Assembly (NCBI GenBank): GCA_913045935.1
Contig: CAJWSY010000010.1
Span: 1-36,921 of the forward strand
DNA: 36,921 nt
Direction of reading: 5' to 3'
From: an uncultured Chloroflexota bacterium
GTDB lineage: Bacteria; Chloroflexota; Dehalococcoidia; Lucifugimonadales; GCA-002694895
In this document: positions 1 through 36,921 of the stretch, piece after piece
Position numbering within the stretch: position 1 is the first letter of the stretch
How the letters are laid out: every line of letters begins with the position of its first letter
Translations under genes and position numbers: made by a program
The notes under the pieces: model-generated
What the model was told of the DNA's origin: nothing
The model's database searches: none
The model's input: the letters and a program-made list of their open reading frames with translations, nothing else

Positions 1-85
1 TAATAAAATGGCAATAATGGCAGCAAAAAATATTATAAATGTTTATCAAAACAAAAATATGATATCTGAAGTTGTAATTGACTAA
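1..85 (+). CDS. 3' end of an unidentified gene (possible D-2-hydroxyacid dehydrogenase tail)
   Basis: An open frame enters from the left edge (codons in phase with position 2) and stops at TAA 83-85, leaving 27 visible residues. The tail reads as an alanine-rich helix followed by NVYQNKNMISEVVID. This resembles the last helix and short strand that end many D-2-hydroxyacid dehydrogenases (an AAxNI...f.g......v pattern), but 27 residues cannot prove a family. It converges on the M19 gene ending at 120, leaving about 34 nt of AT-rich spacer with no convincing terminator. Confidence 0.4.
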   Translation, partial: NKMAIMAAKNIINVYQNKNMISEVVID

Positions 86-119
86 TCAATTAATAATTTA
101 CAAGTATTAATGAATAGAT

Positions 120-1319
120 TTAACCTACAACTTCCTCAAATACTCTAAGATAATTTAGTCCTAACATTTTCTTTAATTCATCTTCATTGAAACCACGTTC
201 AGCAAGTTTTATGGTTAAATTTGGCCAATCAGTGAAATCATTGTACCCTTCAAGTTTTATATCAGTTGCTGTTGGGCCGTTTACTCTGTGTTTTTCCTGC
301 CAACCTTGCCAAGAAAATTCGCCCGGTTTAGAAAATGGCATTTCAGATGGATATTCAAATAAAGATTCCGTACCTGGGCCAGGTCCCATTTTATCAGTCC
401 CAATACACACATGATCAATTCCCATTACATTAACCAGGTGCTCTATGTGCTCAGCCCAATTATCTAAATTTCCTATATTTGTCCCTTGAATAAATCCAGG
501 AATAATAACAACACCAAAAAATCCGCCATTGTCTGCAATAGCTTTAGCTAATTTATCAGTTTTACCTCTATCATGCTTAAATACAGCCGCGCTAGCAGAA
601 TGGGTTATTACAACAGGAGTTTTTGATGTTTCTATAGTATCCCAACCAACTTGTTCGCTACAATGACTAACATCAACCAATATATTTGAATCATTTAATT
701 TACTGACAAGCTCTCGTCCGAAATAAGTTAAACCACTTTGATGATATTCTGTACATCCATCTCCAACTAAATTTCTTAGATTATATGTTAATTGCACTAC
801 TCTAAGTCCTAAATTGTAGAAGAAATCTACTTTAGATAAATCAGTACCAAATGGCAAAGTGTCTTGAAAATCAAATATGACTCCGTATTTATTGGTTTCA
901 TGTGATTCTCTTATATGCTCTCCTTTAGTAACCAACATTAATTTTTCAGGAATTGAGTTAATTATAGCAATTGCATTAGATATTCCATTTACTGATATAT
1001 CATAGGCATTTTCTATTCTCGAAGGACCAGCGTAAGTTCCACTTGCTACATTTACTCCTGATTTATCCCACATTTCTATATATTGATTTTTTGCATCCTG
1101 ACTGTTTTGTATTTCATCTGCCATCATGTTTGATAATAATCCTCTAGCTTCTGCTCTAGTCATTCCTTCTTTAAACCATTCATCGAGAGATTTACGCATA
1201 TTATCAGTAAACAAAGCTCCTGAAGTAATAGGCGGCTGTTGTGAATCTATTACTAAAGATTCATTATGTAATTGAATAGCTTCTTCTTTGCTTAATGTAG
1301 GGTTTGATCTATAAGTCAT
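120..1319 (-). CDS. Peptidase M19 (membrane/renal dipeptidase) family protein with altered metal site
   Basis: About 399 residues with the M19 fold. Recognisable blocks are DVSHCSE, the VITHSASA...DRGKTDKLAKAIADNGG segment, GIDHVCIGTD, and the C-terminal GYNDFTDWPNLTIKLAERG...LGLNYLRVFEEV. The family normally uses two Zn ions to hydrolyse dipeptides. Here the N-terminal HxD ligand motif is replaced by DSQQPP, and the bridging Glu region (normally G-I-E-G) reads FDFQDT, so half of the metal centre appears to be missing. The later His, His and Asp ligands remain. I place the start at the ATG 1319-1317 because AGGTG lies 6 nt upstream; an upstream in-frame GTG at 1328 has less support. There is no signal peptide. 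It overlaps the end of the RraA-like gene by 11 nt and is the last gene of a three-gene operon. Catalytic activity is uncertain. Confidence 0.85.
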   Translation of the reverse strand: MTYRSNPTLSKEEAIQLHNESLVIDSQQPPITSGALFTDNMRKSLDEWFKEGMTRAEARGLLSNMMADEIQNSQDAKNQYIEMWDKSGVNVASGTYAGPSRIENAYDISVNGISNAIAIINSIPEKLMLVTKGEHIRESHETNKYGVIFDFQDTLPFGTDLSKVDFFYNLGLRVVQLTYNLRNLVGDGCTEYHQSGLTYFGRELVSKLNDSNILVDVSHCSEQVGWDTIETSKTPVVITHSASAAVFKHDRGKTDKLAKAIADNGGFFGVVIIPGFIQGTNIGNLDNWAEHIEHLVNVMGIDHVCIGTDKMGPGPGTESLFEYPSEMPFSKPGEFSWQGWQEKHRVNGPTATDIKLEGYNDFTDWPNLTIKLAERGFNEDELKKMLGLNYLRVFEEVVG

Positions 1320-2046
1320 ATTTATCACCTTTATTTAATTTTTTAAAAAATTCGTTATTATAATATTTACCAGTTGAAACTTTTTCATTAATTGATTTGT
1401 TTTTAATATAAGTTTCTTGTTTTTTGTGCTCTGTTGACCATTCTAACACTTCATTGATTATAAAATTAGGAACTACCACTACCCCTTCAGAATCACCAAT
1501 TATTAAATCATCAGGTTTTACTAAAGTTTGACCGCAAGCAATTGGAACATTTGATTCATATGGGTAAACATGAGGTATTCCAACTGATGCTGTTCTTGAT
1601 CCAGAAAATATACTAAAATCATATTTTGTAACATCTTCCAAATCTCTTATTGCTCCATCAGTTACTAATCCTGCAGCTTTATTAATATGTAAATTTAAAA
1701 ACTTAACATCACCACCAACACTTGCAAAAGACAAACCCATTGCATCTATAACTAAGACATTTAATTCATTACATGAAGACATTGCTGAAAATTCAGCTGA
1801 ATTTTCACCACCTGGTAATTCATTAATTAAATCCATTCTTGGTGGTAACATTCTTAAGGTTTTTGCAAAGCCAACCATTGTTCCCTTATTCGTTTGACTA
1901 TAAACATTGGTCATATAAGATTTTTCGTACCCAGTAACATCATTGTAATTTTCTTTTGATTTTTTTATCAATACAGAACGAATACCACTAAATACTGTAG
2001 CTGCATCTAATTGTTTGTATTTAGAAATTATCTCTTGTTTATTCAT
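1309..2046 (-). CDS. RraA-like protein (HMG aldolase/oxaloacetate decarboxylase family)
   Basis: 245 residues. The central core VLVIDAMGLSFASVGGD...AAGLVTDGAIRDLEDV contains the Arg-Asp pair that binds substrate carboxylate and Mg in RraA-fold 4-hydroxy-4-methyl-2-oxoglutarate aldolases. The strands ending in DLIIGDSEGVVVVP are also typical. Known relatives split or decarboxylate small oxo-acids, and others inhibit RNase E; the aldolase-like role is more likely in this catabolic setting. The ATG follows the stop of the upstream CocE-type gene with no spacer, and the 3' end overlaps the M19 start, so the three genes should be co-transcribed. It is somewhat longer than minimal RraA (about 160 residues), with an added helical N-terminus and a Lys-rich tail. 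The substrate is not predictable from sequence. Confidence 0.85.
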   Translation of the reverse strand: MNKQEIISKYKQLDAATVFSGIRSVLIKKSKENYNDVTGYEKSYMTNVYSQTNKGTMVGFAKTLRMLPPRMDLINELPGGENSAEFSAMSSCNELNVLVIDAMGLSFASVGGDVKFLNLHINKAAGLVTDGAIRDLEDVTKYDFSIFSGSRTASVGIPHVYPYESNVPIACGQTLVKPDDLIIGDSEGVVVVPNFIINEVLEWSTEHKKQETYIKNKSINEKVSTGKYYNNEFFKKLNKGDKYDL

Positions 2047-3921
2047 TTATCTTTCTATAATCGGTAATTTGATATTTGAAGGATAATCTTGTGAAAAATA
2101 CACTGAGTTATTCGCAACTATTTGTGTTGTATTTAAACCTATAGGTTCACCTGTATTAGGATTGTAATCAAATCTAGGATAATTAGAACTTGATACATCT
2201 ACCCTAATTCTGTGACCTTTTTTAAATATATTACTAGTTGGATATAAAATAATTGGGATTTCATATATTTTATCTTTTTCCATAAATTCTTCTTTAGTGA
2301 ATGAATTTCTATATCGCATTCTTATCATTCCGTCAGTTAGGTTTAAAGAAAAACCATCCGGGAAATCTTTAGAAGCTGGATATACATCAATAAGTTTTAT
2401 AGTAAAATCTGTATCAAGACAATCAGATGATACAAACAATTTAGCTTCAACAGGCCCCGTTACTTCAGTATCTTTGGTTAAAGTATCTGTTTGAAAAGTT
2501 AATATATCTAATCTTTCAGACAAATTATTGAAAGGTTCTTTAGTACCAAAAAATCTTTTTTCTTGTTTTTGATTAAATCCACCAGGTTCAACTATATTAT
2601 ATCTACGGGCAGCAGCAGGTATATCATGTGGAGATTTAACTTTAGTGTCAACTGGCCGAAGGCCAGAAAGAGACGAAACATTAGCTCCAATTGTTGGAAC
2701 AGGATTAGCAGGATCGTATACATAAGTTATTGATTGATTTTTCGATTTAGATTTATTGGGAGATAAAAGGTTTCCTGATTCAAGATAATATTCTTTAAAA
2801 TTAGTTCCTTTTATTGGCCAAGAATTTTCTTCTCTCCAATAACCACCATGAAAAATTCTTCCCTCTTTAGTTTTATGTCCGTCACCAGATCCCATAACAA
2901 AGATTTTAATTGGCTTTGTAAATAAATATTCATTTTGATCTTTATTTTTAAACCAATTATCGTACCATGCTAAATGAAAATCACTGAAACTTCCAATAGA
3001 TGCATCTTCACCGAATTCCAAATCGCCTGAATATGACAACTCAGGTTGAGATGTACCGTGAGTCCACGGACCTATGATGACTTTGATCTCAGATTTTTTC
3101 AAATTACTTAAACCCACGTAATTTTCTAATGTAGCTCTAGTGTATGAATCATACCAGCCACCAACATACATCATTGGTATATCTGGATGCTGATCCCAGT
3201 ATTCATCTATAGCAAAACCTGGTTGTTTCCAATAATCATCATATTTTGATTTAGTAAGAATATCAAATGCCCATTTTTCATAGCTTGGTACCAAACTAAG
3301 AGGAGTTAGACCTTTTTTTATCGGCCAATTTTTAAGTAAATTTTCGAAACTATAATTATTTAAAGCAAAATCAGTATCAATGTTTTTTAAATTTTTGTTT
3401 GTATTTAACGCAGAATGCCAAAATGCCCAGGCAATGAACCTTAATTCCATAGCACCACTTTGTCGTACAGTTGAAGTGAATGCATTACTACCACCCATAT
3501 TAACAATCATTGAATCAAGAAATTTAGGATTTTGTGTTGCAGCAGCACTTTGTGTCCAAGCCTGATAAGAAGTGCCAAATGTACCTATTGGTCCTTTGAA
3601 CCAATCTTGCATCCCTATCCAATTCAATGTATCTGCTCCATCTTCTGCTTCTTGAGTAAGAAAATATAATTCTCCCTCTGAGGCATAACAACCTCTACAA
3701 TCTTGACTAACAACTATATATCCGTTTTCACAAAAGTAATTATATCTTTGAGTTAAATTTAAAGCTTTTTTGTCGTATGGCGTTCTTTCAAGTAAGATGG
3801 GCAAGTCATATATCGGATTATGATCTTTGTCCGATGGGAAATAAATGTCTGTTAAAAGATTAATATCATCTCTCATTTTAATCTTTATATTTTTTTTGAT
3901 GGTTATATTATATTTATCCAT
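2047..3921 (-). CDS. CocE/NonD family alpha/beta hydrolase (X-Pro dipeptidyl-peptidase S15-like)
   Basis: 624 residues, the usual length for CocE/NonD hydrolases. The N-terminal alpha/beta hydrolase domain has the nucleophile elbow GTSYQ at Ser118 in GPIGTFGTSYQAWTQ. The catalytic Asp is probably in GGWYDSYTRATLENY and the His in IIGPWTHGT. The C-terminal jelly-roll ends RIRVDVSSSNYPRFDYNPNTG, the standard S15/CocE signature. Characterised members cut acyl or peptide bonds of cocaine, glutaryl-cephalosporin or X-Pro peptides. The actual substrate here is unknown. No signal peptide is visible, so it should be cytoplasmic. It is the first gene of the operon with the RraA-like and M19 genes and is divergent from ppsA, sharing a 106-nt intergenic region. 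No Shine-Dalgarno sequence precedes the ATG. Confidence 0.9.
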   Translation of the reverse strand: MDKYNITIKKNIKIKMRDDINLLTDIYFPSDKDHNPIYDLPILLERTPYDKKALNLTQRYNYFCENGYIVVSQDCRGCYASEGELYFLTQEAEDGADTLNWIGMQDWFKGPIGTFGTSYQAWTQSAAATQNPKFLDSMIVNMGGSNAFTSTVRQSGAMELRFIAWAFWHSALNTNKNLKNIDTDFALNNYSFENLLKNWPIKKGLTPLSLVPSYEKWAFDILTKSKYDDYWKQPGFAIDEYWDQHPDIPMMYVGGWYDSYTRATLENYVGLSNLKKSEIKVIIGPWTHGTSQPELSYSGDLEFGEDASIGSFSDFHLAWYDNWFKNKDQNEYLFTKPIKIFVMGSGDGHKTKEGRIFHGGYWREENSWPIKGTNFKEYYLESGNLLSPNKSKSKNQSITYVYDPANPVPTIGANVSSLSGLRPVDTKVKSPHDIPAAARRYNIVEPGGFNQKQEKRFFGTKEPFNNLSERLDILTFQTDTLTKDTEVTGPVEAKLFVSSDCLDTDFTIKLIDVYPASKDFPDGFSLNLTDGMIRMRYRNSFTKEEFMEKDKIYEIPIILYPTSNIFKKGHRIRVDVSSSNYPRFDYNPNTGEPIGLNTTQIVANNSVYFSQDYPSNIKLPIIER

Positions 3922-3992
3922 GTATTAATTTATTGATAGTAATAAAAATAATATAACCTATAGAAATCAGATCATCAATCCGATTTTTTTTG

Positions 3993-4021
3993 TTTACATA
4001 TAAATATTATTTATATAGAAT
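3993..4021 (+). promoter_or_regulatory. Candidate promoter for ppsA giving a leaderless transcript
   Basis: TTTACA (3993-3998), a 17-nt spacer and TAGAAT (4016-4021) form a sigma70-like promoter. The -10 box ends only 6 nt before the ppsA ATG at 4028, so transcription would begin at or next to the start codon. This fits the absence of any Shine-Dalgarno sequence. In such AT-rich DNA a chance match is possible. Confidence 0.4.
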
Positions 4022-4027
4022 CAAATT

Positions 4028-6322
4028 ATGAATACAAACAATAAATTTGTTAGCAAACTTTCTGATATAGACTCTAAGTCCACATCAATTTATGGAGGCA
4101 AAGCTTCTAATTTAGGAGAATTAATAAAATCTGGAATAAACGTACCTCCCGGTTTTGCCTTAAGCAAAGATTTGTATTTTGATTTTATAAAAAATTCTAA
4201 AATTCAAAATACAATTGAAACTCTTTTAACAGATTCTGAAAAGATGGGAATTGCCGAACTTCAAAAGGTTTCAACACAAATTAAAAACTTGATTGACAAA
4301 TCTGATCTAGATGTGTCAATCATTCAACAAATTTCAGATGAATATAAAATTTTGGGTTCCCCAAGAGTAGCTGTGAGATCGTCAGCTACATCTGAAGACT
4401 CTATGGAAGCATCTTTTGCAGGTCAACAAAATACATATTTGAATATTCAGGGTCTAACTTCGTTAATGGAAGCAATCAAATCTTGTTGGGCCTCAGTTTT
4501 TGAAGCAAGAGCAATTTTCTATCGTAATAGCCAAAACTTACCACATTTTGATTCTGGAATGTCTGTTGTTATTCAAACAATGGTCCAACCTGATGTGAGT
4601 GGTGTAATGTTTACCTTAGAACCAACAACTCTGGACAATGAAAAATTAGTAATTGAAGCAGCCTTTGGTCTTGGTGAAGCAGTTGTATCAGGTTTGGTCA
4701 CACCTGATTATTATGTAATAGACAAATCATCACAAACTGTCATCCGACAAAAAAATGTACAACAAGTCTTCAAAATCGGTTTGAATGAAGAAAGTTCTGG
4801 CGATGGAATTTTCAGTAGTGATATTGAAAATCAGAATATCAACATACCATTAACTCCCGAAGAAAGTATGAAACCAAAATTAAATTTGGATGAATTAAAA
4901 AAATTAACCGAACAAGGATTGTTAATTGAGCAACATTATGATTATCCACAAGATATAGAATTTGCTGTTAAAGATGGTGAAATCTTTCTATTACAAAGTA
5001 GGCCTGTCACTAATTACTCAAGAGGAGTATTAAACACTGATCAAGTTAATTTGGATGTATCTAATGCTACGATGATTATTAAAGGTTCTGGCGCAAGTCC
5101 AGGCTTTGGTGCAGGAAAAGCAGTTGTTGTTAAAGATTTAAATGAATTGGATAAAGTAAAAGAGGGAGACATTCTTATTACTGAAATGACAACTCCCGAT
5201 TTTGTACCCATAATGAGAATAGTATCAGGGATTATCACAGATAAAGGCGGGAGAACTTGTCATGCAGCAATAGTAAGTAGAGAATTAGGAGTTCCATGTG
5301 TTGTTGGTGCTTACGACGCTAAAAGCGGCAAATCAGCCACAACAGAGATTCAATCTTCAGACAAAATCACTATAGACGGCACTAATGGTTATGTTTATGA
5401 AGGAATAATTGACATCCCTGAAAAAGAAATTGAAGAAGAATCAAATTTTAAAACTAACACTAAAATTTATGTTAATCTAGCTGACCCTATATCCGCACCT
5501 AAAGTTTCAGAAAGAAATGTTGACGGAATTGGTTTACTAAGAGCTGAATTTATTATTGCTAATATAGGCGAACATCCCAAATATGCTATACAAAATAATC
5601 AATCTGAATTATGGTCAACGAAATTAGCAGAAAACATTTCAATATTTTGTGAAAGTTTCGGAAATAGGCCTGTTGTTTACAGATTAACTGATTTTAAAAC
5701 TAATGAGTACAAAAATCTTAAAGGCGGCGAGGATTTTGAAGATGATGAAAATAATCCTATGATGGGTTATCGAGGAGCAATAAGATATATTAATGACACT
5801 GAAGTTTTCAAATTGGAAATTAATGCAATTAAAAATGTACTAAGAAAATACAATAATTTAATAATAATGGTACCCTTTGTCCGGACACCTGCTGAGTTAA
5901 GACAAGTTATGAACATTCTTAATCAAAACGATATTTCTGCAAGTTTAGGTCATAAAATTTGGATGATGGTAGAAGTGCCATCTAATGTTATTTTAATTAA
6001 TCAATTTATCAATGAAGGTATAACTGGTATTTCTATAGGATCTAATGATTTAACAGAATTAACTTTAGGAGTAGATAGAGACAATGAAAGGTTAGAAGAA
6101 TCTTTTGATGAAAGGGATCCTGCTGTTTTATGGGCAATTGAAAGAGTTATCACAGCCTCAAAGAAACAAGGGATTACATCTTCTATTTGTGGTCAAGCAC
6201 CATCATTTTTTCCAGATTTAACAGAAAAATTAGTACAATGGGGTATCACTTCTGTTTCAGTCAGCCCAGATAGTATAGATAAAACTCGTAATTTAGTTTA
6301 TAGAATTGAAAAAACTTTATAA
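4028..6322 (+). CDS. ppsA: Phosphoenolpyruvate synthase (pyruvate, water dikinase)
   Basis: 764 residues, close to E. coli PpsA (792). It makes PEP, AMP and phosphate from pyruvate and ATP, the entry to gluconeogenesis. Three domains are visible. The N-terminal ATP-grasp nucleotide-binding domain (about 15-335) has KASNLGEL, VRSSATSEDS and EAAFGLGEAVVSG, ending LLQSRPVT. The central swivelling phosphohistidine domain has GGRTCHAAIVSRELG with catalytic His412. The C-terminal PEP/pyruvate TIM barrel (about 470-760) has GIGLLRAEF, MVPFVRTPAE, MVEVPSN, ISIGSNDLTELTLGVDRD and ICGQAPS. All expected catalytic blocks are intact. It is the first gene of a tight + strand operon: its TAA overlaps the ATG of the gamma-glutamyltransferase by one base. 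A pyruvate-to-PEP step suits growth on amino acids or organic acids. Confidence 0.95.
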   Translation: MNTNNKFVSKLSDIDSKSTSIYGGKASNLGELIKSGINVPPGFALSKDLYFDFIKNSKIQNTIETLLTDSEKMGIAELQKVSTQIKNLIDKSDLDVSIIQQISDEYKILGSPRVAVRSSATSEDSMEASFAGQQNTYLNIQGLTSLMEAIKSCWASVFEARAIFYRNSQNLPHFDSGMSVVIQTMVQPDVSGVMFTLEPTTLDNEKLVIEAAFGLGEAVVSGLVTPDYYVIDKSSQTVIRQKNVQQVFKIGLNEESSGDGIFSSDIENQNINIPLTPEESMKPKLNLDELKKLTEQGLLIEQHYDYPQDIEFAVKDGEIFLLQSRPVTNYSRGVLNTDQVNLDVSNATMIIKGSGASPGFGAGKAVVVKDLNELDKVKEGDILITEMTTPDFVPIMRIVSGIITDKGGRTCHAAIVSRELGVPCVVGAYDAKSGKSATTEIQSSDKITIDGTNGYVYEGIIDIPEKEIEEESNFKTNTKIYVNLADPISAPKVSERNVDGIGLLRAEFIIANIGEHPKYAIQNNQSELWSTKLAENISIFCESFGNRPVVYRLTDFKTNEYKNLKGGEDFEDDENNPMMGYRGAIRYINDTEVFKLEINAIKNVLRKYNNLIIMVPFVRTPAELRQVMNILNQNDISASLGHKIWMMVEVPSNVILINQFINEGITGISIGSNDLTELTLGVDRDNERLEESFDERDPAVLWAIERVITASKKQGITSSICGQAPSFFPDLTEKLVQWGITSVSVSPDSIDKTRNLVYRIEKTL

Positions 6323-7950
6323 TGAATAAGGGTATAATCACTTGCCCCCAACCTATAGCTGGTGAAGTGGGGATTAAAATTTTAGAATCAGGTGGCAATG
6401 CATTTGATGCCGCTCTTGCTGCAGCTTTTTCACAATGGGTTCTAGACCCTTTTATGTGTGGTCTTGGTGGAATGGGAATAGCACAAATTTATGATAAATC
6501 TACTGAACAAGTAATTTCAATTAATTTTGCAGGCGTGGCTGGTAGTAAAGCAACAGAAGACATGTGGGCTAAAGACAAAGTGACAAGAAGTGAAATTTCT
6601 AATTTGTTTCAATTTTCAGACTTTAGAAGTGAAATTGGTTACACTTCTGTCATGACACCAACCGTTTTAGCAGCATTTGATCAAATATATAATAAATATT
6701 GTTCAATGCCATGGAACGAATTATTATCCCCTGCCATTAATATTGCAAAAAAGGGTTTGGTAGTAAATTCAAACTTAGACCAATATTTTCAAACAGGATA
6801 TGCAGGGGGAGACAAAGATAATAACCCATTACAACCTAATACATATCAAAGAATAACCGCATCTATCGGAAGTAAAAGTAAATATACCAAAACCGACGGT
6901 TCTGTATACACCTTGGGAGAGACTATTGATATGTCTGATTATGCAAATACACTGTCTTTGATTGCTGATAAAGGCGCGAAGGAATTTTATGAAGGCGAAT
7001 TATCTGAAATTATTATCAAAGATATTGCTGAAAATGGTGGTTTTGTAACATCTGAAGATTTAAAAAATTACAAACCTGATTTCGAAAAACCACTTAAAAT
7101 TAGTTATTTGGATTATGAAATAACATCACCTCCCCCTCCAAATACTGGAATGTCACTATTGCAGATGTTCAAACTAATTGAACCATTTCAAAAAGAATTA
7201 AAGGAGCATGGTTCCTACGAATACTTAAAAATACTATCAAATGCCATGTCTATATCTCACCAGGATAGATTAGATTACAATGCCGATCCAAAATTTGTAG
7301 AAATTCCTGTACAAAAATTATTAAGTGATTCTTATATTAAACAAAAAACTACAGACATAAAAAATGGAGTAATTCCAAAGTCAGGGAACACAGAACCGGG
7401 TTCAACTACTCACGTTAACGTTGTTGATACAAAAGGAAACTGGGTTGGAATCACACACACATTAGGATGGGCATCTGGGGTAGTAACACCCGGACTAGGA
7501 TTTATGTATAATAATGGTATGAATCTTGCTGATCCAAGACCTGGTATGTTAAATTCTATTTCACCAGGCAAAGCAAGAGGATCAAATATGATTCCTACTA
7601 TGGTTTTTAAAAATAATAAACCAATTAAAATATGCGGTGCCCCTGGAGGTGCTGTTATCGTAAGCGCTGTCTTCCAAGCATTATTAAATTCTATCAATTA
7701 TGATATGACAGCAACGGAATCTGTTTCTGCACCTAGAATTCACACAGAAAGTGGTAAGGTTTTTTTAGAATCGCGATTTAGATCTGATTATAAAGATATT
7801 TTATTATCAGATGGGTTTGATGTGGTTCAGCAACCTTTTCCGTTAAATCCAATGATGGCTAGAGCTCAATTAATTACTTATGATGAACTAACAGGTCAAT
7901 ATGACGGAGGAAGCGATCCTCGCGGCGGCGGAGTCGTATTCAAATCATAA
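6322..7950 (+). CDS. Gamma-glutamyltransferase family protein (GGT-1)
   Basis: 542 residues, an Ntn-hydrolase precursor expected to cleave itself. The autoprocessing/nucleophile Thr is Thr362 in GSTTHVNVVDTKGNWVGITHTLG, matching the TTHYSV start of the E. coli GGT small subunit. The following GLGFMYNNGM, ARGSNMIPTMV and ICGAPGG segments are family hallmarks of the gamma-glutamyl pocket and oxyanion region. The family cleaves or transfers gamma-glutamyl groups from glutathione and related compounds. Many genome annotations give this broad family to other amide or peptide substrates, so glutathione is not assured. It lacks the signal peptide of classical periplasmic GGT and begins directly at the first strand (MNKGIITCPQPIAGEVG), so it is probably cytoplasmic. 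It overlaps ppsA by one base, and the selenoprotein candidate begins one base after its stop. Confidence 0.9.
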   Translation: MNKGIITCPQPIAGEVGIKILESGGNAFDAALAAAFSQWVLDPFMCGLGGMGIAQIYDKSTEQVISINFAGVAGSKATEDMWAKDKVTRSEISNLFQFSDFRSEIGYTSVMTPTVLAAFDQIYNKYCSMPWNELLSPAINIAKKGLVVNSNLDQYFQTGYAGGDKDNNPLQPNTYQRITASIGSKSKYTKTDGSVYTLGETIDMSDYANTLSLIADKGAKEFYEGELSEIIIKDIAENGGFVTSEDLKNYKPDFEKPLKISYLDYEITSPPPPNTGMSLLQMFKLIEPFQKELKEHGSYEYLKILSNAMSISHQDRLDYNADPKFVEIPVQKLLSDSYIKQKTTDIKNGVIPKSGNTEPGSTTHVNVVDTKGNWVGITHTLGWASGVVTPGLGFMYNNGMNLADPRPGMLNSISPGKARGSNMIPTMVFKNNKPIKICGAPGGAVIVSAVFQALLNSINYDMTATESVSAPRIHTESGKVFLESRFRSDYKDILLSDGFDVVQQPFPLNPMMARAQLITYDELTGQYDGGSDPRGGGVVFKS

Positions 7951-7951
7951 A

Positions 7952-8437
7952 ATGAAATTTTTCCATTTAATAAATTATAATAGTTTAATTATATGCATTG
8001 GTCTAATATTCATTTCATTATTATTATTTTCATTTGTATACAGAAGTAAACTGTTGATTATTGTGACATTACTTTCATTAACCTTTGGAATACTTTTTAT
8101 TACTTATGTGAAAATACAATCAAATACTAATGATCAAAAATATATAACTGAGATAATTAAAACAAATGATCACACAGTAGTTTATTTATATAGCAATTTT
8201 TGAGCTGCTTGCGTTGCATACAAACCTCAAGTTTTGAGGTTAAAAAACAATGTTAGTAATATTCAAGTTAATTACATTGAATACGAAATAAGTAGCAATC
8301 AGGCTAAAGATTTCATTGAAATATACAAATACAAATCCGTTCCTCACATTATGCTAATAAACAAGCAAGGAAAAATCGTAAATAAATGGCAATCAATACC
8401 AGACATTAAAGAAATTAATAAATTTATATCTAAATAG
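7952..8437 (+). CDS. Predicted selenoprotein: membrane-anchored thioredoxin-fold protein with a UxxC motif (in-frame TGA read as Sec84)
   Basis: One 161-residue gene that simple ORF calling breaks at TGA 8201-8203. The two halves are in the same frame. Residues 11-29 and 33-52 are hydrophobic membrane segments. The rest is a thioredoxin-like domain: strand TVVYLYSNF, then U84-A-A-C87, then Pro92 five residues after the Cys exactly as in Trx CGPCKxxxP. It continues with the strand IQVNYIEYEI, cis-Pro131 in YKSVPHIMLINKQGKIV, and a C-terminal helix. TGA therefore replaces the codon of the nucleophilic first Cys. A hairpin with SECIS geometry follows (8223-8241). I start at ATG 7952, one base after the GGT stop; the upstream ATG at 7901 lies inside GGT. 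No clear Shine-Dalgarno is seen, so translational coupling is likely. The probable role is a membrane-tethered redox enzyme; which side faces out is ambiguous because the loop RSK and both flanks are weakly charged. The main alternative is a recently broken gene (Cys codon to TGA). No sel genes lie in this window. Confidence 0.75.
8201..8203 (+). other. In-frame TGA, predicted selenocysteine codon
   Basis: This TGA aligns with the first Cys codon of the thioredoxin CxxC motif and is followed by GCT GCT TGC (A-A-C). Coding resemblance continues without a frame change to the TAG at 8435-8437. TGA is a normal stop elsewhere in the window, for example at the ends of the SDR (24222) and flavin reductase (25016) genes. 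Confidence 0.75.
8223..8241 (+). promoter_or_regulatory. Candidate bacterial SECIS hairpin
   Basis: AACCTCAA (8223-8230) pairs perfectly with TTGAGGTT (8234-8241) around a GTT loop, giving an 8-bp stem. The loop begins with G and lies 27 nt after the TGA. Published bacterial SECIS models ask for a small stem-loop with a G in the first two loop positions, 16 to 37 nt from the UGA. The hairpin also encodes the conserved Lys-Pro-Gln segment, so it must satisfy protein and RNA constraints together. Confidence 0.65.
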
Positions 8438-11400
8438 ATTTCAAACCTGGAATGTTGCTTTTATCAACCATATCTTCAAAATCTGCCAAACCTGATTCTT
8501 GCATAGCTTTTAATTTATCCAATTGTTGGTCTACTTCATCTCCTATTTCATTAAACACACCAATTGACTGATCTGTTGGTTTGAAATCTGCACTATCAAT
8601 TACCGGGATCAAGCCTGCTAATTTAGCATTTAAAACTACTGGAAAATTCAGTCTGTCTCTAGCTCCTCTGTAGTCGCTAAATACTAAAGACTGTTCTATT
8701 GAGTTTAATTCTGAAATTAATTTTTCACCATCACTCTTGATTTTTTCATGATTACTATTATTTTCCGATCTAGATATCCATCCACGTATTTCTTCTTGGT
8801 TAATTCTTATAACTTCAACAGATGTATGGATTTCAGACAATTTAGAATTTATGTTTTGTAATAAATTGTATTGATCATCTAAATCTTTATCAGATGCACT
8901 AACTCTAGGGTCTTTAACAAGTGTTACATTTGTTTTAAGAGATGTTGTTTTATTACCTTTGGTTAAAATTAATTCGATGTCATAATCTCCAGGCGTAGCC
9001 ATTGGGCCAGAGACTCCAGCCGTTAATTGCTCTCCTTCAAGTTTATATGGATCATTTGAATACATATCCCATATAAATTCATTGAATCCTTTATTGATTT
9101 TTAATTCAGACTTCTTTTTACCAGGGCCTTTAACTAAAGGTTTTTCTTCTTTTGAATTATCTTCAGTTGATAAAGACCTAATAGTATTTCCATTTGCATC
9201 AGTAATAATCATTTCTGCATTTTCAAAATCATCATTAAGATAAAATACTATAGGAACTCCCATTGGAGGATTTTCACCAGAATCTAAATACTCTGTATGA
9301 ACAATTCCATTAGCGTCTTTTGTTTTTTCAATCAAAACTGGGGTACCAAGAGAAGCCATGTAAGCTTTTGCGTTATCAGGTCCTCCTCCAAATAATCTAA
9401 ATCCGAAAGGTGGTAATATTCTGTATGTTGGGGCAGGTTTAAATATTACGTTATCGTCTTCAGTATTTGAATTGAGTTGTGATATTACTGTTATATCATC
9501 TAATATCCAAAAAGCACGGCCATGAGTTGCCACAACCATATTATTATCTTTAATATCTATGTCATAAACTGGTACAACAGGAAATGTTGAAGATTCTAAT
9601 TTGGTCCAATTTGAACCATCATCAAATGAAACAAACAGTCCTGTCTCTGTTCCTACATAAAGAACATTAGGATCATTTTTGTCCACTCTGATTACTCTTG
9701 TGATTTCATGTTTAGGGAAAGAATCATCAATTCTTGTCCATGATTTTCCATTATCTGTTGTTTTATAAATAATTGGAGAATAATCATCAAGCATATTTTT
9801 TGTTGCAACAACGTATGCAGTTGATTTGTCATGTGGTGACAATTCTATAGTGTGGATTCTAGCCCATTTTGGGAAATCTTTAGGAGTTACTTCTGTCCAA
9901 CTTTTTTCGTTAGAATCTGCTCCGTCAGTTGAAATGTGGATCTTGCCATCATCACTTCCAGCCCACATTAAGCCTTTTACATACGGAGATTCGATGAAAG
10001 AGTATATTGTGCAATAGGTTTCAGCAGCTGATGTATCTTTTGTAATCGGACCTCCTGATACTTCTTGTTTAGATTTATCATCTGTTGTTAAATCTCCACT
10101 AATTTCTGTCCAAGATTGTCCTTCATTAGTTGATTTGAAAACCTTGTTTCCTGCAACATACAAGGTTTTATCATCATGAGGAGAAAATTGTATAGGGAAA
10201 GTCCATTGGAACCTATACTTCATTTGATCTGCGCCTTTACCTGTATTCATTACAGGCCAAACTGTGACTATTCTTACCTGCCCTGTTTCATGATCATATC
10301 TTAAAAGGTTACCTCCACCTCCTGGTGAACTACCTATTGCACCAGAATATACAATGTTTGGATTTTTGGGATCTGTAACAATATAACCACTTTCTGATGT
10401 ACCTGTAACATAGGCATCAGACCACGTAATTGCACCTTTTTCTGTTCTGTAGGGCACACTGATTGCAGAGTTGTCTTGTTGCGTACCATAAACTCTATAA
10501 GGAAATTGGTTGTCAGTATGAACATGATAAAATTGAGCTGTTTTTTGGTTATATATAGTAGACCAAGTGTCTCCTCCATTCAAAGAGACATTAGCGCCAC
10601 CGTCATTACCTTGAATTAATCTATTACTATCATTTGGATCTATCCATATATCATGGTTGTCACCGTGGGGTGTAGTTACTAAATCGAAATTTTTACCACC
10701 GTCAGTAGATTTGTAGCAACTATAATTCATTATCCATACAGTATTTTCGTCAGATGGATCAGATATGATGTGCTGGTAATACCAAGGTCTGCCTTGTAAA
10801 TCTTGATTATCTGATACTAATTCCCAATTTTCTCCGTAATCTTCTGTTCTGTAAACTCCTGTATCGATCTCTGATTCAATTGTAGCCCACATTCTTCCTT
10901 CTTTAGCAGGAGATATAGTGACTCCCATTCTGCCTTTCAACCCGCCTGGTAACCCAGGTTTGGTAGTTATATTTTCCCAATTTTCACCAGCATCAAAAGA
11001 AATATAAATACCTGAATCAGGACCTCCGCTTTCTAAATTCCAGAAAGTTCTTTTAGCTTGCCAAATAGCAGCAATTAAAATTTTAGGATTGCCAGTGTCC
11101 ATTGCCAAATCTGCAACACCGGCTTTATCACTTACAAATAAAACATTTTCCCATGTCTCTCCGCCGTCTGTCGATTTATACACTCCTCTTTCTTTGTTTG
11201 AACCAAAGGCATGGCCCAGGGCTCCTACATAGACTGTATCAGGATCAGTTGGATCTATTCTTATTCTTGATATATGCATTGTTTTTGATAAACCTACATG
11301 TTTCCATGTTCTTCCTGCGTCAGTTGATTTATATACTCCATCTCCTGGTGAAACGTTTCCACGTATTTGCGACTCCCCTGTTCCTGCATATATTACATTA

Positions 11401-11642
11401 GGATCTGAGTCTGCTATTGCTAATGCGCCAATAGAAGATGTGTTTAAAAAACCGTCAGTTATATTTTTCCATGTTGTTCCAGCATCATCTGTTTTCCATA
11501 CACCTCCTGCACAAGCTCCAAAATAATATTCATTAATGTTAGTTGGATGACCTGCTACTGCAACAACTCTTCCTCCTCGAGGAGGGCCAATATTTCTCCA
11601 TTTTATATTATTTAATACATCATTTTTCATTTTTGCTTTCAT
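8430..11642 (-). CDS. Large Asp-box (BNR) beta-propeller protein, VPS10/sortilin- and GH74-like
   Basis: 1070 residues. About ten Asp-box repeats (S-x-D-x-G-x-x-W pattern) occur through the first two thirds, for example YKSTDAGRTWKHV, YKSTDGGETWENV, YISFDAGENWENI, YRTEDYGENWELV, YKTTDNGKSWTRI and FVSFDDGSNWTKL. These form one or two beta-propellers of the kind seen in sortilin, GH74 xyloglucanases and photosynthesis-assembly proteins. After about residue 700 there is a beta-rich segment with FNEFIWDMYSNDPYKLEG and ATPGDYDIELIL, then a C-terminal helical region (about 900-1050). Relatives are usually annotated as glycosyl hydrolases, but no catalytic acid can be assigned, so a binding or scaffold role is equally possible. 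GGAG sits 6 nt before the ATG. No signal peptide is visible, which is unusual for this family. It is last in a minus-strand operon, 20 nt after GGT-2, and its stop overlaps the selenoprotein gene. Confidence 0.85.
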   Translation of the reverse strand: MKAKMKNDVLNNIKWRNIGPPRGGRVVAVAGHPTNINEYYFGACAGGVWKTDDAGTTWKNITDGFLNTSSIGALAIADSDPNVIYAGTGESQIRGNVSPGDGVYKSTDAGRTWKHVGLSKTMHISRIRIDPTDPDTVYVGALGHAFGSNKERGVYKSTDGGETWENVLFVSDKAGVADLAMDTGNPKILIAAIWQAKRTFWNLESGGPDSGIYISFDAGENWENITTKPGLPGGLKGRMGVTISPAKEGRMWATIESEIDTGVYRTEDYGENWELVSDNQDLQGRPWYYQHIISDPSDENTVWIMNYSCYKSTDGGKNFDLVTTPHGDNHDIWIDPNDSNRLIQGNDGGANVSLNGGDTWSTIYNQKTAQFYHVHTDNQFPYRVYGTQQDNSAISVPYRTEKGAITWSDAYVTGTSESGYIVTDPKNPNIVYSGAIGSSPGGGGNLLRYDHETGQVRIVTVWPVMNTGKGADQMKYRFQWTFPIQFSPHDDKTLYVAGNKVFKSTNEGQSWTEISGDLTTDDKSKQEVSGGPITKDTSAAETYCTIYSFIESPYVKGLMWAGSDDGKIHISTDGADSNEKSWTEVTPKDFPKWARIHTIELSPHDKSTAYVVATKNMLDDYSPIIYKTTDNGKSWTRIDDSFPKHEITRVIRVDKNDPNVLYVGTETGLFVSFDDGSNWTKLESSTFPVVPVYDIDIKDNNMVVATHGRAFWILDDITVISQLNSNTEDDNVIFKPAPTYRILPPFGFRLFGGGPDNAKAYMASLGTPVLIEKTKDANGIVHTEYLDSGENPPMGVPIVFYLNDDFENAEMIITDANGNTIRSLSTEDNSKEEKPLVKGPGKKKSELKINKGFNEFIWDMYSNDPYKLEGEQLTAGVSGPMATPGDYDIELILTKGNKTTSLKTNVTLVKDPRVSASDKDLDDQYNLLQNINSKLSEIHTSVEVIRINQEEIRGWISRSENNSNHEKIKSDGEKLISELNSIEQSLVFSDYRGARDRLNFPVVLNAKLAGLIPVIDSADFKPTDQSIGVFNEIGDEVDQQLDKLKAMQESGLADFEDMVDKSNIPGLKSI

Positions 11643-11662
11643 TTGTTACTCCTTATTAGTTA

Positions 11663-13264
11663 TTAGATTCCGATTGCTTGGCCGTCTTTACGTGGTTCGG
11701 AACCACCTATAAATATATTACCATTTACTTGAATTATTTGACCACCTCCAAAATTTGGAGTGGGGTCACTAACAATGATATTATGACCAAAATTTTTTAA
11801 TTGTTCTATTAATTCATTAGGAAATGTTGATTCAATTAACACCGTGTCTTTTGTAATATCTTTTTCATCGTCATCCCATGGTGTAACACTAAATCTTGGG
11901 TAGTCCAATGCCTCTTGTGGTGACATTTTTTTATCAATCAAATTTGATAAAACCTGAAAATGACCTTGCGCTTGTTGCATTCCTCCCATAACTCCGTAGC
12001 AGTATTCTAGGTTGTCATCTTTTGTTACCATGCCAGGTATCAGGGTGTGAAAAGGCCTTTTGTTAGGTTCTAAATAATTTGGATGATTTTTATCTAGACT
12101 AAAACTAGAACCTCTGTTTTGCAAAAATATACCGGTTTCTGGCACAACTATACCTGAGCCAAAACCTTGATACAAACTATTTATAAATGAACATCCGTTT
12201 CCTTCTTCATCAACAACAGTTATGTAAACTGTATTACTTGTGTCAATTTTAATTGTAGGTTCGTATTGATTTGCTTTATTGGGTTTTATCAATTTTCTTT
12301 TGGATTCTGCATAAGATTTAGATAGCAGTTTAGGTAAGACTTCCTTTGAAATTTCAAAATCTGTGATATTAAATAGTCCATCACTAAAAGCAGCTTTTAC
12401 AGCTTCTATTTTAAGATGAATTTCATCTTTAATATTTTTGGTATCATTACTGTTAAAACCCTCATAAATATTTAATGACATTAATACATTTAAACCTTGG
12501 GTATTTGGAGGACATTGCCATACAGTATACCCTTTATAATCAGTATTTATTGGGTCCACCCAGTCAGCTTTATGATTTGATATATCTTTTTCATCAATCC
12601 AACCTCCAAGTGATTTTATATGTTTTGAAATTTTAGATGCAATTTCACCATTGTAAAATGCATCTGGCCCGTCTGTCATAATATTTTTCAATGAGTTAGC
12701 AAGATAAGGAAGTGTTTTAAGTTCACCAAATTTAGGTGCGTTTGGTGTTAAGTATTCAGGAAATTTTGAATCTTCTTGAATTTTATTAACAGAGCCATTC
12801 CATCCTTCTGCAATAATTTCGCTTACGGGAAATCCATCTTTTGCATAAATATAAGCAGGTTCAATAACATCAGACAAATTTAAATTGCCAAATTTGTTAA
12901 CTATTGCTTCCCATCCTCTTACTGCACCTGGAACAGAGACTGAAAAAGGTGAAGTTGCTGGTATGGATTTATAGCCTTTATTTATTAATTCTTCAGGGTC
13001 TGCTTTAGAAGACGATCTTCCGCTAGAATTTAATGCATATACTTTTTTCTCACTAGCTTTATAATACAGAGCAAAAACATCACCACCAATACCCGTAGAC
13101 ATTGGTTCAACTACATTTAATACTGCAGCGGTTGCAACAGCAGCATCTACCGCATTACCGCCATTTTTAAGTATTTGAATCCCTGCTTGTGCAGCTAAAG
13201 GTTGACTTGTAGCTACTATCCCTTTATTTGACAAAACATTAGATCTTCTTGAATTGAATTTCAT
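11663..13264 (-). CDS. Gamma-glutamyltransferase family protein (GGT-2, YwrD-like)
   Basis: 533 residues. The N-terminal GIVATSQPLAAQAGIQILKNGGNAVDAAVATAAVLNVVEPMSTGIGGD is the classic GGT large-subunit start. The predicted processing Thr is Thr345 in SNTVYITVVDEEGNGCSFINSLYQGFGSGIV, followed by TGIFLQNRGSSFSLD, KRPFHTLIPGM and GVMGGMQQAQGHFQVLSNLID. It differs from GGT-1 (TVY instead of TTH at the cleavage site) and belongs to the branch typified by YwrD. It lacks a signal peptide, so it is likely intracellular. A strong Shine-Dalgarno (AAAGGAG, 5 nt before ATG) is present. It lies 9 nt after the pyroglutamyl peptidase gene; the pairing suggests removal of N-terminal gamma-glutamyl and pyroglutamyl groups from peptides. 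The exact substrate is unknown. Confidence 0.9.
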   Translation of the reverse strand: MKFNSRRSNVLSNKGIVATSQPLAAQAGIQILKNGGNAVDAAVATAAVLNVVEPMSTGIGGDVFALYYKASEKKVYALNSSGRSSSKADPEELINKGYKSIPATSPFSVSVPGAVRGWEAIVNKFGNLNLSDVIEPAYIYAKDGFPVSEIIAEGWNGSVNKIQEDSKFPEYLTPNAPKFGELKTLPYLANSLKNIMTDGPDAFYNGEIASKISKHIKSLGGWIDEKDISNHKADWVDPINTDYKGYTVWQCPPNTQGLNVLMSLNIYEGFNSNDTKNIKDEIHLKIEAVKAAFSDGLFNITDFEISKEVLPKLLSKSYAESKRKLIKPNKANQYEPTIKIDTSNTVYITVVDEEGNGCSFINSLYQGFGSGIVVPETGIFLQNRGSSFSLDKNHPNYLEPNKRPFHTLIPGMVTKDDNLEYCYGVMGGMQQAQGHFQVLSNLIDKKMSPQEALDYPRFSVTPWDDDEKDITKDTVLIESTFPNELIEQLKNFGHNIIVSDPTPNFGGGQIIQVNGNIFIGGSEPRKDGQAIGI

Positions 13265-13273
13265 ATATCTCCT

Positions 13274-13903
13274 TTATATTTTTATTGTTGATAATTCATT
13301 TATAATCCCAACAATTGCATTTACTATTCCGTCTTCAGATAATACTGGTAATTTTTCTTCATTAATTAATGGTTCTAAGTTTTTATATTTATCAGTAAAA
13401 GGAATATGAATAAACACAAATTTTGTATTTAATTTTTGTGTATTTATTTTATATTGATTCCAATAAAAATTCGCATTACACATGAATTTGCCAGCATTGG
13501 TAGAAATTTCAGATTTAACGTTTTTATTGGAAATGTTATTTAGATTATCTAGATCCAATGTATTTTTCAAATCATAACCCCTATCTATTATAGGCTCATT
13601 TTGAAGCAAAACCCCCTCGTTGTCTGGAGAAAGTGAGCTGTATTCATTTTGAGCTAAATATTCCAAATTAAGAGATTTCCTTGATGCACCTAACCCTAAA
13701 CTAATAATAATATCAGGTTTATATTTGTACAAATCGTAAACTTCATTTTTTATAGAGGAATATTTGCATTGCAATATTTCAGAAATCACATTGAAATTTT
13801 CATCTTTATTAAATATAGCAGAAACTCTGTCAGCGACTGAAATTGTCGGATTATATTTGTATTTTGAAAATTGTTCAAAACTGGTAATTATCAAATTAGT
13901 CAT
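13274..13903 (-). CDS. pcp: Pyroglutamyl-peptidase I (peptidase C15)
   Basis: 209 residues, the standard C15 length (about 205-215). The catalytic triad is positioned as in characterised enzymes: Glu81 (in LEYLAQN), Cys142 (in AGKFMCN) and His166 (in FVFIHIPF). In Bacillus these are Glu81, Cys144 and His168, with the same 24-residue Cys-His spacing. The N-terminal LIITSFEQFSKYKYNPT matches the family's ITGFEPFGG...NPS, but the glycines are replaced, so it is a divergent member. It removes N-terminal 5-oxoproline from peptides in the cytoplasm. The ATG lies one base after the stop of the AceE-like gene, and GGT-2 begins 9 nt after its own stop, so it is in the middle of a tight operon with another gamma-glutamyl-processing enzyme. 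Confidence 0.85.
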   Translation of the reverse strand: MTNLIITSFEQFSKYKYNPTISVADRVSAIFNKDENFNVISEILQCKYSSIKNEVYDLYKYKPDIIISLGLGASRKSLNLEYLAQNEYSSLSPDNEGVLLQNEPIIDRGYDLKNTLDLDNLNNISNKNVKSEISTNAGKFMCNANFYWNQYKINTQKLNTKFVFIHIPFTDKYKNLEPLINEEKLPVLSEDGIVNAIVGIINELSTIKI

Positions 13904-13904
13904 A

Positions 13905-16205
13905 TTATATTCCTAAAAGTTCATATATTTTTTCTTGTATTGAATTTTTATCAAACCCATAATATTCATATAAATCTACCTGGTCTCCTGATTGCCCAAA
14001 TTCAGAAATTCCAATAGTTTTAGATTTTGTTCCTAGAGCAGAGCCAATCCAATTAAGTGAATGTGGATGCCCGTCAATGACACATAAAGATGGCAAGGAG
14101 AAATCTGGGCCTAAAATAGTTTTTAAATGAAAATTCTCACTGTTATCAATATAATCTCTATATAAAGGTCCTGGTCCGGTTATGTTAATAAGATTTGAAG
14201 AAATCCCTTCATTAAAAAGTTCATTTTGAGCTTTTAATGATTCATTAAACACAGCACCTAATGAAAATATGTTTACTTTTAATTTGTCATTTGCATTTAT
14301 ATTGGAACTAAAAACATAAGCACCTTTAATAACATCTTTTCTTAATGTCTCCTGATTTTTATCAGCATTATATTTATTAAATAAATCTTGATCTAGTTTT
14401 GTAGTCGTTAATCTTAAGTACATTGATGAAGTTCTTGATATGACATGTTTAATACCAGATAAAAATATCCACTCTAATTCTTTACCAAATGTTGGTTCGT
14501 AATAATCAAGTTCTGGCATTTCTAATCCAATGGAAGGTGTGATCATGCTTTGATGTAAACCACCTTCAGGGCTTAGTGATACCCCTGACGGCGTACCTAT
14601 CATAATAAATTTTGCTCCTGAATATACTCCATAAAACAGTGCATCTAATCCTCTTCTAATAAACGGATCATACAAAGTACCTATAGGAATTAATGTTTTT
14701 CCAAACATTTCTTCAGTCAATCCTAATTGACCTAAAGCCATGAACAAATTATTTTCAGAAATTCCCAATTCAATATGTTGTCCAGTGTTTGAAATTTGCC
14801 ATTTTAAAGCACGAACCAAATCTTCTTCTGGCAATTCTGTTGATTCCATAGATTGCCAAATTCCCATTTTATTTATCCATCCACCTAAATTTGTAGAGCT
14901 AGCAACATCTGGGCTTATAGACACAAATCTATCTCTTAAATCAGAATTTAATCGAGAATTTTCTGTCATCATTAATCCGAAAATTTGCTGGCTTGACATC
15001 ATGTTTTTGTAATCATAATCAAAAGAGTTTGGTAAACTGTCTTTTAACAAGAATCTTGAAACGTGTCTTTGTAATTTTTGTTTAGTTTCTTGGCATTTTA
15101 AATGCTCGGGAGAATCTTCTTTAAAATTTGCCCATATATCATTTTTGTTTACATTTAGTTGGTCTGATAATTCGTCAATTTGGTTTTTTGTTAAAATAAC
15201 AGAATGGTTTTGAGGGTCACCAACTGAAGGCAAGTTCCAGCCTTTTAATGTATAAGCAAATATGACTGTTGGTTTATTGGAATTAAGAGCACCTTTGAAT
15301 GCTTTGTCTAAAGAATAAAAGTCATGTCCGCCTAAATTACTGAAAATATCATATAGTTGGCTTTCGTCGAAATCGGAAATCAATTTTTCCATTTTTTCTT
15401 TATCTTTAACACTTTTGGGTAACCATTCTCGTAATGCTTCAGATTTTCTTAAAAGTCTTTGATATAGTTCATTTGGCATGTCATCTATAGCATCTCTCAT
15501 AAGATGACCGTTAGGTAAATCAAATACATCTTCAAGTTTTTTACCGTATTTAGCGTCGATCACATTCCAGCCATTTGCTTCAAACATTTGCCGCCAAGTT
15601 TTAACTCTTATAAAAGGTATAATTCTGTCTAAACTTTGACGATTTAAATCAACAATCCAAATCAAATTGTTAACACCTTGCATTGCCGGATCAGCTATTG
15701 CTTCCCAAATTGTCCCCTCGTCTAATTCTGCATCGCCTAGTAAACTTATAAATCGAGCTTTTTTAAGATTATCATTATCTTCAAACATTGAATGATCGGA
15801 CATATATTTATGAGCCATAGCTGCAAAGTTTGGTGCAATAGATCCTATACCTACTGATCCACCTGAGAAGTCAACTAAATCCGGGTCTTTTGTTCTACTT
15901 GGATATGATTGTAATCCGTGTAGTTGTCTCAAGGTTGTAAGATATTTTTTATCCAAATTACCCAATAAATATTGAATAGCATGAAACACTGGTGAAGCAT
16001 GAGGTTTAATAGACACATAATCATATTTTTCAAGTAATTCAAAATACAAATAAGTTAGTATAGTTACTACTGAGCTACTAGAAGTTTGATGTCCACCAAC
16101 TTTTAAATCACTACGATTTGTTCTAACTGTGTTTGCATGATTAACTAATTGTATGGAAAGCCAAAGAATTTTATCTTGTAGATTTTCAAGTAATTTGATA
16201 TTCAT
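13905..16205 (-). CDS. AceE-like thiamine-diphosphate enzyme (pyruvate dehydrogenase E1/transketolase-like)
   Basis: 766 residues in the homodimeric AceE/transketolase-like family, shorter than E. coli AceE (887). KVGGHQTSSSS (35-45) and SIKPHASPVFHAIQYLLG (65-82) are the family signature around the ThDP site, followed by LQSYPSRTKDPDLVDFSGGSVGIG. The ThDP/Mg motif runs from GDAELDEG (157) to Asn188 in VDLNRQSLD. Later blocks are HIELGISENNLFMALGQLGL and the C-terminal FGQSGDQVDLYEYYGFD. Full AceE decarboxylates pyruvate for acetyl-CoA synthesis, but no E2 or E3 gene is nearby and this short group has no firmly known substrate. It may act on another 2-oxoacid or as a transketolase. Its stop lies one base before pcp, and a small DUF4177-like gene lies 59 nt upstream on the same strand. 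Confidence 0.85.
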   Translation of the reverse strand: MNIKLLENLQDKILWLSIQLVNHANTVRTNRSDLKVGGHQTSSSSVVTILTYLYFELLEKYDYVSIKPHASPVFHAIQYLLGNLDKKYLTTLRQLHGLQSYPSRTKDPDLVDFSGGSVGIGSIAPNFAAMAHKYMSDHSMFEDNDNLKKARFISLLGDAELDEGTIWEAIADPAMQGVNNLIWIVDLNRQSLDRIIPFIRVKTWRQMFEANGWNVIDAKYGKKLEDVFDLPNGHLMRDAIDDMPNELYQRLLRKSEALREWLPKSVKDKEKMEKLISDFDESQLYDIFSNLGGHDFYSLDKAFKGALNSNKPTVIFAYTLKGWNLPSVGDPQNHSVILTKNQIDELSDQLNVNKNDIWANFKEDSPEHLKCQETKQKLQRHVSRFLLKDSLPNSFDYDYKNMMSSQQIFGLMMTENSRLNSDLRDRFVSISPDVASSTNLGGWINKMGIWQSMESTELPEEDLVRALKWQISNTGQHIELGISENNLFMALGQLGLTEEMFGKTLIPIGTLYDPFIRRGLDALFYGVYSGAKFIMIGTPSGVSLSPEGGLHQSMITPSIGLEMPELDYYEPTFGKELEWIFLSGIKHVISRTSSMYLRLTTTKLDQDLFNKYNADKNQETLRKDVIKGAYVFSSNINANDKLKVNIFSLGAVFNESLKAQNELFNEGISSNLINITGPGPLYRDYIDNSENFHLKTILGPDFSLPSLCVIDGHPHSLNWIGSALGTKSKTIGISEFGQSGDQVDLYEYYGFDKNSIQEKIYELLGI

Positions 16206-16264
16206 ATTGTCTCAATGAGAAACTAATACAAATAATATAACAAATGGGTTATATATTTTCCATA

Positions 16265-16480
16265 TTAGACAGATTCTTTTTGTAGTATTGCATAACCAAA
16301 TGGACCTTCAGGAAAATCAGCTGTGATAAGCCTGTCTAATGAATAACCAGCATCATCACCACAATTAAGAAGGTGTTCAAGTTTTTTGTCAAACCGTTCT
16401 TCTGGATAGTCTTCATCATCATACATTGGACCAATAGCAATTACTCTATACTTCGGTCGATCAAATTCAAAATCTAACAT
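16265..16480 (-). CDS. Small DUF4177-like protein
   Basis: 71 residues when started at the ATG 16480-16478, which has TAAGG 6 nt upstream. A TTG-started version would add nine residues with no ribosome-binding support. The sequence MLDFEFDRPKYRVIAIGP...KKLEHLLNCGDDAGYSLDRLITADFPEGPFGYAILQK has the layout of DUF4177: an initial strand, a helix ending LxxxGDxGYxLxR, and a final strand ending in a hydrophobic run. The acidic middle (YDDEDYPEE) is distinctive. DUF4177 proteins have no established function. It may be the first gene of the operon with the AceE-like enzyme, or a separate gene divergent from the phosphoesterase. Confidence 0.6.
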   Translation of the reverse strand: MLDFEFDRPKYRVIAIGPMYDDEDYPEERFDKKLEHLLNCGDDAGYSLDRLITADFPEGPFGYAILQKESV

Positions 16481-16559
16481 ATATAACCTTACTATAATTT
16501 TAATCAAATGCTAAACTCTAGAATAATTAAATGCAATATATATTAGGTTCTACATTTTT

Positions 16560-17384
16560 ATGAAATTTATTGTTACAGCTGACACACAATTAGGATTGTA
16601 TTCAAAATTTAGTGAGATAAATGATGATTCTTTAGATTTGAGATGGAATAGTGAAAGATTTAAAAAATTTAATTTTAAAAATATAAAACCTACCAGTTCA
16701 TTAAATTTTGAAGTTAATAATTTCATAAAATTAACCCAGGAATTACATGACACGCAATATGAATTTGTGACAATACTTGGTGATTTGATTAATGATTACA
16801 ATTCAGATTGTCAGTATGACAAATTTAAAGAAATTATTTGCTCTAATCTAGACAATACAAATTTACACTTAATTCCTGGAAATCATGATATGAATGAACC
16901 TCCTGATAAATCTAGCCTAGATATTTATAGAAGAAGATTTGGAGAAGATTACTATATCAAAAATTATTGTGATTTAAGATTTGTATTTTTAAACTCAACA
17001 TTACTAAGAAATAATTCTTTATTAAAAAATGAATATCAAAAACAGGATAATATTATAGAAACCGCTTTAAAAAATTATTCATCAGATTTATTTATTTTCA
17101 TGCATCATTCTTTATTTTACGAAGATGTTAATGAAGAATTGAACTCATGGAATATTGATAAATACACAAGATTAAATTTAATAAAAAAATTAAGTCAACA
17201 TAATGGCAAAGTATATTTATTTTCAGGGCACTTACATAAAAACAGAATAGTTAAATATAAAAATATTACAAATATAACAGTCTCCTCTGTTGGTGTTCCG
17301 TTGGGTGAAGATCCGCCTGGATACTATGTTGTAGAATATGCAAAAAATATTCTAAACTATAATTTCATATCAATAGGAGATTAA
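16560..17384 (+). CDS. CPPED1-like calcineurin-type metallophosphoesterase
   Basis: 274 residues with the ordered metallophosphoesterase motifs: VTADTQLG, LGDLIND, PGNHDMNEP, FMHHSLFYED and FSGHLHKN, which ligate two metal ions. The first motif is D-x-Q rather than D-x-H, as in the CPPED1/CSTP1 subfamily (ADPQLG). The segment FGEDYYIKNYCDLRFVFLNSTLLRNNS...QDNIIETALKN resembles that subfamily's GDDYFSF..GGV.FLVLNSQ region. It probably hydrolyses a phosphomonoester, or a phosphoprotein as CPPED1 does, but the substrate is unknown. No signal peptide or membrane segment is seen. No clear Shine-Dalgarno precedes the ATG. The alcohol dehydrogenase begins one base after its stop. It is divergent from the DUF4177-like gene. 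Confidence 0.85.
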   Translation: MKFIVTADTQLGLYSKFSEINDDSLDLRWNSERFKKFNFKNIKPTSSLNFEVNNFIKLTQELHDTQYEFVTILGDLINDYNSDCQYDKFKEIICSNLDNTNLHLIPGNHDMNEPPDKSSLDIYRRRFGEDYYIKNYCDLRFVFLNSTLLRNNSLLKNEYQKQDNIIETALKNYSSDLFIFMHHSLFYEDVNEELNSWNIDKYTRLNLIKKLSQHNGKVYLFSGHLHKNRIVKYKNITNITVSSVGVPLGEDPPGYYVVEYAKNILNYNFISIGD

Positions 17385-17385
17385 T

Positions 17386-18489
17386 ATGTTTAAAACTAAA
17401 GCTGCCGTATTATACGAACCAAATAAGCCATTAATGATTGAAATTTTAGATCAAGAAGAGCCAAAACACGGTGAAGTAAGAATTAAAACATCTGTTGCGG
17501 GTATATGTGCAAGTGATCTTCATTATATGAAAGCAGAACTGAATATTGACAAACCGGTAGTTCTCGGCCATGAAGGAGCTGGTATAGTTGAAACAGTTGG
17601 TCCTGGTGTCCAAAATTTCAAACCCGGTGATAGAGTCATTACAGCTTTTATTTCAGGATGTAGTAATTGTACTTATTGCTTGAGTGGATTTGTTAATCTT
17701 TGCACAACTAGTGCAGCTTTAGGTACAAAACAATATGACGGAACTCTAAGATTAAAAAATGGATCACAATCAATACATCAAATGCAGAAACTAGGTTTGT
17801 TTTCCGAATACCTAATATGCCCACAACAATCTCTTTATAAAATACCAGACGAAGTGCCATTAGATGTTGCAGGGTTAATAGGGTGTGCAGTTTCGACAGG
17901 TATAGGTGGTATATTAAACTCTAAGGGGGCCAAGCCTGGGATTGATGTCGTTATATTCGGTCTTGGAGGAGTTGGATTAAGTACTGTAATGGGTGCAAAA
18001 TTGCTAAATTGTAATAAAATTATTGCTGTTGATATTAAAGATCATAAACTTGAATTTGCAACAAAATTTGGAGCAACACACACAATAAATTCCAGTAAAA
18101 CAGATGTTGTAGAAGAAATTATGCATATAACCCATGATGGCGCAGACATGACTTTTGATACATTCGGAAATTCACAAGTTACTAATGATGCGATAAAGAC
18201 AACTAAACGTCGAGGTACTACTGTGGTAATTGGGTTAGCTCCAGTTGGAGAAAGTGTAAATGTTGACATGGTTGATATTTGTAGAAACCAAAAGACGTTA
18301 GAAGGTAGTTTTTATAGTTCAATTAGCCCTCATGAAAGTTTCAGGCAAATAATCGGCCATTATCTTAAGGGTGAAATAGATATTAGAGCGCTTATAGAAC
18401 GAACCTACAAATTGGAACAAATAAATGAGGCTTTTGAAGATTTGTCAGAAGGGCAAGATGGTAGAGGTATAATTATATTCCCAAACTAA
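17386..18489 (+). CDS. Zinc-dependent alcohol dehydrogenase (MDR family)
   Basis: 367 residues. The catalytic zinc site is in [12 protein letters not shown] (Cys), [18 protein letters not shown] (GHE) and [13 protein letters not shown]. The structural zinc site is the four-Cys lobe [16 protein letters not shown]. The NAD(P)-binding Rossmann turn is [16 protein letters not shown], followed by [24 protein letters not shown]. The Asp in AVDIKD suggests NAD rather than NADP. The overall pattern is that of class III-like zinc alcohol dehydrogenases, which oxidise alcohols, aldehydes or thiol-adducts. It is coupled to the phosphoesterase (GGAG 8-9 nt upstream of its ATG lies inside that gene). Its TAA shares bases with the stop of the opposite-strand aminotransferase gene. 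The substrate is not predictable. Confidence 0.9.
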
Positions 18490-19712
18490 TCAACTATTCT
18501 TAAAAAAGTCTGCTTAAGCCTTCGAGTAGCTTCTTTTATTTGATCAATTGATGATCGACTGTAAGCCATTCGAACATGAGAAGTCCATGTATTTTCGTCC
18601 CTGTCGGCATAAAACAAAGACCCCGAAGGGAACATAACTCCGTCATTGGAAGCTTCGGAAGTCAATTCTTTATTAGTAACCCCTTTAATTTTTACCCATA
18701 GAAAAAAACCACCTCTAGGTTTGTAAAACTCTACATATGGTTCGCAATTTTCGATTAACGAAGATGTTAAGGTTTCCATTTTATTTTTATAAATGTTTCT
18801 AACTATATCTACATGATGATCTAGTAAATCTTTAGACATATATAAACTTAAAGCCCTTTGTATAAGGGGACTGTTTCCCATATCAAAACGTGTTTGAGAA
18901 AATGCTTGAATCAAATCTTCATGTGCCTGAATCCAACCAACCCTAATACCTGTAGATATAATTTTACTAAATGTTCCCATTTTAATGACTCTGTCATTTT
19001 TATCAAAAGAATACAATGGTGCAGGTTGTGTACTATCAAAATATAATTCAGAATAAGTTGCATCTTCTACAATAAATATATCTTCTTGTTGAGCTATTTC
19101 ACATAGTTTTATTTTTACTTCATCTGACGTTAAATAACCTGTTGGGTTATGAAAGTCTGGAATTGTGTAGATAAATTTAATAGTTTTCCCTGAATTTTTT
19201 ATTTTCGATATTTCTAATTCTAATTGGCTAATATTTATTCCATTTGTATCCATATCAACTTCAACAACTTCACAATTAAATCCTCTAATCGCTCTAACTG
19301 TTCCGGAATAAGACGGTTTTTCAACTATAACTACGTCATTAGGATCTAATAATGTTCTGCATATATTTTCAAGTGCACCAGAACTGCCGTTATGAATTAT
19401 AAAATTGTTTAATTTTAATTTTTTATTATCAAAGACAGATTGTCGTTTGGCTAAGTGTTCACGTAGCCCATCGTACCCAAACCATCCTCCATAATTATAA
19501 CTTCCTTCAGTTTCTTGTTTGGATGCAGAAATTAACATTTCTGTAAAATCAGTAACAGGTAAACTAGGTTCATCAGGAATGCCTCCAGATAGTTGTATTG
19601 GATCAGGATGATTAGTATTGCCTCTAAAACCCAAACCTGCATCGGTAGGAGATCCGGCTCCAATCTTAATTGCAGATTTAGATAATTTTGATTTTAATAT
19701 AGACTCTTTCAT
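18486..19712 (-). CDS. PLP-dependent aminotransferase, class I/II (MocR/2-aminoadipate-type, no HTH)
   Basis: 408 residues. Family blocks are IQLSGGIPDEPSLP, YNYGGWFGYDGLREHLAKRQ, IIHNGSSGALENICRTLLDPNDVVIVEKPSYSG, YTIPDFHNPTGY, VEDATYSELYF and the PLP lysine in VIKMGTFSKIISTGIRVGWIQA. Late in the sequence KPRGGFFLWVKI and HVRMAYS carry the carboxylate-binding Arg. These match the 2-aminoadipate and multi-substrate aminotransferases related to the C-terminal half of MocR regulators; there is no DNA-binding N-terminus. It transfers amino groups from amino acids to 2-oxoglutarate, with substrate uncertain. A TATAAT box lies 7 nt before the ATG, predicting a leaderless or nearly leaderless mRNA. 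It is monocistronic, divergent from DUF3830 and convergent with the alcohol dehydrogenase. Confidence 0.9.
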   Translation of the reverse strand: MKESILKSKLSKSAIKIGAGSPTDAGLGFRGNTNHPDPIQLSGGIPDEPSLPVTDFTEMLISASKQETEGSYNYGGWFGYDGLREHLAKRQSVFDNKKLKLNNFIIHNGSSGALENICRTLLDPNDVVIVEKPSYSGTVRAIRGFNCEVVEVDMDTNGINISQLELEISKIKNSGKTIKFIYTIPDFHNPTGYLTSDEVKIKLCEIAQQEDIFIVEDATYSELYFDSTQPAPLYSFDKNDRVIKMGTFSKIISTGIRVGWIQAHEDLIQAFSQTRFDMGNSPLIQRALSLYMSKDLLDHHVDIVRNIYKNKMETLTSSLIENCEPYVEFYKPRGGFFLWVKIKGVTNKELTSEASNDGVMFPSGSLFYADRDENTWTSHVRMAYSRSSIDQIKEATRRLKQTFLRIVD

Positions 19713-19719
19713 TGTTCTT

Positions 19720-19725
19720 ATTATA
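19720..19725 (-). promoter_or_regulatory. -10 box for the aminotransferase gene, close to the ATG
   Basis: A perfect TATAAT on the minus strand ends 7 nt before the ATG at 19712, so transcription would start at or beside the first codon. No good -35 match is seen 16 to 18 nt upstream. The 41-nt gap to the divergent DUF3830 gene must hold both promoters. Confidence 0.4.
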
Positions 19726-19753
19726 CTATAAAATAAACATCGTTGAGGATATT

Positions 19754-20173
19754 ATGAATACAATTAAAACTATAAATATAACTAGTAATGATTTGAAATT
19801 TGAAGCAGATTTATTATGGGATTTGGCTCCTAAAACCTGTAAAGCAGTTTTGGATATTTTGCCATTAAAGATTGATTTGATTCATGTAAAGTGGAGCGGT
19901 TTTGGAGTTTGGGCTGATTTAGGAGAAGTGAAGGTAGAAGAATTGCCCTATGAAAATAATACCATCTATCTCGCCAAAGGAGAAATTATGTTTTACCCTG
20001 GTTTTGAATCTATGAAAGAATTGTTAATCCCATACGGTAGTGTTGCATTTGCGAGTAAAGCAGGATTACATTCTGCAAATCATTTTGCAACAATCAAAAA
20101 TCAAGATGATTTACCAGAATTAGGAAGACGTACAGTGGAAGATGGTAAACAACCTGTTATTTTTGAAATATAA
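19754..20173 (+). CDS. DUF3830 family protein (cyclophilin-like fold)
   Basis: 139 residues from the ATG 19754-19756, which has GAGG 5 nt upstream; an in-frame ATG at 19712 lacks a ribosome-binding site and would add an unlikely MFLLYYKIN leader. The motifs FEADLLWDLAPKTCKAVLDILP, HVKWSGFGVWADLG, YLAKGEIMFYPG and LIPYGSVAFASKAGLHSANHFATI are those of DUF3830, a small beta-barrel family related in fold to cyclophilin. No enzymatic activity is established for the family. It leads a three-gene operon with an S9 peptidase and an aldo/keto reductase, which hints at a role in small-molecule or peptide catabolism. Confidence 0.85.
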   Translation: MNTIKTINITSNDLKFEADLLWDLAPKTCKAVLDILPLKIDLIHVKWSGFGVWADLGEVKVEELPYENNTIYLAKGEIMFYPGFESMKELLIPYGSVAFASKAGLHSANHFATIKNQDDLPELGRRTVEDGKQPVIFEI

Positions 20174-20196
20174 TTTAAAATTTTAAAGGAAAAACA

Positions 20197-22122
20197 ATGA
20201 GTATAATTGAAGAATATATAAGTAAGATTAATAACATTTCTTGGATTTCGTATGATGAAAATTCAAATTCTCTTTATTATCAAAAAAATAGTGTCGATTT
20301 ACCAAATAATAAAAGGTTTTCAAAATTATACAAATTTGATTTACAAACAAATAAACAATTACAAATAACAACAGGAGAAAATGATTCGACTCCTAAAGTT
20401 TCCCCTGATGGTAAAAAAGTAGCTTACATTACTAAAAACAAAATAAATGAAAACCTAACATTAAATTCCTTAATGATTAAGCATATTAACGATGGTAGTG
20501 AAACTCAAATAAGTTCAAATAATCAAACTGTTTTAACAGCATATGATTCGTTAGGGTCTTTTAACTGGAATCCTGATTCCACAATGATTGCATATACATT
20601 TAGAAATATCAATGACAGAGATAACAATTCTGAACCATATGTTGTCAACAGAATTAGATATAGGCAAGATGTAATAGGATGGTTAGGAGACGAGCTAAAT
20701 AATATATCTATATATTCTCTTAATGACAAAAAATATATTACAGTGCCAAACACAGGAGGCGATGACACACATCCCGTGTTTTCAAATGATAGTAAATCTT
20801 TAGCTTTCGTAAGTGATGTAGGTGAAACAAGAGACACTCATTGGCGAGAAGATGTACATATATTCAATTTAATTTCAACTGAACGAAAAAGACTTACAAC
20901 CTATTTTAATGGTATAAACAGTATAACTTGGGATATAGAATCAAAAACATTACTAATTATTGGCACATCTGATGAAAAAGAAGGCGATGGAAGAAATTCA
21001 TCATTATACAAAGTTAATGTTACAACTGGCGATGTTAAAAATTTAAATCAAGAGGAATTTGCTTACAACCCTCAGCCTAATTTGAAAATTATAAATAAGA
21101 TAGTAAGGTTGTCATATACCCATAAAGGTATTTCTAAAATTGTAGATATTGATGAAAAAGGAAATAAAAATATTGTTTATGAAAACAATTCAAAAATTTT
21201 ACAAGTTTGTGACTCATTAAATAAGAGTTTATTCATTGAAAACAACAGAGAAGTACATGAAGTAATTAAAGTTATCGACAAAAAAAATGGCGAAATAAAA
21301 AATTTAATTGTTCCTAATTCAGAATTTTACAATGAAAAACCTCCTTCAAATATGACTAAATTTGAAATTAATAGAACGGGATTCACTATAGAGTCAAGAG
21401 TATATTTACCTTCAAATTTTTCTGACCAAAAAAAATATCCTTTGATAGTTGACATACATGGCGGACCTCATGGTAGGTTTGAAGACCAAATTGCTGTTAA
21501 CCAAGAAATATTTACTAATTCGGGATACATTGTACTGGCAGTTAATCCTCGAGGTTCGTCTTCATACGGATCTGATTTTGGTAAAGCCGTATTGAACGAT
21601 TGGGGTGGAGAAGATTACCTAGATATAATGGACTCAATAAATGAATTGTCAAAAGAAAATTATATAGATGATAATAAAATTGGATTATATGGATATAGTT
21701 ATGGAGGATTTATGTCATCTTGGATAATCGGTCACACTGATAAATTTAAAGCCGCTGTAATTGGAGCGCCTTGCATAAATTTAAATTCAATGTCTGGGAC
21801 TTCCGATATAGGAATCAAATTTGGGGAAGAACAATGGGGAGGTATTAGGCACGAGAGTGAAGATAAATATAAATTCAATTCTCCTTTGACTTATGCTAAA
21901 AATGTTACAACACCGTCGATTATACTTGTTGGTGACAGAGATTACAGATGTCCAATAGAACAGGCGGAACAATATTTTGTGACTCTAAAAAGAATGGGAA
22001 ATGATGTACAATTAGTTCGTTACCCAGGCGGAAATCATGGAATGTTATCTGGTTCTGCGCCAAATCTTGTAATTGATTATTGGTCTAGAACTGTTGAATT
22101 TTTTAACAAACATTTAGTTTAA
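20197..22122 (+). CDS. S9 family prolyl oligopeptidase / acylaminoacyl-peptidase-like serine peptidase
   Basis: 641 residues. The N-terminal 350 form a beta-propeller with repeated TPKVSPDGKKVAYIT-, GSFNWNPDSTMIAYTF- and HPVFSNDSKSLAFVS-type blades. The C-terminal alpha/beta hydrolase domain starts near IDVHGGPHGRF-like sequence (VDIHGGPHG). The triad is Ser501 in GYSYGGF, Asp582 in VGDRDYRCP and His614 in YPGGNHGM. This matches S9C enzymes, which remove acylated amino acids or cleave short peptides; the propeller restricts access to oligopeptides. No signal peptide is visible, so it is likely cytoplasmic. AAAGGA lies 6 nt before the ATG. It follows DUF3830 by 23 nt and precedes the aldo/keto reductase by 14 nt. 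Confidence 0.93.
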   Translation: MSIIEEYISKINNISWISYDENSNSLYYQKNSVDLPNNKRFSKLYKFDLQTNKQLQITTGENDSTPKVSPDGKKVAYITKNKINENLTLNSLMIKHINDGSETQISSNNQTVLTAYDSLGSFNWNPDSTMIAYTFRNINDRDNNSEPYVVNRIRYRQDVIGWLGDELNNISIYSLNDKKYITVPNTGGDDTHPVFSNDSKSLAFVSDVGETRDTHWREDVHIFNLISTERKRLTTYFNGINSITWDIESKTLLIIGTSDEKEGDGRNSSLYKVNVTTGDVKNLNQEEFAYNPQPNLKIINKIVRLSYTHKGISKIVDIDEKGNKNIVYENNSKILQVCDSLNKSLFIENNREVHEVIKVIDKKNGEIKNLIVPNSEFYNEKPPSNMTKFEINRTGFTIESRVYLPSNFSDQKKYPLIVDIHGGPHGRFEDQIAVNQEIFTNSGYIVLAVNPRGSSSYGSDFGKAVLNDWGGEDYLDIMDSINELSKENYIDDNKIGLYGYSYGGFMSSWIIGHTDKFKAAVIGAPCINLNSMSGTSDIGIKFGEEQWGGIRHESEDKYKFNSPLTYAKNVTTPSIILVGDRDYRCPIEQAEQYFVTLKRMGNDVQLVRYPGGNHGMLSGSAPNLVIDYWSRTVEFFNKHLV

Positions 22123-22136
22123 ATAAAGGAATAAAT

Positions 22137-23081
22137 ATGGAATATAGAAATCTAGGATCATCAGGAACAAAAGTTTCTGTAATAGGGTTAGGAACAAACA
22201 ATTTTGGAAGAAGATTGAATTCATCTGATACCAAAAAAGTAATTGATACTGCAATAGAGGAAGGAATTAACTTTCTGGATACAAGTAATAGCTATGGCGA
22301 TACGTTATCTGAAGAATATATAGGCAATGCTGTTAAAAATTACAGACATGACATTATTTTGGCAACAAAAGTATATTCAAAATTAGGTGATAAACCAAAC
22401 GATATGGGTGCTAGTAAAGTACATATATTAAGAGAAGTTGAAAATAGCTTGAAAAGATTACAAACTGATTATATTGATTTATACCAAATACATTTCTGGG
22501 ATAATACAACGCCTATAGAAGAAACTTTAAGAACTCTAAATTATTTAATAGATAGTGGCAAAGTCAGATACATAGGATGTTCTAATTTTGCAGCATGGCA
22601 ATTAGCAATGTCACAAGAAACAGCAAATTCTTTAAATTTGGAAAAATTTATAACTGTTCAACCAGAATATAGCTTATTAAATAGAGAAATTGAAAAAGAA
22701 TTAATTCCTGCTTCTGAATACTACAATGTTGGTATTCTTCCATATTTCCCACTGGCTAGTGGCGTGTTAACAGGCAAATACAAAAGAGGCGAAGATATGC
22801 CTGAAGGTACAAGGTTAAGTGAAAACAAAGAAAGGGCCGATGAAATATTAACAAGTGAGACCTACTCATTATTAGAAAGATTAGAAATATTTGCAAAGGC
22901 AAGAAATAAAACTTTGTTAGACTTGGCATTTGCATGGTTATTAGCTAATCCCAATGTAACTTCTGTTATAGCAGGAGCTACCAAACCAGAGCAAGTCATA
23001 TCTAATGCGCGTACTCATACATGGAAATTAACAAATACTGATGTTAAAGAAGTTAATGAGATTTTAGGTGATTATAAATAA
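22137..23081 (+). CDS. Aldo/keto reductase
   Basis: 314 residues with the (beta/alpha)8 AKR fold. The catalytic tetrad is visible: Asp in NFLDTSNSYG, Tyr in the same motif, Lys in LATKVYSK, and His in LYQIHFWD. The NADPH-binding end VTSVIAGATKPEQVISNART is typical. The group is the YdhF/general stress AKR (Kv-beta-like) branch, which reduces a range of aldehydes and ketones. AAAGGA precedes the ATG. It is the last gene of the DUF3830-S9 operon. Its 3' end overlaps the convergent COG3199 kinase gene by 10 nt, leaving no room for a separate terminator. The substrate is unknown. Confidence 0.92.
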   Translation: MEYRNLGSSGTKVSVIGLGTNNFGRRLNSSDTKKVIDTAIEEGINFLDTSNSYGDTLSEEYIGNAVKNYRHDIILATKVYSKLGDKPNDMGASKVHILREVENSLKRLQTDYIDLYQIHFWDNTTPIEETLRTLNYLIDSGKVRYIGCSNFAAWQLAMSQETANSLNLEKFITVQPEYSLLNREIEKELIPASEYYNVGILPYFPLASGVLTGKYKRGEDMPEGTRLSENKERADEILTSETYSLLERLEIFAKARNKTLLDLAFAWLLANPNVTSVIAGATKPEQVISNARTHTWKLTNTDVKEVNEILGDYK

Positions 23082-24214
23082 ACAATTTTTGTTTTTTTAA
23101 GTTCAGTAAATTTGTAACCACTTATAATATTAATATAATTACCAAAAATTGAATCAGTTTTAATATCGCCTGTATCGATTAGGACATCACTTTCTAAAGA
23201 ATCTAATTTTGAACTTGTAGCGTAGATTAATAAATTATCAATATCTAACTCGTTAAGTATCCTTGGACTTATTTGTTGATTTCCTCTGCCAAATAAAAAT
23301 CCTTGATTACCTATTATGGTAATTACTAAGTATATTTCAGATTTTGTATTAGATATAAATTTATAAATATCTTCTTCAGAGCAATCTGTTTTTACTAATT
23401 TGTCATTATGAAGAATATCAAAACCTAACAAAGTACCTTCTAATTTTTTTGATTTTAATAAAGAATATGTAGTTGAACCTGGTCCAATTAAATAATAGGC
23501 ATTTGGTGAATATCTAGATTTGAAATCTTCAATTAAATTATTAATTTCATCTTTTTCATCACCAGAAGAGCCACCTTTTGATTCTTGAAGAGAATAACTA
23601 ATATTGGACATGAGTGGTGTGTTAAGATAACCGGCGAATTGCGTGGAAGTAATTCCGTTAATTATTTGTGTATCATCTAAATCAGAAATTTCTCTTAGAG
23701 TATAATCCACTTCAGATGAGTTTAAAAATTCATTAAAGATTCCTGCAGAGTGTATAGGACTAATTGGAAATATTCCGGAGTACATTTTAACTCCAACTGG
23801 AATTGCTATTACGGGAATAGATTCTTTTATAATTTTTTGAACAAGAACACTAGTTCCATCACCTCCGGAATATAGTATTAAATCAACATTTTGTTTTTTA
23901 AATTCATTAAGCAAATTAACAGAGTCAACATCGCTAGTTCTAATATTTTGGGATTTGTAAATTAATTCATAATTAAAATCGAGTTGTTTAAGGGAATGTT
24001 CCCCCATATATGTTGATCCTGTTAAAAATATAAATTTATCACATAATGTTTTATCAATATTTAACAGCATATCGTTAGTTCTCGATAAAGATTTTAATTT
24101 ATTTAAATCATTTACATAATTCCATATATTTTTAGAATCAGAACCTTTTAGCCCAAGAGGACCTCCAACTCCTGAAATAGGATTAACTAAAAATCCAATT
24201 TTAAATTTCTTCAT
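23072..24214 (-). CDS. ATP-NAD kinase-like protein (COG3199)
   Basis: 380 residues. It opens with KIGFLVNPISGVGGPLGLKGSD and has the diacylglycerol/NAD-kinase motif LILYSGGDGTSVLV, followed by VIAIPVGVKMYSGIFPISPIHSAGIF. This arrangement is that of COG3199, a PpnK/AcoX-related group. C-terminal blocks YYLIGPGSTTYSLL, LLGFDILHNDKLV and ITIIGNQGFLFGRGNQQISPRIL also fit. Members are predicted to phosphorylate NAD or a related metabolite, and AcoX is found in acetoin operons, but the exact substrate of this clade is not settled. GAGGT lies 4 nt before the ATG. It is the last gene of an operon with an SDR, a flavin reductase-like protein and an acyl-CoA ligase. Confidence 0.85.
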   Translation of the reverse strand: MKKFKIGFLVNPISGVGGPLGLKGSDSKNIWNYVNDLNKLKSLSRTNDMLLNIDKTLCDKFIFLTGSTYMGEHSLKQLDFNYELIYKSQNIRTSDVDSVNLLNEFKKQNVDLILYSGGDGTSVLVQKIIKESIPVIAIPVGVKMYSGIFPISPIHSAGIFNEFLNSSEVDYTLREISDLDDTQIINGITSTQFAGYLNTPLMSNISYSLQESKGGSSGDEKDEINNLIEDFKSRYSPNAYYLIGPGSTTYSLLKSKKLEGTLLGFDILHNDKLVKTDCSEEDIYKFISNTKSEIYLVITIIGNQGFLFGRGNQQISPRILNELDIDNLLIYATSSKLDSLESDVLIDTGDIKTDSIFGNYINIISGYKFTELKKTKIVYL

Positions 24215-24221
24215 GTATACC

Positions 24222-25019
24222 TCATATTACAGGATCAAATCTTCCATCTTGAGATGTCCATCCACCGTCTATTCTTAAATTACTACCAGTTACATAACTA
24301 GATGCATCTGATAGCAGGTATAATATGCCACCAACCAACTCATTAGGATGGGCCCATCTTTTTAAAGCTGGCTTAGATTTGTACGCATTATTCCAATTCT
24401 TATCATCTCGTAGCTGTTGTGTTAATTGAGTCATTACAGGTCCTGGTGATATTGTGTTAGCTCTTACATTGTATTTTCCAATTTCTGATGCAAGAGTATT
24501 TATTAATTTTTCAGTACCTGCTTTTGAAGCAGCATAAACCGATTGACCTGGTTCAACTACTGTTCCTCTTATGCTGGAAAAGGCTATTATGCTTCCTTGC
24601 AAATTTTTCATCATTTTTGTAGAAGCTATCTGGATAATATTAAAGGTTCCTTTTAAATTTAGATTGATTACTTTATCAAAATCTTTTTCAGTATAGTCAA
24701 CAATTAGTTTTCTAACATTAATAGAAGGAGTGCAAACTATACCGTCTAATTTGTCAAATTTATTTACTAATTTTTCTATTTCGTTTCTGTTTAAAATATC
24801 AACTTTTTGATATTTTATATTAGAGTTTTTATATTTATTTGACAAATCATCAGATAATACTTTGATTTTTTCAATGTCGATATCTGCACAAATTAAATTA
24901 GCTCCATGTGCGGCTATTGCTTTGCAGGCTTCATTTCCAATTCCATTTGCAGCTCCGATTACAATAATATTTTTATTATTCAAATTAAATATATTTTTAT
25001 AATCATAATCAGATTTCAT
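24222..25019 (-). CDS. Short-chain dehydrogenase/reductase (SDR)
   Basis: 265 residues, a classical SDR. The cofactor turn is NIIVIGAANGIGNEAC (TGxxxGxG type) and CADIDIEK follows strand 2, the Asp favouring NAD(H). The active site has Ser in AFSSIRG and the YxxxK motif YAASK, with NTISPGPVMTQL after it. The C-terminal ASSYVTGSNLRIDGGW closes the fold. It oxidises an alcohol or reduces a ketone, with substrate unknown. Its ATG overlaps the TGA of the flavin reductase gene (ATGA), and it also ends in TGA, confirming TGA as a normal stop in this genome. The COG3199 kinase begins 7 nt downstream. Confidence 0.93.
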   Translation of the reverse strand: MKSDYDYKNIFNLNNKNIIVIGAANGIGNEACKAIAAHGANLICADIDIEKIKVLSDDLSNKYKNSNIKYQKVDILNRNEIEKLVNKFDKLDGIVCTPSINVRKLIVDYTEKDFDKVINLNLKGTFNIIQIASTKMMKNLQGSIIAFSSIRGTVVEPGQSVYAASKAGTEKLINTLASEIGKYNVRANTISPGPVMTQLTQQLRDDKNWNNAYKSKPALKRWAHPNELVGGILYLLSDASSYVTGSNLRIDGGWTSQDGRFDPVI

Positions 25020-25624
25020 CTTGGCCTGTCCATTGTAAAGATTGTATTTATCAAAGCATAATCATCATATCCCATCCTAGCAATAGGTTTCAGTTTGGAT
25101 ATATCAACTTTGTCCTCATTTAACATACTATCATCAATATTGATTCCTATAATATTTCCTATTATGATATGGTTAGGATTCCCTTTAGAGTCAGAAGGTA
25201 ATTCTACAATTTTATATAATTCACATTCAAAATGGGCTGGAGATAGTTTTACTCTTGGAACTTTAACCTGTATTGAATCCTCAAGTTGTATATTTAATTT
25301 ATCAGGTTCACTTTCATTTTTGTTATATGAATAAGAACTCAAATTCATTACATCTCTTAATTCCCAGTTGACAAAATTACATACAAATTGTTTAGTATTT
25401 TCTATATTAACTAAAGTGTCTTTATTCAAGCCTGATTTACTATATCCTCCTGGCCCAATAACAACCATAGGAGGTGTGGTGGAAATTGCATTATAAAAAC
25501 TGTAAGGAGCTAAATTAACAACATTGTCAGAGCTTAATGATGTTATCCATCCAATAGGTCTAGGAACAATTATGCTTTTGTAATGTTTTAACCAATTGTT
25601 TTCATCATTTATTTCTACATACAT
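25016..25624 (-). CDS. Flavin reductase-like FMN-binding protein
   Basis: 202 residues. VPRPIGWITSLSSDNVVNLAPYSFYNAISTTPPMVVIGPG is the signature of the flavin reductase-like, FMN-binding split-barrel family (COG1853). HFECELYKIVELP...NHIIIGNIIGINID is the matching second half. Members either reduce flavin for a partner oxygenase or are flavin-storing oxidoreductases. No oxygenase partner lies in the window. It starts immediately after the acyl-CoA ligase stop and overlaps the SDR start by 4 nt (ATGA), so these genes are translationally coupled. The context suggests reductive or oxidative processing of an acyl-CoA or carbonyl compound. Confidence 0.88.
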   Translation of the reverse strand: MYVEINDENNWLKHYKSIIVPRPIGWITSLSSDNVVNLAPYSFYNAISTTPPMVVIGPGGYSKSGLNKDTLVNIENTKQFVCNFVNWELRDVMNLSSYSYNKNESEPDKLNIQLEDSIQVKVPRVKLSPAHFECELYKIVELPSDSKGNPNHIIIGNIIGINIDDSMLNEDKVDISKLKPIARMGYDDYALINTIFTMDRPR

Positions 25625-27130
25625 TTATTGTAACTCCTCTTTTAATTTGTATTTTTGAATTTTACCAACTGCAGTAGTCGGGAATTTATCAACAACAATA
25701 AATTTTTCTGGAATTTTATATGAAACCAAATTAATTTTACAAAAGTCTTTCAGTTCGTTCAAATCAATATTTTCACTATTAAGAATTATATAAGCAATTA
25801 TTTTAAAATCCATTATCTTATCCGGGATACCAACTACAGAAACATTCTCAATGGCAGGAAAATTAACTAAAACATTCTCTATTTCAACTGTAGAAATATT
25901 TTCTCCACTTCTTTTTATAACATCATTTTTTCTATCCACGAAATAAATAAAATTGTCATTATCATAATATACAACATCTCCGGTGTGTAAATAATTATTG
26001 ATTATAGTCTTTGCTGTAGAATTTCTGTCATTAACATAACCTTTCATTAATGTTTTTCCCTTGGTTCCCTTTATTAATAATTCTCCGTTTTCATAAGGAG
26101 CACAATTTTTGTTATTTTCATTAATAATTTTATATTTATACATTGGTAATATTTTACCTATACTCATATTTTTGCTTCTTTTCAACGGGTTAGCTGAAAT
26201 CATTCCTGTAGTTTCACTCATTCCATAAATTTGGATTAAATTGATATTAAATCTTTTCTTCCATAGTATTAATTCTTCTTCAGATACTGATTGAGCAAAC
26301 ATAATTAATCGAATAGAGTTATTTTGCTCGTCATGATTTTTTTGAGAAAGTAATAACATTCGAATTGTAGATGCAAACAAAGTACTTAGGGTAACACTAT
26401 GTTTAGAAGCTAAATTCATAAATTGACTTTTAGAAAATCTTGAAGTAATTACAGCCGAACCCCCAACAGACAATATAGCTAATAAGGAATATTGTCCATT
26501 AGTATGAAATATTGGGAGTGTTAAAAAATGCCTGTCAGTTTCAGTCATTTTCAAATGATTTGCAACTGAATATATTTTAGTTAAATATGATGCGTTTGTT
26601 GAAATTACACCTTTCGGTAAGTTGGTTGTGCCTGAAGTAAATAAAATTGTTGCTTCAAAATCTGGATGAGTAATTTCACCTTCATAGTTAGTATCGTATT
26701 CTTCTAGAAAGTCACTTAAATCATCTAGTTGAATACTTTTCAGTTTGATTATAGGAATTTTTAATTTAGATATATCTTTAGATGTTATTAAAATTTGTGA
26801 ATTTGATTTGTCGTATTGATGATGTAATTCTCGTTCAGTTAAATTAGGATTAACAGTTACAGCAACTAAACCTGTTCTAAAGCAAGCAAATAAAAATATT
26901 ATAAAAACTAAAGAATTAGGAATTGAAAGCATAACCTTAGATTGACTAGGCAATTTATGAGATAACAAATAATTAGACGCTTGGGAAATATAACCATCTA
27001 ATTCTCGGTATGTTAATGTTTCGCATAAATTTCTATCAATATTTTCATAAATCAACGCAATATCTAAAGGTTTGAGCTTAGAATAATCTTTAACTATTTG
27101 ATCAATATTATAAAATCTACTACTATACAA
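25625..27130 (-). CDS. AMP-forming acyl-CoA synthetase/ligase (ANL superfamily)
   Basis: 501 residues. The P-loop-like ATP motif TSGTTNLPKG is at 165-174. Further core motifs are IQIYGMSETTGM, the hinge HTGDVVYYDNDNFIYFVDRKNDVIKRSGENIS, and the C-terminal catalytic Lys in FPTTAVGKIQKYKL. It activates a carboxylic acid as acyl-adenylate and then acyl-CoA. The layout resembles CaiC/medium-chain acyl-CoA ligases, but the acid is not identifiable. The start codon is TTG at 27130-27128, supported by AAGGTG 4 nt upstream; no in-frame ATG is available. It is the first gene of the four-gene operon, with TATAAT at 27160-27155. Confidence 0.9.
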   Translation of the reverse strand: MYSSRFYNIDQIVKDYSKLKPLDIALIYENIDRNLCETLTYRELDGYISQASNYLLSHKLPSQSKVMLSIPNSLVFIIFLFACFRTGLVAVTVNPNLTERELHHQYDKSNSQILITSKDISKLKIPIIKLKSIQLDDLSDFLEEYDTNYEGEITHPDFEATILFTSGTTNLPKGVISTNASYLTKIYSVANHLKMTETDRHFLTLPIFHTNGQYSLLAILSVGGSAVITSRFSKSQFMNLASKHSVTLSTLFASTIRMLLLSQKNHDEQNNSIRLIMFAQSVSEEELILWKKRFNINLIQIYGMSETTGMISANPLKRSKNMSIGKILPMYKYKIINENNKNCAPYENGELLIKGTKGKTLMKGYVNDRNSTAKTIINNYLHTGDVVYYDNDNFIYFVDRKNDVIKRSGENISTVEIENVLVNFPAIENVSVVGIPDKIMDFKIIAYIILNSENIDLNELKDFCKINLVSYKIPEKFIVVDKFPTTAVGKIQKYKLKEELQ

Positions 27131-27154
27131 ATTACACCTTATTAAAACACAAAC

Positions 27155-27160
27155 ATTATA
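27155..27160 (-). promoter_or_regulatory. -10 box of the acyl-CoA ligase operon in a 35-nt divergent gap
   Basis: A perfect TATAAT on the minus strand lies 24 nt before the TTG start of the acyl-CoA ligase gene. The gap to the divergent CitE-like gene is only 35 nt, so the two promoters must overlap. The CitE-like side shows only a weak CATTAT 6 nt before its ATG. Confidence 0.4.
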
Positions 27161-27165
27161 TCATT

Positions 27166-27981
27166 ATGAGTTCATATTTATTCTCACCTGCTAATAATAT
27201 TAAGTATTTAGAAAAAGCTATTGATTCTAATTCATACGCTCTAATACCTGATTTAGAAGATTCGGTACCATTGGCTGAAAAAAGAAATGCTCTTAATAAT
27301 TTAATTAATTTTGTTAGCTCAACAAATATCAATAATAAAATTATATTGCCAAGAATTCATAATTCTGATGACATGGTATGGAATAAAGATCAAATTAATG
27401 AACTAATCAAATTAAATATAAAAGGATTTATAATACCTTCTGTAAAAGATGTAGATTCTATTTCAGTTTTTTATTCCGAAATCAAAAAACATGATAAACA
27501 AATTCAAATCATTCCTCTTATAGAAAGTATGAAAGGAATTAATAACATGCCAAATATAATTAATACCTATAAAGTCAATTTTATAGCATTAGGTATGTAT
27601 GACCTTAGTCTAGATTTAAATATTGATCCCAATAACCAAATTTCTTTGATTAATTATATAAAGCAAAAATTTGCTATTATGGCGTTATCAAATAAATGTA
27701 ACCCTATAGACTCTCCTCTTTTAGAAATAGATAATGCAAATAATTTTATTAAAGAATGTGAGAAATCTTATAGTATGGGTTTTAAAGGTAAGTTTGCCAT
27801 TCATCCAAGCCAAGTAAATATTATAAATGAAACATATAGCAAAACTAAATTTTCCAAAAGTGAAATTAAAGAAATATTGTTAAAGTACGAAGAATTATCT
27901 AAAAAAGGAATTGGTGCATTTAATTATAAAAATAATATAATAGACTTACCTGTGTATTTAAATTTAAGAAAGGATGTATAA
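27166..27981 (+). CDS. HpcH/HpaI aldolase / citrate lyase beta (CitE-like) family protein
   Basis: 271 residues. LFSPANNIKYLEKAIDSNSYALIPDLEDSVPLAEKRNAL is the CitE start, with the acidic metal-binding and CoA-side residues. LPRIHNS replaces the usual RxN, IPLIESMKGI supplies the Glu, FIALGMYDLSLDL the Asp, and GFKGKFAIHPSQVNIIN the C-terminal signature. Family members cleave or form malyl-CoA, citramalyl-CoA, beta-methylmalyl-CoA or citryl groups. No alpha or gamma citrate lyase subunits are nearby, so it is a stand-alone CitE-like enzyme. The D-2-hydroxyacid dehydrogenase gene follows after 5 nt, so its 2-oxoacid or glyoxylate product could be the dehydrogenase substrate. Confidence 0.88.
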   Translation: MSSYLFSPANNIKYLEKAIDSNSYALIPDLEDSVPLAEKRNALNNLINFVSSTNINNKIILPRIHNSDDMVWNKDQINELIKLNIKGFIIPSVKDVDSISVFYSEIKKHDKQIQIIPLIESMKGINNMPNIINTYKVNFIALGMYDLSLDLNIDPNNQISLINYIKQKFAIMALSNKCNPIDSPLLEIDNANNFIKECEKSYSMGFKGKFAIHPSQVNIINETYSKTKFSKSEIKEILLKYEELSKKGIGAFNYKNNIIDLPVYLNLRKDV

Positions 27982-27986
27982 AACTT

Positions 27987-28961
27987 ATGAATAATTTTAA
28001 AAATGACGAAGATATATTTATATTGTTTGCACATGCAAGCTATCAATTAAATGAAGGATTCAAAACTCATAATTTAAAATACAAATCAAAGCAGGTTTAT
28101 ACATACGATGATTTAAAATCAAATATTGATAAAGCAGATATATTATGTGTATCAGGGTTGTGGGATAACAATCTAATTGATTTAGCTAAAAATTTAAAAT
28201 ACATTCAACTTACTGGTGTAGGTTATAACGATTTTGATTTAGAAAAATTAAAAAGCCGAGGAATTAAATTGTCTAACGCTGTTGGGCTAAATAGAATCGT
28301 AGTAGCTGAACACACAATGAGTTTAATATTATCTTTATCAAGATTTTTACACATTGCTAGAGATAATCAAAATAAAAAATATTGGGCACCATTTATTTCA
28401 AACCCAGCGGAAAGACAAGCTGAGATAAATGGTAAAACTGCCGTAATATTTGGACTTGGTGATATAGGAAATACTATAGCAAAGTTTTGCAAAAATTTTG
28501 GCATGAAAGTTATTGGTGTTAAAAGAAATACAAATGTGAAATTAGATAATGTGGATAAATTAGTTCATACTTCCGAATTTCAAAATATAGTAAAAGAAGC
28601 AGATTATTTAATTATCAGTTCATCTCTAAATAATGAAACTGAAGGTATTATTAACAAAAAAATATTTGAAAAAATGAAACCCGAATCTTATCTAGTTAAT
28701 GTAGCTAGAGGTGGTTGTGTTAATGAGCCAGATCTAATAAACGCTCTAGATAACAATTTAATCAAAGGCGCAGCATTAGATCATTTATCAACAGAGCCTT
28801 TAGATCAAAATAATCCACTGTGGGAGTACGAAAACGTCATAATAACACCACACAGTGCTGGTGAAACACCAAATTATGAAACAGTAGTACCTGAAATAAT
28901 TATTGAAAATATCAAAAGATTAAAAAGTAAAAATAATGAATTACTACATAAGGTTATTTAA
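27987..28961 (+). CDS. D-isomer-specific 2-hydroxyacid dehydrogenase
   Basis: 324 residues. The NAD(P) Rossmann motif is AVIFGLGDIGNTIAKFCKNFGMKVIGVKRN; the Lys-Arg after strand 2 favours NADPH over NADH. Catalytic residues are Arg in VNVARGGCVNEPDLI, Glu in STEPLDQNNPLW and His in ITPHSAGETPN. VGLNRIVVAEHTMSLILSLSR is the conserved helix before the cofactor domain. This is the hydroxypyruvate/glyoxylate reductase-like branch. It interconverts a 2-oxoacid and a D-2-hydroxyacid in the cytoplasm. It is co-transcribed with the CitE-like gene. Its TAA shares bases with the TAA of the opposite-strand histidine kinase gene. Confidence 0.92.
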   Translation: MNNFKNDEDIFILFAHASYQLNEGFKTHNLKYKSKQVYTYDDLKSNIDKADILCVSGLWDNNLIDLAKNLKYIQLTGVGYNDFDLEKLKSRGIKLSNAVGLNRIVVAEHTMSLILSLSRFLHIARDNQNKKYWAPFISNPAERQAEINGKTAVIFGLGDIGNTIAKFCKNFGMKVIGVKRNTNVKLDNVDKLVHTSEFQNIVKEADYLIISSSLNNETEGIINKKIFEKMKPESYLVNVARGGCVNEPDLINALDNNLIKGAALDHLSTEPLDQNNPLWEYENVIITPHSAGETPNYETVVPEIIIENIKRLKSKNNELLHKVI

Positions 28962-30406
28962 GATAAGTAGAAATCTTTAATATCAATGATTACATCAGTA
29001 CCTACATTGAGTTTACTTTGCATTTTTATTTTACCTTTATGTGATTCGATTAGAAATTTTACAATAGAAAGACCTAATCCACTCCCACCTGAATTTCGAT
29101 TTCGTGATGTGTCTACTCTATAAAATCGATCAAAAATATTTTGTAAGTCTTTGTTAGAAATACCTTTACCAGTGTCTGAAATTGTCAATGATAATTTATT
29201 TGATTTTATTAATGTTGAAAAAGATATTTTAGATTCTTTGGAATCCATTGCAATAATAGCATTATTGATTAAATTAGTTATAATTTGTGTGAATCTTTGT
29301 AAGTCGTATTTTATAAACAATTTATCATCAATAGTGTTAGATATTTTTATGTTATTCTCTTTAAATCTTGGAAGAAAAATATTGATAATATTATCAGTTT
29401 CAAATTTAAGGTTGAATTCAGTTATATTCATATTTAACATACCTGATTCTGCAAGTGACAAAGTACTAAGATCATCAATGATTTTAGATAGATTATTAAC
29501 CTGCAAATTTAAAACATTTAAAGTGTTATTATCTGGTTTAATGACTCCGTCCTCCCATCCTTCAATGTAACCTTTAAGATTAGTCATTGGAGTTCTAAGT
29601 TCATGAGCTATATCAGCAATCATAGTTTTTCGTTGCTTATCTAATTTATCTAATTCTTCTGCCATATAATTAAAAGCATAAATGATTTCACTTAATTCAC
29701 CCTTAGATGAAAGGGGTATCCGTTTAGTAAAATCACCTTTACTTAGTTGCTTTGATGTTTCTACAATATTTGAAATTGGAGAAAGTGCTCTTCTTGTAAG
29801 TAGCCATATCAAAAATACAGCTGTCATAATAGAGAATATACCAATAACTGTAATTGATTTTATCGATTCTCGTACAATGTTTGTTATCGGAGGATCAATA
29901 AGAAGCAAATTGGATTGATTTTCAGTGACAGAAAGAGATTGGATAGCACGAACATTTTCAGAATTAATTTGTGGTGAGATTAGATCTATTTCAACAAGCA
30001 TATTACCGCTCCGAGTAGGGATTACTTGGAATACCGGGGTACTGTTATTTTGATTAAAGTAAAAACCTCGTTTAGAATCAAATATTTTTTTATTATTTTG
30101 GTCATACAATGTGATATATGTACCAGATATTTTAGAATAATCCATTAAAGTTTTTTGGACTTCTATTGTGCTTATATTTGGGTTAAGTTTAATTGACTCA
30201 ATAAGATTTTCTATTCTTTTAACTTTAATCGAATTATATTCATTTTGTAAATTTTGAGATTCTATTAAAGCAACATGCCTAACATAGAAGCCCAAAGCTA
30301 ACATAAATCCTATAACAACTATTGTAAAAGAAAAGGTGATTTTAAAGACTAAACTATTTAAAATTTTACTGTAATTATACATCTGTAAATCTATAACCAA
30401 GTCCAT
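28958..30406 (-). CDS. Sensor histidine kinase (HAMP, HisKA, HATPase)
   Basis: Up to 482 residues. A membrane segment at about 23-45 is followed by an extracytoplasmic domain of about 135 residues, then a second membrane segment (TVIGIFSIMTAVFLIWLL). After this come HAMP (RRALSPISNIVETSKQLSKGDF), HisKA with His268 in IADIAHELRTPMTNLKGYIEG, and the ATPase N box NLINNAI, G1 box ISDTGKGIS, F box IFDRFYRVD and G2 box GGSGLGLSIVKFLIESH. It is an OmpR-partner (EnvZ/PhoR-like) kinase with no identifiable ligand. The ATG at 30406 overlaps the response regulator gene by 32 nt; an ATG at 30382 would cut the overlap to 8 nt and remove eight residues. Neither has a Shine-Dalgarno. It is the partner of the adjacent response regulator. 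Confidence 0.93.
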   Translation of the reverse strand: MDLVIDLQMYNYSKILNSLVFKITFSFTIVVIGFMLALGFYVRHVALIESQNLQNEYNSIKVKRIENLIESIKLNPNISTIEVQKTLMDYSKISGTYITLYDQNNKKIFDSKRGFYFNQNNSTPVFQVIPTRSGNMLVEIDLISPQINSENVRAIQSLSVTENQSNLLLIDPPITNIVRESIKSITVIGIFSIMTAVFLIWLLTRRALSPISNIVETSKQLSKGDFTKRIPLSSKGELSEIIYAFNYMAEELDKLDKQRKTMIADIAHELRTPMTNLKGYIEGWEDGVIKPDNNTLNVLNLQVNNLSKIIDDLSTLSLAESGMLNMNITEFNLKFETDNIINIFLPRFKENNIKISNTIDDKLFIKYDLQRFTQIITNLINNAIIAMDSKESKISFSTLIKSNKLSLTISDTGKGISNKDLQNIFDRFYRVDTSRNRNSGGSGLGLSIVKFLIESHKGKIKMQSKLNVGTDVIIDIKDFYLS

Positions 30407-31064
30407 ATACAGATTCTACATAATCGTTTTGTGGATCCGCATTTTTCAATTTTTTTCTTAAATTAGCTATGTGGGTGTCTATAGTACGATCGAAACCATC
30501 AAAATCTAAGCCAAAAACTAAATCAATGATCTCCTGTCTTGAATAAATTTTACCAGGATATGAACAGAGATTCTGAAGAATAGAAAATTCTTTAGGAGTT
30601 AGATTGACTTTAGAATCTGATATGTAGACATTTTTTAACGTAACATCAATTTTCATATTTTTGATTTCTAGCACTTTTTTTTCAGCAAATAAATTTTGCT
30701 TATCAATTCTTCTGAAAATTGCTTTCACTCTAGAAACTAATTCTCTTGGACTGAAAGGCTTTGTGATATAGTCATCAGCACCTAGATCCAAGCCTGCAAT
30801 TATGTCGGATTCAGTAATTTTGGCTGTTAGCATAATTACTGGAGTGTTATATTCTTTGCGATATTCCTTAATAAATTCTATACCGGATAATTTTGGTAAC
30901 ATTAGGTCTAAAACTATGAGGTCATAAGTTTCTGTATAGGCAAGATCTAGTGCTAATTCACCATCATATGCATTACTAACATTCCATTTTTCATTTTTCA
31001 AATAAGTGGCAACTAAATTAGCTACGTTATTATCATCTTCTACAACTAGTATTTTTTTTGACAT
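30375..31064 (-). CDS. OmpR-family response regulator
   Basis: 229 residues. The receiver domain has the acidic pair Glu9-Asp10-Asp11, phosphoacceptor Asp53 in LIVLDLMLP, Thr80 in VIMLTAK and Lys102 in DDYITKPFSPRE. The C-terminal winged helix-turn-helix (about 130-229) has LTPKEFSILQNLCSYPGKIYSRQEIIDLVFG and the recognition region FDRTIDTHIANLRKKL, ending YVESVYGLGYRF. It is a DNA-binding transcription factor activated by the overlapping kinase gene. It lies 31 nt after the aminotransferase stop; a GATAAT box 6 nt before its ATG may give it its own leaderless transcript. The target genes are not evident. Confidence 0.94.
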   Translation of the reverse strand: MSKKILVVEDDNNVANLVATYLKNEKWNVSNAYDGELALDLAYTETYDLIVLDLMLPKLSGIEFIKEYRKEYNTPVIMLTAKITESDIIAGLDLGADDYITKPFSPRELVSRVKAIFRRIDKQNLFAEKKVLEIKNMKIDVTLKNVYISDSKVNLTPKEFSILQNLCSYPGKIYSRQEIIDLVFGLDFDGFDRTIDTHIANLRKKLKNADPQNDYVESVYGLGYRFTDV

Positions 31065-31095
31065 GTAATTATTATCGAATTAAATATTTAAGAAA

Positions 31096-32262
31096 TTATG
31101 TAGTTTTACTAATCTGATTGTATAGTCTTTGCACGCCTTCTTCAATTTCTTTAGGACTAACTGCTCCATAAGCTATTCGAATATATGATTTCCAATGCTC
31201 TCCAAATATTGAACCAGGCAGGACAAGTAAAGAGTATTCAATGATCATTTTTTCACAAAAATCCCAGGAGTTTTCTGTATTGGGGATTTTAATAAAAGCA
31301 TAAAAAGCTCCATTGGTGGCTTCCCAATTTAATATTTTTGAATCATTCAAACATTTAATTAGTTTATCTCTTGAATCAGATGCACTATTGAAATTCATCT
31401 TTATTGCATCATTTTCATTGGATAGTAACTGTAATAGAATATTTTGAGAAATAGATGGTGCACATATAGAAATAGTATCTTGAATTTTACATAAATCTTC
31501 TATTATTGATTTAGATGCACAAATATAACCTAACCTTAGCCCGGTAATTCCAAATGTTTTAGAAAAACTTCCAATTATTATTAAATTTTTTAAATGCTCA
31601 AACGATGCTAGAGGGTTATAATTTAAGTTATAAGAAAAATCTTCATAAGTGTAATCTAAGACTATGGTAATATTTTTCTTATCGCATATTTGAGCTAATA
31701 TCTTTATATCATCGTTATTATAAGTGGCTCCTGTAGGGTTATTGGGCGTGTTAATAATGATTGCTTTAGTTTTAGAATTGATTTTATTTTGAATTCCTTT
31801 TAAATTTAATTGAAATCCAGATTCTGCTATTGAATTTACTTCGACAACAGTTCCTCCAATCATTTCAATAGCCATTGTGTGATTAAAGTAAACTGGACTT
31901 GGGATAATTACTTCATCTCCATATTTTAATTGTAAAAACAAGGATTTAAATATTGCACTATTTGCACCTGAAGTAATAATTAAATTATCAGATTGGACTG
32001 GAAATGAACATTTGGAATTAAGCTTTGCAGATATATATTGCCTAATTCTTTCATCACCACGAATTTCTGTATATTTATATGAAGAATCATCCAAAAGTGG
32101 GTTATTTGAAAATTTATAATAGTTATTTGGTGTATACATAGGAATTCCGTGGCCAAAAGATATAGATTTGAATTTATTATTTGATTTAGTTCTTAATAAA
32201 TTATTGAAATAATCTATTGGTGGCGTTTTGATATCAGTTATATTTTTATTAACTTTAACCAT
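31096..32262 (-). CDS. PLP-dependent aminotransferase class I/II
   Basis: 388 residues. Fold type I blocks are ISFGHGIPMYTPNNYY, YTEIRGDERIRQYISAKL, LIITSGANSAIFKSLFLQLKYGDEVIIPSPVYFNH, IINTPNNPTGATYN, VLDYTYEDFSYN and the PLP lysine in IIGSFSKTFGITGLRLGYI. The C-terminal Arg is in SYIRIAYGA. It resembles aspartate/methionine/aromatic aminotransferases. The ATG lies 4 nt after the metH stop, so it is very likely co-transcribed with metH and controlled by the same leader. This raises methionine or a methionine-related oxoacid (for example 4-methylthio-2-oxobutyrate in methionine salvage) as a possible substrate; that is inferred from position only. Confidence 0.9.
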   Translation of the reverse strand: MVKVNKNITDIKTPPIDYFNNLLRTKSNNKFKSISFGHGIPMYTPNNYYKFSNNPLLDDSSYKYTEIRGDERIRQYISAKLNSKCSFPVQSDNLIITSGANSAIFKSLFLQLKYGDEVIIPSPVYFNHTMAIEMIGGTVVEVNSIAESGFQLNLKGIQNKINSKTKAIIINTPNNPTGATYNNDDIKILAQICDKKNITIVLDYTYEDFSYNLNYNPLASFEHLKNLIIIGSFSKTFGITGLRLGYICASKSIIEDLCKIQDTISICAPSISQNILLQLLSNENDAIKMNFNSASDSRDKLIKCLNDSKILNWEATNGAFYAFIKIPNTENSWDFCEKMIIEYSLLVLPGSIFGEHWKSYIRIAYGAVSPKEIEEGVQRLYNQISKTT

Positions 32263-32266
32263 AATT

Positions 32267-35200
32267 TTATTTTTGATTTAGTTTATTAACTGCTTCCTCA
32301 TCTACATTAAAATATTTTGCCTGTGGATGATGAAAGACAATAGCACTTACAGAGCCTTCAGGATCCATCATGTATTCTTCAGTCAAATTGACACCTATAT
32401 TAGTATCTGGATTTAATAAATTCCATAATTTCAATTGATCTTCTAACATCGGGCATGCTGGATAGCCAAATGAGTATCGCTTACCAGTGTAATTAGCTTT
32501 AAAAATATCAATGTTAGATATATTGTCAGGATCTTTGATTCCCCACATTGTTCTTATGTTTTTATGTATAAGTTCAGCAGAAGCTTCTGCTGTTTCCAAA
32601 GCCAATGATAAAATTGTGTGAGATTTAAGGAATTCGCCTTTATTTTGATAATATTCAGCTAACTCTCTTACATCTGGTCCAAACGTCGTGACGAACATTG
32701 AAATATAATCTTTTTGGTCAGAATTCACAGGTAATAGATAATCAGAAAGGCATAATTGATCTCTAGACGTTTGCCTAGCAAATTCAAATTTTTCGATCTG
32801 TTTACCTGAATCAAAAATTATAATTGAATTATCATCAGATTGCGCGTTAAAAAACTTGTACACCACTTTAGCTGAAAAATTATTAGATTTAGAAATTATA
32901 TCCTTTACTTCTTCAACGCTTTTATTTAGTAACAAAGCTTTTTCTTCGCCTGAATTTAAATTTTTCAAAAAATTACCTTTATAACCTAAATGTCGATTGT
33001 AAAGCATGACTGGATTAATTAATTTCCAGACATCTTCTAATGGAAGTGTTAATATATTAGTTTTCAAATTTGGAGGTTGTGGGATTTCTGATAGGTTTGA
33101 TACTTTTTCAGGAGCTTTTATTGGAGTATTAGATTGTATTTTATTTGAGGTTGTAACAATATTTGTTTTAAAATGAATAACTCTATCATCAATATCTTTA
33201 TATAATTTTTGTTTCTTTTTGTCATCACTGATGGTGTTTACTATATCCAAACCAGACATAGCATCAGTAGCATATATTACATTGTTTTTGTAAGAAGGCA
33301 AAATATTCAAATAAGTGAATTTTTCAGTTAAAGCTGCTCCTCCAACTAATATTGGAACGTCAATATTTTCTTTATTCAAATCTTCTGCAGTTTCGACCAT
33401 CATCTGTGCAGATTTAACTAAAAGACCAGACAAGCCAATGTAGTCTGGTTTATGTTTTTTGTAAGCTTGAATTAATTCTTGAGAAGTGATTTTTATCCCA
33501 AGGTTAATAACTTTGTAACCATTGTTAGAAAGAATAATATCTACGAGATTTTTACCAATATCATGGACATCACCTTTTACAGTTGCTAACAAGATTGTAC
33601 CTTTATTGGTTAATTCAGATTTTTCCATAAATTGTTCTAAATAAGAAACTGCTGTTTTCATAACTTCAGCTGATTGTAATACTTCTGCAACTATAAGTTC
33701 GTTTTTACCAAACAAGTCTGAAACAACATCCATTCCACTCATCAGTGGCCCGTTGATTATATCCAAAGGTTTTTTAGTTTTTAGGCCTTTGTCTAGATTA
33801 AGTTCAATATCATTTTTTGAACCACTTATAATTGATTCCTTTAAAAACTCATTCCATTTTATGTTTTTTTTGCGAACTAATTGCTTAGGTTTTGATCTGA
33901 AATGATCAACAAATTTATCAAGAGTTTCCTTAGAGTTATCAAAAATTAAATTATTAGATAATTCAATTTCCTTTTCAGATAAGGAGCTAAAACGTTTTAG
34001 GCTTTGTGTGTTTACAATTGCATAATCCAAACCTGCATTTAAACAATGATTAAGCATTACAGAGTTTAACACTTCCCTTCCGTTAGAAGGTAATCCAAAA
34101 GAAACATTAGAAATACCTAAAATTGTTTTGGATTCGGGTAAATGTTGTTTTATTTGATTAATTCCTTCCACAGTATGTTTAGCAGATTCCAAATAATTTA
34201 CATCACCTGTTCCTACAGGGAATGTTAGGGGATCAAAAATTATTTGATTGGCCGGGAATCCATATTTTGAAATTAAAAGATTGTAAGATCTTTTTGCAAT
34301 TTCTAATTTACGTTCGCTAGTAATTGCCTGTGCTTGTTCTTTATCCTCATCAATACATCCAATTATTAATAAAGCGCCATATTTCTTTGCGTAAGGAACA
34401 ATAAGCTCAAATTTTTCTTCACCGTCTTCTAGGTTTATGCTATTAATAATTATTTTACCAGGACATAGTTTCATAGAAGTTTTAATAACTTCAGGGTCTG
34501 TAGAATCGATCATAATAGGAGCTTTTATTTTAGAAGTTAATTTTTCTAAAAAGTTTTCTATATCTTCAATTTCATTTCTTTCAGTATTTTGAAGGCAAAC
34601 ATCCAAGACATTTGCACCAGAATTGATTTGTAACTTACCTATTTCGGAAGCCAAATCAAAATCATCATTTTCAATTAATTTTTTAAATTTTCTTGAACCT
34701 AAAACATTTGTTCTTTCACCAACCATTATTGGTTTAGATTCATCGTCTACGTAAATAGTCTCCAATCCAGTAACAAAGTGGGCTTTATTCATTTTTGATA
34801 CATTTTTTGTGTCATCAAAAAATATAGTTGCATTATCGGAAATTGTCTTTAGTTCACTTATATGGGGAGGGATTGTTCCGCAACATCCTCCAATTATATT
34901 TACCCATCCATTTGAAACATATTCGTTTACAACTTTTGCAAATTCTTTGGGAATTTCATTGTAATTTCCATTTTCATCTGGCAATCCCGCATTAGGGATA
35001 AGCGCAATAGGATGTTTGGAAATTTGATTTAATGTTCTTAGATGTTCTCTCATAAATTTAGGTCCGGTTGCGCAATTCATTCCAACCCAAAGTAAATCAT
35101 TTTGAATAATAGATAAATAGAATGATTCAATATCTTGTCCCGCTAAAGTTGTCCCCATATTTTCAATCGTACATTGTATGGCTAAAGGTATATCAAAAAA

Positions 35201-35734
35201 TGACAAATCTGATTTGGCCAAGTTAATTCCTTCTATAGCAGCTTTAACATTCAATATATCTTGGGATGTTTCAACTAGTAGTAGATCTGAACCACCAGAT
35301 ATTAAACCTCTAGCTTGTACGCGGTAATTTTCCATTAAGTAATCAAATGTAATGTCACTAGTTTTTATTTGAGTTAAACTCAACAATTTTGTTGTTGGTC
35401 CCATACTTCCAGCCACTAAAGTTCCAGGATTCTTAGAAGCCACTGATTTTGCTATGGCAGCAGATTGAAAATTAATTTCTTCAGCCTTGCTAGATAGATC
35501 ATACTCATCTAAAACCATGGGTGTTCCGCCAAATGAATTAGTTTGAATAATATCAGCACCAACGTCTATAAAGCTTTGATGTACCTCTTTTATATATTTA
35601 GGATTAACTAAGTTTAAATACTCATTGCAGCCATCGTATTCTTCTCCTCCAAAATCAGAAGGATTTAGATCAAAATTTTGAATTGATGTGCCCATGGCAC
35701 CATCTATAACTGTTATTTTATTTTTGTTTATCAA
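32267..35734 (-). CDS. metH: Cobalamin-dependent methionine synthase
   Basis: 1155 residues with all four MetH modules. The homocysteine domain (about 1-300) has zinc ligands Cys221 in GMNCATGP and Cys284-Cys285 in IGGCCGT. The methyltetrahydrofolate domain (about 320-600) opens with PIMVGERTNVLGSRKFKKLI. The cap and cobalamin domain (about 640-850) has the cobalt-ligand His724 in GDVHDIGKNL. The reactivation domain (about 900-1150) has GYPACPMLEDQLKLWNLL and SAIVFHHPQAKYFNV. It transfers methyl from 5-methyl-THF to homocysteine. The start codon is TTG at 35734-35732: there is no usable in-frame ATG, and a TAA lies 18 nt upstream of it. No Shine-Dalgarno is visible. A SAM-type riboswitch candidate lies just upstream. 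Confidence 0.96.
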   Translation of the reverse strand: MINKNKITVIDGAMGTSIQNFDLNPSDFGGEEYDGCNEYLNLVNPKYIKEVHQSFIDVGADIIQTNSFGGTPMVLDEYDLSSKAEEINFQSAAIAKSVASKNPGTLVAGSMGPTTKLLSLTQIKTSDITFDYLMENYRVQARGLISGGSDLLLVETSQDILNVKAAIEGINLAKSDLSFFDIPLAIQCTIENMGTTLAGQDIESFYLSIIQNDLLWVGMNCATGPKFMREHLRTLNQISKHPIALIPNAGLPDENGNYNEIPKEFAKVVNEYVSNGWVNIIGGCCGTIPPHISELKTISDNATIFFDDTKNVSKMNKAHFVTGLETIYVDDESKPIMVGERTNVLGSRKFKKLIENDDFDLASEIGKLQINSGANVLDVCLQNTERNEIEDIENFLEKLTSKIKAPIMIDSTDPEVIKTSMKLCPGKIIINSINLEDGEEKFELIVPYAKKYGALLIIGCIDEDKEQAQAITSERKLEIAKRSYNLLISKYGFPANQIIFDPLTFPVGTGDVNYLESAKHTVEGINQIKQHLPESKTILGISNVSFGLPSNGREVLNSVMLNHCLNAGLDYAIVNTQSLKRFSSLSEKEIELSNNLIFDNSKETLDKFVDHFRSKPKQLVRKKNIKWNEFLKESIISGSKNDIELNLDKGLKTKKPLDIINGPLMSGMDVVSDLFGKNELIVAEVLQSAEVMKTAVSYLEQFMEKSELTNKGTILLATVKGDVHDIGKNLVDIILSNNGYKVINLGIKITSQELIQAYKKHKPDYIGLSGLLVKSAQMMVETAEDLNKENIDVPILVGGAALTEKFTYLNILPSYKNNVIYATDAMSGLDIVNTISDDKKKQKLYKDIDDRVIHFKTNIVTTSNKIQSNTPIKAPEKVSNLSEIPQPPNLKTNILTLPLEDVWKLINPVMLYNRHLGYKGNFLKNLNSGEEKALLLNKSVEEVKDIISKSNNFSAKVVYKFFNAQSDDNSIIIFDSGKQIEKFEFARQTSRDQLCLSDYLLPVNSDQKDYISMFVTTFGPDVRELAEYYQNKGEFLKSHTILSLALETAEASAELIHKNIRTMWGIKDPDNISNIDIFKANYTGKRYSFGYPACPMLEDQLKLWNLLNPDTNIGVNLTEEYMMDPEGSVSAIVFHHPQAKYFNVDEEAVNKLNQK

Positions 35735-35779
35735 TATAATAATTTAAATTTTTATAAATTGAAGTATAAAACACACAGT

Positions 35780-35855
35780 ACCTCTTTGCTAACATAGCCA
35801 CGTAACAAGCACCTTAAAAGGTAAAAGGTTGCCGAGTTTTACTCTTCTTAACGCG
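35780..35855 (-). promoter_or_regulatory. Candidate compact SAM riboswitch (SAM-I/SAM-IV clan) in the metH leader
   Basis: Read on the minus strand, the leader contains CTCGGCAACC and GGTGC, the invariant core of the SAM-I/SAM-IV clan. Possible elements: P1, CGCGT (35855-35851) with ACGTG (35803-35799); P2, GAGT/ACTC around an AAA loop (35844-35834); P3, ACCTT/AAGGT around a 9-nt loop (35829-35811); and a GCTA/TAGC hairpin directly after P1 (35798-35788). The P3 loop ACCTTTT (35822-35816) can pair with AAGAGGT (35786-35780), a 7-bp pseudoknot with one G-U. SAM-IV-type switches also have a 3' pseudoknot to the P3 region. P2 is much shorter than in standard SAM-I and no kink-turn is seen. The position, 46 nt before a methionine synthase, fits SAM feedback. 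The expression platform is not clear. Confidence 0.65.
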
Positions 35856-35883
35856 ATATTATTTTATCACAATAGAATGAAAT

Positions 35884-36921
35884 TTAAACTTGTTTTGTTA
35901 TCTTAAGTTTAAGAAAAATCAGTGCAATTGCAGAAGTTAGTATAAGTAAACCTGAATAAATTATTGTGTAACTCATGCCAATATTATCTGCAATTAAACC
36001 GCCTATAACAGGTGAAATTAATCCTAAAGACATCGCTCCCCACATCAAAGCAACAATAGTTGATTTCATGTCCTCAGATTCTCGTTTATTACTTTTTGCA
36101 ATATCAAGTCCTAATGAAACAAATATAGTTTGCAATGAAAATTCGAAAATTCCCATTAACAACAGAATAATAGGAATAAGTGGAACTGATAAAATATTAA
36201 TTTGATCTAAGAAAGGAATGGTTAAACACATCGTCCCTAAAAATAATAAGCTAGGAATTAATAAAGTCAAAGGAGAAGATCTATCAACGATTAATCCTAA
36301 CAATGGTTGAGTTATGGTTCCGCTTGCTCTCATAAGTGATTTGTAAATAGCAATCCTATTAACAGAATATTTTAAATTTTCTAAGAAGAATACAGGTAAA
36401 AAGGTATCAAGAGCTGATTCTCCCATTCCTCTAATTGCAGCTGCTAGAATTAGAATTAGAAGTAATTTATTAGTAAAAATTATTTGTAGACCAGAATAAT
36501 AATCTTTTAAATTAACTTTTTTAGATATATCGTTTTTGAGAAAGTAATTTATTGCAAATCCGCCCAACACTCCCATTATAATCGGAACAATTGAAGCTGC
36601 TCTCATAGCTTGTTCCCAGCCAATTAAAAGTGTTGATATTAATAATGAACCAAAAATTAGAGGGCCCAGGGTCTCTCCCAGACTGCCTCCTGTGCCATGT
36701 AATGACAAAGCAAAAGCTTGTTTTTCGGGAAACTTCTTAGCAAGGGTAGCTAAAGCTGGAGCATGATACATTGAGGGGCCTATGCCTCCAATAAGCATCG
36801 AAATTGTCAATAATAAAACAGTATCAGAATAACTAAGCATCATATAAGAAATTCCAGAAATAAATAATGAAATGCCTAATAATGTTCCTGATCGTCTAGC
36901 ATATTTGTCACCCAGAAATCC
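35884..36921 (-). CDS. Major facilitator superfamily transporter (N-terminus beyond the window)
   Basis: 345 codons are visible and the gene continues off the right edge. The frame stays open from 36921 through GFLGDKYARRSGTLLG, which is the MFS motif A (GxxxDrxgrR) between helices 2 and 3. The Met at 36843 is therefore internal, not the start. About ten hydrophobic helices follow; the ALSLHGTGGSLGETLGPLIFG region is the helix 5 motif C-like Gly-rich stretch, and ALDTFLPVFFLENL begins the second half. It is an inner-membrane secondary transporter, possibly an exporter because motif C-like glycines are present. The substrate is unknown. It ends about 29 nt upstream of the metH riboswitch, on the same strand. 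Confidence 0.88.
   Translation of the reverse strand, partial: GFLGDKYARRSGTLLGISLFISGISYMMLSYSDTVLLLTISMLIGGIGPSMYHAPALATLAKKFPEKQAFALSLHGTGGSLGETLGPLIFGSLLISTLLIGWEQAMRAASIVPIIMGVLGGFAINYFLKNDISKKVNLKDYYSGLQIIFTNKLLLILILAAAIRGMGESALDTFLPVFFLENLKYSVNRIAIYKSLMRASGTITQPLLGLIVDRSSPLTLLIPSLLFLGTMCLTIPFLDQINILSVPLIPIILLLMGIFEFSLQTIFVSLGLDIAKSNKRESEDMKSTIVALMWGAMSLGLISPVIGGLIADNIGMSYTIIYSGLLILTSAIALIFLKLKITKQV

Follow-up and report, generated by a model that had tools for sequence, protein, structure and literature searches.

The question raised by this locus is whether two adjacent open reading frames, parted by a single TGA codon, are one selenoprotein gene, and what kind of protein such a gene would encode. 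They lie in a 36,921-nucleotide stretch of DNA (contig CAJWSY010000010.1 of an uncultured Chloroflexota bacterium), which was analysed as a whole and is called here the window. A sequence-only reading of this DNA had proposed a selenoprotein with a U-A-A-C thioredoxin active site and was largely right, as homologues, the SECIS element and the sel genes agree with it. The reading preferred here, with a probability of about 0.85, is that the locus encodes a SECIS-directed selenocysteine (Sec) thioredoxin tethered by two helices, with its redox domain most likely outside.

One frame, one TGA and a thioredoxin domain

The frame runs for 161 codons on the plus strand (7952-8434) up to a TAG stop (8435-8437), and its sole interruption is the TGA at 8201-8203, which confirms that the two ORFs share a frame and are separated by this codon only. 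The features of the locus are as follows.

4028..6322, plus strand: PEP synthase/dikinase-like gene, first gene of the putative operon (ppsA in the sequence-only reading, from which the name is taken)
6322..7950, plus strand: gamma-glutamyltransferase-like gene, upstream in the same putative operon (named from the appearance of its sequence and from the sequence-only reading)
7952..8437, plus strand: gene for the 161-residue membrane thioredoxin with TGA as Sec; same start in homologues of three congeners (L003/L076, L077, L078)
7982..8038, plus strand: first hydrophobic helix, at residues 11-29 (19 residues with a Kyte-Doolittle mean of 2.83)
8054..8110, plus strand: second hydrophobic helix, at residues 35-53, preceded by the positive loop YRSKL (Kyte-Doolittle mean 2.44)
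8123..8431, plus strand: thioredoxin domain, residues 58-160 (match to PF00085 with E=3.5e-8, exceeding the gathering score)
8201..8203, plus strand: Sec codon UGA for U84, which opens the UAAC redox motif (U in 31/42 and C in 11/42 family members)
8210..8212, plus strand: resolving cysteine C87, invariant in alignment A2
8223..8241, plus strand: SECIS apical hairpin, stem 8223-8230/8234-8241 and loop GUU 8231-8233 (from covariation, a synonymous control and published bacterial constraints)
8342..8344, plus strand: cis-Pro loop residue P131 (SVPHIML), invariant in alignment A2

Annotation with the standard code would split each Sec gene of this family at its TGA, here into two meaningless fragments. 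When the 161-residue protein is joined, with Cys put at position 84, it scores 33.8 bits against PF00085 (gathering threshold 23.5); in the HMMER alignment U84 falls opposite the first Cys of CGPC, and SVP131 opposite the SVP of thioredoxins. This is the register in which the TGA had been taken for the leading Cys of a CxxC motif of thioredoxin type, giving the active site U84-A-A-C87 with Pro92 and the cis-Pro P131 in SVPHIML. In the first 17 members aligned S81, U/C84, C87 and P131 are invariant; Pro92 (+5 from the second Cys) is present here and is replaced in some Cys forms.

The gene starts 1 nt past the stop of the gamma-glutamyltransferase-like gene, and its 3' end overlaps with that of a convergent gene (8430-11642). 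It had been described as a protein of a ppsA-GGT operon, which, as a putative operon, holds for the window and within the genus, but the family is not confined to that setting: this neighbourhood is kept only within the genus, with other neighbours beyond it, and therefore it does not explain the function and was rejected as a functional clue. The window carries two gamma-glutamyltransferase-like paralogues (6322-7950 and 11663-13264), and in one distant Chloroflexota genome (L065) a gamma-glutamyltransferase-like gene lies downstream of the family member, possibly by coincidence.

A scan of public genomes returned one close relative (L003, in a Chloroflexota metagenome genome). It is 50-51% identical, shares its neighbours with the window gene and has TGA at the same codon. 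Of the other four genomes in the genus, three carry the gene, in each case with TGA. Wider members were collected by profile searches of the class and then of the phylum Chloroflexota, for which 400 genomes were sampled; full-length members, mostly Sec forms, occur in more than 40 of them (most of the 323 phylum matches cover the thioredoxin domain only and resemble ordinary thioredoxins, and these were left out of the count). The 42 distinct members extracted have TGA (31) or TGC/TGT (11) at the one codon; all contain the thioredoxin domain, and nearly all the two N-terminal hydrophobic helices. Position 84 is thus kept as U or C and the sequence beyond it is conserved, so that the attempt to refute the selenoprotein reading on this ground failed. 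On a tree built without the U/C site the label switches at least three times on well-supported branches, and eight times by parsimony, indicating that Sec and Cys were exchanged repeatedly. No match was found in plasmids (searched with the protein) or in phages (searched with the DNA). Near the UAGC member of L075, in the segment from 2210, there is a second copy with TGA but with U-A-R-S in place of the motif and hence no second Cys, perhaps a diverged or UxxS-type form.

The genome is a draft metagenome and one base separates TGA from the Cys codons, so a pseudogene, or a sequencing or assembly error that turned TGC or TGT into TGA, could produce such an interruption. However, 31 distinct members, spread over many families, share a TGA at this codon, and it is followed by open frames and by the covarying hairpins described below; a recurrence of this kind speaks against a read error, and any such explanation is extremely improbable.

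SECIS hairpin and proposed decoding of the UGA

The perfect 8-bp hairpin with a G-first loop noticed in the sequence-only reading was recovered with the same spacing, beginning 20 nt past the TGA with its loop 27 nt from it, and has a local energy of -8.5 kcal/mol. Published rules for bacterial SECIS elements call for a loop of 3-9 nt, a stem of 4-16 bp, a G at loop position 1 or 2, a distance of 16-37 nt from the UGA and an energy of at most -7.5 kcal/mol (PMC13188914), and the hairpin at 8223-8241 lies within all of them (3-nt loop, G first, 8 bp, 27 nt, -8.5 kcal/mol). Taken alone, the fold of this one sequence is weak as evidence and only moderately unusual, and its score varies with the stretch that is folded (for 60 nt z=-3.0 against dinucleotide shuffles, with 0/200 as good, and for a shorter stretch of 53 nt z=-0.6), so it is the comparative evidence that decides.

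Synonymous recoding of this gene with its protein fixed gives the eight pairs in just 0.2% of draws. All TGA members have the hairpin at the corresponding position, with covariation on five of its eight pairs. In a gap-free alignment of 30 Sec members 87.5% of the cells are paired, a value that falls to 45% or less when the partners are slid by one column, and two-sided changes number 35 cells against 9.7 +/- 2.8 in shuffles; a subset of 11 sequences gave a similar covariation result. With all proteins fixed, 216 pairs are observed in total against 162 +/- 5 expected (2000 synonymous draws, maximum 179). Of the eight pairs, 6.97 are kept in Sec forms against 3.82 in Cys forms (p=1.9e-7, kinship ignored); because the compared sequences are related, neither this p value nor the shuffle counts are strict probabilities. 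Cys members have no clear excess of pairing over shuffles at the position of the hairpin, and one small family displays both repeated exchange of Sec and Cys and retention of the SECIS hairpin by its Sec forms only. The loop nucleotide G31 was discounted as independent evidence, since it falls within a commonly conserved Val codon and is also G in 7 of the 11 Cys forms. Comparison of the region with Rfam yielded no credible match to a family.

The machinery for decoding is encoded in the same genome, which is 76% complete: a search for the sel genes recovered selB (277.6 bits, cut-off 242), selA (495 bits), selD (309 bits) and a tRNA-Sec with a UCA anticodon, all over their cut-offs. Its selD (L023, C7:3561-4490) has an in-frame TGA in GGUGSK and is thus itself a predicted selenoprotein gene, and the tRNA-Sec adjoins a gene for a canonical CGPC thioredoxin (C3:4883-4976 and 5017-5346; L008, L083). 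Every Sec-form genome tested has selB above the cut-off, and the two of 44 genomes that lack it (G014, G050) are both Cys-form; since selB also occurs in most Cys-form genomes, this co-occurrence is consistent with Sec decoding and not strongly discriminating.

A frame that stays open past its TGA would also be expected if the codon were read as another amino acid (for example Trp), through an altered code or plain readthrough. Yet normal genes in the window stop at TGA (2 of the 25 checked), from which it follows that the code is unchanged, those homologues that lack the TGA carry Cys in its place, and a SECIS-type hairpin kept only in the TGA members coexists with tRNA-Sec and selA, selB and selD; the chance that such a reading is correct is minimal. 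Selenocysteine is thus the preferred assignment, and SelB and tRNA-Sec would decode the UGA at 8201-8203 under the direction of the hairpin at 8223-8241.

Predicted membrane anchor, orientation and electron supply

The product would be a thiol/selenol oxidoreductase of thioredoxin fold with a U-x-x-C site, anchored by a two-helix membrane hairpin. An AlphaFold2 model made with two sequences has a helix at residues 9-30, at low overall confidence (pLDDT 58.8). In 40 members the loop between the helices contains 86 K/R residues and the N-terminal tail 16, so that by the positive-inside rule both ends of the protein, including the thioredoxin domain, would be outside; this charge rule makes the outer side of the cytoplasmic membrane the most likely location of the domain.

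In two genomes (G385, L028/L045, and G147, L030/L044) the gene for a membrane UIGC thioredoxin is directly followed by a paralogous UIGC gene with a lipobox-like sequence. These paralogues look like lipoproteins and would therefore be exported. Each of the two genomes thus carries two predicted selenoproteins in tandem. The window's own genome contains a second Sec thioredoxin-like protein as well, an apparent lipoprotein (LFLAC) with a UATC motif on contig C1 (L002:1441-1995, minus strand), and three congeners have counterparts with UATC or UAEC (L079, L084, L085); some copies of these genes show a hairpin downstream.

Transmembrane donors of the DsbD/CcdA type were not found in the own genome or in four congeners (drafts, 65-89% complete), and VKOR was not found in the own draft genome; most of the more distant genomes do have DsbD/CcdA-type proteins. 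An outward-facing reductase would accordingly be left in this genus with no obvious electron supply, and for this reason some probability stays with a cytoplasmic orientation, in which the same Sec thioredoxin would be reduced directly by thioredoxin reductase and the helices would merely anchor it. Positive residues right after the second helix in some members also point that way. Against it stand the inter-helix loop, far more positive than the N-terminus, and the exported appearance of the adjacent paralogues in G147 and G385, and on balance a cytoplasmic redox domain is unlikely.

Computation shows the gene structure, the exchange of Sec and Cys, the conservation of the SECIS hairpin and the presence of the decoding machinery. 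For the preferred outward-facing thioredoxin, we infer the side of the membrane, the direction of the reaction, the substrate and the donor. The Sec selenolate would attack disulfides or oxidised thiols of substrates outside the membrane, C87 would resolve the intermediate, and a donor would re-reduce the thioredoxin. A broader and rather doubtful proposal is that the membrane-hairpin Sec thioredoxin and its sister Sec lipoprotein belong to an unrecognised phylum-wide family that forms a surface thiol/selenol relay, working in the window's genus without a DsbD/CcdA donor. The family as such points to a redox chemistry based on selenium on the surface of cells from a largely uncultured group of bacteria.

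Relation to known thioredoxins and selenoproteins

Thioredoxins of the TxlA/HCF164 and slr1796 types combine a membrane anchor with a thioredoxin domain, and in this they are like the window protein. Its match to NF038096 is weak (E=0.0045), at 16.5 bits against a cut-off of 140. TsoB, a rhodanese/DsbD fusion-like selenoprotein (NF045694), has a model of 572 positions of which 428-554 weakly match window residues 26-147 (E=7.3e-5); the window protein lacks the rest and scores 21 bits, below the cut-off of 805. It reaches the cut-off of no NCBIfam model, and no NCBIfam or Pfam model dedicated to the two-helix subfamily was found, so that the family is unnamed in the library models searched, though spread across Chloroflexota.

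The form had been called undescribed-looking. This stands insofar as neither a family model nor an entry for the two-helix membrane form was found, the latter in the portions available of a 2022 review and a 2026 inventory; it has to be qualified because the protein is a variant of the known UxxC thioredoxins and may overlap with a class named earlier. In the Global Ocean Sampling (GOS) marine survey of 2008, 'Trx-like 3' is described as a UxxC protein with a weak match to cd02950, represented by a mostly marine set of 212 Sec and 183 Cys sequences (PMC2398784). Compared by description only, the likeness lies in the UxxC motif, the weak thioredoxin match and the occurrence of both Sec and Cys forms, and the two-helix family may include members within that class. 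That the two are one and the same, in which case only the membrane architecture and the phylum distribution would be new, is an appreciable prospect short of even odds, and concerns novelty and not mechanism. The shared motif, weak domain match, mixed Sec/Cys composition and marine bias favour it, but the main-text passages of the survey on this class give neither architecture nor host and describe no helices, the paper names no Chloroflexi (PMC2398784), and the available part of the 2026 inventory has no entry under that name or domain.

A further close counterpart is the Sec-containing thioredoxin (PF00085, UxxC), listed as an experimentally verified selenoprotein (PMC13188914). As this listing bears out, UxxC thioredoxin-like selenoproteins were already known, and the window protein shares with it the Pfam family and U at the first redox position. 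It differs in its two N-terminal hydrophobic helices and in its score of 26.1 bits with the canonical thioredoxin model of NCBIfam (TIGR01068), below the equivalog cut-off of 96.8. The family thus adds a membrane-anchored branch to the selenothioredoxins.
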